Positions 1 to 64,000 of a stretch of 64,000 nucleotides of DNA are shown here, in pieces; position 1 is the first letter of the stretch; each line of letters starts with the position of its first letter. The notes beneath the pieces were generated by a model. The model searched no databases. It saw only the letters and a program-made list of their open reading frames with translations, and was not told the DNA's origin. The DNA lies in NCBI RefSeq assembly GCF_900107435.1, contig NZ_FNPZ01000001.1, positions 1,212,960-1,276,959 on the forward strand. Reading direction: 5' to 3'. Made by a program: the position numbers and the translations under genes. The stretch is from Herbiconiux ginsengi. GTDB taxonomy: Bacteria; Actinomycetota; Actinomycetes; Actinomycetales; Microbacteriaceae.

Positions 1-803
1 GGGCCGCCGTCGGAGCGCTGGTACTTCTTCTGCGGCGGCACGGCGAGCGACTGGCAGAGGTCTTCCTGGTGGATGCGCCGCCATCGGCCGTCGAGATGCC
101 GACGGTCGTAGCGGGTGGTCACGAAGGCTCGACGCGACCCGAAGGTGAGCAGCTCGGACTGGGCGACCGTGAGACCCAGCGCCTCAGCCGCCCGCATCGA
201 GAGGAACTCCACCACGTCGAGCCGGCGGAACGACCCGGCGACGGGTTTCAGGATGTGTGTGGTGGGCGTCGACCCAGTCGGCACGCCCCACGACCCAGTG
301 GTCGAGCGGTGCAACGCGATCTTCGGCTGGGCGCCGGCCAGGCTGAAGCGCTGGGTGAGCCCCGGCACCGGCCTCCCCTCGCTGTACTCCTCGATCACGG
401 CGTCGAGTTCGGTCTCGATGTCGAGGTCGCCGATGGGGGTGCTGCCGCCGCGAGGCAGGGTACCGTCGGGCGACGCCGTGCCCTGGGGAACGATCTGGAT
501 CGCGCCGGCCACGTCGGCGCCGACATGCCGCACCAGAGCGAACGGGTTCTTCGGCGATTCGTCATACTCCCGGCCGATTGCAGCGAGCGCGTCATCGTTG
601 TCAGGCAGAAGCCCTGCAAGGAACGGGCGAATGCTCGCATTGCGGTGGTGCGGGCGCGAGAGCGGCATCGAGAGCGAGAGTGGCGTCGCTGCCGGATCAG
701 CTCGGTAGTCCTCGTGGTAATCGAAGCCCAGATCTCCGGACGACGACTGCGACACGGTGCCGCACATCCGTCCGTCCATGTACACATCGAGCGATTCGCT
801 CAT
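1..803 (-). CDS. hipA: HipA-type serine/threonine kinase toxin, 3' end cut by window edge
   Basis: About 267 residues are visible; the C-terminal part lies outside the window. The protein opens MSESLDVYMDGRMCG and then shows the HipA N-subdomain signature ATPLSLSMPL. Near the edge it carries the HipA-like stretch EDLCQSLAVPPQKKY that leads into the kinase core. HipA proteins phosphorylate aminoacyl-tRNA synthetases and induce dormancy; here that role is inferred from the family. The ATG overlaps the stop of the upstream HTH gene as ATGA, so the two are translationally coupled, the usual hipB-hipA order. The catalytic Asp and Asn residues would lie outside the window, so activity cannot be judged. 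Confidence 0.9.
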   Translation of the reverse strand, partial: MSESLDVYMDGRMCGTVSQSSSGDLGFDYHEDYRADPAATPLSLSMPLSRPHHRNASIRPFLAGLLPDNDDALAAIGREYDESPKNPFALVRHVGADVAGAIQIVPQGTASPDGTLPRGGSTPIGDLDIETELDAVIEEYSEGRPVPGLTQRFSLAGAQPKIALHRSTTGSWGVPTGSTPTTHILKPVAGSFRRLDVVEFLSMRAAEALGLTVAQSELLTFGSRRAFVTTRYDRRHLDGRWRRIHQEDLCQSLAVPPQKKYQRSDGG

Positions 804-1063
804 TCGGATTCACCCCCGAACAAGCGGCGGAGCAGGTCGTCGTTGCCGCCGTCTCGGCCGTCGGGCACCACGTCGAGCGTCATGCCCAAGGCTCCGATCA
901 CGTCGAGAACGCGCGCGAGATCGACGCTCGGTTTGCCGTTCTCGAAGGCGACCAGCCACTCTCGCGACACCCCGGCCCGCTCCGCGAGCTCAGCTTGCGT
1001 CAGTTCACGCTCGAGGCGGAGCTCGCGGACGTACCCGCCCAACTCCCGTGCCGACTTGAACAT
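800..1063 (-). CDS. hipB: HipB-type XRE-family antitoxin/repressor
   Basis: An 87-residue protein with an XRE helix-turn-helix (residues about 10-60, including LTQAELAERAGVSREWL). HipB proteins neutralise HipA and repress their own operon. The start MFKSARELGG is chosen because a GAGGAG Shine-Dalgarno lies 4 nt upstream; longer readings would run through the operator repeats. It overlaps hipA by 4 nt. The acidic, Gly/Asp-rich tail (GRDGGNDDLLRRLFGGESE) resembles the flexible C-terminus of other HipB proteins. Autoregulation is supported by three palindromes directly upstream. Confidence 0.88.
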   Translation of the reverse strand: MFKSARELGGYVRELRLERELTQAELAERAGVSREWLVAFENGKPSVDLARVLDVIGALGMTLDVVPDGRDGGNDDLLRRLFGGESE

Positions 1064-1076
1064 GCTGCTCCTCGAT

Positions 1077-1144
1077 GTGGACGATCGTCCACTCCAGCTC
1101 ATGTGGACGATCATCCGCAATGATACGTGTGGACGATCGTACAC
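1077..1144. promoter_or_regulatory. Three phased palindromic operators upstream of hipBA
   Basis: Three 16-bp sites start at 1077, 1103 and 1129, an exact 26-bp period. The first is the perfect palindrome GTGGACGATCGTCCAC. The others are GTGGACGATCATCCGC and GTGGACGATCGTACAC. Their position just before hipB and their symmetry fit binding sites of a HipB dimer. A 26-bp period is about 2.5 helical turns, so neighbouring dimers would sit on roughly opposite faces. Confidence 0.8.
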
Positions 1145-1168
1145 ACAAGGGGCGCCACGGGCCGGGAT

Positions 1169-1197
1169 TTGGCGGAAAGACGGGGATCGCCTACCAT
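1169..1197 (+). promoter_or_regulatory. Promoter of the rpmB-rpmG-rpsN operon
   Basis: TTGGCG (1169-1174) and TACCAT (1192-1197) are separated by 17 bp, a good housekeeping spacing. Transcription would begin near 1204 and give a leader of about 105 nt before rpmB. No Zur-type palindrome is recognisable near it. Confidence 0.55.
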
Positions 1198-1309
1198 AGA
1201 CAGGTTGGGTGGAATCCTCCGCCCATTGTGAGGTGCCCGCATGGTGCACCTTGCCGACAAGTCATCTTGGGTGAGGCAGTCGTCTCACGGTAACCAAATG
1301 GAGGAAACA

Positions 1310-1546
1310 ATGGCAGCAGTCTGCCAGGTGACAGGAGCCGTTCCCGGTTTCGGTCACAACATCTCGCACTCGCACCGGCGCACCAAGCGCCGATTCGACC
1401 CGAACGTGCAGAAGAAGACGTACTACGTGCCGTCGCTTCGCCGTAACGTGACGCTGACCCTGTCGGCCAAGGGCATCAAGGTCATCGACGCCCGCGGCAT
1501 CGAGTCGGTCGTCAAGGACATCCTGGCTCGTGGGGAGAAGATCTAA
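1310..1546 (+). CDS. rpmB: 50S ribosomal protein L28
   Basis: A 78-residue L28, starting [15 protein letters not shown], with the family-typical basic segment [12 protein letters not shown]. It is a large-subunit structural protein. Only one cysteine is present, so the CxxC pairs of zinc-binding L28 forms are missing and this is the zinc-independent type. The start at 1310 is preceded by GGAGG (TGGAGGAAACA). An upstream in-frame ATG would add a non-conserved tail. It is the first gene of an operon with rpmG and rpsN. Confidence 0.95.
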
Positions 1547-1713
1547 TGGCAAAGCAGCAGGACGTCCGTCCGATCATCAAGCTCCGTTCGACGGCGGGCA
1601 CCGGTTACACCTACGTGACCAAGAAGAACCGTCGCAACGACCCCGACCGTCTCGTGCTGAAGAAGTACGACCCGGTCATCCGTAAGCACGTCGACTTCCG
1701 AGAGGAGCGGTAA
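1546..1713 (+). CDS. rpmG: 50S ribosomal protein L33
   Basis: A 55-residue protein ([20 protein letters not shown] to DFREER) matching bacterial L33 across its length. It contains no cysteine, so it is the zinc-free form. Its ATG shares one base with the rpmB stop (TAATG), which indicates translational coupling. Four bases separate it from rpsN. Confidence 0.95.
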
Positions 1714-1717
1714 CCAC

Positions 1718-2023
1718 ATGGCCAAGAAGAGCAAGATTGCCCGTAACGAGCAGCGCAAGGTGATCGTGAACCGCTATGCGGCGAAGCGCCTCGAGCTGAA
1801 GAAGGCTCTCGTGAGCCCGACCTCGACCGACGAGGAGCGCGAAGCCGCTCGCCTCGGTCTGCAGAAGCTCCCCCGCAACGCATCGCCGATCCGTGTTCGC
1901 AGCCGCGACGCCGTCGACGGTCGCCCCCGCGGTGTTCTCACCAAGTTCGGCATTTCGCGGGTTCGTTTCCGTGACATGGCGCACCGGGGCGAGTTGCCGG
2001 GCATTACGAAGTCCAGCTGGTAA
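1718..2023 (+). CDS. rpsN: 30S ribosomal protein S14, long zinc-free type
   Basis: A 101-residue S14 starting [20 protein letters not shown] and ending with the conserved [19 protein letters not shown]. It lacks the CxxC...CxxC zinc knuckle of the short 61-residue form. It assembles into the small-subunit head. GAGAGGAG precedes the ATG. All three genes of this operon lack zinc ligands, the same set that forms Zur-repressed backup operons in other actinobacteria. No Zur box is visible here, so whether this is the main or a backup set cannot be decided. Confidence 0.95.
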
Positions 2024-2128
2024 ATTACCCACGGTCATACCGACCAACCGAACTGGCCCTGGTGGCCGGGACCGTTCCATGTAAAACAGCTGCATCCGCA
2101 GCGAAAAGGTCCGAGGAGGACACCTTAA

Positions 2129-2416
2129 ATGGCTGACAAGTCACTCAACAAGACCGAGCTCGTCGCAGCCGTCGCCGCCGCTTCCGGCCAGACGCAGGCT
2201 TCCGTCAACGAGGTTCTTGACGCTCTCTTCTCCACGCTGGCCGACTCGGTTGCCTCGGGAACCAAGGTCACGATCCCGGGCTGGCTCGCCGTCGAGCGCA
2301 CCTCGCGTGCCGCTCGCACCGGCCGCAACCCGCAGACGGGCGCCACCATCGAGATCCCCGCGGGTCACTCCGTGAAGATCTCGGCCGGCTCGAAGCTGAA
2401 GGCTGCCGCCAAGTAA
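2129..2416 (+). CDS. hup: HU-family nucleoid DNA-binding protein
   Basis: A 95-residue histone-like protein. It begins with the dimerisation helices MADKSLNKTELVAAVAAASG and has the DNA-binding arm with RNPQTGATIEIPA, the HU signature. The C-terminus ends KLKAAAK, without the long lysine/alanine tail of mycobacterial and streptomycete Hlp/HupS forms. GAGGAGG lies 9 nt before the ATG. The gene is followed at once by a strong intrinsic terminator, so it is probably monocistronic. Confidence 0.95.
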   Translation: MADKSLNKTELVAAVAAASGQTQASVNEVLDALFSTLADSVASGTKVTIPGWLAVERTSRAARTGRNPQTGATIEIPAGHSVKISAGSKLKAAAK

Positions 2417-2431
2417 CACCGGCTGTTCTTC

Positions 2432-2463
2432 GGAAGGGTGACGACTTCGGTCGTCACCCTTCC
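2432..2463 (+). terminator. Intrinsic terminator after hup
   Basis: A perfect 14-bp stem (GGAAGGGTGACGAC) is closed by a TTCG tetraloop and followed by GTGTTT. Confidence 0.9.
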
Positions 2464-2500
2464 GTGTTTAACGTCAGGAACGGACGCGTAAGGTGGTCAG

Positions 2501-4465
2501 GTGCTGAGAGTCGTGCGGATCGCCGGGCCCGCCACGCTCGTGGGGGTGGGATTCGCCGCACTCCTCGTAGCCCTTGCCATCGGCGGCGGGGCCGCCCCGC
2601 AGCTGCTCGAAGACCCGGGAGCGGTGGTGCGCTTCGGCCTCCCGACGTCCACGATGCTCGTGAACCTCGCCGCCTCGGGCATGATCGGCGCCCTCGGCCT
2701 GGTGCTCTTCGCCATCCCGCCCGCCAGCGCCGCCTACGGCCGGGCGCTCGACGTCGCCGCGGGATCGGCCGCCGTCTTCACCGTGGCCGCCGCGTTCACC
2801 GGCTTCTTCAGCTATCTCAGCGTCACCGCCCGCGCTCTCAGCTTCGACGACACCTTCAGCCAGGGCCTCGGCCAGTTCCTCACCCAGATCGCCCTCGGCC
2901 AGGCGTGGCTGCAGACCACCCTCATCGGTGCCGTCGTGACGGTGCTCTGCTTCGCGGTGCGCAACCAGACCGCTCTCTTCTTCGTCGGGCTGCTCGCCGT
3001 CGCCTCCCTCATCCCGATGGCCCAGCAGGGGCACGCCGCCGGCACCACCGGGCACGACGCGGCGATCACGGCCCTCGGCCTCCACCTCATCTTCGCCGCC
3101 GCCTGGCTCGGCGGCCTCGCCGTGATCGCCCTGATCAGCCGACAGATCGAAACACCCAAGCTGGTCGACATCGTCACGCGGTATTCGAGCGTCGCACTGA
3201 TCTGCTTCATCGTGGTGGCGGCATCCGGCTATGTCAGCGCCGAACTGCGGATCGGCTCGCTCGACCGCCTGCTCACCCCCTACGGCCTGCTGGTGCTCGT
3301 GAAGGTGGGCGCCCTCATCGCGCTCGGGGTGTTCGGCGCGCTGCACCGCCGCTTCGTCATCAAGAAGCTCGGGGACACCGGTCGCCGCCGTCACTTCTGG
3401 TGGTTGATCGTGGCCGAACTCGCCTTCATGGGCATCGCCTCGGGCTTCGCCGCCGCGCTCGCCCGCACCGCGACCCCGGTTCCCGAAACCGTTCCGGCCA
3501 CGCAGACCGCCGCCGAGATCCTCACCGGATCACCGCTGCCGCCCGAGCTCACGACGGCGAACTTCCTCACCCAGTGGAATTTCGACCTGATCTGGATCCT
3601 GGTCTGCGGCTTCGGCATAGTCTTCTACCTGATGGGGGTGCTCCGCCTGCGCCGCCGCGGAGACCGGTGGCCGTGGTATCGCACGGTGCTCTGGATCGCC
3701 GGACTCCTGATGCTCTTCTACGTCACCAACGGTGGTCTGAACGTCTACGAGAAGTACCTGTTCAGCATGCACATGTTCGGGCACATGACCCTCAGCATGG
3801 CGGTGCCGCTGCTGCTCGTGCCCGCAGGGCCCGTGACGCTCGCGCTCCGCGCCATCCGCAAGCGCGACGACGGCACCCGGGGCATGCGCGAGTGGATCCT
3901 GCTCGCCGTGCACTCGCGCGCCGCCACCGTGATCGCGAATCCGATCGTGGCGGGCGTGCTCTTCGCCACCAGCCTCGTGGCGTTCTACTACACGCCGCTG
4001 TTCCGCTGGGCGACCGAGGACCACATCGGGCACGAGTGGATGATCGTGCACTTCCTCATCGTCGGCTACCTCTTCGTGCAGGCGCTGATCGGCATCGATC
4101 CGGTGCCCTACAAGCTGCCCTACCCCTTCCGGCTGCTGCTCCTGCTCGCCACGATGGCGTTCCACGCCTTCTTCGGTCTCGCCCTGATGAGCGGCACCGG
4201 GCTCCTGCTGGCCGACTGGTTCGGCGCCACCGGCCGCGACTGGGGCGTCAGCGCCATCGAAGACCAGCAGGCCGGAGGCGGCATCGCCTGGTCGATCGGG
4301 GAGATCCCGACGTTCATCCTGGCGCTCGTGGTGGCCATCCAGTGGAGCCGCAGCGACAAGAAGGAGACCAAGCGCCGCGACCGCAACGCCGACCGCACGG
4401 GCGAGGCCGAACTCGGCGAGTACAACGCGATGCTGGAGAAGCTCGCGGCGCGCGACGGGCGGTAG
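2501..4465 (+). CDS. CopD/CtaG fusion: copper import and cytochrome c oxidase assembly membrane protein
   Basis: 654 residues, highly hydrophobic throughout. The N-terminal half has the CopD-like multi-helix region (around LISRQIETPKLVDIVTRYSS). The C-terminal half has the CtaG_caa3 pattern with conserved histidines in FSMHMFGHMTLSMAVPLLL. Such fusions are common in actinobacteria and are thought to bring copper to the CuB site of the terminal oxidase; the role is inferred. The GTG start is supported by TAAGGT at 2489-2494 followed by 6 nt, a leaderless arrangement. The tail is polar and charged. It faces the convergent gene at 4476 with only 10 nt between. Confidence 0.88.
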   Translation: MLRVVRIAGPATLVGVGFAALLVALAIGGGAAPQLLEDPGAVVRFGLPTSTMLVNLAASGMIGALGLVLFAIPPASAAYGRALDVAAGSAAVFTVAAAFTGFFSYLSVTARALSFDDTFSQGLGQFLTQIALGQAWLQTTLIGAVVTVLCFAVRNQTALFFVGLLAVASLIPMAQQGHAAGTTGHDAAITALGLHLIFAAAWLGGLAVIALISRQIETPKLVDIVTRYSSVALICFIVVAASGYVSAELRIGSLDRLLTPYGLLVLVKVGALIALGVFGALHRRFVIKKLGDTGRRRHFWWLIVAELAFMGIASGFAAALARTATPVPETVPATQTAAEILTGSPLPPELTTANFLTQWNFDLIWILVCGFGIVFYLMGVLRLRRRGDRWPWYRTVLWIAGLLMLFYVTNGGLNVYEKYLFSMHMFGHMTLSMAVPLLLVPAGPVTLALRAIRKRDDGTRGMREWILLAVHSRAATVIANPIVAGVLFATSLVAFYYTPLFRWATEDHIGHEWMIVHFLIVGYLFVQALIGIDPVPYKLPYPFRLLLLLATMAFHAFFGLALMSGTGLLLADWFGATGRDWGVSAIEDQQAGGGIAWSIGEIPTFILALVVAIQWSRSDKKETKRRDRNADRTGEAELGEYNAMLEKLAARDGR

Positions 4466-4475
4466 GCGTCAAGCC

Positions 4476-5507
4476 CTAAGCGCGGGGCGCGAACTGTACC
4501 GAGCCGTCTGGCTGGATCGACAGCGAGAAGGTGACGTCGAACGGCACCGTGGCGTCGAGCGTCGAGACCGTGCCGTCGAAGAGCGAGCGGATCTCGACGG
4601 TGATGTGCGCCGCGCCCGCGGCGTTGGGCACGATCCAGCTGTCCTGCCCCGCCAGGATCGTGAGCGTCGGATAGCTCTCGATCGACCACGCCGGGTCGGA
4701 GGCGATGCGGTCGTTCACGTCTTGCCCGAAGGGACATCCGGGAGGGTAGAGGGCGGTCTGCTCGGCGCAGTCGTCGAGGAATCCGTTCACCGTGGTCTGC
4801 ACCTCGTCGAGGAAGGTGGTGGTCGGCTGCACGTCGACGATCGCGCTGATCGTCGACTTCGGGGCGGTGGCGGCCATGGCCATCGGGTTCGCGCCCAGGT
4901 AGTCGGAGCGGTGCGACAGCACGTAGAGGCTCGGCACCAGCACCTCGTAGTCCTGACTGGCGTGGAACGCGGTGGGGTCGGCCGTCTCGACCGCCGCGCG
5001 GCCCGCCGTGAACGACGAGGCGTGCGACACGGTGACCGTTGCGGTGGCCACGGGTGAGCGCACGAACCTCCACTCGGGAAAGAACAGCCAGCTCGTTCCG
5101 CTCTGCACCACGTCGAACTCCGACTGCCCGTGCGCGCGGTTCTGGCCGACTCCCGAGAGTGTGTAGTCGTAGACGATGCGGTGGCGGCCGGGTGCCATCT
5201 CGGTGTCGCTCAGTTGCTCGATGTCGGCGAGGTCGCCGAGCGCATCCGGGGTGACGAGGGCGGCGACGCCGGTGCCGGGGGTGTCGTTCGTGGTGAGTGC
5301 CACGCCGGGGGTGGCCAGCGCGGCATCCACGTCGTGATGGGCGACCGCATCGAGGTAGATGCGCACGAAGGCCGAGGCGCTGTAGACCTCGCGGTTCAGG
5401 ATGCCGATGGCTGAGAACAAGGCGGCCACGGTGAGGAGCAGGAGGCCCACCCAGATCACGATCGAACGGTGCAGCGCGGTGCGCTCGTCCCCATCCGCCG
5501 TACTCAT
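4476..5507 (-). CDS. Membrane-anchored extracytoplasmic protein of unknown function
   Basis: 343 residues. One transmembrane helix near residues 16-36 (IVIWVGLLLLTVAALFSAIG) is followed by a long polar domain predicted outside the cell. There are two close cysteines in DDCAEQTALYPPGCPFG that could form a disulfide. No enzyme motif was recognised. The start at 5507 (MSTADGDERT) is preferred over a GTG two codons earlier because TAAACT (5519-5514) lies exactly 6 nt before it, as at many genes here. The head-to-head neighbour is the PIF1-like helicase, so the two promoters are back to back. Confidence 0.75.
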   Translation of the reverse strand: MSTADGDERTALHRSIVIWVGLLLLTVAALFSAIGILNREVYSASAFVRIYLDAVAHHDVDAALATPGVALTTNDTPGTGVAALVTPDALGDLADIEQLSDTEMAPGRHRIVYDYTLSGVGQNRAHGQSEFDVVQSGTSWLFFPEWRFVRSPVATATVTVSHASSFTAGRAAVETADPTAFHASQDYEVLVPSLYVLSHRSDYLGANPMAMAATAPKSTISAIVDVQPTTTFLDEVQTTVNGFLDDCAEQTALYPPGCPFGQDVNDRIASDPAWSIESYPTLTILAGQDSWIVPNAAGAAHITVEIRSLFDGTVSTLDATVPFDVTFSLSIQPDGSVQFAPRA

Positions 5508-5563
5508 GTCCACAGTTTAGGCGGGCTCAGTTTCGCGGCTCGCCGGGCGGGTAGATTGGACGG

Positions 5564-6868
5564 ATGACCAGGCCCACCCTCTCTGCCGAGCAGCAGCGGG
5601 TGTTCGAGCTCATCGAGGGCACCCGCAAGCACGTCTTCGTCACCGGCCGGGCCGGCACCGGCAAGTCGACGCTGCTGAACCACCTCTCCTGGAACACGGA
5701 GAAGCAGCTCGTCATCTCGGCGCCCACCGGGGTCGCGGCCCTCAACGTGGGCGGGCAGACCATCCACTCCCTCTTCCGGCTGCCGATCGGGGTCATCGCC
5801 GATCACACGATCGAGCAGAACGGCGATGTGCGCAAGCTCCTCAACACCATCGACACCCTGGTGATCGACGAGGTGTCGATGGTGAACGCCGACCTGATGG
5901 ATGCGATGGACCGGTCGCTGAGGCAGGCCAGGCAGCGCCCGCTCGAGGCCTTCGGCGGCGTGCAGGTGGTGCTGTTCGGCGATCCCTACCAGCTGGCGCC
6001 CGTGCCGGGAGACGGCGACGAGCGGGCCTACTTCGCCGACCACTACCGCTCGATGTGGTTCTTCGATGCGAAGGTATGGGAGGAGACCGAGCTCGAGATC
6101 GTGGAGCTCACCGAGATCCACCGGCAGCACGACGACGACTTCAAGTTCATGCTCAACGCCGTGCGTTTCGGCATGGTCACCAAGGAGATCGCCGACGCGT
6201 TGAACTCCACGGGCGCCCGCTCCCCGGCTCCCGACACCGCCATCACGCTGGCCACCCGCAACGACGCGGTGAACCGCATCAACCAGACCGCGCTCGGCAA
6301 GCTGCCGGGGCGCGTGCTGAGCGCGAAGGCCGAGATCAGCGGCGACTTCGGTGGGCGCACCTACCCGGCCGACGTGAACCTCGAGCTGAAGGTGGGCGCG
6401 CAGGTGATGTTCCTCCGCAACGACGCCGATCAGCGGTGGGTGAACGGCACCGTCGGCACGGTCACGAAGATCGATTCGACGGTGTGGGTCGAGGTCGACG
6501 GCGAGGTGCACGAGGTCGATCCGGTGGCCTGGGAGAAATACCGCTACTCCTACGCGCCGGAGTCGAAGCAGCTCTCCAAAGAGGTGATCGGGGAGTTCAC
6601 GCAGTTCCCCCTGCGCCTGGCCTGGGCGGTCACCATCCACAAATCCCAGGGCCAGACCTACGACGAGGCCGTGGTCGACCTCGGCGCCCGGGTGTTCAGC
6701 CCCGGGCAGACCTACGTCGCGCTCAGCCGGCTCACGTCGCTCGAGGGCCTCTACCTCACCCGGCCGCTGCGGCCGAGCGACATCATCGTCGACCAGAACG
6801 TGCTGAACTTCATGCGCTCACGCTCGCGCGGCGCGGCTGAGACACCGGGCCCGACGCCTTCGCTGTAG
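5564..6868 (+). CDS. PIF1/RecD-like SF1B DNA helicase
   Basis: 434 residues with the helicase motifs in order: Walker A GRAGTGKST (28-36), Walker B VIDEVSM (near 104), motif III FGDPYQLAP (near 145) and the C-terminal motif V/VI block TIHKSQGQTYD followed by TYVALSRLTSLEGLYL. This is the 5'-3' PIF1-type helicase layout in a compact form without accessory domains. Likely roles are unwinding G-quadruplexes or stalled forks; this is inferred from the family. A leaderless start is indicated by TAGATT at 5552-5557 and 6 nt to the ATG. Confidence 0.88.
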   Translation: MTRPTLSAEQQRVFELIEGTRKHVFVTGRAGTGKSTLLNHLSWNTEKQLVISAPTGVAALNVGGQTIHSLFRLPIGVIADHTIEQNGDVRKLLNTIDTLVIDEVSMVNADLMDAMDRSLRQARQRPLEAFGGVQVVLFGDPYQLAPVPGDGDERAYFADHYRSMWFFDAKVWEETELEIVELTEIHRQHDDDFKFMLNAVRFGMVTKEIADALNSTGARSPAPDTAITLATRNDAVNRINQTALGKLPGRVLSAKAEISGDFGGRTYPADVNLELKVGAQVMFLRNDADQRWVNGTVGTVTKIDSTVWVEVDGEVHEVDPVAWEKYRYSYAPESKQLSKEVIGEFTQFPLRLAWAVTIHKSQGQTYDEAVVDLGARVFSPGQTYVALSRLTSLEGLYLTRPLRPSDIIVDQNVLNFMRSRSRGAAETPGPTPSL

Positions 6869-6950
6869 CCCGCTCACCCCACTAAGGGGGGATGGTTCGC
6901 CCCGGATGCGGCCCACCCCAGCCGATACCCTTCAACAGGGAAGGGGAGTC

Positions 6951-9900
6951 ATGGCCACGCTGCTGTACCGAATCGGGCGGTTCGCCGCACGGCGGAGCAT
7001 CGCCGTCATCGTGGGCTGGATCGTGGTGCTCGGCCTTGCGATCACCGGCGCGGGAGCTCTCGGCGGCGTGATGACCTCGTCGTTCGCCATCCCGGGCACC
7101 GAATCGCAACAAGCCATCGACATGCTCGACCAGCGCTTCCCGGCGGCGTCGGGCGGCTCGGCGAAGGTGATCTACGCGGCTCCGGCCGGCAAGACGGTCG
7201 ACGACTTCGAGAGCCAGATCGCCGCATCCGTCGCCGCGCTCACACCCCTGGATCACGTCTCCGGCGTCACCGGCCCCTTCTCGGCCGACGCCACCGCGCA
7301 GATCAACGACGACCGCACCATGGCCTACGCGACCGTGCAGTATGACGTTCCGACCACGCAGCTGACCGAGGCGCAGAACGAGGCGGTCGTCGCGGCCGGC
7401 GACACCGCGGCATCCGATGGCCTCTCCGTCTACTTCTCGGGCGTGACCGACCCGCCCGAGGCGGCGGTCGACTACACCGAGGCGATCGGCCTGGTGGTGG
7501 CGTTCATCGTGCTGCTGATCACCTTCGGATCGTTGCTGGCGGCCGGCATGCCGCTGATCACCTCGGTGATCGGCGTGGCCGTCACCTCGACGCTGATCAC
7601 CATCGTCTCGGGCTTCGTCACCATCTCGTCCACCGCTCCGCTGCTGGCCACCATGCTCGGATTGGCGGTGGGCATCGACTACGCGTTGTTCATCGTGGCC
7701 CGCCACCGCACTCAGTTGATCCACGGGATGGATCCGAAGGAGTCGGCCGCTACAGCGGTCGCCACCGCGGGGAGCGCCGTGGTGTTCGCGGGACTCACCG
7801 TCATCATCGCGCTGCTCGGCCTCTCGGTCGTGCAGATCCCGTTCCTCACCGTGATGGGCATCGGCGCCGCCGTCTCCGTGGTGATCGCCGTTCTGGTGGC
7901 ACTCACACTCCTTCCCGCCGTGCTCGGCCTCTTCGGGCGAAAGCTGATCCCCAAACCGACGTCACGAGCCGCTCGACGCGAGCTCGCCTCGGCCGACCCG
8001 TCATCGAAGCGCCGCACCCTCGGTGCTCGCTGGGTGGCCCTGGCCACAGCGAAGCCCGTGATCACGGTGGTCGTCGTCGTGATCGGGCTCGTCGTGGTGG
8101 CGCTGCCGGCCACCACCCTCCGCCTGACGCTCCCGGATGCGGGCTACAACCCGCAGGGCTCGATGTCACGCGAGGGCTACGAGCAGCTCACCGCGGGCTT
8201 CGGTCCCGGCTTCAACGGACCACTGCTGGTGACTGCCGACATCTCGAAGATCACCGATCTGCAGCCGGCTCTCACCGCCCTGCACGACCAGTTCGCCGGA
8301 CTCGACGACGTGGCCAGCGTGAGCACGGCCATCCCGAATCCCACGCTCGACATGGCGATCGTGTCGATCATCCCCTCGAGCGCGCCCGACAGCGTGCAGA
8401 CCGAGAACCTCGTGCACACCATGCGGGACGCCGCGCCCGCCTTCGACGCCGAAAACGGTTTCACCTACCAGGTCACCGGACAGACGGCCCTCGGCATCGA
8501 CGTCTCGGCCCGTCTGTCGGATGCTCTGCTGCCGTTCGCCGTGGTGGTGGTGGGGCTGTGCATCATCCTGCTCACCATCGTGTTCCGCTCTCTCGCCGTG
8601 CCGATCTCGGCCACCATCGGCTACCTGCTCTCGGTCGCCGCTTCGTTCGGCATCGTCACAGCCGTGTTCGAATGGGGCTGGCTGGCCGATGTCTTCGGGG
8701 TGGCGAAGGTGGGGCCGGTGATCAGCTTCTTCCCCATCCTGTTGATGGCGGTGCTGTTCGGTCTCGCCATGGACTACCAGGTGTTCCTGGTGTCGCGGAT
8801 GCGCGAGGAGTTCGTGAACACCGGCGACCCGCACTACGCGGTGAAGCACGGTTTCATCGGTGCTGCCCGCGTTGTGACGGCGGCCGCGTGCATCATGTTC
8901 GCGGTCTTCGCCTCCTTCGTGCCGGGAGGCAACGCCGTGCTGCAGCCGATCGCGCTGGGACTGGCGGCGGGTGTGTTCATCGACGCGTTCCTGGTGCGGA
9001 TGACGTTCATCCCGGCCGTCATGACCCTGCTCGGCCGCCTCGGCTGGGCGATACCCCGACGGCTCGAACGTGCGTTGCCGAACGTCGACCTCGAGGGCGA
9101 GGGTGTGCGCGAGATGCTCGACGCCGTGGCCTGGCGTCCGCTCGCAGGGTGGTCGGATGCGTCGGGAGCCGACGCCGCCGACCGTGCCGTCGCCGGTGTT
9201 TCGGTCGGCAGCGAGGCCAGGCCGTATGCCGTGGCCGCCGAGCTGGCCGTGGTCGAAGGCGCGGTCGCGGCCCCGCGGGTGGCGCCGTTCTCGGCGCGGG
9301 CCGAAGTGGGCTCGCTGCTGCTCGTCACGGGTGCCGCCGACACCAATCCCGCCGCGGTCGTCGCCGCCATCGCCGGGCGTCAGCGTCTGCTCGAGGGTCA
9401 TCTGCGCGTGCTCGACCAACCTCTGCCGGTGCACGCCGCCGCCCTGCGGCGGCACTCCGTGCTGGTCGCGCGACCGGTCGAGGCCGACCTGCTCGCCGAC
9501 CGGCTGCCGCTCGGAAAGCTGCCGCCCGGCGCACTGAGCGTGCAAGAGCGGCTGCAGCGCGAGCTCGGCGACGAACTCGCGGAGCTGTGGGGTGCCGAGC
9601 TGGCCGCCGAATGGATGCGCCAACTGGCCATCGCCACCGCGACGGCCGGAATCGTCGCCGGTCGCGGCTCGCGCGCGCATCCGCGGGTGCGCCTGATCGC
9701 ACTGGACGGCACCGGCATCCCCACCGCCTACCTGCAGCACGCCCTCGGCGTGATCGACGCCGCGCTGCCGCTGGAGACCACCCTGGTGGTGGCCCACCAC
9801 GGCGCTCGGCTCGAGGCGGGAACGCGGCCGGTGCGAGTGATCGCGCTCGCCGCAGTCGTGCCCGAGCCGCCCACTCCCCCGTCGCCCCCGGTGCCACCGG

Positions 9901-9992
9901 TCGCCGGTGCCGAGGAGCCGGACCAGTCCGGTCGATCCGACAGTCCTGACCACCCGAACGACCCGAACCCCCGAGAAGAGGTGACCGCGTGA
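6951..9992 (+). CDS. MMPL/RND-family exporter with long C-terminal domain
   Basis: 1013 residues. Two repeated halves each have an N-terminal helix, an extracytoplasmic domain and a helix bundle. MMPL landmarks include GLAVGIDYALFIVARHR in the first half and GLAMDYQVFLVSRMREE in the second. MMPL proteins export lipids and other hydrophobic cargo using proton-motive force. Residues from about 715 to 1013 form a hydrophilic extension of unknown role, ending in a Pro/Asp-rich tail. The ATG at 6951 is chosen for its AAGGGGAG ribosome-binding site. The stop overlaps the GTG of the next gene (GTGA), so it is coupled to the YhgE/Pip protein. Confidence 0.9.
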   Translation: MATLLYRIGRFAARRSIAVIVGWIVVLGLAITGAGALGGVMTSSFAIPGTESQQAIDMLDQRFPAASGGSAKVIYAAPAGKTVDDFESQIAASVAALTPLDHVSGVTGPFSADATAQINDDRTMAYATVQYDVPTTQLTEAQNEAVVAAGDTAASDGLSVYFSGVTDPPEAAVDYTEAIGLVVAFIVLLITFGSLLAAGMPLITSVIGVAVTSTLITIVSGFVTISSTAPLLATMLGLAVGIDYALFIVARHRTQLIHGMDPKESAATAVATAGSAVVFAGLTVIIALLGLSVVQIPFLTVMGIGAAVSVVIAVLVALTLLPAVLGLFGRKLIPKPTSRAARRELASADPSSKRRTLGARWVALATAKPVITVVVVVIGLVVVALPATTLRLTLPDAGYNPQGSMSREGYEQLTAGFGPGFNGPLLVTADISKITDLQPALTALHDQFAGLDDVASVSTAIPNPTLDMAIVSIIPSSAPDSVQTENLVHTMRDAAPAFDAENGFTYQVTGQTALGIDVSARLSDALLPFAVVVVGLCIILLTIVFRSLAVPISATIGYLLSVAASFGIVTAVFEWGWLADVFGVAKVGPVISFFPILLMAVLFGLAMDYQVFLVSRMREEFVNTGDPHYAVKHGFIGAARVVTAAACIMFAVFASFVPGGNAVLQPIALGLAAGVFIDAFLVRMTFIPAVMTLLGRLGWAIPRRLERALPNVDLEGEGVREMLDAVAWRPLAGWSDASGADAADRAVAGVSVGSEARPYAVAAELAVVEGAVAAPRVAPFSARAEVGSLLLVTGAADTNPAAVVAAIAGRQRLLEGHLRVLDQPLPVHAAALRRHSVLVARPVEADLLADRLPLGKLPPGALSVQERLQRELGDELAELWGAELAAEWMRQLAIATATAGIVAGRGSRAHPRVRLIALDGTGIPTAYLQHALGVIDAALPLETTLVVAHHGARLEAGTRPVRVIALAAVVPEPPTPPSPPVPPVAGAEEPDQSGRSDSPDHPNDPNPREEVTA

Positions 9993-12076
9993 GCAGCCTT
10001 CGCTCCCTCGTGCGTCGCGGTGACACGGGCGGCCTCTCACCGCTCGCCCGACGCGTGGCCATCGCACTCGCCGTGCTGACCCCGCTGCTCATCGCCGGCG
10101 TCGCCGTCACCTCGCTGCGCGCCGAGGCCGAGGCTTCGTCGTCGGCCGGTGGTTTGGCCTCGACGGGGGCCTCCGCCGCCGCGCCCAGCCTTCCGGCGGC
10201 CGTGGTCAATCTCGACCAGATCGTCTATCTGCAGGACGACGGCACCGTGGTGGCCGCCGATCCGTCGACCCCGAACCAGGCCGGCACCCCGGTCGCTGCG
10301 GGCAAGTTGCTCGTGAGCGAACTCACTGCGGGCGACTCCGGCCAGGGCTTCACCTGGACCGTGACGGATGCCGGCACCGCATCCGACGGCTTGACCGCCG
10401 GTCAGTACTCCGCGGTCGTCACCATTCCGAAGGACTTCTCGGCCGCCTACGTCTCCACCGCCGGCAGCGCACCCGTGCAGGCCCAGCTGCAGGTGCAGAC
10501 AAACGGTGCGAACAGCTATGTCACCGAATTGCTGGCGAGCGCTCTGTCGGCCAACCTGCAGGCCGCCCTGGCCGACAAAGCCACGCAGAGCTTCGTCACG
10601 AACACCCTGAGCGCTTTCACGGCGCTGAACACCAATCTGGCCACGGCCGCCGATGGAGCGGGCAAGCTCGCCGACGGTGCCACGACGCTGGCCGGATACC
10701 AGGGCCAACTCGCCACCGGGCTCGCCGGCGCGGCTCAGGGCGGAACCGATCTCGACACGGCTGTTCAGGGCCTCGCCGTGGGGATGCGGGCGATCGCCGA
10801 CGGCACGACGGACCTGCCCACGTACGCGCAGCTGCTCGCCGACGGCTCGACCGCGGTGAGCAAGGGCGTGGACATCACGCGTGGCCAGTTCCAGGACCGG
10901 GCGAACGAGAGCCAGAGCCTCGCCGATCGCCAGTCCGCCCTCGCGCAGTCGCTCAAGCACATCTACGACACGATGGATCCTGCCGATCCGAACCGAGAGG
11001 CCATCGGCACTGCCGCGCAGGACGCCGGCGCGATCGCCGTGGATCAGGGCCTCGTCACCGTCGCGCTCCGCGTCGACTACGCGGGGGTGGACACGCTGCT
11101 GGCGCCGGGCGCCGACCTCGTCAGCAAGGGCAATGCCGCGTTCGCGGAAGACCTGCCGCTGCTCACGACCACGCTCTCCGAGGTGGCCGACGGCACCGAG
11201 AAGCTGGCGGGCGGCACGAGCAGTCTGGCCAAGGGTCTCGGCGACCTCTCCTCCGGCGCCGCGGGGATCGCCACCGGATCGACCGACCTCGCCACGAACA
11301 TGGGCGCACTCGCGTCAGGCCTGGACGAAGCCGTTGCCAAGATCCCCACCTACACCGACCAGCAGCAGCAGACGATGGCCACCGTGGTGGCGCAGCCGAT
11401 CGTCACCCAGCAGAGCGACGTCGACGCCCTCCCCTCCTCCTCCGCCGCGATCGCCGCCGTCGCGGTGCCGCTGGCCCTCTGGGTCGGGGCCTTCGCGATC
11501 TACCTGCTCCTGGCTCCGTTCGGACGCCGGGAACTGGCGTCGACCGCGTCAACGTTCCGGGTGGTGATCGGCTCGCTCGCGCCGGCCGCGCTCCTGGGCC
11601 TGCTGCAGGCCGCCATCGTCGCGATCGTCTTGTTCCTGGTGGGTGCGCAGCCCGCCCACGTTGCCGGCAGCATCCTGTTCTCGGTGGTGATGTCGCTCGC
11701 CTTCGTCATGCTGCACCAGGGTCTCGTCGCGCTGTTCGGCCAGGCCGGCCGACTGATCTCGCTCGCGCTCGTGGTGGTGCAGATCGCTGCGGCCGCCGTG
11801 ATCGTGCCGAACGGACTCAGTTCCCCGCTCTACACGGGGCTCTCCTCCTTGCTGCCGCTGTCACATGCCATCACGGGCATGCAAGCGCTCATCGGCGGCG
11901 GATCGGTGGCACTCGCGGCGCAGGAGGCGGCGCTGCTCGTCGTCTTCGCCCTGATCGGTCTGGCCCTCACATTGATCGCGGTCACACGGGCTCGATCGCG
12001 CAGCACGGTGCCCGTCCCGGCCCCGTCCCGCGCCTCGGAGCAGGCTCGCACGCCGTCATCCGCTCAGCCGGCGTGA
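9989..12076 (+). CDS. YhgE/Pip-family membrane protein (ABC-2-like permease)
   Basis: 695 residues. One N-terminal helix (about 23-42) is followed by a large extracytoplasmic domain with Gly/Ala/Leu-rich heptad-like repeats (LADGATTLAGYQGQLATGL, GTEKLAGGTSSLAKGLGDLS) typical of YhgE/Pip proteins. A C-terminal bundle of about five helices follows (around 480-675). This is the architecture of the phage-infection-protein family, and such proteins often pair with MMPL transporters. The GTG start overlaps the MMPL stop, so the two should form one export unit. Cargo is unknown. Confidence 0.85.
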   Translation: MSSLRSLVRRGDTGGLSPLARRVAIALAVLTPLLIAGVAVTSLRAEAEASSSAGGLASTGASAAAPSLPAAVVNLDQIVYLQDDGTVVAADPSTPNQAGTPVAAGKLLVSELTAGDSGQGFTWTVTDAGTASDGLTAGQYSAVVTIPKDFSAAYVSTAGSAPVQAQLQVQTNGANSYVTELLASALSANLQAALADKATQSFVTNTLSAFTALNTNLATAADGAGKLADGATTLAGYQGQLATGLAGAAQGGTDLDTAVQGLAVGMRAIADGTTDLPTYAQLLADGSTAVSKGVDITRGQFQDRANESQSLADRQSALAQSLKHIYDTMDPADPNREAIGTAAQDAGAIAVDQGLVTVALRVDYAGVDTLLAPGADLVSKGNAAFAEDLPLLTTTLSEVADGTEKLAGGTSSLAKGLGDLSSGAAGIATGSTDLATNMGALASGLDEAVAKIPTYTDQQQQTMATVVAQPIVTQQSDVDALPSSSAAIAAVAVPLALWVGAFAIYLLLAPFGRRELASTASTFRVVIGSLAPAALLGLLQAAIVAIVLFLVGAQPAHVAGSILFSVVMSLAFVMLHQGLVALFGQAGRLISLALVVVQIAAAAVIVPNGLSSPLYTGLSSLLPLSHAITGMQALIGGGSVALAAQEAALLVVFALIGLALTLIAVTRARSRSTVPVPAPSRASEQARTPSSAQPA

Positions 12077-12134
12077 TCTGACTTCGTGCTTCTCGTGCAC
12101 CAGGAGAGGCAATCGCGACGTCGTCTGCGCCCGA

Positions 12135-12794
12135 TCAGGCGATCTGCGCGGATGAGCCCTTCGCGTCGGCCAAGTCGAGGAACAGCTCGGTGTTGAAGCG
12201 GTAGGCCACCAGCACCTCATCGATCACGCGGTCGCGCTCCGCGTCGTCCCAGCCGACGGCGTCGAGCTGAGCGCGGTAGGTCTCCTTGAACTCCTTCGGC
12301 TTCGCGATGTCGCCGAAGAGGTAGAAGCCGACGCCGTTGGTCTCGAAGCCGAACTGGCGCTGCATCAGGGTGCGGATGATCTGCCCGCCCGAGAGGTCGC
12401 CGAGGTAGCGCGTGTAGTGGTGGGCGATGAAGCCGCCGTTCCAGGTCGCGGCGACCTCGTTGATGCGCTGCACGTAGCGACCCGTGGTGGGCAGCGGCGT
12501 GATCTGCTCACGCCAGTCCTCCCCGATCAGGAAGCGGAGGTCTTCTTCGATCGCGGGCAGGCGGGTCAGCTTCGGCGAGATGAACTCCGCCGCGACGGGG
12601 TCGTTCTTCATCCGTTCGGCGGCTGCTTCAAGGGCTTCGTAGATGAAGTAGTGCTGGGCGACCAGCGCGATGTAGTCGTCGCGGGTGCCCTTGCCGCTCA
12701 TCAGGTCGGTCATGAAACCGGCGCCCTCGCTGTCGCTGTGACCGGTCCAGGTGCGCTCACGAAGAGCTTGCGAGAAAGGGATTACGGCAGCCAT
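12135..12794 (-). CDS. hmuO: Heme oxygenase, biliverdin-producing
   Basis: 219 residues of the HmuO/HO-1 fold. The proximal heme ligand is His19 in WTGHSDSEGAGF, and the distal helix has the conserved GDLSGGQII. It opens the heme ring to biliverdin, CO and Fe2+, so it releases iron from heme in the cytoplasm. An iron-repressor box lies about 20 bp upstream of the ATG, so expression should rise under iron starvation. The next gene on this strand is a DUF2470 protein, a family also linked to heme handling. Confidence 0.93.
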   Translation of the reverse strand: MAAVIPFSQALRERTWTGHSDSEGAGFMTDLMSGKGTRDDYIALVAQHYFIYEALEAAAERMKNDPVAAEFISPKLTRLPAIEEDLRFLIGEDWREQITPLPTTGRYVQRINEVAATWNGGFIAHHYTRYLGDLSGGQIIRTLMQRQFGFETNGVGFYLFGDIAKPKEFKETYRAQLDAVGWDDAERDRVIDEVLVAYRFNTELFLDLADAKGSSAQIA

Positions 12795-12814
12795 ACGCTC
12801 ATTCCACGACGAAG

Positions 12815-12833
12815 TTAGTGTTACCTAACTTTA
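12815..12833. promoter_or_regulatory. Iron-dependent repressor (DtxR/IdeR) box of hmuO
   Basis: TTAGTGTTACCTAACTTTA matches 13 of 19 positions of the DtxR/IdeR consensus TTAGGTTAGCCTAACCTAA and has AAGTTA/TAACTT symmetric ends. It overlaps the likely -10 region of hmuO. Confidence 0.8.
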
Positions 12834-12906
12834 GCGGACGAAGGGCCTGTGATTTCTAGGTGTTTCGCAAGAACCGGCCGGATCAGCCGCCACCCGGGCG
12901 TTTCGG

Positions 12907-13209
12907 TCAGGCGTGCGGGCGCGGCTCGATGCCGAGCACCGCACAGGCCTCGTCGTAGAGCGCCACGATCTCCCGCCGCACCTCGGGGCGTTCGGAGATC
13001 GGTGCGTTCGGCCAGGCGACGGATGCGCGGGTGGTCACTTCATCGCGGGTCACGTCCCACTCGCCCCCGTCGCCGTCGAAGCCGACCATGGTGCTGGCGG
13101 AGGCCCCGGGGTCGACGAAGGCCCGGGCGATCAGGAGGTTGTCGTCGGTGTGGTCGCCGTTCATGTGGCGGAGGACGGCGTCGACGATGTCAGAAGGGAA
13201 GGTGGTCAC
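12907..13209 (-). CDS. DUF2470 protein (heme-utilisation HugZ-like domain)
   Basis: 100 residues. The hallmark is IVDAVLRHMNGDHTDDNLLIAR, the DUF2470 pattern with the HMNxDH motif. This domain forms the C-terminal part of HugZ-type heme-iron utilisation proteins and also occurs alone in actinobacteria. The GTG start at 13209 follows GGGAGG closely, so it could shift by a few codons. The adjacent iron-regulated heme oxygenase suggests a heme or iron role, but no biochemical function can be read directly. Confidence 0.82.
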   Translation of the reverse strand: MTTFPSDIVDAVLRHMNGDHTDDNLLIARAFVDPGASASTMVGFDGDGGEWDVTRDEVTTRASVAWPNAPISERPEVRREIVALYDEACAVLGIEPRPHA

Positions 13210-13236
13210 GCCTCCCAACGCTAGTCGAGAACGCTC

Positions 13237-13884
13237 TCAGTCGAGCAGTTGCGCCTGGAGGAAATAGGTCGAACGCGCGAAGGCGAGCGCGGCGGCGTTC
13301 TTGTCGAGCAGTTCGAGCATCGTCGCGTTGGCGAACCCGTCGGCGGTCGCGGAGTAGGTGTACTGCGTCACCGGGGTGCCGTGCTCCTTCAGACGGCTCA
13401 CGAAGACGTCGACGTCGATGTCGCCCGCCCATCCGGTGTCTTCCGGTCGATGCATCAGTACGGGGCAGGGGATGATGCCGGCCTCCTCCTCGCCGAGCAC
13501 GGCGTAGTAGGCGACCACCGCGTCCGCATCACCGCTCTGGGCGAGCCGGAGGGCGAGTCGCCCGCCCATTCCGAGGCCGATCAGTCCCACGCGGCTGGCG
13601 CCGTGCCCACGGCCGAGTGCCACGGAGTCGTCGAGGGTGGCCAGGGCGAACCCGTCGTCGATGCGCTCGGCGAGTTCGGTCGCGCCCTCGGGATCGACGG
13701 TGGCCACGCCGTGGAAGAGGTCGGGCACCGTCACGAAGAAGCCCTGGTTCGCGAGGGAGCGCGCGTAGGCCTCGAGGTAAGGAAGCCGCCCATAGGAATC
13801 GTGCACGAGCACGATGGTCGGGCGGCCTTGCTCGCCGTACTCCAGAGGCCAGCCCGGAGACGGGATGTCGACGAATTCGGCCAC
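13237..13884 (-). CDS. Dienelactone-hydrolase-like alpha/beta protein with lost catalytic residues
   Basis: 215 residues with the dienelactone hydrolase fold: an oxyanion-side strand TIVLVHDSYGR, YLEAYARSLANQGFFVTVPDLFHG, and the nucleophile elbow. The elbow reads GLIGLGMGGRLAL; the Cys or Ser that should sit between the two glycines is Gly. The region that normally carries the catalytic His (AxHGF) reads ATADGF, with Asp instead. The canonical triad therefore appears absent. GTG at 13884 is chosen for its GGAGGAG Shine-Dalgarno. It may be a non-catalytic binding protein or use other residues. Confidence 0.8.
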   Translation of the reverse strand: MAEFVDIPSPGWPLEYGEQGRPTIVLVHDSYGRLPYLEAYARSLANQGFFVTVPDLFHGVATVDPEGATELAERIDDGFALATLDDSVALGRGHGASRVGLIGLGMGGRLALRLAQSGDADAVVAYYAVLGEEEAGIIPCPVLMHRPEDTGWAGDIDVDVFVSRLKEHGTPVTQYTYSATADGFANATMLELLDKNAAALAFARSTYFLQAQLLD

Positions 13885-14004
13885 GGCTCCTCCGGTCGTT
13901 GCCTCGATTCTCGCACGGCCGAGCGCCGGCCCGTCCAACCGAGTGGGCACGGTTCGATTCCCGGCCCTCAGGCGATCGACGAATCGTGCCTCATCGATGC
14001 GCCG

Positions 14005-15093
14005 TCAGGCGGCCGAGAGGTGGGCGACGTGCATCTGGGTCTGGGCGAGCGCGGAGGCGAGGTAGAAGCCGCGCATGTTGGGCCATCCGGCCGTCCAGCG
14101 GATGCGCTCGGCGATCTGCCAGACCGTGGCGTCGGCCTGCCCGGCCAGCACCGCGGCGACCTCGGCCGAGCGGGTGAGGTGGTGGCGCCGGGTGACCTCC
14201 GCGCGTTCGGCGAGGCCGGTGAATCGGTAGCCGTGGCCCGGGAAGACCTCGGTGACGAGGGCGCCGGAACCGGGATCGCTCGGGGCGGCCGGCCCGCTTG
14301 CGGCGGCCTGCGCGTCGAGGGCGGCGACCCGGTCGAGGGAGCGCAGGTAGTCGCCGATCGGGTCGGCGGCCGGCCCGCCGAGGCCGATCCCCGGATAGAT
14401 GGAGGGCAAGAGGTGATCGCCGGTGAACAGGATGCCGCGGTCGAGGTCGTGCAGGCAGAGGTGCCCGGGGGTGTGGCCAGGGGTGTGGAGGGCGCGGATG
14501 CGTCGCCCGGGAATCGCGAGGAGCTCCCCGTCGTCGAGCAGCACGTCGGCCCGGAAATCTGACTCGGCGCCGCCGCTGGCCGCACGATCGGCCGCGGCGG
14601 CGAGTTCGGGCATCCGATCGGCCGGAACCCCCCATGCCTCGGCGCGCGCCGCCTGGATCTCCGCGTGCCGTGGCGCGGCTTCGAGCAGCCGGGCGAGCGA
14701 AGCCTGCTCCTCGCGGTGCAGGGCGACGGGCACGCCGGTCTCTCGGCGCAGGCGCTCGGCCATGCCGAGGTGGTCGCGGTGCAGGTGCGTGACGGTGATG
14801 GAGGCGAGCTCAGGGGTAGCCCACGAGTCGCCGGGTGCGCCGCTGTCGCCGCGGATCTCGGTGACGAGAGCGGAGAGCCGCTCCCGATTGCCGTCGCTGT
14901 CGAGACCCGGATCGACGAGGTGCAGGCCGCCCCGCGCATCCCGGATCAGGTAGCCGAGCGAATAGTGCGGCGAGTACTCGTTCGGCATCGGCTGCGGCAG
15001 CACCCAGACGTCGTCGCCCGCCCGAGCGGCCGCCGGCGCGGGACCGCCGCCGGTCTCGGCGGCGTATTCGAGTTCGCTGAGCGCCCGCGTCAC
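14005..15093 (-). CDS. MBL-fold metallo-hydrolase
   Basis: 362 residues. The metal-binding motif is THLHRDHLG (HxHxDH), followed by the later ligands in TPGHTPGHLCLHD, FTGDHLLPS and FPGHGYRF, a complete dinuclear-site set. The C-terminal part (after about 290) resembles the helical region of LACTB2/hydroxyacylglutathione-hydrolase-type enzymes. Substrate is unknown. The GTG start overlaps the stop of the nucleoside hydrolase gene by 4 nt, so the two are co-translated. Confidence 0.88.
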   Translation of the reverse strand: MTRALSELEYAAETGGGPAPAAARAGDDVWVLPQPMPNEYSPHYSLGYLIRDARGGLHLVDPGLDSDGNRERLSALVTEIRGDSGAPGDSWATPELASITVTHLHRDHLGMAERLRRETGVPVALHREEQASLARLLEAAPRHAEIQAARAEAWGVPADRMPELAAAADRAASGGAESDFRADVLLDDGELLAIPGRRIRALHTPGHTPGHLCLHDLDRGILFTGDHLLPSIYPGIGLGGPAADPIGDYLRSLDRVAALDAQAAASGPAAPSDPGSGALVTEVFPGHGYRFTGLAERAEVTRRHHLTRSAEVAAVLAGQADATVWQIAERIRWTAGWPNMRGFYLASALAQTQMHVAHLSAA

Positions 15094-16127
15094 GGCAGGC
15101 GAGCGATCGTGTCGAGGAAGAGGCGGGCGTAGCGCGCGCGGTCGACGTCGAGCGCCACGTCGACGAGGGCGGGGCCGGGGAGGGCTCCGGCGCTGCCCGC
15201 TCGTTCTCCCGGGGCGTGGATCGCATCCTCGCCCGCGCGGCGGCGTCGGTCGACGATGGTCTGGCCGCGCGCGAAGCCGGCGAGCTCGACGCGCACCGGG
15301 TGCCGCTCGATCCGCAGAGCGCCGGGGTCGACGAGAGCGCAGAGGGCGCCCGCGTCGCCGATGTGCCCGGTGTAGCGGGCGTCGGCGGTCGCGAAGGCGG
15401 CATCCGTCGTCGCCGCGTCCGGCGCATCCGGGTCGTCGCCCATCGGAAACTGCAACAGGCGGCCGGCGAACCGAGCGGATGCCCGGGGCGACGCCACGAG
15501 AGCATCGGCGTCGGTGCGGCCGATAGTGACCTGGTTGAAGACGTCGAGGCCGTACATGAACGTGGGCACGCCCGAATCGATCACGATCGCCGCGGCCTCG
15601 GGGTCGTGCCAGACATTGAACTCGGCCACCGGTGTGGCGTTGCCGACTCCCGCCGATCCGCCCATGAAGAGGATTCGATCGATACGGGGCGCGAGCTCCG
15701 GATGCTGGCGGAGCAGCAAAGCGAGATTCGTCTGCGGGGCGAGGGCCACGATCGTCACCGGTGCCGTCGAGGCGAGCAGCACGTCACGGATCAGATCGAC
15801 CGCATGACGCGGGTCGGCAGCGCGGGTGGACCGCGGATGCGCGAAGTCGGGATGGGTGCTCAGCTCGCCGAGTCCGTCGGAACCATGCACGTGAGAGGCA
15901 CGTGGCGTCTCGATCAACGGCCGGAGCGCGCCGCCGGCCACCGGAACGGGTGGCGCATCCGCCACGTCGAGCACGCGAAGCGTGTTGGCCACGACGTTCT
16001 CGAGAGATGTATTCCCCGCGACGCATGTGATTCCGAGCAGATCGATCTCCGGATGCGCCACGGCGAACAGGATGGCGAGAGCATCGTCGACACCGGTGTC
16101 GACGTCGAGCAGAACCGGCTGGGTCAC
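15090..16127 (-). CDS. Nucleoside hydrolase (IunH/RihB family)
   Basis: 345 residues. The calcium-binding DVDTGVDDA motif is near residue 8, the central MGGSAGVGNATPVAEFNVWHDPEA carries the conserved Asn/Glu/Asn substrate residues, and a late HIGDAGAL block supplies the last aspartate. The enzyme splits ribonucleosides into base and ribose for salvage. GTG is used as start; TAGATT at 16139-16134 sits 6 nt upstream and contains the stop codon of the preceding gene. It is co-transcribed with the MBL-fold gene. Confidence 0.92.
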   Translation of the reverse strand: MTQPVLLDVDTGVDDALAILFAVAHPEIDLLGITCVAGNTSLENVVANTLRVLDVADAPPVPVAGGALRPLIETPRASHVHGSDGLGELSTHPDFAHPRSTRAADPRHAVDLIRDVLLASTAPVTIVALAPQTNLALLLRQHPELAPRIDRILFMGGSAGVGNATPVAEFNVWHDPEAAAIVIDSGVPTFMYGLDVFNQVTIGRTDADALVASPRASARFAGRLLQFPMGDDPDAPDAATTDAAFATADARYTGHIGDAGALCALVDPGALRIERHPVRVELAGFARGQTIVDRRRRAGEDAIHAPGERAGSAGALPGPALVDVALDVDRARYARLFLDTIARLP

Positions 16128-16136
16128 CGCTTCAAT

Positions 16137-17195
16137 CTATCGCGCTGTGGGGGCGGCGGCGGTGGCGGCGATCGTCATCGGGCCCGTCACGTCGTGCACG
16201 AAGTGCTGCAGTCGCTGGTAGACCTCCTGCGACTCCGGATAGCGGTAGTTCTGCTGCCAGGTGTGCAGGGTGTTGGCGTTGTCGCGGTCGTAGATGAGAG
16301 CATCCACCTGCACCTGGTGCTCGCGGAGACGCTCGATGAAGTTGAGGTTGGCGGTGTAGAAGTAGTCGCGCTCGGAGGTGGTGACGAAGACGGGCGGGAA
16401 CGAGGAGTCGAGCCATTCGATGGGCGAGAGGTAGTCGGCGGCGCGACGCAACTCACCCCGGCTGCGGGTGCTCCGCAGCGGACCGGGCAGGAGCATCCGG
16501 ATGAATCCGAGGCCCAGGATGAACCCGCGTTCGAACATCACCGAGAAATCGACGACACTGCAGTGCTGCACGAGGCCGCGGAGGTGCTCTCGGGGCGCCG
16601 CGGGCGCGATGCCGTAGTGCTCGGCCAGCTCGGGGCGGAAATGGGCGGCGGAGAGGAGAGCAGAGAGCTGCCCGCCAGCCGAGTCGCCGCCGAGCACGAT
16701 GCGCTCGGGGTCGCCCCCGTAGGCGGCGATGTTGGCCGATACCCACGCCAGCGCGGCGTTGGCGTCGTGCAGCATGTGCGCCATGGTGAAACGGGTGGCG
16801 CGCCGGTAGTTCACGTTCACCACCACCATGCCGCCGACGGCCTGGCTGGCGCAGTACTTCGTGAGGGCGGCCTTGTCGCCCGAGGTCCAGCCGCCGCCGT
16901 GGAAGTAGACGTAGACGGGCAGGGGTGTGCCGGGTTCGGTCGGCGTGCCGACGACCGCTCCGGGCAGCGGGCTGATGACGTCGAGACGGTGCGCGCGGAT
17001 TCCGTCGCCCACGAAGTCGATGTCGAACCGGTAGTCGACGGCGGTGATCGGATCGGCGTTGAAGCGGGTGCGCTCGCTGCGGCTCACGGTGTGCATGAGC
17101 AGCCGCCACACCCAGACGGGCAGTCGCTGCACGAAGCCGGCGTTCTTGATGGAGGCCCAGCTCCACCGGCGCCGCACGGGTGCGATCGTGGTCAT
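16137..17195 (-). CDS. Alpha/beta hydrolase, hormone-sensitive-lipase type esterase
   Basis: 352 residues. It shows the HSL-family oxyanion motif YFHGGGWTSGD and the nucleophile elbow GGDSAGGQLSA. A catalytic Asp probably lies in TSERDYF and the His in NTLHTWQQNY. It is probably a cytoplasmic carboxylesterase with unknown natural substrate. An N-terminal hydrophobic/aromatic stretch (FVQRLPVWVWRLLMHTV) may be a cap or membrane contact. ATG at 17195 is preferred because TAGGGT (17207-17202) lies exactly 6 nt upstream. Confidence 0.87.
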   Translation of the reverse strand: MTTIAPVRRRWSWASIKNAGFVQRLPVWVWRLLMHTVSRSERTRFNADPITAVDYRFDIDFVGDGIRAHRLDVISPLPGAVVGTPTEPGTPLPVYVYFHGGGWTSGDKAALTKYCASQAVGGMVVVNVNYRRATRFTMAHMLHDANAALAWVSANIAAYGGDPERIVLGGDSAGGQLSALLSAAHFRPELAEHYGIAPAAPREHLRGLVQHCSVVDFSVMFERGFILGLGFIRMLLPGPLRSTRSRGELRRAADYLSPIEWLDSSFPPVFVTTSERDYFYTANLNFIERLREHQVQVDALIYDRDNANTLHTWQQNYRYPESQEVYQRLQHFVHDVTGPMTIAATAAAPTAR

Positions 17196-17326
17196 GCCCA
17201 CACCCTACGAGCCCCGCCCGCACGCGCCCTGTGCGCCTGCCGTGAGGCCACCGCATGCAGCGCCTACCTCCTGCGGCGCGCACACCGCGCCGCACTCCCC
17301 CGGCCGGTGGGCTCCTCCGCCCGCTG

Positions 17327-17719
17327 TCACCCCCGACGGGTCGACCAGATCGCCCACGCGACCAGTAACGGCTGGAACACCAGGCGGGCGGCGCGTTTGC
17401 GGTCGTTGTCGAGTCCGAACGCGTCACGGCCGTTGACCCACTGTGAGATGTTGCCCGGGAAGATCGCCGTGAAGAACAGGGCGGCGACGGTTCCGACGGC
17501 CTTCTGCTGCTTCGGCAGCACGGTGAGCGCCGTGCCGAGGGCGATCTCGGCGACGCCGGAGGCGAGCACCACGGTGTCTTTGTCGAACGGCACCCAGTCG
17601 GGCACCTGGGCCTGGAAATCCTTGCGGGCGACGGTGAGGTGCGTGATACCGGCGCCGACCAGCGCGACGCCCAGGACGATCCGGGCGATGGTGCGGGCGA
17701 CGTGACGTTTCTGAGTCAT
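17327..17719 (-). CDS. DoxX-family membrane protein
   Basis: 130 residues with four hydrophobic segments (for example VLGVALVGAGITHL and VVLASGVAEIALGTALTVLP), the usual DoxX layout. FFTAIFPGNISQWVNGRDAFGLD is a recognisable DoxX-subfamily loop. DoxX-like proteins are linked to redox or thiol homeostasis; the exact role here is unknown. The ATG at 17719 is chosen over an upstream in-frame start because the extra residues are not hydrophobic and the hexamer CAGGAT lies 6 nt before it. Confidence 0.8.
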   Translation of the reverse strand: MTQKRHVARTIARIVLGVALVGAGITHLTVARKDFQAQVPDWVPFDKDTVVLASGVAEIALGTALTVLPKQQKAVGTVAALFFTAIFPGNISQWVNGRDAFGLDNDRKRAARLVFQPLLVAWAIWSTRRG

Positions 17720-17762
17720 GCCCTCATCCTGCACCCGGACCGGGCCCACGGAAGGTCTCTTG

Positions 17763-17786
17763 GAGCGGATGACGGGAATCGAACCC
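17763..17786. repeat. 24-nt duplicate of the tRNA-Gly 3' end (att-like)
   Basis: This block matches 17848-17871 at all 24 positions, that is the T-arm and the 3' acceptor strand of the adjacent tRNA gene, 85 bp downstream of it on the tRNA strand. The 5' half of the tRNA is not repeated. This is the geometry of an attachment-site core left by tRNA-targeting integration. Confidence 0.7.
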
Positions 17787-17848
17787 CACGACGCATCGCG
17801 TCGTGCGTTGCGTGGTCGTGGATCGCTCGTCTCAGGGCGGTCTCAGAG

Positions 17849-17919
17849 AGCGGATGACGGGAATCGAACCCGCGCTATCAGCTTGGGAAGCTGAAGTTCT
17901 GCCATTGAACTACATCCGC
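17849..17919 (-). tRNA. tRNA-Gly (anticodon CCC)
   Basis: 71 nt folding as a full cloverleaf: acceptor GCGGATG/CATCCGC, D-stem GTTC/GAAC, anticodon stem TCAGC/GCTGA around the loop TTCCCAA, and a T-arm with the loop TTCGATT. The anticodon is CCC, which reads GGG glycine codons. The discriminator is U and no CCA is encoded. Its 3' end is duplicated downstream. Confidence 0.95.
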
Positions 17920-17953
17920 GTGCAATCGAGGATAGCAGCCGTGTCGCTGCGGA

Positions 17954-18142
17954 TCAGACGGCCACGGTGACGGGCGCTGCCGGAGCGGTGGAAGCGCGGT
18001 CGGGCGCCGGATCCCGCAGCGGATCGGCCTTCGGAGCGCGCCGGCGAGTCAGTCGCAGAGTCGCGACGAACCAGATGCCCAGCGCCACCACCCCCACGGA
18101 CGCCCAGGCGACGAAGAAGACGAGATCCACCCCGGTGCGCAT
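17954..18142 (-). CDS. Small single-pass membrane protein
   Basis: 62 residues. One hydrophobic helix (VFFVAWASVGVVALGIWFVATL, split here by position at about 7-28) is followed by a basic segment LRLTRRRAP and a Pro/Ala-rich tail. The ATG at 18142 has a GGGGGAGG Shine-Dalgarno. No family was recognised. It sits beside another tiny membrane gene on the same strand. Confidence 0.55.
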   Translation of the reverse strand: MRTGVDLVFFVAWASVGVVALGIWFVATLRLTRRRAPKADPLRDPAPDRASTAPAAPVTVAV

Positions 18143-18203
18143 GTGACCTCCCCCGAACGCCAACCTGCACAGCCTAAGTCGGCTCGACGGGGAGCGCAAC
18201 GCC

Positions 18204-18341
18204 TCAGCGCAGCTGGTCGCCGCGCTTGCCCCGGATGCGGTGCGGGCGCGCGCGGGTCAGCACCAGTCCGCAGGCGACCGGGATCGCACCCACGAGAGCC
18301 CAGAGAACGAGGAACACGGTGACATCGCTTTGTGCGTGCAT
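18204..18341 (-). CDS. Very small single-pass membrane protein
   Basis: 45 residues starting [18 protein letters not shown]. One transmembrane helix (about 8-28) is followed by a strongly basic tail, [17 protein letters not shown]. The gene ends 61 nt before the next small membrane gene on the same strand. No clear Shine-Dalgarno is seen (GAGTTGAGCT is the best), so the call rests on the helix-plus-basic-tail pattern. Function unknown. Confidence 0.45.
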
Positions 18342-18453
18342 AGCTCAACTCCATCGTCGATCGGACACGTCGGGACGAGGCTACCGCGTCCGCACCGCCG
18401 GGCGCGGTATTTCCGGCCCGCGATCGACGTGCCGGCCCCGTTACACTGACTGC

Positions 18454-19059
18454 GTGCTCCTCTCCGACCGCGACATCCGCACCCAGATCCGTGAGAACCG
18501 CGTCAGCCTCGAGCCTTACGAGCCCGCGATGATGCAGCCGTCGTCGATCGACGTGCGACTCGACCGCTACTTCCGCCTGTTCGACAACCACAAGTACCCG
18601 TTCATCGATCCGGCCGAAGACCAGCCCGAACTCACGCGGCTGATCGAGACCAAGCCCGACGAGCCGTTCATCCTGCACCCCGGCGAATTCGTGCTCGGCT
18701 CGACCTTCGAACGCGTGGGCCTGCCCGACGACATCGCGGCTCGTCTGGAAGGAAAGAGCTCGCTCGGCCGATTGGGACTGCTCACGCACTCGACCGCCGG
18801 ATTCATCGACCCCGGATTCTCGGGGCACGTCACCCTCGAACTGAGCAACGTGGCGACTCTGCCCATCAAACTGTGGCCGGGCATGAAGATCGGGCAGCTC
18901 TGCTTCTTCCAGCTCTCCAGCCCCACCGAGCGCCCCTACGGGTCGAGCCAGTACAGCTCGCGCTACCAGGGCCAGCGCGGTCCCACCGCCTCGCGTTCGC
19001 ACCTCAACTTCCACCGCACCGACGTCTCGACGGTCACTGACGGCGCCGCCGGCGCCTGA
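18454..19059 (+). CDS. dcd: dCTP deaminase
   Basis: 201 residues. It starts [21 protein letters not shown] and carries the active-site block [36 protein letters not shown] with the catalytic Glu. The C-terminus is the trimer-closing [23 protein letters not shown]. It makes dUTP or, in the bifunctional form common in actinobacteria, dUMP directly from dCTP for thymidylate synthesis. GTG is the start; TACACT (18442-18447) lies 6 nt upstream, so the mRNA is probably leaderless. A strong hairpin follows. Confidence 0.95.
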
Positions 19060-19079
19060 CCGCTTGACCCATCCGACCC

Positions 19080-19123
19080 GTCACTTTCGGCCCTACCTGG
19101 TGCTTTTCAGGGCCGAAAGTGAC
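19080..19123. terminator. Bidirectional hairpin between dcd and the AlaRS-like gene
   Basis: Perfect 15-bp arms (GTCACTTTCGGCCCT at 19080-19094 and its complement at 19109-19123) enclose a 14-nt loop between convergent genes. It shares the GTCACTTTC core with the hairpin at 37299. Confidence 0.75.
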
Positions 19124-19167
19124 AGATTCCGACGAGTGCGTCGGGGTGATGCGGCGCCGAGCGCCGG

Positions 19168-20601
19168 TCAGGCCGGGTGGCCCCCGCCCGGGAGGCCCGC
19201 CGCGCCGAGTCGTGTGGCACCGCGCGAGCGGGCGCGCTGCTCCTCGAGAGCCTCGGCGAACCCCACCTCCCAGGCGTCGTCGACGTCGATGCCGAGCCGC
19301 CGCGCCTCCTCGACACTGAGCTCCTTCGGGAACCCGTGGGTGTCCGACAGTCGGAACACGTCGGCTCCGGTCAGCGTGCTGCCGGAGTATCCCGACAGCG
19401 CCAGCAGCCCGCCCTCGAGTGTGCGCCGGAACGCGATCTCCTCCTTCACCAGCACCGCGATCACCTCCTCGCGCGACGCGGCGACCTCCGGGTAGTCGGC
19501 TGCATACAGATCTGCGATCACCGGCACCACCACCTCGAAGAAGTTCTCGGTGAGTCCCAACGACAGGGCCTGACGGATGGCGCGACGCAGCAGCCGGCGC
19601 ATCACATAGCCCTGCTCCTTGTTCGACGGCCGCACTCCGTCGACCGCGAGGAAGGTCGCTCCCCGCAGGTGGTCGGCGATGATGCGCATCGCGGTGGTCT
19701 CCTCGTCGTAGGAGCGCCCGGAAAGCTCCTGCAAGGTCTCGACGATCGGCCAGAGCAGCGAGATGCGGAACACGTCGTCCGACCCGATCGAGGCCGCGGC
19801 GATCCGCTCCAACCCACCGCCGAAGTCGACGTTGCGGCGGGCGAGCTCCTCGAAGGAGCCGTCTTCCAAGCGCCGGTACTGCATGAAGACCTGGTTGCCG
19901 ATCTCCATGAACTGGCCGCCGTCGCTGGCCGGATGCGCGAGTCCGTACGACGCATCCTGGAACTCCGGCCCGAAGTCGTAGAACACCTCGCTGTCGGGCC
20001 CGCACGGATCGCCGATCGGCGTCGCCGCGAGCGAGCCGCCCCGCGACCACCAGTTCTCGCCGCCGTCGTAGAAGAAGATGCGCTCGCCGGGGCGCACACC
20101 GCGTGCATCGCCATCGGCCTGGCTGCCGATCACCGCGATCTCGGCCGTGATGCCGCGTTCGGCGAAGACCTGCTGCCAGATGCCGGCCGCCTCGGTGTCG
20201 CGCGGGATGCCGTTCTCCTCGTCGCCGATGAAGCAGGTGACCGAGATCTTCGACGGATCGAGCCCCACGACGTCGACCAGGAATGTGAAGAACCAGCGGA
20301 TCTGGTCTTCTTTGAAGTAGTCGCCGAGCGACCAGTTGCCGAGCATCTCGAAGAAGGTGGTGTGGCGGTTGTCGCCCACGTCGTCGATGTCCTGCGCCCG
20401 CACGCAGGGCTGGCTGTCGGTGAGGCGCGGGCCGTCCGGATGCGATTCCCCGAGCAGGTAGGGCAGCAGCGACTGCATCCCGCTGCCGTTGAAGAGGGTG
20501 CTGGTGTCGCCGCGCGGCACCAGCGGGGCACGCCGGATCACCGTGTGACCGCGCTCTTCGAGGAACGCTAGATAGGAGTTTCGGATCTCGTGGGCATCCA
20601 T
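19168..20601 (-). CDS. Alanyl-tRNA-synthetase-like protein lacking editing and C-Ala domains
   Basis: 477 residues against about 880 for full AlaRS. The class II core is intact in outline: LFNGSGMQSLLPYLLGE, FFEMLGNWSLGDYFKEDQI (motif 2) and VDFGGGLERIAAAS (motif 3; most AlaRS read D-x-GMGLERI). The tRNA-recognition helices follow, and the protein ends after SDTHGFPKELSVEEARRLGIDVDD, at the usual boundary before editing. There is no HxxxH editing site and no C-Ala domain. It may charge a tRNA or carrier with alanine, or serve a regulatory role. It follows idi on the same strand with a 10-nt gap; the idi stop lies in a possible -10 (TAATGC). Confidence 0.85.
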   Translation of the reverse strand: MDAHEIRNSYLAFLEERGHTVIRRAPLVPRGDTSTLFNGSGMQSLLPYLLGESHPDGPRLTDSQPCVRAQDIDDVGDNRHTTFFEMLGNWSLGDYFKEDQIRWFFTFLVDVVGLDPSKISVTCFIGDEENGIPRDTEAAGIWQQVFAERGITAEIAVIGSQADGDARGVRPGERIFFYDGGENWWSRGGSLAATPIGDPCGPDSEVFYDFGPEFQDASYGLAHPASDGGQFMEIGNQVFMQYRRLEDGSFEELARRNVDFGGGLERIAAASIGSDDVFRISLLWPIVETLQELSGRSYDEETTAMRIIADHLRGATFLAVDGVRPSNKEQGYVMRRLLRRAIRQALSLGLTENFFEVVVPVIADLYAADYPEVAASREEVIAVLVKEEIAFRRTLEGGLLALSGYSGSTLTGADVFRLSDTHGFPKELSVEEARRLGIDVDDAWEVGFAEALEEQRARSRGATRLGAAGLPGGGHPA

Positions 20602-20611
20602 GTGCCCAGCA

Positions 20612-21127
20612 TTACAGTTGCGGCAGCTGAAGCGCCAGCCAGGGGCTGAAGGCCCAGGGCGTCAGCGAGACCGCGAGCTGCAACTCGGCCGTCTCGGCCC
20701 AGCGCCACTCCGCGACCTCCGCCGGGTTGGCGAGAACGGATCCGGCCGCACGGGCGATGTAGACCGGGCAGATCTCGTTCTCCACGATGCCGGAGGCGTC
20801 GATCGCGAGGTAGCGGAAGTCGGGCAGTGCGAGCTCCAACCCGGCCAGTTCGAGACCGAGCTCGTCGCGGGCGCGGCGGGCGACGGCATCCGTCAGCTCC
20901 TCCTCCGGTGCGGGGTGGCCGCAGAACGAATTCGTCCAGACCCCGGGCCAGGTGCGTTTCGTGAGTGCGCGCCGGGTGACGAGGATGCGCCCGTCCCCAT
21001 CGAAGACGTGACAGGAGAAGGCGAGGTGCAACGGCGTGTCGTCGGTGTGCACCTCGTGCTTGTCGGCGACGCCGATGGGAGCGCCGTCGTCGGAGAGCAG
21101 TACGACCTGTTCGGTATCGCTGGTCAT
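20612..21127 (-). CDS. idi: Isopentenyl-diphosphate delta-isomerase, type I
   Basis: 171 residues with the Nudix-like IDI fold. The active-site Cys is in TNSFCGHPAPEEELTDAVARRA, and the metal and base residues follow in ARDELGLEL and ENEICPVY. It interconverts IPP and DMAPP, the prenyl starter for CrtE. AAGGA lies 10 nt before the ATG. It is divergent from crtE across a 45-bp gap that contains a palindrome, so both sides of the pathway could share one regulator. Confidence 0.94.
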   Translation of the reverse strand: MTSDTEQVVLLSDDGAPIGVADKHEVHTDDTPLHLAFSCHVFDGDGRILVTRRALTKRTWPGVWTNSFCGHPAPEEELTDAVARRARDELGLELAGLELALPDFRYLAIDASGIVENEICPVYIARAAGSVLANPAEVAEWRWAETAELQLAVSLTPWAFSPWLALQLPQL

Positions 21128-21144
21128 TTCACTATTGTCCTTTA

Positions 21145-21163
21145 TTACATGGCTACCATGTAA
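21145..21163. promoter_or_regulatory. Palindromic operator between idi and crtE
   Basis: TTACATGGCTACCATGTAA has perfect 8-bp arms around CTA. It overlaps TAAGTT (21161-21166), the -10 placed 6 nt before the crtE GTG, and lies 18 bp from the idi start. The form fits a MarR-type dimer such as CrtR, which controls crt genes in Corynebacterium; no such regulator gene is in the window. Confidence 0.72.
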
Positions 21164-21172
21164 GTTGGAGCT

Positions 21173-22261
21173 GTGGACACTCACGACCTCCTCGCTGTGT
21201 CGGAACGACGACACGAGCAGGTCGAGCGCGTCTTGGCCGCCTTCTTCAGTGACTCCCACTATCGGGCGAAAGCCCTCGGGGCACCATACGCCGCGCTCTG
21301 GCAGACACTCGAGCGCAATGCCTCCGGCGGCAAGCGCGTGCGGCCGCGGATGGTGATGGCCGCCTACGAGGCGCTCGGAGGCACCGACTTCGACGCCGCT
21401 GCACACGTGGGCGCCGCCTTCGAACTCCTGCACACGGCCTTGATCGTGCACGACGACGTGATCGACCGCGACTTCGTGCGGCGCGGCGGCGTCAATGTCT
21501 CGGGTCGCTACCGCGACATCGCCACGACGGCGGGCATCCCACTCCCCGATGCCGAGCACCGCGGGATGTCGGTCGCCATCATCGCGGGCGACCTCGCCCT
21601 CTTCAACGCCTACCGGCTGATCGACCGCTCCGGCGTCGACGGCATCCTCCGCACCCGGCTGCACGATCTGCTCGACGAGGCGATGTTCGTGTCGGCGGCG
21701 GGTGAGTTGTACGACGTCGACTTCGCCTTGCGGAGCGGGCCGGCGGGCGGCGCCGATCTGCCGACCGTCGACGACATCCTCGAGATGGAGCGATTGAAGA
21801 CGGCGGTCTACTCCTTCGAGACCCCGCTGCAGGCCGGCGCCGCGCTCGCGGGGGCCTCCGCCGCCGCGATCGCCGCGCTCGGCGCCTTCGGCCGGAACAT
21901 CGGCATCGCCTACCAGATCGTCGACGACCTGCTCGGGGTCTTCGGCGACGAACGCGACACCGGCAAGACCACCCTCGGCGACCTGCGGGAGGGCAAGCGC
22001 ACCGTGTTGCTCGCCCACGCGGCCGCCCACCCGGAGTGGGCCGAGGTGGCCGATCTCGTCGGTTCGCCGGAGCTCACGCCCGACGAGGCTGCGCGCATCC
22101 GTGCCGTGCTCGAGCAGACGGGGTCGCGCCGCTTCACCGAGGCGCTCGCGCGCGATTTCGCCAACCGCGCCTGGGAAGCGCTCGTCGATCCGGAGCTGCC
22201 CGACACGGCGCGCGAGGAGTTCCGCCCCGTGGTGGCCTCGGTGCTCGGTAGGGTTCGATGA
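21173..22261 (+). CDS. crtE: Geranylgeranyl diphosphate synthase
   Basis: 362 residues of the polyprenyl synthetase family. The first aspartate-rich motif is LIVHDDVIDRDFVRRG and the second is YQIVDDLLGVFGDERDTGK, with the substrate-binding GGKRVRPRM near residue 45. It condenses IPP with allylic diphosphates, probably to C20. The GTG start follows TAAGTT by 6 nt, so the operon mRNA is probably leaderless and under the palindrome just upstream. First gene of the carotenoid operon. Confidence 0.94.
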   Translation: MDTHDLLAVSERRHEQVERVLAAFFSDSHYRAKALGAPYAALWQTLERNASGGKRVRPRMVMAAYEALGGTDFDAAAHVGAAFELLHTALIVHDDVIDRDFVRRGGVNVSGRYRDIATTAGIPLPDAEHRGMSVAIIAGDLALFNAYRLIDRSGVDGILRTRLHDLLDEAMFVSAAGELYDVDFALRSGPAGGADLPTVDDILEMERLKTAVYSFETPLQAGAALAGASAAAIAALGAFGRNIGIAYQIVDDLLGVFGDERDTGKTTLGDLREGKRTVLLAHAAAHPEWAEVADLVGSPELTPDEAARIRAVLEQTGSRRFTEALARDFANRAWEALVDPELPDTAREEFRPVVASVLGRVR

Positions 22262-22325
22262 CACGAGGACTCCCCGACGCGCTGCCGGGTGGTCCGGATG
22301 TCGACGGCACGATGATCGAGGTGCG

Positions 22326-23258
22326 ATGAACGGCAGGAACTCGGCGCGCTGGAGCGGCGGCCCGAGCCTCTACGACCGGGTGGCCATGGAGGCCTCCTCC
22401 GTGGTCATCCGCCGCTACTCCACGTCGTTCGGTCTGGCCTCGCGCCTGCTCGCCCAGCCGGTGCGGCAAGACGTCGAGAACATCTACGCCCTGGTGCGGC
22501 TCGCCGACGAGGTGGTCGACGGCGTCGCTGCTTCGGCCGCGCTCGGCCGCGCCGAGATCACGCGGCGCATCGACGCCCTGGAACGCGAGACCTGCGTGGC
22601 CATGTCGTGCGGCTACAGCACCAACCTCGTGGTGCACGCCTTCGGGTGGACGGCCCGTCGGGTCGGCATCGGCGAAGACCTCACGGCTCCCTTCTTCCGC
22701 TCGATGCGCGCCGACATCTCGGAGACCCGGCACACTCCCGAGTCCTTCGACGACTACGTCTACGGATCGGCCGAGGTGGTGGGCCTGATGTGCCTGGCCG
22801 CCTTCCTCCGCGACGAGCCGGTGACGGATGCGCGACGCACCGTGCTCGTCGACGGTGCGCGCCATCTCGGTGCGGCTTTCCAGAAGATCAACTTCCTCCG
22901 CGATCTCGCCGCCGACTTCGGCACGCTCGGCCGCAGCTACTTCCCGGGAATCGACGTGACCACCTTCACCGAGGCCGAGAAGGAGCGCATCCTCTCCGAC
23001 ATCGAGGAGGACCTGCGCATCGCGCGCGTCACCCTCCCGGGCTTGCCGGCCTCCAGCCGACGGGCCGTCGTGCTCGCCCAAGGCCTCTTCGAGGAGCTCA
23101 CCGATCGCCTCCGCGCGACGCCGGCATCCGTACTCGCCCGCACGCGTGTCAGGGTTCCGAACCCCGTGAAGGCGAGAATAGCTGCAGGGGCCGCACTGGG
23201 CCGGCTCCCGCATCCGCGACGAGCGCGGACGCCGGCAGAGGGAGACGCGACCGAGTGA
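22326..23258 (+). CDS. crtB: Phytoene synthase
   Basis: 310 residues of the squalene/phytoene synthase family. The first Asp motif is YALVRLADEVVDG and the second region reads QKINFLRDLAADFGTLGRSYFPG. It joins two GGPP to phytoene. The ATG at 22326 is preceded by GAGGT. A 64-nt gap after crtE holds two other ATGs without good continuation. The stop overlaps the crtI GTG (GTGA). Confidence 0.93.
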   Translation: MNGRNSARWSGGPSLYDRVAMEASSVVIRRYSTSFGLASRLLAQPVRQDVENIYALVRLADEVVDGVAASAALGRAEITRRIDALERETCVAMSCGYSTNLVVHAFGWTARRVGIGEDLTAPFFRSMRADISETRHTPESFDDYVYGSAEVVGLMCLAAFLRDEPVTDARRTVLVDGARHLGAAFQKINFLRDLAADFGTLGRSYFPGIDVTTFTEAEKERILSDIEEDLRIARVTLPGLPASSRRAVVLAQGLFEELTDRLRATPASVLARTRVRVPNPVKARIAAGAALGRLPHPRRARTPAEGDATE

Positions 23259-25138
23259 CGACGACGGCGAAGACAGCGATCGTGATCGGCGGCGGGATCA
23301 GCGGGCTCGCGAGCGCGGCACTCCTCGCCCGGGAGGGCCACTCCGTGACCCTGCTCGAGAAGAACGAGCGGGTGGGTGGCCGCGCGGGTGTCTGGGAGCG
23401 CGACGGGTTCCGCTTCGACACCGGCCCGTCGTGGTACCTCATGCCCGAGGTCTTCGACCACTTCTTCCGCCTGCTCGGCACGAGCGCCGCCGAGCAGCTC
23501 GACCTCGTGAAGCTCGACCCGGGCTACCGCGTCTACTTCGCGGGCGAGTTCTCGTCGATCGACATCGCGGCGAGCCGCGACGAGAACCTCGAGCTCTTCG
23601 AGTCGCTCGAACCGGGCGCGGGGGTGCGGATGTCGGGCTACCTCGATTCGGCGGCCTCCACCTATGAGCTCGCGAAGGAGTACTTCCTCTACTCGACGTT
23701 CGAGAAGGTCTCGCCCCTGTTCGCCGGCCCCGTGCTGAAGAGACTGCCGCGCCTCACCCGTCTGCTGACGGAGCCGCTGGCCGGATTCGCGGCCCGCACG
23801 GTGCGCGATCCGCGGCTGCAGCAGGTGCTCGGCTACCCCGCCGTCTTCCTCGGCACGTCACCATATGCCGCTCCGAGCATGTATCACCTGATGAGCCACC
23901 TCGACCTCGACGAAGGCGTGCTCTACCCGCGGGGCGGCATCGCCGCGGTCATCGATGCGATCGAGCGGCTGGCGGTCGCCGAGGGCGTCACGATCGTCAC
24001 GGGAGCCGCGGTGTCGCGGATCGTCACGGCGGTCGAGGGCACGGCGCCGGTCGTTGCCGCTCCGGTCGACGTGTACGACTACGAGACCACGGAGTTCGAC
24101 ACCAATGTGATCGACCGCGACGAGCTGCGCCGCGTGCTGGCGGGTGAAGAGCCGACGCCCGCGCAGGCGGGCGGTCGTGCCCGTTCCGCTGGTCCGGCGG
24201 CCGCCGACGCCTCGGACACGGGCTCTCCGGCCACCGGCGCGACCGCCTCCCGTCCGCGCGTCGGCGGTGTGCACTACACCGACATCGATGGCCGGGCGCA
24301 CTCGCTCGAGGCAGAACTCGTGGTCTCCACGGCCGATCTCTGGCACACCGAGACCTCGATGCTGCTGCCCGAGCTCCAGACCTACCCGGAGAGCTACTGG
24401 CAGAAGAAGGTCGCCGGGCCCAGCGCCCTCCTCGTGATGCTCGGCGTTCGCGGTGAGCTGCCCCAGCTCGAGCACCACACCCTGTTCTTCACGAAGAGCT
24501 GGAAGAGCGACTTCGAGAAGATCTTCGGCACCGGAACGGGCGCGACACCGCACCGCACCTCCATCCCCGACCCGGCCTCGATCTACGTCTGCCGCCCCAG
24601 CGCGACGGATGACGCGGTGGCACCGGTGGGTCACGAGAACCTGTTCGTGCTCGTGCCGATCCCGGCCGATCCCTCGATCGGGGCCGGCGGGATCGGCGGC
24701 GCGGGGGATGCGCGCATCGAAGCCCTGGCCGACGCTGCGATCGCGCAGATCGCGGACTGGGCGGGCATCCCGGATCTCGCGGAGCGCGTGGTCGTTCGCC
24801 GCACGGTCGGCCCGGCCGACTTCGCCACCGATCTCAACGCCTGGAAGGGAACCGCCCTCGGGCCCGCGCACACGCTGCGGCAGAGCGCGTTCTTCCGCGC
24901 CCGCAACGTGAGCACGAAAGTCGACGGGCTCTACTACGCGGGCGGATCGACGACACCGGGCATCGGGTTGCCGATGTGTCTGATCAGCGCCGAACTCGTC
25001 ATCAAGCGCCTGCACGGCGACACCTCGACCGGGCAGCTGCCCGAGCCCCTCGGTGCCGTGCGAGGCGCGTCGCCCGGTGCCCGCGGTGCGGACGCCGGCG
25101 CAGATCCGCTGCCCGGCGCCTCGGCCGAGCCGCGCTGA
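23255..25138 (+). CDS. crtI: Phytoene desaturase with an unusual internal insertion
   Basis: 627 residues, about 100 longer than typical CrtI. The FAD dinucleotide fold IVIGGGISGLASAALLAREG and GGRAGVWERDGFRFDTGPSW open the protein, and the C-terminal bacterial desaturase signature GGSTTPGIGLPMCLISAELV is present. It converts phytoene to lycopene in four steps. Residues about 262-335 form an acidic then Ala/Gly/Thr-rich insertion, and a 40-residue low-complexity tail follows the last helix. The GTG start overlaps crtB by 4 nt. Confidence 0.93.
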   Translation: MTTTAKTAIVIGGGISGLASAALLAREGHSVTLLEKNERVGGRAGVWERDGFRFDTGPSWYLMPEVFDHFFRLLGTSAAEQLDLVKLDPGYRVYFAGEFSSIDIAASRDENLELFESLEPGAGVRMSGYLDSAASTYELAKEYFLYSTFEKVSPLFAGPVLKRLPRLTRLLTEPLAGFAARTVRDPRLQQVLGYPAVFLGTSPYAAPSMYHLMSHLDLDEGVLYPRGGIAAVIDAIERLAVAEGVTIVTGAAVSRIVTAVEGTAPVVAAPVDVYDYETTEFDTNVIDRDELRRVLAGEEPTPAQAGGRARSAGPAAADASDTGSPATGATASRPRVGGVHYTDIDGRAHSLEAELVVSTADLWHTETSMLLPELQTYPESYWQKKVAGPSALLVMLGVRGELPQLEHHTLFFTKSWKSDFEKIFGTGTGATPHRTSIPDPASIYVCRPSATDDAVAPVGHENLFVLVPIPADPSIGAGGIGGAGDARIEALADAAIAQIADWAGIPDLAERVVVRRTVGPADFATDLNAWKGTALGPAHTLRQSAFFRARNVSTKVDGLYYAGGSTTPGIGLPMCLISAELVIKRLHGDTSTGQLPEPLGAVRGASPGARGADAGADPLPGASAEPR

Positions 25139-25153
25139 TCCGGACGGCCGGCC

Positions 25154-25495
25154 ATGGGCATCCTGTATCTCGCCGCGCTCCTCGTGTCGCTCGGCGGAAT
25201 GGTGGTGCTCGACCGCCGATTCCGGCTGTTCTTCTTCGATCGACCGGTGCGCGCGGCCGTGGTGCTCCTCGTCGGCGTCGCCTTCTTCGTGGTCTGGGAC
25301 CTGCTCGGCATCGGCCTCGGCATCTTCTTCCGCGGCGAGACCGACTTCATGACCGGCATCCTCCTCGCCCCCGAACTGCCCCTCGAGGAGGTGTTCTTCC
25401 TCACACTGCTCTGCTATCTCACGATGAACGTATTCCGCGGAGCGCATATGCTCGTGACGCGGGAGCGCAGCGGTGGCCGCAAGGAGGCACGGTGA
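25154..25495 (+). CDS. crtYe: C50 carotenoid cyclase subunit, CrtYe type
   Basis: 113 residues with three hydrophobic helices and the lycopene-cyclase-domain motif LLAPELPLEEVFFL (PxE(E/D)). CrtYe and CrtYf together form a heterodimeric cyclase that closes the ionone rings of flavuxanthin-type C50 precursors. Its stop overlaps the crtYf GTG by 4 nt. Epsilon versus beta ring specificity cannot be read with certainty from sequence. Confidence 0.9.
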   Translation: MGILYLAALLVSLGGMVVLDRRFRLFFFDRPVRAAVVLLVGVAFFVVWDLLGIGLGIFFRGETDFMTGILLAPELPLEEVFFLTLLCYLTMNVFRGAHMLVTRERSGGRKEAR

Positions 25496-25845
25496 CCTAT
25501 TGGGCGCTCAACCTGGTCTTCCTCGCGGTGGTCGCGGTGGTCTTCGTGGTCGTCGTCGTCGTCGTGCGCAAGCGACCGGCGGATGCGCGACGCGGCCTCG
25601 CCGGCGTGTTCGGTCTGACGCTCGGCCTCCTGCTGGTGCTCACGGCACTGTTCGACAACGTGATGATCGCGGTCGGCCTGGTGGGCTACGACGAGGGGCG
25701 CATCAGCGGGGCGTTCGTCGGAATCGCACCACTCGAAGACTTCGCGTATGCCCTGGCGGCCGCCTTCCTGCTCCCATCGCTCTGGCTGCTGTTGGAGCGA
25801 CCACGCCCAGGGGCGACCAGGCACGAGCGCGGTGACCCCGAGTGA
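25492..25845 (+). CDS. crtYf: C50 carotenoid cyclase subunit, CrtYf type
   Basis: 117 residues with three helices and the motif IAPLEDFAYALAAAFLL, the PxE-type active-site signature of the second cyclase subunit. It works with the adjacent CrtYe. AAGGAGG precedes the GTG. Both ends overlap neighbours by 4 nt, so stoichiometry is likely set by coupled translation. Confidence 0.9.
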   Translation: MTYWALNLVFLAVVAVVFVVVVVVVRKRPADARRGLAGVFGLTLGLLLVLTALFDNVMIAVGLVGYDEGRISGAFVGIAPLEDFAYALAAAFLLPSLWLLLERPRPGATRHERGDPE

Positions 25846-26708
25846 TCCGCCAGCTCCTCCTCTCCTCCCGCCCGCTCTCGTGGGTGAACACCGCGTTCCC
25901 GTTCGCCGCGGGGTACCTGCTCACCACGCGCGAGGTAGACCTCGTCTTCGTGCTCGGCACGCTCTACTTCCTGGTGCCCTACAACCTCGCGATGTACGGC
26001 ATCAACGACGTCTTCGACTACGAGTCCGATCTGCGCAATCCGCGCAAGGGCGGGGTCGAGGGCGCCGTGCTCGACCGCTCGCTGCACCGCGTGACGCTCT
26101 GGACCGTGGTGATCACGAACGTGCCGTTCCTGGTGTTTCTCGTTCTGGTGGGCAGTCCGCTCTCGTGGCTCGTTCTGGCGGTCAGCGTCTTCGCGGTCAT
26201 CGCCTACAGCGCTCCGCGGCTGCGGTTCAAAGAGCGGCCCTTCCTGGATTCGCTCACCTCCAGCACCCACTTCGTGAGCCCGGCCGTGTACGGACTCGTG
26301 CTCGCGGGCGCGACCTTCACTCTGGGACTCTGGGCCGTGCTCGGCGCCTTCTTCCTCTGGGGAGTCGCCAGCCATGCGTTCGGGGCGGTGCAAGACATCG
26401 TGGCCGACCGCGAGGGCGGAATCGGCTCCGTCGCCACCGTCATCGGCGCCGCCGCGACCGTGCGCTTCGCCTTCGCCGCTTACCTCCTGGCCGGCGTGCT
26501 GCTGCTGTTGACTCCCTGGCCCGGGCCGCTCGCCGCCGTGCTCGCCCTGCCCTATGCCGTGAGCATCCTCCCGTTCTGGTCGCTCCCCGACGCGGATGCG
26601 GAGCGGGCGAACGCCGGCTGGCGCCGGTTCCTCGGGCTCAACTTCGCCACCGGGTTCCTCGTGACCCTGCTGCTCATCTGGGCCTGGGTGCTCCCCGCGT
26701 CTGCCTAG
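25842..26708 (+). CDS. crtEb: Lycopene elongase, UbiA-type prenyltransferase
   Basis: 288 residues with about eight membrane helices. The first Asp motif is INDVFDYESDLRNPRK and the second is AFGAVQDIVADREGGIGS. It adds two C5 prenyl units to lycopene to give a C50 carotenoid, which marks the pathway as decaprenoxanthin- or sarcinaxanthin-like. The GTG start overlaps crtYf. Its TAG stop is part of the TAGAAT hexamer that serves the next gene. Confidence 0.92.
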   Translation: MIRQLLLSSRPLSWVNTAFPFAAGYLLTTREVDLVFVLGTLYFLVPYNLAMYGINDVFDYESDLRNPRKGGVEGAVLDRSLHRVTLWTVVITNVPFLVFLVLVGSPLSWLVLAVSVFAVIAYSAPRLRFKERPFLDSLTSSTHFVSPAVYGLVLAGATFTLGLWAVLGAFFLWGVASHAFGAVQDIVADREGGIGSVATVIGAAATVRFAFAAYLLAGVLLLLTPWPGPLAAVLALPYAVSILPFWSLPDADAERANAGWRRFLGLNFATGFLVTLLLIWAWVLPASA

Positions 26709-26717
26709 AATCGGTGG

Positions 26718-28100
26718 ATGACGCGCCCACCCCGGCAGCCGAGCGCCGAGCGCCGCTCCCGCCGGCTGCTCGCCGCCGCTGCGGTGTGTGCGGTGGTGAC
26801 CGTCGCGGCGGCGAGCGTCTCGGTGTGGGCGCTCACCTCGGAGACCGGGCATGCGGCATCCGTCTCGGCCGACCAGCAGCCCGCTGCGGGCAGCGGAGCG
26901 GGCGGGGCAGGCGGGGCAGGCAGCGGCTCGACGGAGTCCGGCGCCGACGGACCAGGCCTGCTGCTCGAACGCCACGCCGGCGCGCCCCGAACCGCGGCCG
27001 CCCTCAGCTTCGGCCACACGACCGACCGGGCGGTGCCGAGCCCGGGCGCGCCGATGGACGCGAGCATGCGCCTGCCGTTCGAGCTCGGCGTGCCGGCGGA
27101 GGCGTTCCGCGTGCACATCCGCAACTGGCAGTTCAATTCGGAGGAGACTTTTCCGACCCCCGTGACGATCACCGGCGTCTACCTCGGTGAGCAGGCGATG
27201 AGCGGCGAGTCGGGGCAGAGCGGCGCCTTCGCCTCGACCCCGGTCGGCGTGGCGGGCACGGCGAACCTCTCCACCGACGGGTTCGTGAGCGACTGGATCG
27301 AACCCGGGCGGTTCACGCTCGACGCCCACACCAGCTACCTGCTCTCGCTCGGCTGGACGGCGCCCGCCGGAGCCGTGCTCGCCACGAATCCGGGGCTCTC
27401 CTGGCTGGCGACGGATGCCGGCTCCTCGCGAGCGAACGCCGACGGGGTGCAGGGCGCACAGAGCTATCTCAGCTACTTCGACGTCTGGATCGAGTACGAG
27501 TACTCCGGCGACGCGCCCCTGCTGGTGAGCATCGGGCACTCGCTCAACGCGCCCGGCAACTACCGGACCGACCTGTTCCCGACCCGCGGCGAGCAGACGG
27601 CCTGGCCGCAGCAGTGGGCGCTCAGCAACGACGCGGCGGCCGTGTCGTTCGCCTCGCCGGGCGCCGAGACCACCGTGTTCGGGCCCGGGGCGGCGAAGTG
27701 GACCGAGTTCGGTGAGCTCGACCCCGACATCGTGACGATCTGGACGGCCTCCAATGACATCGCGCACGGCCGGCCGCTCGCCGACATCGAGCGCGACTGG
27801 GGAGCGGTGGTGACCCAGGTGCAGGCGCTGTGGCCGGATGCGACGGTCTACGCCCTCACGGAGCCGCCGCGCGACCTGAGCGGCGCAGCCGAACGGACCC
27901 GTCTCGACTGGAACTCCTGGCTGTCGCTCGGGCCCTACGGTGTCGACCGGGTGCTGGATGCCGACTACACCCTGCGAGATCCGCAGCAACCGTCGGTGCT
28001 GCGGCCCGACGTGAACGCCGACGGCATCCATTTCACCGCGCGAGGGCACTCCCTCATCGCGGGGCTGATCCCGGCGCCCCGGCTCGCCGCCGCGGGGTAG
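26718..28100 (+). CDS. Secreted SGNH/GDSL-family hydrolase
   Basis: 460 residues. An N-terminal signal or anchor helix (about 17-40) is followed by a Gly/Ser-rich linker and a beta-sandwich-like region. A C-terminal SGNH domain follows: block I VSIGHSLNAP (GHS in place of GDS), block III IWTASNDIAHG (Asn) and block V NADGIHFTARGH (Asp, His). All four SGNH residues are therefore present. It probably deacylates a surface polysaccharide or lipid; the substrate is unknown. TAGAAT at 26706-26711 is 6 nt before the ATG, so it has its own leaderless promoter after the crt operon. Confidence 0.85.
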   Translation: MTRPPRQPSAERRSRRLLAAAAVCAVVTVAAASVSVWALTSETGHAASVSADQQPAAGSGAGGAGGAGSGSTESGADGPGLLLERHAGAPRTAAALSFGHTTDRAVPSPGAPMDASMRLPFELGVPAEAFRVHIRNWQFNSEETFPTPVTITGVYLGEQAMSGESGQSGAFASTPVGVAGTANLSTDGFVSDWIEPGRFTLDAHTSYLLSLGWTAPAGAVLATNPGLSWLATDAGSSRANADGVQGAQSYLSYFDVWIEYEYSGDAPLLVSIGHSLNAPGNYRTDLFPTRGEQTAWPQQWALSNDAAAVSFASPGAETTVFGPGAAKWTEFGELDPDIVTIWTASNDIAHGRPLADIERDWGAVVTQVQALWPDATVYALTEPPRDLSGAAERTRLDWNSWLSLGPYGVDRVLDADYTLRDPQQPSVLRPDVNADGIHFTARGHSLIAGLIPAPRLAAAG

Positions 28101-28108
28101 GCCGGAAC

Positions 28109-29527
28109 CTACAGCGCGCCGCGGGAGACCGCATCCCGCAGCGCCTCGAAGTCGGCCGACGACTGATCCGCATAGGCCAGCGACCAGTCGACCACCGCCT
28201 GGTCGAACTCGTCGGAACCGCCCAGATAGCCCGCCACCACGGGGGCGTCGAGGCTCTGCGCGTGCGCGCGGGCGAGCACGGTGCCGCACCCGGAGACGTA
28301 GGTGCGGAACTCCTTCGGAGGCAGGGTGGAGGCGTCGATCGAGCCTTTCATGTCGCGGAACTGACGCACGTAGAAGTCGCGCCCGCCGAAGCGCAGGTAG
28401 CCGAGGAAGGAGTCGGAGACGGCCTGCAGGATGCGCTGGTTGTCGACCACGCGCTGTCCGTCGGAGGCGTGGTCGACGTGGACCGCGGCGCCCCCGAAGG
28501 TCTGGAGCACCGACTGCTGCGCCTCCTTCACCTGCAGGATCAGCGGCTCTCCCGCCGGGCCCGACAGGATGAGGATGTAGCACCGTGTGCCCACACTGCC
28601 CACGCCCACCACGCGCATCGCGACGTCATTGAGGGTGAAGTGCGAGAGCAGCAGGGCGATATCGGCGGGCACCGTGCTGCGATAGCGCTCGAACAGCGCC
28701 TCGACGTCGGATTCGACGGCCTCGGCAACGTGCGTGAGCACGGGCGGGTCTTCGACGATCAGGAGGGTGCCGTCGTCGTCACGGGCGGTGACCTTCTCGA
28801 GATAGGCGGCGTTGGTGCGGCGGCGGGCCTGCCGGGTGGCTTTGTCGAGCACCTTCTGGGCGGCCGAGTCGAGCTCGGGGTGCAGTTCGTCGGTGTCGAC
28901 GCGGGTGTAGTAGCGCTCGAGGGCGTCGATCTTCATCATGTCGCGCAGGCCCGTGCGATAGGCGGATGCGCTGGCGAGCGCCGCGCGCCGCACCTGCTTC
29001 TCGCTGTGGCCGGCATCCCGGGCGCCGATGACGACGCTGGCCACGAGTCGCTTCACGTCCCATTCCCACGGCGCGGAGGCCGCCTCGTCGAAGTCGTTGA
29101 GGTCGAAGACCAGGGTGCGCTGCGGTGAGGCGAACAGACCGAAGTTGCTGATGTGGGCGTCACCGCAGGAGACGACGTCGATGCCGGTCGAAGCCCCGGC
29201 GGCGAGGTCGGCGGCCATGATGCCGGCGGTGCCGCGGTAGAAGGCGAACGGGCTGGTGAGCATCCGTTCGAGGCGCAGAGGCACGAGATGGGCGAGCCGG
29301 GTGGCGTTCTGGGCGGCGAGGATGCCGAGTGGGTCGCGGGTCGGAGCCTCGGCGCGGGCTGATGTCGTGGCGTCGGCGGGCGCGGTGGAGGCGGCGCCGG
29401 ATCGCGTGGCGTCGCGATGCGCCGATCGTGGGACCTCGGCGCGCAGGGCCCGGCCGGCCGCCATCGCCTCGGTGATCGTGAGGTGTCGGGCGCGGGCGCT
29501 CTGCAGGCGGCTGACGTGCGTGCTCAT
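28109..29527 (-). CDS. DUF2252 protein (kinase-like fold)
   Basis: 472 residues of the DUF2252 family. The hallmark is VVSCGDAHISNFGLFASPQRTLVFD...NDFDEA, which resembles the catalytic loop and metal-binding motif of aminoglycoside-phosphotransferase-like kinases. RLERMLTSPFAFYRGTAGIMAADL near residue 85 is also typical. Substrate unknown. TAGCGT (29539-29534) lies 6 nt before the ATG. It is divergent from the APC permease. Confidence 0.9.
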   Translation of the reverse strand: MSTHVSRLQSARARHLTITEAMAAGRALRAEVPRSAHRDATRSGAASTAPADATTSARAEAPTRDPLGILAAQNATRLAHLVPLRLERMLTSPFAFYRGTAGIMAADLAAGASTGIDVVSCGDAHISNFGLFASPQRTLVFDLNDFDEAASAPWEWDVKRLVASVVIGARDAGHSEKQVRRAALASASAYRTGLRDMMKIDALERYYTRVDTDELHPELDSAAQKVLDKATRQARRRTNAAYLEKVTARDDDGTLLIVEDPPVLTHVAEAVESDVEALFERYRSTVPADIALLLSHFTLNDVAMRVVGVGSVGTRCYILILSGPAGEPLILQVKEAQQSVLQTFGGAAVHVDHASDGQRVVDNQRILQAVSDSFLGYLRFGGRDFYVRQFRDMKGSIDASTLPPKEFRTYVSGCGTVLARAHAQSLDAPVVAGYLGGSDEFDQAVVDWSLAYADQSSADFEALRDAVSRGAL

Positions 29528-29604
29528 GTCGCAACGCTAGTGGGTGGCGCGTGGTCGCCGCGTCGATCGCGAGCCGTTCACGCGGGCGCGGTACAGTGCC
29601 GCTC

Positions 29605-30915
29605 GTGCCCGATTCCCCTTCCGTCTCCCCTCCCGCGTCGGCGCCGCTCGCGCGGCGGCTCGGTCTCGGCGACGCCGTCTTCATCGGTCTGGGCGCCATG
29701 ATCGGCGCCGGCATCTTCTCGGCCTTCACCCCGGCGGCTGCGGCAGCGGGTTCGGGGCTCCTCATCGGGCTGGTGGTGGCGGCCGTGGTCGCCTTCTGCA
29801 ACGCGACCTCGTCGGCGCAGCTGGCCGCGGTGTATCCCTCCGCGGGGGGAACCTACGTCTACGGTCGCGAACGCCTCGGCCCCTGGTGGGGGTTCGCCGC
29901 GGGCTGGAGTTTCGTGATCGGCAAGACCGCCAGTTGCGCGGCCATGGCGCTCACTTTCGCGGCCTACGCGGTGCCGGATGCGTGGGCCCGGCCGGTCGCA
30001 GCGCTCGCCGTGGCCGCACTGGTCACCGTGAACTACTTCGGGGTGACGCGCACGGCGAGGCTGGCGCGGGTGATCGTGGTGGTGGTGCTGGCGATCCTGG
30101 CGGTCGTCGTGGCATCCGGAGTCGTGGCGGGCGTGGCCGGTGCGGGCACCGGCGCTGACGCGGCCGGTGGGTTCGCCGGGCTCGGCGCCGGCACGCTCGG
30201 CGCGGGCGGCCTCTACGGTGTGCTCCAAGCCGCTGGACTCCTCTTCTTCGCCTTCGCCGGATACGCGCGCATCGCCACCATGGGCGAAGAGGTGCGCGAC
30301 CCGGCCCGCACCATTCCCCGCGCCATCACGATCGCGTTCATCGTGGCGGTGGTGGTCTACGCTGCCATCGCCGTCGTCACGCTTGGCGCGCTGTCGCCGG
30401 CCGGGGTGGCCGCAACGGCGAATCCGCTCACGGCGACGGTCGAGGCCAACGGCTGGGCGTGGGCGGTGCCGATCGTCACCGTCGGTGCGGCGCTGGCGTC
30501 GCTCGGCGCGCTGCTCGCCCTGATCGCCGGGATCGGGCGCACTTCCCTCGCCATGGCCCGTGAAGGCGACCTTCCGCGCTGGCTCAGCGCCGTGCATCCG
30601 CGCTATTCGGTGCCGCACCGGGCCGAGCTCGTGCTGGGTGGAATCGTCGTGCTGCTGGTGCTCACGGTCGATCTGCGCGGCGCGATCGGATTCTCCTCGT
30701 TCGGTGTGCTCCTCTACTACTTCGTGGCCAACCTCTCCGCGTTCACGCAGCCGCGCGCCCAGCGGCGGTACTGGCGCTGGTTGGCGGTGCTCGGCGCGGT
30801 CGGCTGCGTGGTACTCGTGGTGACGCTGCCGCCGCTCGCGGTCGCGGTGGGCGCCGCAGTTCTGGCAGCAGGCATCCTGCTGCGCCTCCTGCTGCGTGCC
30901 CGCGCGGCCCGCTGA
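29605..30915 (+). CDS. APC-superfamily amino acid permease
   Basis: 436 residues with about twelve helices. The APC consensus is in GLGDAVFIGLGAMIGAGIFSAFTPA at the first helix, and FFAFAGYARIATMGEEVRDPARTIPRAI marks helix 6 and the following loop. It is likely a proton-coupled amino acid importer; specificity is not readable. GTG at 29605 is chosen because TACAGT (29592-29597) is 7 nt upstream; a GTG three codons earlier would lie inside that hexamer. Confidence 0.88.
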   Translation: MPDSPSVSPPASAPLARRLGLGDAVFIGLGAMIGAGIFSAFTPAAAAAGSGLLIGLVVAAVVAFCNATSSAQLAAVYPSAGGTYVYGRERLGPWWGFAAGWSFVIGKTASCAAMALTFAAYAVPDAWARPVAALAVAALVTVNYFGVTRTARLARVIVVVVLAILAVVVASGVVAGVAGAGTGADAAGGFAGLGAGTLGAGGLYGVLQAAGLLFFAFAGYARIATMGEEVRDPARTIPRAITIAFIVAVVVYAAIAVVTLGALSPAGVAATANPLTATVEANGWAWAVPIVTVGAALASLGALLALIAGIGRTSLAMAREGDLPRWLSAVHPRYSVPHRAELVLGGIVVLLVLTVDLRGAIGFSSFGVLLYYFVANLSAFTQPRAQRRYWRWLAVLGAVGCVVLVVTLPPLAVAVGAAVLAAGILLRLLLRARAAR

Positions 30916-30940
30916 CTCCCGCGCCCCGGAGCAGGGCGAA

Positions 30941-30970
30941 GCGGGGCGTCGCGTGGTGGCGACACCCCGC
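30941..30970. terminator. Convergent hairpin terminator
   Basis: GCGGGGCGTCGC and GCGACACCCCGC form a 12-bp stem with one mismatch and a 6-nt loop, between the permease and the chaplin-like gene that face each other. Confidence 0.7.
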
Positions 30971-30996
30971 CGGGTCGAGCGTTCAGCGCAGTGCGC

Positions 30997-32556
30997 TCAG
31001 TGGCTCGACCCTTCCCCCCGGCCTGTGCGGCGCGTGACAGCGATCAGCCCGAGACCCAGCAGCATCATGAGCGCGATGCCGCCGAGGAGCGGCATCGGGT
31101 TTCCCCCCGTGAGGGCGAGGCTGCCGGATGCGGTTCCCGAGTCGCTCGCGAGAGCCGAGCTCGAGTAGCCGGCCGGCACCGAGGTGCCCGGTTCCGTCGG
31201 CGATCCCGGGGTCACCGGCGTGCCCGGGTCGACCGGGTTGGTCGGCGTTCCGGGGTCCGTCGGGTCGGTGGGGTCGGTCGGGTCCGTGGGGTCCGTCGGA
31301 TCGGTCGGATCCCCCGGGTCGGTCACCGTTGATCCCGTGGTGGTGCAGTCACCGACGACGCAGACCGCGTTGCCGCCGACCGTGACCGGAAGCGAGACAC
31401 CCGGGATGATCTGGTTGCCGCCCAGAATCCCGTCGTCTCCGCCGGTCACCGGGTCACCGCTGCCAGACCCGGTGGTCGCGGTGACCTCCGAGCCCGAGGA
31501 CTCGGCGTCGCCGATGACCGAGACGGCGTTGCCGCCGACGGTCACCGGGACGCCCAGGTCGGGCAGCACTTGGTTGCCGCCGGCGATGCCGTCCTCACCC
31601 GTGGTGGTGGTGCCGTCTCCGGCAGCGGAGCCGCCGTTGCCGCCGGCGGTGGTGACGTCGGAGCCGCTCGACGAGGAGTCGCCGATGACGCTGATGCCGT
31701 TGCCGCCCACCGTCACGGGCGCGCCGATCTCGGGGGCGATCTGGTTGCCGCCCGCGATGCCGTCTTCGCCGGTGGTGGTGGCGCCGGTGGCGGAGCCGCC
31801 GTTGCCGCCGGCGGTGGTGACGTCGGAGCCGCTCGACGAGGAGTCGCCGATGACGCTGATGCCGTTGCCGCCCACCGTCACCGGCGCGCCGACCGCGATG
31901 GGCAGCTGGTTGCCACCCGCCACGCCGTCCTCGCCGGAGGTGGTGAGGCCGGAGCCGGTGCCCGCGGAGGGCGCCGATCCGGTGCTGGTGTTCGAGGCAT
32001 CCGTCGACTCCGAATCGCCGATGACCGAGACGGCGTTGCCACCCACGACCACGGGCACCGACACGTCGACCGGCACCTGGTTGCCGCCGGCCACGCTGTC
32101 GTCGCCCGAGGTCTCGGCCGGAGCCGGAGCGGGCGCCTCAGCGGGCGTCGGGTCGGCGACCGGAGCAGCCGAGTCCGTCGCCGAATCGCTGCTCGACGAA
32201 TCCCCGATGACCGAGATCGCGTTACCGCCGATCGTGATCGGCACGTCGACATCGACGACCGCCTGATTTCCGCCGATCAGCGAATCCGCGCCGTCGGTCG
32301 AGACGTCGACGGAGGGCGTCGCCGCGGGAGCGGAATCCACCGCAGCCGACGAGTCGCTGCTCGACGAATCCCCGACGACCGCGACCCCGTTGCCACTGAG
32401 GTCGATCGGCAGGCCCACGTGGATGATGGCCTGGTTGCCGGATGCCGCGCCGTCGTCGCCACTGGTCTCAGCGGCGTTCGCAACTCCCGCGCCGAGGACG
32501 CACAGGCCCCCGGTGATGAGGACTGTCCACAGCCCTCTCGAGACGTACTTGTTCAT
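30997..32556 (-). CDS. Chaplin-like wall protein with seven repeats and an LAXTG sorting signal
   Basis: 519 residues. A signal peptide ending near VANAA is followed by seven chaplin-type repeats of the pattern GGNQxxxxxxxPVxVGGNxxSVIGDS, separated by Ser/Thr/Gly linkers. The last repeat has two cysteines (AVCVVGDC), like the disulfide pair of streptomycete chaplins; the others have none. A DPTDPTDP linker, LALTG (480-484), a hydrophobic helix and RRTGR follow, an LAXTG sorting signal as used by class E sortases. It should be a covalently attached, surface-active or amyloid-forming wall protein. AGGGAGAA precedes the ATG. A sortase gene is not in the window. Confidence 0.88.
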   Translation of the reverse strand: MNKYVSRGLWTVLITGGLCVLGAGVANAAETSGDDGAASGNQAIIHVGLPIDLSGNGVAVVGDSSSSDSSAAVDSAPAATPSVDVSTDGADSLIGGNQAVVDVDVPITIGGNAISVIGDSSSSDSATDSAAPVADPTPAEAPAPAPAETSGDDSVAGGNQVPVDVSVPVVVGGNAVSVIGDSESTDASNTSTGSAPSAGTGSGLTTSGEDGVAGGNQLPIAVGAPVTVGGNGISVIGDSSSSGSDVTTAGGNGGSATGATTTGEDGIAGGNQIAPEIGAPVTVGGNGISVIGDSSSSGSDVTTAGGNGGSAAGDGTTTTGEDGIAGGNQVLPDLGVPVTVGGNAVSVIGDAESSGSEVTATTGSGSGDPVTGGDDGILGGNQIIPGVSLPVTVGGNAVCVVGDCTTTGSTVTDPGDPTDPTDPTDPTDPTDPTDPGTPTNPVDPGTPVTPGSPTEPGTSVPAGYSSSALASDSGTASGSLALTGGNPMPLLGGIALMMLLGLGLIAVTRRTGRGEGSSH

Positions 32557-32643
32557 GGTGATTTCTCCCTAACGATTGAATGAGGTGTGCTCCCCGGGGG
32601 GAGACGTCGGTCCGTGCTCCGCGTGGGGCGGAGCCGGGCTCAT

Positions 32644-33741
32644 TCAGTCGGGAGAGACGTCGGTGTCGTAGCAGGGCGACGACGGCAGTGCGTCGTCGGA
32701 GGCGGCGCCGGACAGGGCTGCGCGGGCCGGCGCGAAGAATCCGCCGCCCCAGAGATCAGAACTCGCGGTCGCGCCGCCGTGGGCCGTCAGGGTGCCGCCG
32801 CTCGACGAACCGGACGACGGCAGCGCGCCGCCGCCCGACCCGAACGGCCCCGGCCCCCCGGGCCACCCGCCCCCCGGTGACCCGGGCGAGCCACCGGCTC
32901 CCGGAACGAGGCCCATATCCGCGGCGCCCCCTGCACCTGCCGCGCCCTCGCCCGGGGAGCCGTGGCCGCCCCGATCCCCCTGATCGGATGCCCCCAGCGC
33001 ACCCGAGACCGCACCGGCCGCCGCGGCGAGAGCCCCCGCCGCTGTGCCGGTGACCGCGGTGCCGGGACCCGATCCGGCACCACTTCCTGCACCGACGGTG
33101 CCACCCGAACCATCGCTGCCGCCCAGGGCGCCCGGCGTGCCGGGCACGGGGAGCCCGGGAAGCTCCGGGAGCAGCCCGGCCGCGCCATCCGTCACCGGAT
33201 CGACGACCGCGTGCACGACGGGCGCAAGCGCTCCGCCCACTCCGCCGAGCGCGTCATCCACCGCTCCCGTCACGGGCGACGTCAGCGACCCGGCGGGCGC
33301 CGAACCGATCACATCAGGCACGACCGGCAGAGCGGCGACCACGCCATCCACGGCGTCGGTCACCGGCTCGGCCACGGTCGACACCGGATCGGACGCGGCG
33401 ACCTCGCCGAGCACATCCGTCAGCTGGGGAACCGTCGCGACGACCTCGGCGACGGGCTCCGGCAGGAGGTTCGCCACCGGTTCGAGCACCTGATCGCTCA
33501 CGCCGGCCACGACGGCGCCGACCGTGGAGCCCGTGGAGCCCGTGGAGTCGACCAGATCGGAGACCGAGCCGAGCAGGGATCCGGACGACGAAGAGGATCC
33601 GGCGGGCGGAGCGCTCTCCTCGGCCGATGCGGACGACGATCCGAAGACCGCTCCGAGCACGAGCAGGCCACCGACCGCTGCGAGAGCTCCGAGTCCGAGG
33701 CGCAGAAGGCGTCGTGACCGCTCTTCAGTTGCGTGTTCCAC
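32644..33741 (-). CDS. Exported low-complexity protein next to the chaplin-like gene
   Basis: About 365 residues. A basic start (EERSRRLLRLG) and a hydrophobic segment ending FGSSSASA give a signal peptide or anchor. Then come repeated hydrophobic Pro/Val units (EPVAEVVATVPQL, EPVTDAVDGVVAALPVVPD, DPVTDGAAGLLPELPG) and a Gly/Ser/Pro-rich C-terminal half ending CYDTDVSPD. No known domain was recognised. The GTG at 33741 is chosen because AGGGGG lies 8 nt upstream; a GTG three codons earlier is possible. It lies just upstream of the chaplin-like gene on the same strand, so a shared surface role is likely. Confidence 0.6.
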   Translation of the reverse strand: MEHATEERSRRLLRLGLGALAAVGGLLVLGAVFGSSSASAEESAPPAGSSSSSGSLLGSVSDLVDSTGSTGSTVGAVVAGVSDQVLEPVANLLPEPVAEVVATVPQLTDVLGEVAASDPVSTVAEPVTDAVDGVVAALPVVPDVIGSAPAGSLTSPVTGAVDDALGGVGGALAPVVHAVVDPVTDGAAGLLPELPGLPVPGTPGALGGSDGSGGTVGAGSGAGSGPGTAVTGTAAGALAAAAGAVSGALGASDQGDRGGHGSPGEGAAGAGGAADMGLVPGAGGSPGSPGGGWPGGPGPFGSGGGALPSSGSSSGGTLTAHGGATASSDLWGGGFFAPARAALSGAASDDALPSSPCYDTDVSPD

Positions 33742-33822
33742 GACAGTCACCCCCTGCGCAGGAACCGGGCATCCCTCGTCGGATGCCCTGCTGTCATCGA
33801 CCTTTCTCTCCTGAAACGGCCC

Positions 33823-33828
33823 TGTCAA
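33823..33828 (-). promoter_or_regulatory. TTGACA -35 element upstream of the low-complexity protein
   Basis: A consensus TTGACA on the minus strand, within GGGGGTTGACA. The best -10 at 17-bp spacing is weak (AAAGGT). The same GGGGGTTGACA string recurs on the plus strand at 35023-35033. Confidence 0.4.
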
Positions 33829-33875
33829 CCCCCTTGCGCGATCCGAATTGGGGATTTCTCACGCCGGGTGAGCGC

Positions 33876-33915
33876 GAGAGAGGGGCCGTCGCGCAAGGCG
33901 ATCGGCCCCTCTCAG
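33876..33915 (-). terminator. Terminator after the sigma factor gene
   Basis: GAGAGGGGCCG (33878-33888) pairs with CGGCCCCTCTC (33903-33913), and an inner TCGC/GCGA stem lies in the loop. It sits about 45 nt after the sigma factor stop. Confidence 0.75.
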
Positions 33916-33958
33916 ACCCACGCGATGGCGGGAGCGGGCAACCCTTGACGGGCGTTCG

Positions 33959-34942
33959 TCACGCGATGAGGTAGTCGTGCAGCGACTCGTCGCGGAGCAT
34001 CCCGAGGGCACGCCGCTGGATCTGGCGTGCGCGCTCCCGGCTCACTCCGAGGGCCTCGCCGATCTGGTCGAACGACATCGGGTCCTCTCCGTCGAGCCCG
34101 AAGCGCATGCACACCACCCGCGCTTCGCGGGACGGCAGGGTCGCCAAGGCGACGGCCAGGTCGTGGTGCTGCAGCGTGGCGGCGGCCGCATCGAAGGGCT
34201 GGGCCTGCGAGGTGTCCTCGATCAGGTCGCCCAGCTCGGCGTCGTCGTCGCCCACCGGGGTGTGGATCGACACGGTGTCGCGACCGTGACGCAGCAATTC
34301 CTGCACCTTGGCGGGCGGCAGGTCGACGGCGTCGGCGACCTCGGCGATCGAGGGCTCCCGGCCGAGCTCGATGACGAGCCGGCGCTGCATCCGCGTGATC
34401 GAGGAGATCTTCTCCGACGTGTGCACCGGGATGCGGATGATGCGACCGCTGTCGGCCAGGGCTCGGTTGATGGCCTGCTTGATCCACCAGGAGCCGTAGG
34501 TCGAGAACTTGAACCCGGCCTGGTAGTCGAACTTCTCGACCGCGCGCACGAGGCCGATATTGCCCTCCTGGATGAGGTCGAGGAAGGGGAGCCCGCGCTC
34601 GAGGTAGCGCTTGGCGATCGAGACGACGAGTCGCAGATTCGCCTGGATGAGCTTGCGCTTGGCAGCCTTGCCGTCGCGGGCCAGCCACTCGAGCTCGCGC
34701 TTCAGCGTGGCGTCCAGGACGGGGTTGCTGGCGAGCTTCGCGTCGGCGAGCACGCCCACCTCGATGCGGCGGCCGAGGTCGACCTCTTCTTCTGCGGAGA
34801 GCAGGGCGGTGCGACCGATCTGGCGGAGGTAGTCCTTCACCGGATCTTCCGAGGCCCCACGGATGTTCGTGAGGCGTGCCTCCGGCTCGCCTTCGTCGAC
34901 CTGTGCCTCCGGCATCGTCGTCGTTACTCCTGAGCGTGACAT
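33959..34942 (-). CDS. Group 2 sigma-70 factor (SigB/HrdB-like)
   Basis: 327 residues. Region 1.2 ([31 protein letters not shown]), region 2 ([37 protein letters not shown], then [18 protein letters not shown]) and region 4 with the helix-turn-helix ([24 protein letters not shown]) are complete. The region 1.1 extension of primary sigma factors is missing, so this is a non-essential RpoD-like factor, often for stationary phase or stress. The ATG at 34942 has GGAG 6 nt upstream; another ATG two codons earlier touches that site. It is upstream of two surface-protein genes on the same strand. Confidence 0.92.
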
Positions 34943-35004
34943 CTTCATCTCCGTAACTGATCCGTATCCCGGTTGTTCGTCACGCTATCGCCGCAACCGC
35001 CTCC

Positions 35005-35071
35005 CCCCAAAATGGGGTGGAGGGGGGTTGACAAGGGGACGATTTAACGGCATATAGCTAGACCAACTAGC
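35005..35071 (+). promoter_or_regulatory. Promoter/operator region between the sigma factor and a His-rich membrane protein
   Basis: The region contains CCCCAAAATGGGG (35005-35017), TTGACA (35028-35033), a TATAGC hexamer (35053-35058, 19-bp spacer) and the small inverted repeat GCTAGACCAACTAGC (35057-35071). The start of the plus-strand gene also has its own leaderless TATGCT at 35102. The arrangement suggests two promoters or an operator-controlled one. Confidence 0.4.
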
Positions 35072-35112
35072 ATTTCGAAGTCTGGCCCATCCGGTTTCTC
35101 CTATGCTGGAGC

Positions 35113-35763
35113 GTGAGGATCGAAGGGCGCAGGATGACCGGCAGAGGGATGCGCGTCGCTCGCGGCCTGACCGCCGCCGGCGTCGCCGTCTTCGTCGCCG
35201 CGTTCTCCCACGCCGCCGCAGGCGGGGGAGCGCCGGGCGCCGTCGGGCTCGCGCTCGCGCTGGCATTGTCCGCGGTGGTCTGCGTCGTCTTGGCTCGCCG
35301 CCGACTGTCGTTGCCGTTGCTCGCCATCTCAGTCTTGATCAGCCAGTTCGCGCTGCACATGCTGTTCGGGGTAGGGACCGGCTCGGGCTCGGGCCTCGTG
35401 CTGACCCAGACCACGCATCACGGGCACATCGCGCTGGCCGCGGTGACGGATGCGTCGACCGTCGCCGCGCATCCGGGTCACGATTCCGGATGGATGTGGC
35501 TGGGGCACGCGCTCGCCGCCGCTGCGACGATCGCACTGCTGCACCGGGGTGAGCGCACGCTGCGCGATCTGCTCCTTCTCGCCCGCGCCCGGCTCGGAAT
35601 CGTCTGGGCGCTCCTGAGGCTCGCGTTCTCGGAGCCTGTTCCCGCGCGGTCGCAGACGCACGCATCCGGTCTTCCGGTGGTCGATCGGCTGCGCGACCTC
35701 GGTGTGCTGCTCGGCAGCCGTCGGCATCGCGGTCCGCCGGCGAGGGTCGCCGTGCACCTCTAG
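35113..35763 (+). CDS. His-rich multi-pass membrane protein beside copper genes
   Basis: 216 residues with about four helices in the first two thirds. Two periplasmic-side histidine clusters are seen: TQTTHHGHIALA and AAHPGHDSGWMWLGHAL, the sort of pattern found in copper-binding membrane proteins. No named family was recognised with confidence. The GTG start has TATGCT 5 nt upstream. It is followed by ycnI and copC in the same direction, so a copper role is a fair inference. Confidence 0.6.
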   Translation: MRIEGRRMTGRGMRVARGLTAAGVAVFVAAFSHAAAGGGAPGAVGLALALALSAVVCVVLARRRLSLPLLAISVLISQFALHMLFGVGTGSGSGLVLTQTTHHGHIALAAVTDASTVAAHPGHDSGWMWLGHALAAAATIALLHRGERTLRDLLLLARARLGIVWALLRLAFSEPVPARSQTHASGLPVVDRLRDLGVLLGSRRHRGPPARVAVHL

Positions 35764-35840
35764 ACTCCGTCGGTCGACACCGGTGGGGAGTCGGTGTGCG
35801 CGCGTGCTCGCTCCGCCATCTCTCACCGAAGGACAGATCG

Positions 35841-36656
35841 ATGAATCCCCGTACCCTTTCGCGCGCCGCGACTCTCGGCGCCGCAACCCTGCTCGCGACC
35901 GCAGCCGTCGTCGTGGGCGCGCCCCTGGCCGCTTCTGCGCACGTCCGAGTCGACCCCGGGCAGGCCGTGCCCGGTAGCTACACCACCCTCACGTTCAAGG
36001 TGCCGAACGAGTCGGCCACCGCGAGCACGATGCGGCTCGAGGTCGACCTGCCGGCCGACACGCCGTTCACGAGCGTCTCCTACCGGCCCGTTCCCGGGTG
36101 GAGCGCCCAGGTGATCACCGGCACCCTGCCGAGTCCGATCACCACGGGCGATGCGACCATCACCGAGGCGCCGCTCTCCGTGGTGTGGACCGCGGATGCC
36201 GGCACCGCGGGCGTCGCGCCCGGCCAGTTCCAGGAGTTCCCGATCTCGGTCGGGCCGGTGCCCGACACGGGGTCGGTGGTGCTGCCCGCCCATCAGGGCT
36301 ACTCCGACGGCAGCACCGTCGACTGGGCGGAGCCGACGCCGGCCTCGGGGGAGGAGCCGGAGCATCCGGCGCCCACCCTCTACATCACCGAGGCCCCTCC
36401 CGCCTCGGAAGAGGATGGAGCTGCGACGGTCACGGCGGGCGCGGGCGGTGATGCGGATGCGGCAGGCGGTTCGGATGCGGCAGCAGTCTCGAGTGCTGAC
36501 GGCGCGGCATCGCTGGCGCTCGGCTTCGGTATCGGGGGTCTCGTGCTCGGGGCCCTGGCGCTGGTGCTGGCGGCGGTCGCCGTGCTCCGTCGTCCGGCCC
36601 GCACTGCGCCGGCCGCCGCGACTGCTCCGGCTCCCGACTCCCCGGACGCGAAGTGA
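35841..36656 (+). CDS. ycnI: YcnI-like (DUF1775) copper-binding surface protein
   Basis: 271 residues. The signal peptide is expected to be cut before His in LAASAHVRVDPGQAVPGSYTT; an N-terminal histidine is the key copper ligand in YcnI. The DUF1775 core includes YRPVPGWSAQVITGTL and ends near PAPTLYI. A Ser/Ala/Gly-rich linker, one C-terminal helix (about 233-257) and a basic tail anchor it to the membrane. The ATG at 35841 follows GAAGGACAG. It overlaps copC by 4 nt, the usual ycnI-copC pair. Confidence 0.9.
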   Translation: MNPRTLSRAATLGAATLLATAAVVVGAPLAASAHVRVDPGQAVPGSYTTLTFKVPNESATASTMRLEVDLPADTPFTSVSYRPVPGWSAQVITGTLPSPITTGDATITEAPLSVVWTADAGTAGVAPGQFQEFPISVGPVPDTGSVVLPAHQGYSDGSTVDWAEPTPASGEEPEHPAPTLYITEAPPASEEDGAATVTAGAGGDADAAGGSDAAAVSSADGAASLALGFGIGGLVLGALALVLAAVAVLRRPARTAPAAATAPAPDSPDAK

Positions 36657-37279
36657 CGGCCCGCACGAACCCGCTCCGATGGGGCGCAACGGCGGGCGGA
36701 GCCCTGCTCGCCCTGGGTCTCGTGGCCGGCGGATCTCTCGGCGGCGCGGAGAGCGCATCCGCTCACGACTATCTCGTATCGACGAACCCGGTCGCCGACT
36801 CGACGGTCACGGAGGCGCTGACGGAGGTCTCGCTCACCTTCAACGAGCCGCCCCTGGCCGACGCGAGTGCGGCGATCGCGATCGAGGTGCACGACCCGAG
36901 CGACACGAACGTCGCCTCGGGTGCGGTGTCGATCGTGAACAGCACGCTCAGCATCGACGTGGCGCCCACCACGCCGGGGTCGTACACAGTGCTCTGGCAG
37001 AACGTGTCGGCCGACGGCCACGCGGTCTCCGGGGAGTTCGCGTTCGAGTACGCCGGGCCGTCGGCGGGGGGCGACTCCGCGGGGCCTGAGCCCACGCCGA
37101 CGGTGAGTGGCACGACCCCGTCGGCGGTCGCGACGACCGGTGCCGACGCCAGAGGTGGGAGCGGCGGCATCCAGCTGCCGCTCGTGCTGGTCGGCGTCGG
37201 CACGGCGCTCGGTGTCGTGGCTCTCGTCGCACTGCTCTCGGTGTTCGTGCTCCGTCGCCGACCCCGCTCGGGCGCCTGA
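36653..37279 (+). CDS. copC: CopC-domain copper-binding protein, membrane anchored
   Basis: 208 residues. A signal peptide is cut near SASA/HDYLV, leaving an N-terminal His; the CopC core carries LTFNEPPLAD and ends with the classical WQNVSADGHAVSGEFAFEYAG. A Thr/Ser/Gly linker, one helix (about 175-198) and RRRPRSGA follow. It binds copper outside the membrane, probably for hand-over to CopD or the oxidase assembly factor found at 2.5 kb. The GTG start overlaps ycnI. Confidence 0.92.
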   Translation: MTARTNPLRWGATAGGALLALGLVAGGSLGGAESASAHDYLVSTNPVADSTVTEALTEVSLTFNEPPLADASAAIAIEVHDPSDTNVASGAVSIVNSTLSIDVAPTTPGSYTVLWQNVSADGHAVSGEFAFEYAGPSAGGDSAGPEPTPTVSGTTPSAVATTGADARGGSGGIQLPLVLVGVGTALGVVALVALLSVFVLRRRPRSGA

Positions 37280-37298
37280 CCCGCCGAGCTCCCCGCCG

Positions 37299-37350
37299 AG
37301 ACGTCACTTTCCGCGCCACCCTCCGCGGTTTCGCGCGGAAAGTGATGTCT
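37299..37350. terminator. Bidirectional hairpin between copC and a CWB2 gene
   Basis: Arms of 18 bp with one mismatch (37299-37316 and 37333-37350) enclose a 16-nt loop between convergent genes. The arm contains GTCACTTTC, as in the hairpin at 19080. Confidence 0.75.
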
Positions 37351-37366
37351 TGGCGTACACAGGGGG

Positions 37367-38466
37367 TCAGAACGAGCATGGAGTGAGGGCGGCGACCGCG
37401 GGGGTGAGCGACAGCGGTCCGCCGAGGAGGATCACGTTCTTCGTGCCTTTGCTGGAGAGCAGCGCGAGCACGCCCGTGGGGACGCAATCCGGCGGCACGA
37501 CGAACATTGGGGAGTGCGTCTTGGCCGCGAGAACACCACCGGCGAGCGCGTCGGGGTAGTTCGCGCCCGTGGCCAGGTAGACCGTCGTGTAGTCGGGGCG
37601 TCGAACCCGGCCAGATTCAGAGACACCTCGTACCGGTTCGCTCCCGTCACTCGAAGCACGCCGCCCCCGGGATTGATCGTGCTCTGGATGCCGTCCGAGA
37701 CGGACGTGGGCCCACCCACGATCGTCACGATGAAGGCGTTCAGGTCGCGCAGCAATGTCACCGTCGGCCCGTCGGCGAATGCCGCCCCGCCATCGACTAG
37801 GAGGACCGGAACTCTGACCGCTCCCGCGACCGCTCCCGCCGAGAGGGCGTCGGGAAAGTCTCGGCCGGTGGCAACCATGACGCCCGTCACGCCGTCGGGG
37901 TAGGCGTCGGCGACCACGGCGCGGCTGACCGCATACCGGTCGCTGCCGGAGATACGCGACACGAGTGCGTGCGGAGCGAGGGTGCGAACCGTGGCGACGA
38001 CGGCATCCGACACGGAGGCGGGTCCTCCGATGACCTTGACCACCAGTGGATCGAGGCGGGTGAGAGATGCGGCCACCGAGGCGGGCACGCTGTCCGGTGG
38101 CACGAGCAGCAACGGGGCGAAGTTCACGCTGGCGGCCGGTCCGGCGCTCAGGGCGTCGGGAAAGGAGGCTCCGGATGCGAGGTACACGACGTTCGACGCT
38201 CCGGGGCTGACCCGTTTTCCGATCTCCGCCGCGAGGTCGTAGCGGTCGGCCGCACTGATCCGCGACACCGAGACCGACAGCTCGCTGCCCGAGCTGGGTG
38301 GGTCATCCGAAGCATCTCCTCCGACGCCGGACGCCTGCGCGATGCCGCCGCTCCCAAGGCTGGTGGCGACGATCGCGACGATGAACGCCGCGATTCCCCC
38401 GGATCGGATCCCGCGCCTGACTCGGCTTGTCCTGTGGCGCGCGGAAGCCGTGGTCTGTACACCCAT
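37367..38466 (-). pseudogene. CWB2 surface protein with a frameshift near its 3' end
   Basis: Starting at MGVQTTASAR, the frame gives a signal peptide (IAAFIVAIVATSLGSGGIAQA) and two CWB2 repeats (RISAADRYDLAAEIG..., RISGSDRYAVSRAVV...), then a third starting RVTGANRYEVSLNLAGF. At the C4 run 37595-37598 the frame is lost. A 1-nt shift restores YTTVYLATGANYPDALAGG and a proper end ALTPCSF at 37367. The restored tail, with PPDCVP and LTPC, matches the tail of the CWB2 protein ending at 59307. It is a recent mutation, a sequencing error in the homopolymer, or phase variation. Confidence 0.85.
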
Positions 38467-38569
38467 GTTCGACTCGATTCCCCATCGTGGCCCTCTGCCC
38501 CATGCAGCCCCCGACCTCGATGGTCTGACCATAACCATCGGGCTTCGATAAGTCGATGATTCCTCGACT

Positions 38570-38581
38570 CCCCAATTGGGG
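38570..38581. promoter_or_regulatory. CCCCAATTGGGG palindrome in a divergent promoter region
   Basis: A perfect 12-bp palindrome lies between the CWB2 gene and the lipoprotein gene. Related strings occur upstream of the low-complexity protein (AATTGGGG at 33845) and the sigma factor (35005). It may be an operator; the regulator is unknown. Confidence 0.35.
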
Positions 38582-38645
38582 GGTCACTCGGTTTTCCCTG
38601 GCGTGACAAGCTGACGGATCGTCGACTTCACGCTAAGGTCGGCCC

Positions 38646-39473
38646 ATGGTTCATCTGCGTCGGAGGGGCATCCGACCGAGGTCGGCGTCAGTCGGAGGCG
38701 CGGCCGTCGTCGTGCTGTCCGTCGCGCTCGTCGCTGCGCTCACCGGATGCGCGGGGCCCGGAACCGATGACGGCCAGCGGGTCGCCGACTGGATCGCCGG
38801 CCAGGACCATGTCATCGGGGCCGAGTCGTACGTCTCGGAAGACCCGTGGAACAAGGGCGTGGATCTCACCGTGCAGGTCGAACCCGACATCGATGACGAC
38901 GACCTGATCGCTCTCGCCGACGCGGCGGAGAAACGGGCGCGGGATGCCGGATGGGACAACCCGTTCCTGAGCTACGACCTCGGAAACGGCCGCAGCTTCT
39001 CGAACCTCGGCGGGCGGGCCACGCTCGACGTCTTCCTCGGCATCCGCGACGACGACCACTACGTCATCGCGAGCGCGCGAGGCAACGGGGACTGCGGAGG
39101 CATCTTCTGCGTCACGGTCGATGCCGATGATCCGGGTGCGCTCCTCGCGGAGGTGGATCACCTGCTCGAGCTCGCCGATCGCGCGGGCGGCGTGCAGACG
39201 AACCTCACCTTCACGGCCTCCAGTGCCGACGGCACCGCCCGCGTCAGCGCCGAGCCGTCGGCGCCGATCGACGAGGCCGTGGAGATCTGGCAGCGCCTCG
39301 CGGCCACCGTGCCGATCGAGCAGGGCGGTGCCTGGTCGATCGAGCCTGTCGGCGACCTGCCGCCGCTGCAGACCCTCGAGCTCACCGTCCCCGACGAGGC
39401 CGCAAAGGCGCAGATCGATGCCGTCGCGGCCGCGCAGACACGCGTCGACGTGCGGGTCACTGTCACACCCTGA
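38646..39473 (+). CDS. Predicted lipoprotein of unknown function
   Basis: 275 residues. A basic start and hydrophobic stretch end in the lipobox ALTGCAG, so the Cys would be lipid-modified after signal peptidase II cleavage. The mature part is acidic (EPDIDDDDLIALADAAEKRA) with two further cysteines in GDCGGIFCV. It has a repeated alpha/beta feel but no recognised domain. TAAGGT (38634-38639) is 6 nt before the ATG. Confidence 0.75.
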   Translation: MVHLRRRGIRPRSASVGGAAVVVLSVALVAALTGCAGPGTDDGQRVADWIAGQDHVIGAESYVSEDPWNKGVDLTVQVEPDIDDDDLIALADAAEKRARDAGWDNPFLSYDLGNGRSFSNLGGRATLDVFLGIRDDDHYVIASARGNGDCGGIFCVTVDADDPGALLAEVDHLLELADRAGGVQTNLTFTASSADGTARVSAEPSAPIDEAVEIWQRLAATVPIEQGGAWSIEPVGDLPPLQTLELTVPDEAAKAQIDAVAAAQTRVDVRVTVTP

Positions 39474-39586
39474 CCTGAGAATTCGTCGGTTCGCCTGGAG
39501 CTTCCATCAGAGAAGTGATAAATTGTCAGCTACGACCATGCATACCCTCGGTCGCTTCCCCTGTTTCGATCCGTACGGAGTAACCC

Positions 39587-41842
39587 ATGAGAAGGCTGTC
39601 GTCTCTTGCAGGAGTCGCCGCTCTTGCGGCCCTGTCTCTATCGATATCGCTGGCGCCGCACGCTGCGTTAGGGGCCACCGGTCCCGCGCAGACCCAACTG
39701 GTGAGCGTCTCGAACACGACGCCGCCGGTCGCGGGCAACGAGGTTTCGGAGCATCCGTCGATCTCGGCCGACGGCCGTTACGTCGCGTTCACGTCGAATG
39801 CCACGAACTTGACGAATGAGACGGGCGCAGCGTTCGGGACGAGTCAGGTCTACGTCCGCGATACTGTCTCAGGCACGACCCGCATGGTGAGTGCGACACC
39901 AGCAGGCGTTGCCGGAAATCGGATCTCGTTCTCTCCGTCGATCTCAGCAGATGGCCGATTAGTTGCCTTCGTGTCGATGTCAACGAACCTATCTCCTGGT
40001 GCAGTGGGTCAGGTGTTTTTGTGGTCGGCCGACACCGGAGCTGTTGAAGTCGTGAGCGTGTCGAATGATGCAGTTCCGCAGGTGGCTAACGCCACTGCAC
40101 AAGAAGTGGTCATGTCGGCGGACGGGACGACGGTGGCATGGTCGACATCGGCTACCAATCTGACTCCGGAGAATACCTGGGGATACCGCCAGGTGTATGT
40201 GCGCGACCTCACTGATCACATGACCGCTTTGGTCAGCCGTGACACGACTGTCACGCCCGTGACAGGAGCGCAGGCCAACGCCTTTGGACCAACTATCTCG
40301 GCCGACGGCAATCTGATCGCATTCATCACCAGTTGGAAGCTCACCGGCCTTCCCGCACCGAACCAGGAGGCCTACGTCCGTGATCGTGTCCACGACGCCA
40401 TCCAGTTGGTCAGTCTCAACTTCGATGGCATTGCGGGCGTGAACCGGGATGTTTCCGACGCCGCACTCTCGGCCGATGGACAGCACCTCGCCTACTCGAG
40501 TGGGGCATCCGATGCCGTTGATTCCACCATGCCGGGCAGGAGCGCACAAATATTTGTGAGAGACCTTCAAGCCGGCACCACGCAATTCGGGTCGATCGGG
40601 ATTCCGTCAGGTGGGGCATCAAACTTTGTGAGCAAGGAGCCCTCGATCTCTCCGGACGGCCGTCTCGTGGCGTACGCTTCGCAAGCCACGAACATAGTTC
40701 CTGAAGGCAGCAGTTTTCCACCAGCCACGTTTCAGGTCTATGTAACCGACCTGATGTCTCACACCTCGGTGCTGGTGAGCCGGGCGCAAGATTCCAACAA
40801 CGCGGGAGGGCGTGACTCCGCAAACCCGGCCATCTCGAGCGATGGAAGGAGGGTCGCCTTCTCGTCGGTGGCCACGAACCTTACGCCGATCATGCCTTCG
40901 GGCTTTGCGCAGGTGTATGCGCGCGACGTTCAGGATCCGTCGTCTGTGGAACGCGTCGGGGGTGCCGACCGATACGAGGTTTCCGCTGCAGTCTCCGCAT
41001 CCACTTTCAATCCTGGTGTGAAGGACGTATTTGTCGCCTCGGGTGAGGTGTTCTCGGATGCGCTGTCCGGGTCGGCCATCGCTGGTCTGAGGCAGGCTCC
41101 GGTGCTTCTCGTAGCGAAGGATCACATTCCGGCCTCGGTCGCCGCCGAACTGACGCGTCTCAAGCCCGGCAGCATCACAGTGCTGGGTGGTGAAGCCACG
41201 ATCAATGCAACGGTCGAAGCCGACTTGCGAACGTACTCCGCGAATGTGAGCAGAATCGCCGGGACCGACCGATATGCGGTTTCGGCGGCGATCGCGGACA
41301 CTTTCGCAGCCGGGCCGGCCGTGGCGTATGTGGCCTCGGGGGCCGTGTTTCCGGATGCGCTGTCGGGGTCGGCGGCTGCGGGAATGGAGAAGGGACCCGT
41401 GCTGCTCGTCGGGAAGGACGAGGTGCCGGCCAGCGTCACGACTGCGCTTTCCCGGCTTGCTCCGAAGAGGATCGTGGTGCTGGGCGGAGTGAACACGGTC
41501 TCCGACGCCGTCGTCGCGGCCCTGAACGGCACAGCGCCGACGACCCGGATCGGCGGCAGCGACCGGTACGCGGTGTCGGCGGGAGTGGCCGCCGCAGCGT
41601 TCACCCTGACCGGCGGCACCGTCTACATCGCGTCGGGGGCCACCTTCCCGGACGCGCTGTCGGGATCGGCCGCCGCGATCGCCGGGCGCTCACCGGTTCT
41701 GCTGGTGACGGCGACATCGGTGCCCGACCCGGTGGCCGCCGAACTCCGGCGGTTGAAGCCGCGGCACATCGTCGTTCTCGGTGGGCCGAATACGGTCTCC
41801 GATGCGTTACTCACCGCGCTCAACGGGTACTTGGCGCCCTAG
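39587..41842 (+). CDS. Secreted beta-propeller protein with three CWB2 repeats
   Basis: 751 residues. After a signal peptide ending near AALGA come about seven TolB/PD40-like propeller blades, each with a SISADGRYVAFTSNATNLT-type core and QVYVRD. Three CWB2 repeats follow: RVGGADRYEVSAAVS, RIAGTDRYAVSAAIA and RIGGSDRYAVSAGVA, each with FPDALSGSA-like and VVLGG motifs. CWB2 repeats bind wall polymers, so the propeller is displayed outside. CGGAG precedes the ATG and TAAATT near 39520 is a likely -10. The propeller part is visibly richer in A/T than the neighbours. Confidence 0.9.
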   Translation: MRRLSSLAGVAALAALSLSISLAPHAALGATGPAQTQLVSVSNTTPPVAGNEVSEHPSISADGRYVAFTSNATNLTNETGAAFGTSQVYVRDTVSGTTRMVSATPAGVAGNRISFSPSISADGRLVAFVSMSTNLSPGAVGQVFLWSADTGAVEVVSVSNDAVPQVANATAQEVVMSADGTTVAWSTSATNLTPENTWGYRQVYVRDLTDHMTALVSRDTTVTPVTGAQANAFGPTISADGNLIAFITSWKLTGLPAPNQEAYVRDRVHDAIQLVSLNFDGIAGVNRDVSDAALSADGQHLAYSSGASDAVDSTMPGRSAQIFVRDLQAGTTQFGSIGIPSGGASNFVSKEPSISPDGRLVAYASQATNIVPEGSSFPPATFQVYVTDLMSHTSVLVSRAQDSNNAGGRDSANPAISSDGRRVAFSSVATNLTPIMPSGFAQVYARDVQDPSSVERVGGADRYEVSAAVSASTFNPGVKDVFVASGEVFSDALSGSAIAGLRQAPVLLVAKDHIPASVAAELTRLKPGSITVLGGEATINATVEADLRTYSANVSRIAGTDRYAVSAAIADTFAAGPAVAYVASGAVFPDALSGSAAAGMEKGPVLLVGKDEVPASVTTALSRLAPKRIVVLGGVNTVSDAVVAALNGTAPTTRIGGSDRYAVSAGVAAAAFTLTGGTVYIASGATFPDALSGSAAAIAGRSPVLLVTATSVPDPVAAELRRLKPRHIVVLGGPNTVSDALLTALNGYLAP

Positions 41843-41863
41843 AAGGGTTCAAACGCAACCATC

Positions 41864-41924
41864 CGCGACCCGTCAGTTCGTCCCCTTCCGTGCCCTCGAA
41901 AGCGAGACGAAGTGACGGGTCGCG
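41864..41924. terminator. Long hairpin after the propeller/CWB2 gene
   Basis: Arms 41864-41882 and 41906-41924 match at 18 of 19 positions and enclose a 23-nt loop. It separates the CWB2 gene from the riboswitch-controlled operon. The arm contains GTCASTTCG, related to the 19080 and 37299 hairpins. Confidence 0.7.
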
Positions 41925-41995
41925 CGCTTTGTCGGATGGGCCCGCGCTCCAGTGTTCGGGGTCAACCCGCTACGCTGGAGGAAGCGATCCGTTCG

Positions 41996-42107
41996 CTACG
42001 GCGGTGGGGCTCACCGTTCCCAACCTCGGGCCGGGCCGAAAGGCCTGGGCCGACAACAGTCCCTATCTCGAGAGTTCTGCGCGCCTCGGCGCGCCCGGAG
42101 ATAGGAG
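41996..42107 (+). promoter_or_regulatory. Fluoride riboswitch (crcB motif) with translational expression platform
   Basis: The aptamer shows GGTGGGGCTCACC (42003-42015), CCCAACC, an 11-bp stem with one mismatch closed by GAAA (42027-42052) and GACAACAGTCCCTATC, the order seen in crcB-motif RNAs. The 3' strand CCTATCTC (42062-42069) is perfectly complementary to GAGATAGG (42098-42105), which contains the Shine-Dalgarno AGGAG of the next gene. Without fluoride this 8-bp stem would hide the ribosome site; ligand binding would free it. A TACGCT hexamer at 41971 is a possible promoter. The two downstream CrcB genes support the ligand call. Confidence 0.82.
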
Positions 42108-42113
42108 CCCAGA

Positions 42114-42899
42114 ATGGCCGGATCGCGAAACAGCGGCGGCGTGGATGCGTGGGGTGCGGGCGGGACGGATGCGGCCGGCGTAGGCACAGCGGACGCAAAC
42201 GCGGCGAGCGAGGCGAGCACGGGGGGTGTGGCCGCGGGCGTCCGTGCCGGCGAGGCTGCGACGATCGTGGTGGGTGTCGTGCCGGGGCAACCGCCCGCCG
42301 TGCTGACGACGGCTGCCCGGGTGGCGGCGCGGTACCGGGCCGCGTTGGTCTGCGCCTACGTCGATCCCGGGCGCTACCCGGTGGAGCGGGCCGACGGTAC
42401 GACCGAGGCCCAGCCGATCGATCCCGACCTCGCGCTCGACCCGCCCGAGCTCTTCGACGAGGCGCTCGCCCGCGAGATCGCGAGTGTGCTCGATGCTCAC
42501 CCGGCGGACCCGGCCGGGGCGGGCATCCGCTGGTCGGTGCGGTTTCTCAGCGGCGACCCCGCGCACGCCCTCGGGGTGCTGGCCGACGAGCTCGATGCCG
42601 CGATGATCGTGGTGGGCACACGGGATGCGACGGTGCGGGCGAGCATCGCCGAGTTCTTCGGCGGCTCGGTTGCGGTGCACCTGGCGCACCGGCAGCACCG
42701 CCCTGTGCTGGTGGTGCCGCTGGATCCGCTGGCGCCCTCGTCCGGGTGGCCGGAGCTGGACGGCGGCGCAGACGATGCGGCCGCCGCACCCGGAGAGCGC
42801 GGGCCGTCGGCGGCACCCGGCGGAGCGGGCGGGCCGGGCGGAGCGGGCGGGCCGGGCGGCCCGCGCAGGCCGGGCGGCTCAGCGGCGGAGACCGCGTGA
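42114..42899 (+). CDS. Universal stress protein in a fluoride-resistance operon
   Basis: 261 residues. The Usp core (about 48-205) has the ATP-binding pattern VVGTRDATVRASIAEFFGGSVAVHLAHRQHRPVLVVP (GxxG then GS at the end). Both termini are low complexity: an Ala/Gly N-terminal 45 residues and a Gly/Pro-rich tail of about 45 residues. AGGAG lies 6 nt before the ATG and is part of the riboswitch hairpin. The stop overlaps crcB by 4 nt. A Usp under a fluoride riboswitch suggests that it senses or buffers fluoride stress. Confidence 0.86.
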   Translation: MAGSRNSGGVDAWGAGGTDAAGVGTADANAASEASTGGVAAGVRAGEAATIVVGVVPGQPPAVLTTAARVAARYRAALVCAYVDPGRYPVERADGTTEAQPIDPDLALDPPELFDEALAREIASVLDAHPADPAGAGIRWSVRFLSGDPAHALGVLADELDAAMIVVGTRDATVRASIAEFFGGSVAVHLAHRQHRPVLVVPLDPLAPSSGWPELDGGADDAAAAPGERGPSAAPGGAGGPGGAGGPGGPRRPGGSAAETA

Positions 42900-43438
42900 G
42901 CGGCGACGAGCAGGCCGCCTCCGGGCCCGCCTGGGTGGGCGACACCAACGCCGAGCTGCCCATGGACAGCGATGTCGAAGCCGCCACCACCGCTGCACCC
43001 CGCCCCGCCCACCTGCGCATCGGCTACCTCGGTCTCGTAGCGATCGGGGGCGCGGTCGGCACGGCGCTGCGCGAAGCGATCAGTCTCGGCATCGGACCGA
43101 TCGGCGGCTTCCCGATCGCGATCTTCGCCATCAACGTCGTCGGCGCCTTCGTGCTCGGCGGACTGCTCGACCTGCTCGCCCTCCGGGGGCCCGATGAAGG
43201 GCGGCGGCGGCGCATCCGCCTGCTGGTCGGCACCGGTGTGCTCGGCGGATTCACCACCTACAGCTCGTTCGCCACCGACACGGCGCAGCTCCTGGCCGGC
43301 GGATCGGCGGGGGTGGCGATCCTCTACGCCTTCGCCACCCTGCTGGCGGGAGCCCTCGCGACGTGGGCGGGCATCGCGCTCGGGATGCGTCTCGGGCGGC
43401 CGCGCCGGGCCGCCCGGCGAGCCGGGGTGCGCTCGTGA
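42896..43438 (+). CDS. crcB: Fluoride channel CrcB/Fluc, first copy
   Basis: 180 residues. After a polar N-terminal extension of about 40 residues come four helices with the Fluc signatures GGAVGTALREAISL, FAINVVGAFVLGGLLD and GVLGGFTTYSSFATDT. Fluc proteins form dimers that let F- leave the cell. The GTG overlaps the Usp stop (GTGA). A second CrcB follows with another 4-nt overlap, so a heterodimeric channel is likely. Confidence 0.93.
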   Translation: MSGDEQAASGPAWVGDTNAELPMDSDVEAATTAAPRPAHLRIGYLGLVAIGGAVGTALREAISLGIGPIGGFPIAIFAINVVGAFVLGGLLDLLALRGPDEGRRRRIRLLVGTGVLGGFTTYSSFATDTAQLLAGGSAGVAILYAFATLLAGALATWAGIALGMRLGRPRRAARRAGVRS

Positions 43439-43812
43439 CGCCGCTGGTGTTCCTCGCCCTCTCGGCGGCCGGGGGCGTGGGGGCGGCGACCCGTTTCTTC
43501 GTCGACGGCGCGGTGAAGGCGCGCATCCGTGGCTCGTATCCCGTCGGCACGACGATCATCAACGTCTCGGGATCACTGCTGCTCGGGTTGGTGACCGGGT
43601 TGGCGCTCACCCATCTCGTGGCCGACGACTGGCGCCTTGTGCTCGGCGGCGGATTCCTCGGCGGCTACACGACGTTCAGCACCGCGAGCTTCGAGACCGT
43701 GCGTCTGCTGCAGAACCGCCGTTGGGGCGCGGCGCTCGCGAACGGGGTCGGCATGATGCTCGTCTCCGTCGCGGCGGCCCTGCTGGGCCTCTGGCTCGGC
43801 TCACTCATCTGA
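43435..43812 (+). CDS. crcB: Fluoride channel CrcB/Fluc, second copy
   Basis: 125 residues, four helices, with GGVGAATRFFVDGAVKA, IINVSGSLLLGLVTGLAL and GFLGGYTTFSTASFETVRL. These are the Asn and Thr/Ser pore residues of Fluc. It lacks the N-terminal extension of its partner. Paired crcB genes usually give a mixed dimer. GTG start; translationally coupled. Confidence 0.93.
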   Translation: MTPLVFLALSAAGGVGAATRFFVDGAVKARIRGSYPVGTTIINVSGSLLLGLVTGLALTHLVADDWRLVLGGGFLGGYTTFSTASFETVRLLQNRRWGAALANGVGMMLVSVAAALLGLWLGSLI

Positions 43813-43828
43813 TCGGGTCGTTTCGGGT

Positions 43829-43898
43829 CGTTTCGGGAGGAGGAGAGCGCAACCGACCCCGAATTCGGGGGAGGTAACGCTCTCCTCCTCCCGAAACG
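43829..43898. terminator. Very long perfect hairpin between crcB and the MFS gene
   Basis: Arms of 21 bp (43829-43849 and 43878-43898) pair without mismatch, and the loop holds the inner palindrome CCCCGAATTCGGGG. It lies between convergent genes and should stop transcription in both directions. The arm shares TTCGGGAGGA with the cluster at 61.35 kb. Confidence 0.85.
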
Positions 43899-43906
43899 TG
43901 ACCGCC

Positions 43907-45349
43907 TCACTCGGAGGCGGCCGTCGTGCCGTTCTCGGCCCCCGACTTCACGGGAATAAGCAACAGCAGCCCCACGAGCAGCACCAGCACGATGCCGAGG
44001 ATGCCCCAGTACTGCACGTTCGCACCCGGCCCGGCGATCGCGGCACCGAGGCCGATGAACAGCGTGAACATGGCCGGAGCGAGGAAGGTGGCGGCCTTGC
44101 CGGTGGTGGCGTAGAGCCCGAAGATCTCGCCGTTGCGGCCCTCGGGGATGCGGCGGGCGAGGAAGGAGCGGCTGGCCGACTGCGCCGGGCCCACGAAGGC
44201 GCAGAGCGCGAGGCCGAAGGTCCAGAACACGATCTGGCCGCCGTCGTGCAGGAAGAACACGGCGGTTCCGCAGGCCACCAGCCCGATCAGCGACGCCACG
44301 ATCACGGGTTTCGCGCCGAACTTGTCGTCGAGCAGCCCGACCAGGATGGTCGACGCGCCGGCCACGACGTTCGCCGCGATGGCGAAGATGATCACCTGGC
44401 CCGACGAGAAGCCGAACGACCCCGCCGCGAGCACCCCGCCGAAGGTGAACACGCCGGTCAGTCCGTCGCGGAACACGGCGCTGGCGATGAGGAAGTAGGC
44501 GGTCTGCCGGCTCTCCCGGAAGAGGGCGCGGATGTCGCGGAAGAGGATGCGGTAGGACTCAACGATCCCCACCCGTCCGGCCGCCGTCGCCGCCTCCTGC
44601 TTGGGTGAGCGGTACTCGGGCACCCGGAGCAGCACCGGCAGCGCGAAGATCCCGAACCAGACGGCCGACGCGAGCACGGTGACGCGGACCGGGAGCCCGT
44701 CGCTGTCGGGCACACCGAACAGGGCGGTGCCGCCGATCGGTTCGATGAAGCCGAAGTAGACGATGAGCAGCAGCACGATTCCGCCCACATAGCCCATGCC
44801 CCAGCCGAATCCGGAGACCTTGCCGATGGTCTTCGGGGTCGAGACCTGGGTGATCATCGCGTTGTAGTTGACCGTGGCGAACTCGTAGAAGATCGTGCCG
44901 GCGGCCAGAAGGAAGAGCCCGAGCCACAGATAGCCCGGGTCGGGTGCCACGAAGAACATCGCCGCGCTCAGCGCCACCACGATGTAGGTGTTCACTGCGA
45001 GCCAGAGCTTGCGCCGGCCGCGCCGGTCGGAGCGCTGCCCGGTGATCGGGGCGAGCAACGCGACGAGCACGCCTGCGATGGTCATGGCGATGCCGAGCTG
45101 GGCCGAGACGGCGGTCTCGCCGCCGAACGCGTCGCTGGTGAGGTAGACGGTGAAGACGAAGGTGGTGATGACGGCGTTGAAGGAGGCGGAGCCCCAGTCC
45201 CAGAGGCCCCAGGCGAGAACATGGGTGCTTCTCGGGCGGGCGCCGCTGCCTTGTCCGACACTCTCGCCCTCGGCGGCTGCCGCAGCGACGGCGCGGGTGT
45301 TCGCGAGCGGCGGAGGCGTGAAGTCGCTGGAGGGAGCACCGTCGGTCAT
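43907..45349 (-). CDS. MFS transporter, UMF1/Atg22-like family
   Basis: 480 residues with about twelve helices. WGLWDWGSASFNAVITTFVFTVYL is the UMF1/Atg22-like opening, followed by the MFS loop RSDRRGRRKLWL. SFLARRIPEGRNGEIFGLYATTGKAATFLAP is a second conserved block. Likely an efflux or amino-acid/sugar transporter, substrate unknown. The start at 45349 is fixed by TACTGT (45361-45356) 6 nt upstream; longer readings run through the opposite promoter. Confidence 0.88.
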   Translation of the reverse strand: MTDGAPSSDFTPPPLANTRAVAAAAAEGESVGQGSGARPRSTHVLAWGLWDWGSASFNAVITTFVFTVYLTSDAFGGETAVSAQLGIAMTIAGVLVALLAPITGQRSDRRGRRKLWLAVNTYIVVALSAAMFFVAPDPGYLWLGLFLLAAGTIFYEFATVNYNAMITQVSTPKTIGKVSGFGWGMGYVGGIVLLLIVYFGFIEPIGGTALFGVPDSDGLPVRVTVLASAVWFGIFALPVLLRVPEYRSPKQEAATAAGRVGIVESYRILFRDIRALFRESRQTAYFLIASAVFRDGLTGVFTFGGVLAAGSFGFSSGQVIIFAIAANVVAGASTILVGLLDDKFGAKPVIVASLIGLVACGTAVFFLHDGGQIVFWTFGLALCAFVGPAQSASRSFLARRIPEGRNGEIFGLYATTGKAATFLAPAMFTLFIGLGAAIAGPGANVQYWGILGIVLVLLVGLLLLIPVKSGAENGTTAASE

Positions 45350-45458
45350 GCAGTCACAGTAGCCCCAGGCGGTGAACAATCGGTGGCCTTTCGGGCTCGA
45401 AATCCGGTCGATGTCGTAAGCTGAGGCAAACTCAGAAACGAAGACTCGAGAGGTGCTC

Positions 45459-46688
45459 ATGGCGAAGTCGGTGGTGTCCAGCCTGCTGGTGCGCGTGGTG
45501 TCGCCAGGTGCGGGTGGGCCCGGATTCCGTCTCGTCTTCGAGGGCGAGGTCGCCGGAGCGACGGATGTCGGCGGCCGGCCCTCGAGCGTGACGGCCGCGA
45601 TCGCGGCGCGGCAGGGAATGTCGTGCGCGGAGGCGCGCGGCACCCTCGGATCGGTGGTGCAGGGTCGGTTCCGCATCGAGTCGGGGCTGCTCGGCGGGGT
45701 GGGGGAGTATGACTTCCGGCTCAGCCTCGACGGGGTCGAGCTCTACGTCGGCAGGGTCACGGTCGAGCAGATCGGGGTCGGTTTCGCGGTGTCGGGCCGG
45801 CACCTGATCGACAGCGCCGTGTTGTGGTTCGACGACAGCGCGACGGCGGATGCACCGATGCTCGCCTGCAGCTTCTGGTGCGCCGAGGCGGAGGCCGGCG
45901 GAGGGATCGCCGACCTCGGTGCCGTGCTCTACCGCAACGGCCGTCCCGTCCTGGGTTCGGGTGCCGGCGCCGTTGCCGGCTCGGGCGTCGGCTCGAGCCT
46001 CGCTGCGAGCCTCGCCGGAGTGCGCCGACGCCCGGTGGAGGTCCGGCTGATCGATCGCCTCGGCACCTCGGTCGACGCGCCGCGCCACCGGCAGGTGCAA
46101 CTGCGCTTCCCCGGCGCCCGGGCGTTCGTTCTCGGCGAGGTGCCCGGCGTGCATGACTTGAGTGCGCACCCGGGGGTCTACGCCATCCGGGTCACCCGAG
46201 GGCGCGCGGTGGTGACGCGAATGGTGTTCGAGATCGACCGGCACGGGGTGCTGCGCGAATCGGGCCCCGTCGAATGCCGCGCCGACGGCACGCGGGTGAT
46301 GCTCCTCGGGGCCGGGCGGCGGTTCGGACCCCCGCCCGCCGAGGGATCCGCCACGATCGATCCGGTCTACGCGCGGTTCTTCGCGGCCGTGCGCCCTCCG
46401 GAGCCCGTGGTGCTGGATGTGCTCCAGCGCGCGGCGCTCGAGCAGGTCGCGCGCGACATCGCCGCGTTCGTGGAGGCCGTCGAACCCGATCCTCGCCCGG
46501 AACGGGTGCGCGTCGCGTTGCACGAGCTGCTCACGCGGGTCGAAGAACTCGAGACCGTGGTGCCCGCGAACTTCGCGGTGCGCCTGGGGCGGGAGGAGAT
46601 TCCGTTCGAGCAGTTGCGCGAGATCGTGCTCGGGTTGCTGAGCCCGCCCGCGTTCGCTCAGGGCGACAGCGTCATAGGAAACGCTTAA
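45459..46688 (+). CDS. Protein of unknown function, 409 residues
   Basis: No family recognised. The protein is soluble, with beta-rich first two thirds (for example VGEYDFRLSLDGVELYVGRVTVEQIGVGFAVSG) and a helical, charged C-terminal part (DVLQRAALEQVARDIAAFVEAVEPD, LTRVEELETVVPANFAVRLG) that may form a coiled coil. There is no signal peptide and no membrane helix. GAGAGG lies 5 nt before the ATG. It is divergent from the MFS gene and followed by the HtrA-like protease. Confidence 0.65.
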   Translation: MAKSVVSSLLVRVVSPGAGGPGFRLVFEGEVAGATDVGGRPSSVTAAIAARQGMSCAEARGTLGSVVQGRFRIESGLLGGVGEYDFRLSLDGVELYVGRVTVEQIGVGFAVSGRHLIDSAVLWFDDSATADAPMLACSFWCAEAEAGGGIADLGAVLYRNGRPVLGSGAGAVAGSGVGSSLAASLAGVRRRPVEVRLIDRLGTSVDAPRHRQVQLRFPGARAFVLGEVPGVHDLSAHPGVYAIRVTRGRAVVTRMVFEIDRHGVLRESGPVECRADGTRVMLLGAGRRFGPPPAEGSATIDPVYARFFAAVRPPEPVVLDVLQRAALEQVARDIAAFVEAVEPDPRPERVRVALHELLTRVEELETVVPANFAVRLGREEIPFEQLREIVLGLLSPPAFAQGDSVIGNA

Positions 46689-46771
46689 CGTTCACCCAGC
46701 CCCGATGGGATCGGGCGCGCTGTGATGGATGAGCGCCGCCCCGCGCAGCCATTCTTGAGCAAGGACACCTC

Positions 46772-48112
46772 ATGTACGATCCCACCTCCGTCTCCGGTCC
46801 TGACCCCATCCGCTCGGCCGATCCTCGCCCCGTCGTGCGGCCCCCGCGTCGTCGCCGCACCGCTCTCCTCGCGGGGGCGGCCGGGCTCGCTCTGATCACC
46901 GGACTCGGCGTCACCGGCGCGGCCTTCGCCGTGAACCAGTCGTCGTCGCTCGCCGCGAGTGCGAGTGCGAGCGCGACCGGCACCGGCGCATCCGCCAGCC
47001 CCACCGTCGTTCAGGACTGGGGATACTCGCCGTACGCGGGCGGCCAGAGCGGCACCACCTCGCAGAGCCCCTACGGCTATTACGGCTACTACGGCTCCGG
47101 CCCGTCGCAGTCCGGCGGGTCGTCGGGGCGCAGCGGCACCTCGTCTTCTTCGGCGACCGATGCCGTGCCCGCGAGCGTCGAGCAGACCGCAGGGGTGGTC
47201 ACGATCGTGTCCGATCTCCCCTACCAGAACGCCCGCTCGGCCGGCACGGGGATCGTGCTCACCTCCGACGGCCTGATCCTCACCAACAACCACGTGGTCG
47301 AGGGCTCGACCACCACCGAGGTCACCGACGAGACCACCGGGCAGAGCTATGCGGCCACCGTCGTCGGAACGGATGCGACGCACGACATCGCTCTGCTCCA
47401 GCTGCAAGACGCGCAAGGCCTCACCACCGCGTCGCTCGACACCGCTGACGCCGCGCAGACGGGCGACGCGGTCACGGCCGTGGGCAATGCCGAGGGCACC
47501 GGCGACTTGGTGGCCGCCGCGGGCTCGGTCACGGCGACCGGCCAGAGCATCACCGCCCAGAGCGAGACCGGCATCGAGGGCGAGGCCTTGACCGGCCTCA
47601 TCCAGGTCGACGCCGACATCGTCTCGGGCGACTCCGGCGGCCCGTTGCTCGACTCCGACGGCCAGGTCGTGGGCATCGACACCGCCGCCTCCTCCGGCTC
47701 GGCCGCGATCACCGGGTTCGCCATCCCCATCACCACGGCGCTCGACATCGCCGCGCAGATCCAGCAGGGCGTCGAGACCGACACCATCGAGATCGGCTAC
47801 CCCGGCTTCCTGGGCATCGAGGTCGGTTCGAGCCAGGCGACGAGCCCCGACCGCTCGAGCCGCACGGTCACCGGCGCGACGGCCGGTGCCGTGGTGGCCG
47901 GCGTGATCGCCGGAACCCCGGCCGAGGATGCGGGACTCGCCGCGGGCGACGTCGTCACCGGCGTGAACGGCACGGCCATCGCATCCGGAGACCAGCTCTC
48001 CTCGCTGCTCGCCGACATGGAGCCGGGCGAGCAGGTCGTGCTGACCTGGGTCGACGCCACCGGCGCCACTCAGCAGGCCGCGGTGCACCTCACGGAGGGT
48101 CCGGCTGCCTAG
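46772..48112 (+). CDS. HtrA/DegP-like membrane-anchored serine protease with PDZ domain
   Basis: 446 residues. A cytoplasmic Pro/Arg-rich start, one helix (about 31-52), a Ser/Gly/Tyr-rich linker (YGYYGYYGSG) and then the trypsin-like domain. The triad is complete: ILTNNHVVEG (His), ATHDIALLQ (Asp), SGDSGGPLL (Ser). A C-terminal PDZ domain begins near GYPGFLGIEV with PAEDAGLAAGDVVTGVNG. It degrades or refolds damaged exported proteins. AAGGA precedes the ATG. The neighbouring dnaK operon makes a stress role plausible. Confidence 0.92.
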   Translation: MYDPTSVSGPDPIRSADPRPVVRPPRRRRTALLAGAAGLALITGLGVTGAAFAVNQSSSLAASASASATGTGASASPTVVQDWGYSPYAGGQSGTTSQSPYGYYGYYGSGPSQSGGSSGRSGTSSSSATDAVPASVEQTAGVVTIVSDLPYQNARSAGTGIVLTSDGLILTNNHVVEGSTTTEVTDETTGQSYAATVVGTDATHDIALLQLQDAQGLTTASLDTADAAQTGDAVTAVGNAEGTGDLVAAAGSVTATGQSITAQSETGIEGEALTGLIQVDADIVSGDSGGPLLDSDGQVVGIDTAASSGSAAITGFAIPITTALDIAAQIQQGVETDTIEIGYPGFLGIEVGSSQATSPDRSSRTVTGATAGAVVAGVIAGTPAEDAGLAAGDVVTGVNGTAIASGDQLSSLLADMEPGEQVVLTWVDATGATQQAAVHLTEGPAA

Positions 48113-48123
48113 TCCGAGGCAAA

Positions 48124-48144
48124 CTTGAGTCGAATTAACTCAAC
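48124..48144. promoter_or_regulatory. HspR operator (HAIR) 1 upstream of dnaK
   Basis: CTTGAGT, 7 nt, ACTCAAC: one mismatch from the HAIR consensus CTTGAGT-N7-ACTCAAG. HspR should repress here until DnaK is titrated by damaged proteins. Confidence 0.9.
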
Positions 48145-48159
48145 TTTTGCTGTGAGAAC

Positions 48160-48188
48160 TTGACTTGCGAGAGTCTGCCTGGAAAACT
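48160..48188 (+). promoter_or_regulatory. Probable dnaK promoter
   Basis: TTGACT (48160-48165) lies between the two HAIR elements with a weak -10 AAAACT (48183-48188) at 17-bp spacing, overlapping HAIR 2. Confidence 0.45.
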
Positions 48189-48207
48189 TGAACCCACAAG
48201 GCTCAAG
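48187..48207. promoter_or_regulatory. HspR operator (HAIR) 2 upstream of dnaK, nested in a longer palindrome
   Basis: CTTGAAC, 7 nt, GCTCAAG is a degenerate HAIR. It is flanked by GCGAGAGTCTGCC (48167-48179) and GGCAGACTTTCGC (48212-48224), which pair at 12 of 13 positions around nearly the same centre. Confidence 0.75.
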
Positions 48208-48263
48208 TCTTGGCAGACTTTCGCAGGTTACGAACGCAACACAACAGAAGGAGAACAGCCGAT

Positions 48264-50135
<1,872 letters not shown>

Positions 50136-50139
50136 ATTC

Positions 50140-50799
50140 ATGACTGACGACAAGAACGGTCGCCCCGGAGACGATTCCGAGGGCCCCGAGGAGCCGATCA
50201 TCCGCGACAAGCGGCGCATCGACCCCGAGACCGGTCAGGTTCGTCAGCCTGCTGCGGAGTCGGGGGCGCCCGAAGAGGGCGCTCCCGACTCGGGCTTCAT
50301 CCAGGCTGAAGGACCGGATGTGGAGACCTCGTTGACGGATGCCGATCTGGCGTTCCTCTCGGGCCAGACCTCGGCCGACGAACTGGCTGCGGAGCGGCTC
50401 GCCGACCTGCAGCGGGTCACCGCCGAGTACGCCAACTACCGCAAGCGCACCGAGGCCAACCGCGAGATCGAGCGTGAGCGCGCGGTCGGCGAGGTCGTGA
50501 AGGTGCTGCTGCCGGTGCTCGACGACCTCGACCGGGCGGAAAAGCACGGCGACCTCGAAGAGGGCGGTCCGTTCACGGCCATCGCCACGAAGCTGCGCTC
50601 GAACGTCGAGCGCGTGGGCCTCAAGCCCTTCGCCGCGGCGGGGGAGGAGTTCGACCCGCAGGTGCACGAGGCGATCTTCCAGCAGCCGAGCGCCGACGTC
50701 GAGACGCCCACGATCGCCGACGTGGTCGAATCCGGGTACTACCTCGGGTCCACGCTGCTACGCGCCGCGAAGGTCGTAGTGGCGGTGCCCAATGGCTAG
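50140..50799 (+). CDS. grpE: Nucleotide exchange factor GrpE
   Basis: 219 residues. A disordered acidic N-terminus is followed by the coiled coil (LADLQRVTAEYANYRKRTEANRE) and the beta domain with GVxxFxAxGExFDPxxHEAI-like residues (FAAAGEEFDPQVHEAIFQQPS). It resets DnaK by ADP release. Four nt separate it from dnaK, and it overlaps dnaJ by 8 nt. Confidence 0.96.
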   Translation: MTDDKNGRPGDDSEGPEEPIIRDKRRIDPETGQVRQPAAESGAPEEGAPDSGFIQAEGPDVETSLTDADLAFLSGQTSADELAAERLADLQRVTAEYANYRKRTEANREIERERAVGEVVKVLLPVLDDLDRAEKHGDLEEGGPFTAIATKLRSNVERVGLKPFAAAGEEFDPQVHEAIFQQPSADVETPTIADVVESGYYLGSTLLRAAKVVVAVPNG

Positions 50800-51772
50800 C
50801 CAGGACTGGTTCGACAAAGACTTCTACAAGGTGCTCGGGGTGTCGAAAGACATCTCCGACGCCGAGCTGAAGAAGGCTTATCGCAAACTGGCCCGGCAGT
50901 ACCACCCCGACTCGAACCAGGGCGACGCCAAGGCGGAGTCCCGGTTCAAGGAGATCTCCGAGGCCTACTCGGTGCTCTCGGATGCCGAGCAGCGCAAGGA
51001 ATACGACCAGATCCGCGCCATGGGCTCCGGCGCTCGCTTCACGGCGGGCGGCGGGGGCCAGGGCGGCGGCTTCGAAGACGTCTTCGGCGGCATGTTCGGG
51101 CAGGGCGGCGGCGGTGCCCGCGGTCAGAGCTACAGCTATCAGCAGGCTCCGGGCGGCTTCGACGACATCCTGGGCGGCATGTTCGGGCGTGGTGGGGGAG
51201 GCTTCGGAGCCTACGGGCCGACCCGTGGTCGAGACGTCACCGCCCGCACAACGATCGACTTCATCACCGCCGTCAAGGGCGACACCATCAAGCTGCAGAC
51301 GGCCGATGGCAAGCCGATCACGGTGAAGATCCCGGCCGGCGTGGCCGACCAGCAGAAGATCAAGCTGCGCGGCAAGGGTGAGCCCTCGCCCGACGGCGGC
51401 GAACCCGGCGACATCGTGCTCACGGTGTCGGTGCGCAAGCATCCGGTGTTCGAGCGCGATGGGCTGAACCTGCGCGTGAACGTGCCGGTCACCTTCGTCG
51501 AGGCGACCCTCGGCGCCACCATCGAGGTGCCCACCCTGGGTGGCGCGCCGGTGAAGCTGAAGGTCGCGGCCGGCACGCCCTCGGGCCGCATCCTGCGGGT
51601 CAAGGGCCGGGGAGTCGAGTCGTCCAAGGGCAAGGGCGACCTGCTCGCCGTGGTGCAGGTGGCGGTTCCGAGCCATCTCACGCCCGCGCAACGCGAGGCG
51701 CTCGAGGCGTTCCACGCCGTGGAGCCCGCCGAGAACCCCCGCACCGAACTCCTCGCCAAGGCGCGAGAGTAA
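50792..51772 (+). CDS. dnaJ: DnaJ-type co-chaperone without zinc fingers
   Basis: 326 residues. J domain with the HPD triad (ARQYHPDSNQGD), a Gly/Phe-rich region (GGGFEDVFGGMFGQGGGG) and two C-terminal beta domains. The four CxxCxGxG zinc motifs of type I DnaJ are absent; the protein has no cysteine at all, so it is type II/CbpA-like although it sits in the dnaK operon. It delivers clients to DnaK and triggers ATP hydrolysis. The ATG overlaps grpE by 8 nt. Confidence 0.94.
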   Translation: MASQDWFDKDFYKVLGVSKDISDAELKKAYRKLARQYHPDSNQGDAKAESRFKEISEAYSVLSDAEQRKEYDQIRAMGSGARFTAGGGGQGGGFEDVFGGMFGQGGGGARGQSYSYQQAPGGFDDILGGMFGRGGGGFGAYGPTRGRDVTARTTIDFITAVKGDTIKLQTADGKPITVKIPAGVADQQKIKLRGKGEPSPDGGEPGDIVLTVSVRKHPVFERDGLNLRVNVPVTFVEATLGATIEVPTLGGAPVKLKVAAGTPSGRILRVKGRGVESSKGKGDLLAVVQVAVPSHLTPAQREALEAFHAVEPAENPRTELLAKARE

Positions 51773-51775
51773 GAG

Positions 51776-51829
51776 TATTTTCCGCCAACCGACCCAAAAC
51801 CCGAGTTTTCGGGCGGTTGGCGGAAAATA
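51776..51829. terminator. Nested hairpin between dnaJ and hspR
   Basis: Perfect 16-bp arms (TATTTTCCGCCAACCG at 51776-51791 and its complement at 51814-51829) enclose a loop with an inner AAAAC/GTTTT stem. It begins 4 nt after the dnaJ stop and ends 22 nt before hspR, so it may attenuate or process the transcript. Confidence 0.7.
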
Positions 51830-51851
51830 GGTCGTGAGAAGGGAGCGAGAC

Positions 51852-52286
51852 ATGAGCGACGTCGACGAGAACTCGCCCCTGTTCGCGATCGCGGTGGCGG
51901 CCGAGCTGGCGGGCATGCATCCGCAGACGCTGCGGCAGTACGACCGGCTGGGGCTCGTCAGCCCGACGCGCACGGCCGGAAAGTCACGCCGGTACTCGAT
52001 GCGCGACGTCGTGCAGCTGCGTGAAGTCGCCCGCCTCTCGTCGGAAGGCGTCTCGCTCGAGGGGATCGCGCGCATCCTGCAGCTCGAGAATCAGGTCGTC
52101 GAACTCAGCGCGCGCGTGCGCGAGCTCGAGTCGGCTCTCGCCGACGAGCTGCTCAACCGCCCCGGCCGCCGCGTGTTCGCGGCTGGAGTCGAGGGCGAGG
52201 TCATCTCGCTGAAGCACGGCACGCGCACGCAGCGCCGCACCGAAGTCGTGGTCTGGAGCCCGCGCACGCCCACCCGCCCCGAGTGA
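51852..52286 (+). CDS. hspR: Heat-shock repressor HspR (MerR family)
   Basis: 144 residues. MerR-type winged helix: LFAIAVAAELAGMHPQTLRQYDRLGLVSPTRTAGKSRRYSMRD, then a coiled-coil segment (LENQVVELSARVRELESAL). HspR binds HAIR with DnaK as co-repressor. GGGAGCGAG precedes the ATG at 51852. Four HAIR-like sites in the window (dnaK x2, clpB, and the CWB2 gene at 57.4 kb) are its likely targets. Confidence 0.95.
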   Translation: MSDVDENSPLFAIAVAAELAGMHPQTLRQYDRLGLVSPTRTAGKSRRYSMRDVVQLREVARLSSEGVSLEGIARILQLENQVVELSARVRELESALADELLNRPGRRVFAAGVEGEVISLKHGTRTQRRTEVVVWSPRTPTRPE

Positions 52287-52312
52287 GCGGCCGCACCGCG
52301 TACGGTTGAGGC

Positions 52313-53458
52313 GTGACCGAGTTCTCCTTCGACGCCCTGCGGCGCGCGCCCGACGTCGAAGCCGACAACCTCTTCGCGGTCGACGCGAGCGATCGCCTCA
52401 TCCTCGACGAAGCGAACGGCGCCCTCGAAGACACCGTCGGACAGCCCGGCACGGTCGTGGTGATCGGCGACAACTACGGCGCCCTCACGCTGGGTGCCGC
52501 CGCCGTGCTCGATCTGCACGGCATCCGGGTGCAGCAAGACGCCCGCTCGAGCGAACTCGCGCTCGCGGCGAACGCCCGTCGGGTGGTCGACATCGACCTC
52601 AGCGGGCGGTACACGAATCATCCGCTGGGCCGTGAGTTGCTCGAGGGCGCCACGGTCGTGCTGGTGCAGCTCCCGCGCAGCCTCGCGGCGCTCGACGACA
52701 TCGCCCGGGCGATCGCCGCCTACGCGCATCCCGACGTCGTGGTCTACGCCGGCGGCCGCGTCAAGCACATGACCCCCGCGATGAACGACGTGCTGGCCGC
52801 CTCCTTCGACGAGGTGACTGCCACGCTGGCCCGGCAGAAGTCGCGCGTGCTGGTTGCCCGCAAGCCCCGCGAGGGCGTGGGGGCCGCCCTGCACCGTCGC
52901 GAGTACCACGCCGATCTCGATCTCTGGGTGTACGCATCCGGCAACGCCTTCGCGGGCACGAAGATCGACATCGGCACCCGGCTGCTGATCGAGCATCTCG
53001 GTGAGATGGCCCCGGATGCGCGCATCGCGATCGACCTCGGCTGCGGCACCGGGGTGCTCGCCGCTCTGGTGGCCCGCGCGCGCGGCGCCGGCGGCGTGCG
53101 CGTCATCGCCACCGACCAGTCCGAGGCAGCCGTCGAATCCGCACGGGAGACGATGGCGGCCAACGGACTGGCCGACCTCGTCGAGGTGGTGCGCGACGAC
53201 GCTCTCGGCGACTTCGACGACGACAGTGCCGACCTCATCGTGCTGAATCCGCCGTTCCACGTCGGTTCGACGGTGCACGCGGGGATCGCATTGAAGCTGT
53301 TCGAGGCCGCCGGCCGGGTGCTTCGGCCCGGCGGTGAGCTCTGGACCGTGTTCAACTCGCACCTGTCCTACCGCGCCGCGCTGCAGCGGGCGGTGGGGCC
53401 GACACGTCAGGTCGACCGCAACCCGAAATTCACCGTGATGGTGTCGACAGGCCGCTGA
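52313..53458 (+). CDS. RsmC/RlmG-like rRNA guanine-N2 methyltransferase
   Basis: 381 residues in two methyltransferase-like halves. The C-terminal catalytic half has the SAM loop IAIDLGCGTGVLAALVARARG and the active-site NPPFHVGSTVHAGIALKLF; the N-terminal half is a degenerate copy. This is the 16S G1207 (RsmC) / 23S G1835 (RlmG) enzyme type; which of the two cannot be told. The GTG start has TACGGT (52301-52306) 6 nt upstream. It is convergent with the mannosyltransferase gene. Confidence 0.87.
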   Translation: MTEFSFDALRRAPDVEADNLFAVDASDRLILDEANGALEDTVGQPGTVVVIGDNYGALTLGAAAVLDLHGIRVQQDARSSELALAANARRVVDIDLSGRYTNHPLGRELLEGATVVLVQLPRSLAALDDIARAIAAYAHPDVVVYAGGRVKHMTPAMNDVLAASFDEVTATLARQKSRVLVARKPREGVGAALHRREYHADLDLWVYASGNAFAGTKIDIGTRLLIEHLGEMAPDARIAIDLGCGTGVLAALVARARGAGGVRVIATDQSEAAVESARETMAANGLADLVEVVRDDALGDFDDDSADLIVLNPPFHVGSTVHAGIALKLFEAAGRVLRPGGELWTVFNSHLSYRAALQRAVGPTRQVDRNPKFTVMVSTGR

Positions 53459-53471
53459 GCCGGCCGGCCGT

Positions 53472-55022
53472 TCAGCCCGGGATCGAGGGCACCCGAAGCC
53501 CGCGCACGGCGACGGTGCGCCGCGTGACCATCTCGGCCGACACGAGCACGGCGGCGACACCGACGATCGCCGTGCCGATGACCGCCACCGGAATCATGGT
53601 GTCGGTGTCGAGGCGCGGGATCAGGTCCATCGGCTCTGCCAGCCCGATCAGCAGGAAGAACGCGGTGGCGTAGAGCACGACGCGGATGCGCCAGAGCCGG
53701 TCGACGCCCACGAGGGCCAGCAGCGTGAGCAGCCACAACCCGTACCAGGGGTGGATGACGGGCGAAGCGAGCACGATCAGGGCGAAGCAGCCGCCGAGCA
53801 GCCACAGCGGATCGGCGCGCCGCTTCGTGATGAGCAGGTAGGCGGCAGCCGCACATCCGGCGGCCAGGAGCACCGTCTTCACGATGGCCTGCGCGATGTC
53901 GCCGTCGAGGCCGACCCCGTTCGCGAGGCCGCCGATGCTGATGCCGAGGATGTTCGCGGGGGCGTACCACGACGAGATGGTGACCGGGGTGGCGAGCGCG
54001 CCGATCCAGCCCACGCCGACTCCGATGCCCCAGCCGAGCAGCACGACGCCGCCGATGCCGACGGCTGCGACCGCGCTCCAACGGCGGATGATCGCGGGCC
54101 AGCCGGCGTTCGACCCCGCCCAGATCAAGCCGATGATGGGCAGTGCGATGAGGGCGATCGGTTTGACGCCGATGGCGAGCGCCACGAAGACGGTGCCGAG
54201 GATGGGGCGGTCTTTCATCGCGTAGTAGACGCCGGCCACGATCAAGCCGAGCATGAGCGAATCGTTGTGACCGGCCACCACGAAGTTCATGATGACGAGG
54301 GGGCTCGCGGCCACGATCCAGAGCACGCCCGCCTGGTTGAGGCCGCGGAGACGCGCGATCCGCCAGGCGTAGAAGGCCAGCATCGCGAGTCCCGCGACGG
54401 CCAGGAAGCGGAAGGCGAAGATCGCGACCTCGGGTGGGAGCGCATCCGTCGACATCACGACGAGCTTCTCCAGCCAGACGAAGATGGGCCCGTAGGGGGT
54501 CTGGGTGTCGGCCCAGAGCGGATCGACCCCGAGGCCGAACCAGCCCGGCAAGTCGGCCATGCCGGTGCTGTAGGGGTTGAGGCCCGCGGCCATCAGTCGG
54601 CCCTGGCCCACGTAGGCGAACATGTCGCGGCTGAACAGGGGAAGGGCGAACAGGAGCGGGATGCTCCACGCGGTCGCCGAGATCGCGACGGTGCGAACCT
54701 GTGATGCGGTGCGTCGCGCATCCGCACCGCTATCGCCCGGTGCCTCCGCCGAGGCGGGCAGGGTGCTGCCGCGCGACGATCGACGCTCGAGGAGCGAGAC
54801 ACCGAGCGCCACCCAGGCGACGAGCAGGAGAAGGACTCCGCCCACCACGAGCAGGCCGCTGAGGGTCACCGCACCACGCGAGTTCCGCAGCAGCTCGAAC
54901 ACGACCCAGCCCCGGAGCGCGCTCGACGGCCCGAGCCAGCCGACGCCCAGCGACCCGATGGCGATGCTCACGGAACCGATGACTCCGAGCAGCAGACGCA
55001 CGCGTGGAGAAAGGACATGCAC
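53472..55022 (-). CDS. GT-C alpha-mannosyltransferase, MptA/MptB-like
   Basis: 516 residues with about thirteen helices. The GT-C pattern is in [28 protein letters not shown], with [16 protein letters not shown] downstream. This resembles polyprenol-phosphomannose-dependent alpha(1-6) mannosyltransferases that build the mannan core of lipomannan-type glycolipids. The reaction would occur on the outer membrane face. GTG start; the upstream hexamer TAAGAC is a weak leaderless match. It is divergent from clpB. Confidence 0.82.
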
Positions 55023-55090
55023 TGTTACGTCTTATCACGCTCAGGTGAATGCTGGGCGAACGGTGGTGCCGAAACGGGCGTTCTGCTAAA

Positions 55091-55111
55091 CTTGAGTCAC
55101 ATTAACTCAAG
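55091..55111. promoter_or_regulatory. HspR operator (HAIR) upstream of clpB
   Basis: CTTGAGT, 7 nt, ACTCAAG, a perfect consensus HAIR 22 bp upstream of the clpB start. Confidence 0.95.
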
Positions 55112-55133
55112 TTTGAAAAGGACATATCCACAC

Positions 55134-57284
55134 ATGGCGAACCAGGGCCCATCCAACGGCGAGGAGCAGAAGAGCGCCCTCGAGCAGTACGGCGTCAACC
55201 TCACCGAGATCGCGGCGAGCGGCAAGCTCGATCCCGTGATCGGGCGTGACGCCGAGATCCGCCGGGTCAGCCAGGTGCTGACGCGGCGCACCAAGAACAA
55301 CCCCGTGCTCATCGGCGAGCCCGGCGTCGGCAAGACCGCCGTGGTCGAAGGCCTTGCCCAGCGCATCGTGGCCGGCGACGTCGCCGAGTCGTTGAAGGGC
55401 AAGCAGCTCGTGTCGCTCGACCTGGCGGCGCTGGTCGCGGGCGCGAAGTACCGCGGCGAGTTCGAGGAACGCCTGAAGGCGGTGCTGAAGGAGATCAACG
55501 ACGCCGACGGCCAGATCATCACGTTCATCGACGAACTGCACACCCTGATGGGCGCAGGCGGCGGCGAGGGATCGGTGGCGGCATCCAACATGCTGAAGCC
55601 GATGCTGGCGCGTGGTGAACTGCGGCTGATCGGTGCCACCACACTCGATGAGTATCGCGAGTTCGTGGAGAAGGATGCCGCGATGGAGCGTCGTTTCCAG
55701 CAGGTGTTCGTGGGTGAGCCGTCGGTCGAAGACACCGTGGCCATCCTGCGCGGGCTCAAGGAGCGCTACGAGGCGCACCACAAGGTGGCCATCGCCGACT
55801 CGGCGCTGATCGCGGCGGCCTCCCTCTCGAGCCGGTACATCCCGGGCCGGCAACTGCCCGACAAGGCCATCGACCTGATCGACGAGGCTGCGTCGCGGTT
55901 GCGCATGGAGATCGACTCCGCACCCGTCGAGATCGACGAGTTGCGGCGCGGCGTCGACCGGCTGAAGCTCGAGGAGCTCGCGCTGAAGAAGGAGAAGGAC
56001 GACGCGTCGAAGGAGCGGCTCGCCGCCCTGCGCGAGACCCTCAAGCAGCGCACGGCGACCCTCGCCGAGCTGCAGGAACGGTGGGATCGCGAGCGTGCCG
56101 CCCTCAACCGGGTGGGTGAGCTGAAGGAGAAGCTCGACCGGGCGCGGATGCAGGCCGAGCGGGCGCAGCGCGAGGGCGACCTCGAGCGCGCCTCGCGGCT
56201 GCTCTACGGCGAGATCCCGGTGCTCGAGCGCTCGCTCGCCGAGGCCGAGCGCGACGAGGAGTCGGAGGAGCAGGGCGAGCGGATGGTCAACGACCAGGTC
56301 ACGAGCGACGACATCGCCGCCGTGATCGCGGCGTGGACCGGCATCCCGCTCGACCGGCTGACCCAGGGCGAGACCGAGAAGCTGCTGCACCTCGAGGGCG
56401 AGCTCGGCAAGCGGCTGATCGGCCAGAAGCGCGCCGTGCACGCGGTGGCGGATGCGGTGCGCCGGTCGCGCGCGGGCATCGCCGACGCGGATCGGCCCAC
56501 CGGGTCGTTCCTCTTCCTCGGGCCCACCGGTGTCGGAAAGACCGAGCTCGCGAAGGCGCTCGCCGAGTTCTTGTTCGACGACGAGAAGGCGCTCGTGCGC
56601 ATCGACATGTCGGAGTACGGCGAGAAGCACTCGGTCGCCCGGCTGCTCGGTGCCCCTCCCGGCTACATCGGCTACGAGCAGGGCGGTCAGCTCACCGAGG
56701 CCGTGCGCCGCCGACCCTATTCGGTGATCCTGATGGACGAGGTGGAGAAGGCGCACCCCGAGGTCTTCGACGTGCTGCTGCAGGTGCTCGACGACGGGCG
56801 GTTGACAGACGGCCAGGGGCGCACCGTCGACTTCCGCAACACCATCCTGATCCTCACCTCGAACCTCGGATCGCAGTACCTGGTCGACCCGACCCTCTCT
56901 CTGGAGGAGAAGGAAGGGGCGGTGCAGGGACTGGTGCGTCAGGCCTTCAAGCCCGAGTTCGTGAACCGGCTCGACGACATCGTGGTGTTCCAGGCGCTCA
57001 CGCACGAAGACCTCGCGCAGATCGTCGAGCTCTACATCGATCGTCTGGTGCGGCGGCTCTCGCAGCGTCGCCTGCAGCTGGCGGTGACTCCGGATGCGCG
57101 GGCCTGGCTCGCCGAGCGCGGCTACGACCCGATCTACGGCGCGCGCCCGCTGCGGCGCCTGATGCAGCACGAGATCGACGACAAGCTGGCGACCGCCCTG
57201 CTCTCCGGAACGGTGCGCGACGGCGACACGGTGCGCGTCGATGTCGCGCCTGACGGCGACGGTCTGTCGGTGGGGGCGGCCTAG
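55134..57284 (+). CDS. clpB: ClpB disaggregase lacking the N-terminal domain
   Basis: 716 residues against about 860 for full ClpB. Two AAA+ modules are intact: Walker [11 protein letters not shown] (first) and [10 protein letters not shown] (second), with the coiled-coil middle domain between (about 280-395). The N-domain of about 140 residues is absent: the protein starts at [20 protein letters not shown], which leads directly into the first module. It resembles the short ClpB isoform. It works with DnaK to rescue aggregates. AAAGGA and a perfect HAIR precede it. Confidence 0.93.
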
Positions 57285-57290
57285 GGCGAT

Positions 57291-57311
57291 CTTGAGTAGA
57301 AAGTACTCAAC
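57291..57311. promoter_or_regulatory. HAIR-like element between clpB and a CWB2 surface gene
   Basis: CTTGAGT, 7 nt, ACTCAAC, the same variant as HAIR 1 of dnaK. It lies 7 bp after the clpB stop and 65 bp before the CWB2 protein start. A GCCTCATGAGGC palindrome follows at 57316. Confidence 0.75.
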
Positions 57312-57375
57312 TCGCGCCTCATGAGGCCTCGTTCAGACTTGAACCGCTGATCGTCGGCGGTGAGAGAGGTTCGTC

Positions 57376-59307
57376 ATGGGGCACGTCCGATCACTTGTGT
57401 GGACTGCGTCAGCCATCACGGTGCTGTTGGCACTCGGGTGGGGATTGACAGGCCCTGAATCCTCGGCGGCTGGATTCGCTCCAGCCGACGACGCCCTGGA
57501 TGCGTCTTTGAGCGGAGGGCCCACGGTAGTCGAATTCGCCGCGGGCGGAGCGAACCCGGTCGACGTTCTTCCCGGCCTAGACGGTTCCGTTTGGGTCGCC
57601 TTGTCGTCCGACAAGAAGATCGTGCAACTCGACAGATCGGGCGGCGTGGTGCGATCGGTGTCGCTCGCCGGTGCGCCCTCGAATCTGGCAGACGACAACA
57701 ACGGCGGCGTGTGGGCGACCGTGCCCTCTGAGAACTCAATTGCTCATGTGACGCTGTCTCCGTCAGCGGAGGAGATCCGCCTCCCTACTCCGAACGCGCT
57801 CCCTACTCAGATCTTCGACGACGGCGACATTGTGCTCATCGCCGAGTCGGGTTCTGGGAAACTCGCTCGGCTGACGGAGTCCACGGGCAAACTCGACGAG
57901 CTTCCCTTCACGGGCAGCTCGTCGCCGGTCTTCATCACGAAGATGGGGTTCAAGATCTGGGTTGTCGACAACCTTGGTTCCGCCTATGTGGTGGATTGGA
58001 ACGGTGAGCGACCGGTACTCCTCGGTCGGATGCCTCCTCAAAGAGGCCTTCGTTGGGCTTCATCGGGCGGGGGTGCCACCACGGGCATCGCTTTCAATGC
58101 CTCAGACGTGGTGCAGGTCACGAGCACGCCGACATCATTTCAGGTCGACAGCCTTGTCGCGGGTCGGCGAGATCTCGTCGGAGTGGCGTTCCTGGGAGGC
58201 ATCGTCTGGTTTGCCGACGCGGGCACGAACTCGATCGGATGGAACCTCGGCGGAGAAAAGGTCGATTACCTCGTGCCGACGGAAAGGAGCGGCCTTGCCG
58301 GCATGACCATCACGGACGGCCGATATCTCTGGTCGGCAGAGCAGCACAGCGGCAAAGTGGTTCGAATCGACGCGACCGCCCCTCGTGTCGAGCGCATCAG
58401 TGGCTCGGATCGCTACGAGCTCGCGGTCAACATCTCCAAGGCCGGCGACTACAGCGGGAGTAGCGAACACATCGTGTTCGTGGTCAGTGGTGAGACGTTC
58501 GCTGATGCGCTGAGCGCGGGGCCGATCGCCGCCGCGCACAACGCGCCGGTGTTGTTGACCACCCGAGCGGCCTTGCCCCCTAGCACGAGAGGTGAACTGG
58601 TGCGGTTGGCGCCGCGGCGGGTGGTCGTCGTCGGTGGGCCTGCATCGGTGTCGTCGGCTGCGCTGGATTCGATCAAGGCAGCGGTGCCTGGAGCTACGGT
58701 CGATCGGGTCGAGGGCGCAGACCGCTATGCCGTTTCTCGCGCTCTGCTCACTGGTGATCTGGCTCCGGACGACTCACCGACGCTTTATGTCGCGAACGGT
58801 GGAGACTTCCCCGACGCGTTGTCGAGCACGGCGGCGGCGGCGCATCTCGACTCAGCGATCCTGCTGGTCAACGGAGCCGCGGCGAGTCTGTCAGCCGACG
58901 AGATGAAAGTGATCGGCGAATTCAAGGGCGCGGGCAAATCGGTCAAGATCTCAGGCGGGCCCAATTCCGTCAGTACGGGTATCGAGACACAGATCCGCGG
59001 CGTCGCGACAGTTCAGCGCCTCAGCGGCGCTGACCGCTATCTGGTCTCGCAGGCGATCGTGCGCGACGCGTTCACCCCGACAACGCCGAGGCTGGTCTAT
59101 CTAGCCAGCGGTACGACGTTCCCCGACGCATTGGCAGGAGGGGTCGGTGCGGGGCTGAAGGATTCGCCGGTGCTCCTCGTGCATCCAGACTGCGTGCCTC
59201 AGCCAGTCGTTGACTTGATCTCGGACGGCATCACACGGAAGGTCACCCTTTACGGCGGGCCAGTTACCCTGAACGGCGAGGTCGAGAAGCTGACCCCATG
59301 TCGATGA
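57376..59307 (+). CDS. Secreted beta-propeller protein with three CWB2 repeats, HAIR upstream
   Basis: 643 residues. A signal peptide ends near PESSAAG. A Vgb/NHL-like propeller follows (NPVDVLPGLDGSVWVALSSDKKIVQLD, GGVWATVPSENSIAHV). Three CWB2 repeats start RISGSDRYELAVNIS, RVEGADRYAVSRALL and RLSGADRYLVSQAIV. The last ends PDCVPQ...KLTPCR, with a cysteine pair that also occurs in the frameshifted gene at 37.4 kb. GAGAGG precedes the ATG. A HAIR element suggests control by HspR. Confidence 0.88.
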   Translation: MGHVRSLVWTASAITVLLALGWGLTGPESSAAGFAPADDALDASLSGGPTVVEFAAGGANPVDVLPGLDGSVWVALSSDKKIVQLDRSGGVVRSVSLAGAPSNLADDNNGGVWATVPSENSIAHVTLSPSAEEIRLPTPNALPTQIFDDGDIVLIAESGSGKLARLTESTGKLDELPFTGSSSPVFITKMGFKIWVVDNLGSAYVVDWNGERPVLLGRMPPQRGLRWASSGGGATTGIAFNASDVVQVTSTPTSFQVDSLVAGRRDLVGVAFLGGIVWFADAGTNSIGWNLGGEKVDYLVPTERSGLAGMTITDGRYLWSAEQHSGKVVRIDATAPRVERISGSDRYELAVNISKAGDYSGSSEHIVFVVSGETFADALSAGPIAAAHNAPVLLTTRAALPPSTRGELVRLAPRRVVVVGGPASVSSAALDSIKAAVPGATVDRVEGADRYAVSRALLTGDLAPDDSPTLYVANGGDFPDALSSTAAAAHLDSAILLVNGAAASLSADEMKVIGEFKGAGKSVKISGGPNSVSTGIETQIRGVATVQRLSGADRYLVSQAIVRDAFTPTTPRLVYLASGTTFPDALAGGVGAGLKDSPVLLVHPDCVPQPVVDLISDGITRKVTLYGGPVTLNGEVEKLTPCR

Positions 59308-59366
59308 ACGCGGTTCGGCGTCTCGATCAGCGCTTGACGGCGGCTGTCAGCGCCCCCTGGGGCGGC

Positions 59367-60053
59367 TCAGCGTACGCCGGCTCGGTGCTTGCGGATGCGG
59401 GAGACCACGAACCAGGCGACGGCGCCGACCACGGTCGCGATGACCACCCACTGCAGGATGCCCGCGTACTCCTCGACGACGTGCCACTGCTCGCCGAGGA
59501 GGTAGCCCGCGAGGATCAGCGTGGTGTTCCAGATGAGGCTCCCGGCTGTTGTCAGGAGCCCGAACGTCAGGAGCGGCATCCGCTCGATCCCCGCCGGGAT
59601 GGAGATGAAGCTGCGGAAGATGGGAACGAGCCGGCCGAAGAAGATCGCCTTGCCGCCGTGCCGGTTGAACCAGGCTTCCGTGCGATCGACGTCGTCGACG
59701 TCGACGAGCGGGATGTGCCGGGCGAGGCGGCGCATGCGGTCCCGTCCGAGCCATGCACCCAAGCCGTAGAGGGTGAACGCGCCGAGGAGCGAGCCGAGGG
59801 TCGTGAACGCGATGGCCGCCACGAGGTCGAGGTCGCCCTGGCTGGCGGTGAAACCCGCGAGGGGGAGGATGACCTCGCTCGGGATCGGCGGAAAGAGGTT
59901 CTCGGCGAAGACCGCGAGCCCTGCGCCCGCAGCTCCGAAGGTCTCCATGAGGCCCACCACCCAGTCGCCGACCGGACCCAGGCCGCCGTCTCCGTCGCTA
60001 CCGCCGCCACTTTCGCGCGCACCGATGCCGATGCTCACCACCCCTGCGCTCAT
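59367..60053 (-). CDS. DedA/VTT-family membrane protein
   Basis: 228 residues with about five helices. The family signature AENLFPPIPSEVILPLAGF and the later GRLVPIFRSFISIPAGIERM are both present. DedA proteins act as lipid flippases or scramblases, for example for undecaprenyl phosphate or phosphatidylethanolamine. TAGCGT (60065-60060) lies 6 nt before the ATG. Confidence 0.9.
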   Translation of the reverse strand: MSAGVVSIGIGARESGGGSDGDGGLGPVGDWVVGLMETFGAAGAGLAVFAENLFPPIPSEVILPLAGFTASQGDLDLVAAIAFTTLGSLLGAFTLYGLGAWLGRDRMRRLARHIPLVDVDDVDRTEAWFNRHGGKAIFFGRLVPIFRSFISIPAGIERMPLLTFGLLTTAGSLIWNTTLILAGYLLGEQWHVVEEYAGILQWVVIATVVGAVAWFVVSRIRKHRAGVR

Positions 60054-60252
60054 GCCGCCACGCTACGGATGCCGCCTGAGCCGCCCCTGAGCATCGCCGC
60101 GTCGTGCCGTCGGCCGCGATGAATACACGCGTCCTCACGCGCCCGGACGCGCCCGAGCAGCTGGGACCCGTGGGTGCGCTCGCCGCACGCGTGCGCGCGC
60201 CCCCGTCGTAGCTCCCGCTTCGCCGCCGCCCGCGCCGGGTCCATCCGCCACG

Positions 60253-60396
60253 CCCGTCCGTCCGTCCACCCGTCCGTCCACCCGTCCACCCGTCCGTCCA
60301 CCCGTCCGTCCACCCGTCCGTCTACCCGCGGACGCCTGCCCGTCCACCCGCGGACGCCTGCCCGTCCGCTGCGCCGCCCGTCCGCTGCGCCGTCCG
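60253..60396. repeat. Compound minisatellite in a 487-bp gene-free gap
   Basis: Within the gap 60054-60540 there is a tandem array of the 12-mer CCCGTCCGTCCA with one shortened 8-mer unit. It is followed by two exact 22-bp units (60324-60345 and 60346-60367) and then two near-copies of a 16-bp GCTGCGCCGCCCGTCC unit. All units contain CCCGTCC. Open frames across it encode only low-complexity peptides. The rest of the gap (60066-60252 and 60397-60520) is GC-rich and shows no gene. Confidence 0.85.
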
Positions 60397-60540
60397 CCAC
60401 CTGCGCCTGCCGCCGCACCGCGCTGGCCTGCTCTGCTCGCAGCGCTCGCAGTGTCGTCGCATCGAATCGCCAACGCACGCCGCTTCCCCACCCGCCATTC
60501 CGCCGGATTCTGGCGACTCGACGCGGAGTAGCGTTGGCGT

Positions 60541-61281
60541 GTGGATGCGGAGCAGCAGGCGGCAGCAGTCGTCGAGGCACTCGCGGCCGTCGCCGACGCG
60601 GGCGACGCCGCGTTCCTGGCGGGGTTCTTCAAGACCGGGCCCGGACAATACGGCGAGGGCGACGAATTCATCGGGGTGCGCGTGCCTGCCACCCGGAAGG
60701 TCGCCAAGGCGTTCGCCGGCATCGAACCGGCGGCGATTGACATCCTGCTCGACAGCCCGGTGCACGAGCACCGGCTCGCCGCCCTGTTCCTCCTGCAGGC
60801 CCGCTTCGACCGGTCCCGGGCGCGGCGCACGGCTGATCCAGTCGCCGAGGCCGCCGCCGTCGAGCAATACCTCGCGGCCGTGCGGCGCGGGCGTGTGAAC
60901 AACTGGGACCTCGTCGACTCCTCGGCCGGCCCGATCCTCGGCCGATGGCTGCTGGACAAGCCACGCGACCTCCTGTTCGAACTCGCGCGCAGCGAGGTGC
61001 TCTGGGAGCGGCGCGTAGGCGTGCTCGCCACCTTGGCCTTCATCCAGGCCGGCGACGCCTCGACGACGCTCGAGCTCGCACCATTGCTGCTCGACGACCG
61101 GCACGATCTGATGCACAAGGCGGTGGGCTGGATGCTCCGCGAGGTCGGCAAGCGCGTCGACCGCTCGCTGCTCACCGGCTTTCTCGACGAGTACGCCGCA
61201 CGGATGCCGCGCACCATGCTGAGCTACGCCACCGAGCACCTCACCCCGGAGGAGCGGGCGCACTACCGCGCCCGGCGCTGA
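60541..61281 (+). CDS. AlkD-like DNA alkylation repair protein
   Basis: 246 residues made of helical HEAT-like repeats. GEGDEFIGVRVPATRKVAKAF near residue 40 and VNNWDLVDSSAGPILG (near 121) are the usual AlkD-family blocks, the latter including the active-site Trp-Asp. SEVLWERRVGVLATLAFI and MHKAVGWMLREVGKR follow. AlkD-type glycosylases remove bulky or cationic alkylpurines. The GTG start has TAGCGT (60529-60534) 6 nt upstream. Confidence 0.9.
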   Translation: MDAEQQAAAVVEALAAVADAGDAAFLAGFFKTGPGQYGEGDEFIGVRVPATRKVAKAFAGIEPAAIDILLDSPVHEHRLAALFLLQARFDRSRARRTADPVAEAAAVEQYLAAVRRGRVNNWDLVDSSAGPILGRWLLDKPRDLLFELARSEVLWERRVGVLATLAFIQAGDASTTLELAPLLLDDRHDLMHKAVGWMLREVGKRVDRSLLTGFLDEYAARMPRTMLSYATEHLTPEERAHYRARR

Positions 61282-61351
61282 CCCTGCCGGACGCTTGCCC
61301 TCTGTGCCGCGTCCTCAGCGCGGCGCCCTCACCGACCGGGCCGTTCGGGAG

Positions 61352-61418
61352 GACACAGGGCCCCAGTCGAGGTTCGGGAGGACGTCGCGTCCTCCCGAAC
61401 GAGCGGTCTCCTCCCGAA
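61352..61418. terminator. Hairpin cluster between convergent genes
   Basis: GTTCGGGAGGACG (61372-61384) and its perfect complement (61388-61400) form a stem with a 3-nt loop. Two more copies of the TTCGGGAGGA core flank it, one in each orientation (61353 and 61409), so alternative stems are possible. Confidence 0.7.
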
Positions 61419-61461
61419 GGCGTTCCGAGGGGAACACAGCGGGCGACGACGCGTGCCGGCG

Positions 61462-61698
61462 TCAGCCCGCGGGAGGCGGGTCGTCGACCTCGATCGCCAC
61501 GGCCCAGGCCACCGTTCCGGCGAGCAGGCACAGCGCCCCGAACCCGGCGCAGAGACCGCCCGCCACCGACAGCACGCCCGCGGTCGCGAATCCTTCGTGC
61601 GCCGGGTCGGCGGCGAGCACGGATGCCACGGCGCCGAGCACGATGGCCGCGATGCCGAGACCGAAGAGCCAATGGCGGAGTTCGATTCGATGCTCCAT
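61462..61698 (-). CDS. Small two-helix membrane protein
   Basis: 78 residues. Two hydrophobic helices (FGLGIAAIVLGAVASVLA and SVAGGLCAGFGALCLLAGTVAWAVAI, about 12-29 and 44-69) are joined by a short loop, with a DDPPPAG tail. AAGGAG lies 5 nt before the ATG. Family not recognised. It follows csoR on the same strand after about 58 nt and may belong to the copper operon. Confidence 0.65.
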   Translation of the reverse strand: MEHRIELRHWLFGLGIAAIVLGAVASVLAADPAHEGFATAGVLSVAGGLCAGFGALCLLAGTVAWAVAIEVDDPPPAG

Positions 61699-61756
61699 TG
61701 CATCTCCTTCGTTCAGGTGTCACGAAGTCTACGGCGAGCCGAGGCCGACGACAGCC

Positions 61757-62110
61757 CTACGACCGCACGAGCCGGGCGATCGCATCCGACGCCTCTTTGA
61801 GTTTCGCCTGCGCGACGTCGCCACCCTCGGCCACGGCCTCGACGACGCAGTGGTTGAGGTGGTCGTTGAGCAGCCCGAGCGCCACCGACTCGAGGGCGCT
61901 CGTCATCGCCGAGACCTGGGTGAGGATGTCGATGCAGTACTTCTCGTCGGCCACCATGTTCTGCAGGCCTCGCGCCTGGCCCTCGATGCGGCGCAGGCGC
62001 TTGAGGTAGTCGTCCTTGTTCGAGATGTAGCCGTGGTGGCTGTGTTCGGCGGCCGTCGGCTGCTCGGGGGCAGTCGCATCGCCGAGGGACGCATCCGTGT
62101 TCATGGTCAT
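61757..62110 (-). CDS. csoR: CsoR-type copper-sensing repressor
   Basis: 117 residues of the CsoR/RcnR family: DDYLKRLRRIEGQARGLQNMVADEKYCIDILTQVSAMTSALESVALGLLNDHLNHCV. The Cys-His-Cys ligand set (C in EKYCID, H and C in NDHLNHC) is that of Cu(I) sensors. Apo-CsoR represses copper efflux; Cu(I) releases it. A His-containing N-terminal tail (AAEHSHHGY) is present. The start MTMNTD is supported by the ATGA overlap with the copper ATPase stop. Confidence 0.93.
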   Translation of the reverse strand: MTMNTDASLGDATAPEQPTAAEHSHHGYISNKDDYLKRLRRIEGQARGLQNMVADEKYCIDILTQVSAMTSALESVALGLLNDHLNHCVVEAVAEGGDVAQAKLKEASDAIARLVRS

Positions 62111-64000
62111 GCTCCGATTCTCGCCGGTCGCAGGTCGATCCGGCGCAGCAGTTGCGCGTTCGCCGCCACGATGATCGTGGAGAGCGACATGAGGATCGCT
62201 CCCACCGCCATCGGCAGCACGAACCCGATCGGCGCGAGCACGCCGGCGGCGAGCGGCACCGAGAGGAGGTTGTAGCCGGCGGCCCACCAGAGGTTCTGCG
62301 TCATCTTGCGGTAGCTGGCCTTCGAGAGGGTGATGACCGAGAGCACGGATCGGGGGTCGTCGCTGGCGAGGATGACCCCGGCCGAAGCGATGGCCACATC
62401 CGTTCCGGCGCCGATGGCGATGCCGACGTCGGCTCGAGCCAGTGCGGGGGCGTCATTCACGCCGTCGCCCACCATCGCGACCTTGCGGCCCTCGGCCTGG
62501 AGCTCGGCGACCTTCGCCGACTTGTCGCCGGGCTTGACGCCCGCGAACATCCGCGTGATGCCGAGTTCGGCGGCGACAGCGCGGGCTACGGGTTCGGCGT
62601 CGCCCGTGATCATGACGACCTCGATGCCGCGCGCCCGCAGGCCGACGACGGCCTCGCGCGACTCGGGACGGATCTCGTCGGCCAGCGCGATGAGGCCGAT
62701 CACCTCGTGATCGCGCAGAACGTGCAGCACGGTCTGGCCGGCGTGGGGGTCGTCGTGCATGGTGTTCGAAATCGCAACCGTGCCGCCATCCGAGCTGCTC
62801 TGTGCGCCGGATGCGCTCAGGTTTGCGGTTTCGAACGTGATCGCGGCCGCAGCGTGCTGCTCGAGGAGGGCCGGACCGCCGACGTGGATCATTGCCCCGT
62901 CGACGAGAGCGGAGACACCGACCGCGGTGGAGGCCTGGAACCCGGTGGCCGCGGGAACGGCGAGTTCGCGCATCCGTGCCGCCTGCACGATCGCCCGGGC
63001 CAGCGGATGCTCGCTGTCGGCCTCGGCTGCCGCGGCGAGTGCCAGCACCTCGGCCTCGTCGTGACCCGGAGCCGCGACGACCGCGGTGACGGCCGGTTCG
63101 CCCTTGGTGAGGGTGCCGGTCTTGTCGAAGAGCACGGTGTCGACGGTGCGCATGGTCTCGAGGGCGAGGCGGTCTTTGACGAGGATGCCGGCTTTCGCGG
63201 CTCGCTCCGTGGCGATGGAGACGACGAGCGGGATGGCGAGGCCGAGCGCGTGCGGGCAGGCGATGACGAGCACGGTGATGGTGCGGATGACCGCATCGTC
63301 GGGGCTGCCGACGAGGGTCCAGACGATGGCCGTGATGACGGCGGCACCGAGCGCGAACCAGAACAGCCACCCGGCCGCGGTGTCGGCGATGCGCTGGGCG
63401 CGCGAGCTCGAGTTCTGCGCCTCGGCGACCAGACGCTGGATGCCGGCGAGCGCGGTGTCGTCGCCGACGGCGGAGATGCGGATGCGCAGAGCGGTGTCGG
63501 TGGCGACGGTTCCGGCCACGACGTGGTCACCGGGGCCGCGGGACACCGGGCGCGACTCGCCCGTGATCATCGACTCGTCGACATCCGCGGTGCCCTCGAC
63601 GACCTCGCCGTCGGCCGGAACCCGACCGCCGGGGCGCACGACGACGAGGTCGCCGACGCGGAGGTCTGTGGGCGACACGGTCGTGGCGGCGCCGTCGGCG
63701 TCGAGGCGTTCGGCCTCGTCGGGGAGGAGGGCCGCGAGCGAGTCGAGTGCCGAGGTTGTCTGGGCGAGGGAACGCATCTCGATCCAGTGGCCGAGCAGCA
63801 TGATCACGATGAGGAGCGCGAGCTCCCACCAGAACTCGAGCTGTTCGTCGAGGATGCCGATCGTCGCGCCCCAGGAGGCGAGGAAGCCGACCGAGATGGC
63901 GAGGGCGATGAGCAGCATCATGCCGGGCTTGCGGGCACGGAGCTCGGAGACGCCGCCGGAGAGGAAGGGGCGACCGCCGAGCACGAAGAGAACGGTGCCG
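62107..64000 (-). CDS. copB: CopB-like copper-translocating P1B-type ATPase, N-terminus outside the window
   Basis: At least 630 residues are visible. The membrane motif is VIACPHALGLAIPLV; CPH rather than CPC marks the CopB (P1B-3) subgroup, generally linked to Cu2+ or Ag+ export. The actuator loop ITGESRPVSRG, phosphorylation site LFDKTGTLTKGEP, hinge MVGDGVNDAPALARADVGIA and last two helices are intact. The frame stays open to the window edge, so the first helices and any His-rich N-terminus lie outside. The stop overlaps the csoR start by 4 nt. Confidence 0.93.
   Translation of the reverse strand, partial: GTVLFVLGGRPFLSGGVSELRARKPGMMLLIALAISVGFLASWGATIGILDEQLEFWWELALLIVIMLLGHWIEMRSLAQTTSALDSLAALLPDEAERLDADGAATTVSPTDLRVGDLVVVRPGGRVPADGEVVEGTADVDESMITGESRPVSRGPGDHVVAGTVATDTALRIRISAVGDDTALAGIQRLVAEAQNSSSRAQRIADTAAGWLFWFALGAAVITAIVWTLVGSPDDAVIRTITVLVIACPHALGLAIPLVVSIATERAAKAGILVKDRLALETMRTVDTVLFDKTGTLTKGEPAVTAVVAAPGHDEAEVLALAAAAEADSEHPLARAIVQAARMRELAVPAATGFQASTAVGVSALVDGAMIHVGGPALLEQHAAAAITFETANLSASGAQSSSDGGTVAISNTMHDDPHAGQTVLHVLRDHEVIGLIALADEIRPESREAVVGLRARGIEVVMITGDAEPVARAVAAELGITRMFAGVKPGDKSAKVAELQAEGRKVAMVGDGVNDAPALARADVGIAIGAGTDVAIASAGVILASDDPRSVLSVITLSKASYRKMTQNLWWAAGYNLLSVPLAAGVLAPIGFVLPMAVGAILMSLSTIIVAANAQLLRRIDLRPARIGA

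Follow-up and report, generated by a model that had tools for sequence, protein, structure and literature searches.

Chaplins have been treated mainly as tools of aerial growth, and a chaplin-like gene with seven repeats and a sorting signal in Herbiconiux ginsengi, a member of the mostly unicellular Microbacteriaceae, raises the question of what such a protein is for in cells of this kind. In this analysis, we follow the gene in a stretch of 64,000 nucleotides (contig NZ_FNPZ01000001.1, positions 1,212,960 to 1,276,959; hereafter the window), in its genome (4.85 Mb, 99.85% complete) and across the family, where the best named relatives are those from Herbiconiux oxytropis (L045) and H. daphne (L046). 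An earlier note on this DNA had stressed the repeats; the conserved gene directly upstream, which is absent from that note, is with its C-terminal tail the part worth following, rather than the repeat count.

Architecture of the repeat protein

The open reading frame (Table 1) starts with an ATG preceded by GGGAGAA. Behind the signal peptide (MNKYVSRGLWTVLITGGLCVLGAGVANA, delimited by eye) it encodes seven repeats and a DPT linker; the sorting motif LALTG comes next, and then a hydrophobic helix with the basic end RRTGR. The repeats begin at about residues 31, 87, 149, 206, 261, 318, and 371, follow the form GNQ-x11-(G/S)GN-x5-GD(S/A/C) in all seven cases, and share 46-80% pairwise identity over 35 residues. 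The protein matches the Pfam family ChpA-C at 54.9 bits (cut-off 21; E 8e-15) in seven stretches, in line with the placing of the repeats in the chaplin family by the earlier note, whose reading of the architecture also holds; the same family gave no match in 14 control genomes, and at E 0.01 the profile recognises 24 of the 28 three-repeat segments of A3. No NCBIfam model matches the chaplin or its neighbouring partner gene, and the Gram_pos_anchor profile scores 13.4 on the chaplin, under its cut-off of 20.

Table 1. Features of the chaplin-like locus, in window coordinates
Feature	Position	Strand	Basis
Multi-repeat LAXTG chaplin, 519 aa	30997..32556	-	ORF translation, Pfam match, residue positions
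Chaplin-like repeat 1	32362..32466	-	GNQ/GGN spacing; seven Pfam stretches
Repeat 2	32194..32298	-	GNQ/GGN spacing
Repeat 3	32008..32112	-	GNQ/GGN spacing
Repeat 4	31837..31941	-	GNQ/GGN spacing
Repeat 5	31672..31776	-	Protein 80% identical to repeat 4
Repeat 6	31501..31605	-	GNQ/GGN spacing
Repeat 7, with CVVGDC pair (Cys399, Cys404)	31342..31446	-	Off canonical chaplin cysteine positions
Pro/Thr/Asp-rich linker, presumed wall-spanning	31123..31320 (ends approximate)	-	Translation
LALTG sorting motif (residues 480-484), then hydrophobic helix and RRTGR	31105..31119	-	Translation
Exact direct repeat, copy A, 92 bases	31625..31716	.	DNA comparison
Exact direct repeat, copy B, 92 bases	31790..31881	.	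DNA comparison
Intercistronic region, 87 bases, able to form stem-loops	32557..32643	-	Folding; weak covariation
Partner gene for a secreted protein rich in Val and Pro (about 368 aa)	32644..33750	-	Likely GTG start 33750; frame open to TTG 33828
Conserved C-terminal tail DDALPSSPCYDTDVSPD and stop codon	32644..32697	-	Alignment of tails, motif scan

Because the two direct-repeat copies are identical at 92 of 92 bases (117 of 130 at the same offset of 165), the DNA supports recent tandem duplication behind repeats 4 and 5, in agreement with the earlier note. The mature protein is not hydrophobic overall (GRAVY 0.01, with 55 acidic against 3 basic residues), and its repeat cores, at GRAVY 0.28-0.85, overlap the 0.57-0.80 range of seven canonical chaplin cores. 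AlphaFold2 returned nothing usable for repeats 5-7 (mean pLDDT 43), and a structural reading of the repeats was dropped, the model being too poor; a PDB sequence search with the repeats yielded a single irrelevant match (E 0.63). A scan for promoter and terminator found none, and Rfam detected no known RNA at gathering scores over 30000-36000.

Departures from the canonical chaplin domain

As described in PMC13251363, a chaplin domain has three GN motifs, 12-13 residues apart, and two conserved cysteines, which are not conserved in domain 2 of ChpB. The window repeats, in contrast, have two GN motifs, 15 residues apart, and lack the third; the best of them covers profile positions 9-45 of 57, without the third GN motif or the canonical cysteines. 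Among the loci inspected, canonical domains read CGN-x11-C or CGN-x15-C, and in a class-wide search they resemble VCGNTVNVVGLLNPAVGNTC, with the repeats of family f35 resembling VCGNSVAVAGVSEAEC. In the window protein, the place of the first cysteine is taken by Ser in repeat 1 and by Gly in repeats 2-7. Since domain number, third GN motif, and cysteines deviate from the family definition, we call the protein a multi-repeat chaplin variant; with neither canonical cysteines nor a third GN motif in its repeats, amyloid assembly is not to be assumed. Most likely, the protein works like a long chaplin.

The protein has three cysteines, at residue 19 in the signal peptide and at residues 399 and 404. 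The last two both lie in repeat 7, so the observation that only the last repeat has a cysteine pair stands; they do not form the chaplin pair, since they occupy other positions (GGNAVCVVGDC, that is, GGNAV-C-VVGD-C), and a canonical pair in repeat 7 was rejected. Nine loci of the genus were compared: the CVVGDC motif occurs in seven (G000, G001, G002, G006, G007, G009, and G013) and is absent from G010 and from G014, whose reading frame is cut by a contig end; two of 63 named loci carry it, both from Herbiconiux. Judged by position and distribution, the pair is a separate, lineage-specific feature, because among the loci scanned only Herbiconiux has it. Cysteine pairs somewhat like that of repeat 7 (CLVIGATC or CLDLGLLGSTSGSC) are seen in and after the repeats of the non-chaplin repeat proteins downstream in L126 and L127.

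Spread in the family and sortases

Searched with the single Pfam domain, 9 of 16 genus genomes and 84 of 398 family genomes yield chaplin repeats. A profile built from family repeats (A1) is positive in 122 of the 398 at E 1e-5; among the matches listed, the median for these genomes is seven, a per-genome count that may miss repeats or sum two loci (as in G295). Multi-repeat chaplins are thus normal within Microbacteriaceae, about three in ten of the sampled members carrying a repeat-rich chaplin without canonical cysteines, and the repeat count of the window protein, which the earlier note had presented as an oddity, is ordinary. No short chaplin was found in the window genome, PF03777 matching this locus alone, and a 40-aa repeat query recovers its seven repeats plus one non-significant match (E 1.6). 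Carriage on plasmids was rejected, as a search of 72,556 plasmid records matched neither protein of the locus at E 1e-5. At one locus of Microbacterium arabinogalactanolyticum (L087, 5953-10173, plus strand), an open reading frame of at least 1407 aa has 19 repeat-model matches and no Pfam match.

Sorting signals at the named loci are mostly LAxTG (LALTG, LASTG, LAYTG, LAFTG); LPxTG is present in L099, L131, L135, and L186, and the chaplins of L130 and L132 have no LxxTG near the end. The window genome encodes two sortases. One, which the earlier note had proposed to look for, is of class E, scoring 242 bits with model NF033747 (cut-off 160), and adjoins genes that we take to be pabA- and crgA-like. 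Neither refutation named by that note occurs, because the repeats score as chaplin and the class E sortase is present. The second sortase (L003, 1126-2103, minus strand) falls under every NCBIfam class cut-off, and its neighbours are presumably a phosphate-transporter ATPase gene and genes for secreted proteins. Class E sortases occur in nearly the whole family (357 of its 398 genomes match at E 1e-20, and 351 exceed the cut-off), so that the presence of one lends little support to the chaplin reading, and we rejected it as an argument. By eye, the chaplin-positive genomes G082, G274, and G283 are not among the class E matches at E 1e-20; G082 is rated 100% complete.

A secreted partner with a conserved tail

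Directly upstream of the chaplin lies a gene for a protein in which a signal peptide is followed by a core rich in Val and Pro, then by a stretch of low complexity, and finally by the tail DDALPSSPCYDTDVSPD, whose end follows the pattern LPSSPxxDTDxSPD. Neither Pfam nor NCBIfam has a family for it, and 27 partner proteins compared with Pfam gave one weak DUF7217 match in one member and nothing else; AlphaFold2 predicts a low-confidence helical core (mean pLDDT 57, pTM 0.30). The gene is apparently undescribed, and a search of the open-access literature found nothing on multi-repeat chaplins or on such a partner in this family.

At each of the 63 named loci (L045-L107), the upstream frame closes with some form of the tail; two of these loci (L062 and L065) bear names broader than the family. 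The strict motif P-x7-[DG]-x-[STANV]-P-[DG]-stop, chosen after the tails had been inspected, ends 59 of the 2788 reading frames of 150 aa or more, with a single such frame at each of 59 loci. The four remaining named loci comprise tail variants in L066, L067, and L099 and a broken frame in L097, where the tail lies in a different frame from the one first picked. In 61 aligned tails (the window and 60 others, L048, L053, and L097 having been removed by a filter that itself requires a tail end), Pro is invariant at -2, and 60 of 61 have Asp at -5 and likewise at -1; the tail is kept to the last residue while the body of the protein diverges. At the distant loci L126, L127, L131, L134, and L186, the tail is reduced to the final Pro-Asp, with little else fixed. 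Loci L045-L109 were found by patterns that include MNKYVSRG, which favours that signal peptide; the A1 and partner profile searches were run without it.

Pairing of the two genes across genomes

Among the 398 family genomes, the chaplin profile is positive in 122, the partner profile (A2, built from partners beside chaplins) in 106, and both in 98, a count of co-occurrence and not of adjacency (Fisher p 2e-59, not corrected for relatedness). The members of the genus in this sample are concordant in 11 of 11 cases, six with both genes and five with neither. Ten of the 24 chaplin-only genomes were inspected (G021, G124, G132, G160, G161, G165, G175, G186, G205, and G401), and in each of them some version of the tail closes the reading frame immediately upstream. 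Position -5 is Asp in four and Gly in three (PGSTPD, PGSSPD); the tails of G132, G161, and G186 are looser, but their proteins match the partner profile at 8e-14, 2e-9, and 9e-8. In this family, the partner is present at every chaplin locus inspected for it.

Eight genomes, with nine loci, have the partner only. At seven of these loci, the gene that follows in the same orientation is for a secreted repeat protein of another sort, with a similar signal-peptide-like start and different repeats; a sorting motif is visible in six of these neighbours (LASTG, LATTG, LPQTG, LATTG, LPRTG, and LAYTG), the seventh runs past the end of the stretch examined, and several of the proteins have collagen-like linkers. 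Of the two other loci, L129 stops at a contig edge and L128 is without a recognisable downstream frame of that kind. Across the order, nine of 189 sampled genomes have the partner. Eight belong to this family; in the ninth (G441), from a different family, the partner again lies ahead of a chaplin, one that gives ten matches. At 23 chaplin loci outside the family, no tail was seen within flanks of mostly only about 1.5 kb, in a scan that left out L172-L179.

A proposed two-gene surface cassette and its alternatives

The sequences show which genes are present, the kinship with chaplins, the sorting signal, the sortase, the pairing, and the conservation of the tail; on this ground we consider it an even prospect that chaplin and partner form a two-gene surface cassette, in which an anchored coat is joined by a partner co-assembling through its tail. 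A broader formulation is offered more tentatively: a modular two-component system of surface assembly, spread through Microbacteriaceae and reaching at least one genome in a second family of the order, could combine a secreted partner, whose conserved tail would be an address for docking or sorting, with a repeat protein anchored by a class E sortase, the repeat type being exchangeable (chaplin mostly, other Val/Asp repeats in some). We suggest a modular arrangement because the repeats vary, whereas partner, signal peptide type, and sorting signal stay constant.

From these data we infer anchoring, co-assembly, a role for the tail, and a phenotype, as follows. Both proteins would be exported. 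Because class E sortases are described as specific for LAXTG (PMC5148588), the class E enzyme (SrtE) would be expected to cleave the repeat protein at LALTG and link it to the wall. The DPT linker would then cross the wall, with the seven short, beta-prone repeats displayed outside, where, by kinship with chaplins, they might form an amphipathic layer. The secreted partner may co-assemble with this layer or organise it, its conserved acidic tail acting as the docking part. As partners of this type also adjoin other repeat proteins with sorting signals, the tail probably recognises a feature that such proteins share, or one of the wall. The predicted outcome is a cell surface that is more water-repellent and sticky, favouring attachment and aggregation (the earlier note had suggested biofilm, surface wetting, or attachment as candidate uses); a surface role is suggested because chaplins mediate attachment, which depends on them, in Streptomyces, as reported in PMC8166509. 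If the two proteins cooperate, they would make a simple system for coat assembly without hyphae, with two genes and one sortase, and the conserved tail would offer a concrete peptide for binding studies.

Adjacency is no proof of interaction, and the repeat protein could instead be a plain wall-anchored adhesin or spacer, a beta-turn coat of variable length free of amyloid or surfactant activity, with an independent upstream gene that is merely linked. Differing repeat numbers between genomes, the loss of canonical cysteines and of the third GN motif, and the want of a confident AlphaFold fold all agree with such a spacer; we nevertheless regard it as unlikely, because the pairing is far tighter than chance linkage and the genus is fully concordant. 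Improbable, too, is a tail that serves as a C-terminal export, retention, or processing signal and not as a docking motif, the partner functioning alone beside a protein that is a mere neighbour. Conservation to the last residue over a diverging body would suit a signal of this kind, as in short C-terminal sorting signals, and so would the differing repeat proteins next to the partner and the clearly membrane-helix-like stretch that precedes the tail in L061, L065, L068, and L099. A stretch above GRAVY 1.6, however, precedes the tail in only 8 of 61 partners, and where a general sorting signal should recur on a number of proteins, a search of the window genome with one DNA form of the tail gave three matches, namely the partner, one without a stop, and one reading DYDGLPD before a stop (the backward control gave one).

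The same family profile, the same sortase class, and the overlap in repeat-core hydropathy would also fit a Streptomyces-type surfactant system for aerial growth that wets the cell and breaks surface tension. Aerial hyphae are not known in the genus Herbiconiux, which counts against that function. The early secreted surfactants of Streptomyces are the short ChpE and ChpH (PMC8166509), and the window genome is without detected short chaplins, so that we give a surfactant system very little credence. The two-gene cassette remains our preferred reading.

Comparison with known systems

ChpA-C of Streptomyces coelicolor share with the window protein a signal peptide, ChpA-C repeats, a hydrophilic linker, LAXTG, and a class E sortase; they differ in having two domains instead of seven, and the window system differs from theirs by the absence of detected short chaplins and by its conserved neighbour gene. 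Repeats 1-6 of the window protein contain no cysteine, and repeat 7 has its pair at other positions than the canonical ones. High repeat numbers are also known from another family of the class: the f35 chaplins (L166-L169), probably of Nocardiopsaceae by likeness to L108 and L109, have four GNQ-type repeats and a sorting signal (LAVTG, LPVTG, or LPLTG), which further removes the impression of an unusual count. Unlike the window protein, they have a cysteine pair at the canonical places in every repeat, and no tail was seen in their short flanks.

A chaplin in the absence of aerial growth, the situation pointed out by the earlier note, has a published precedent in Arthrobacter chlorophenolicus, for whose chaplin-like gene a part in attachment was suggested; the portions of that report available to us mention no repeat arrays or partner gene (PMC4255298). 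CwpA and CwpB of Actinoplanes missouriensis are also hydrophobic wall proteins dependent on a class E sortase, but are not chaplins by the source paper's own analysis (PMC13251363). For the partner, the rodlins RdlA and RdlB, described in PMC8166509 as secreted proteins that organise chaplin fibrils, may serve as an analogy only.

The intercistronic region and neighbouring genes

A conserved RNA between the two genes is not claimed, covariation being absent or weak: RNAalifold found no pairs in 52 intercistronic sequences, and 28 sequences of the Curtobacterium type gave 22 pairs, two of them with changes on both sides. Compared with shuffled sequences, the intercistronic regions fold more stably, with a mean z of -2.9 (59 sequences, 48 below -2), the window's own value being -1.8. 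Directly upstream of the partner lies a sigma-70 family gene (33959-34948, minus strand), with homologues of 87-93% identity upstream on the same strand in L045, L046, L047, L059, and L062 and at no other locus within the flanks searched. Further along the window, 37432-38538 (minus strand) encodes a CWB2-type cell-wall binding protein, the C-terminal part of which reads like a shifted frame.
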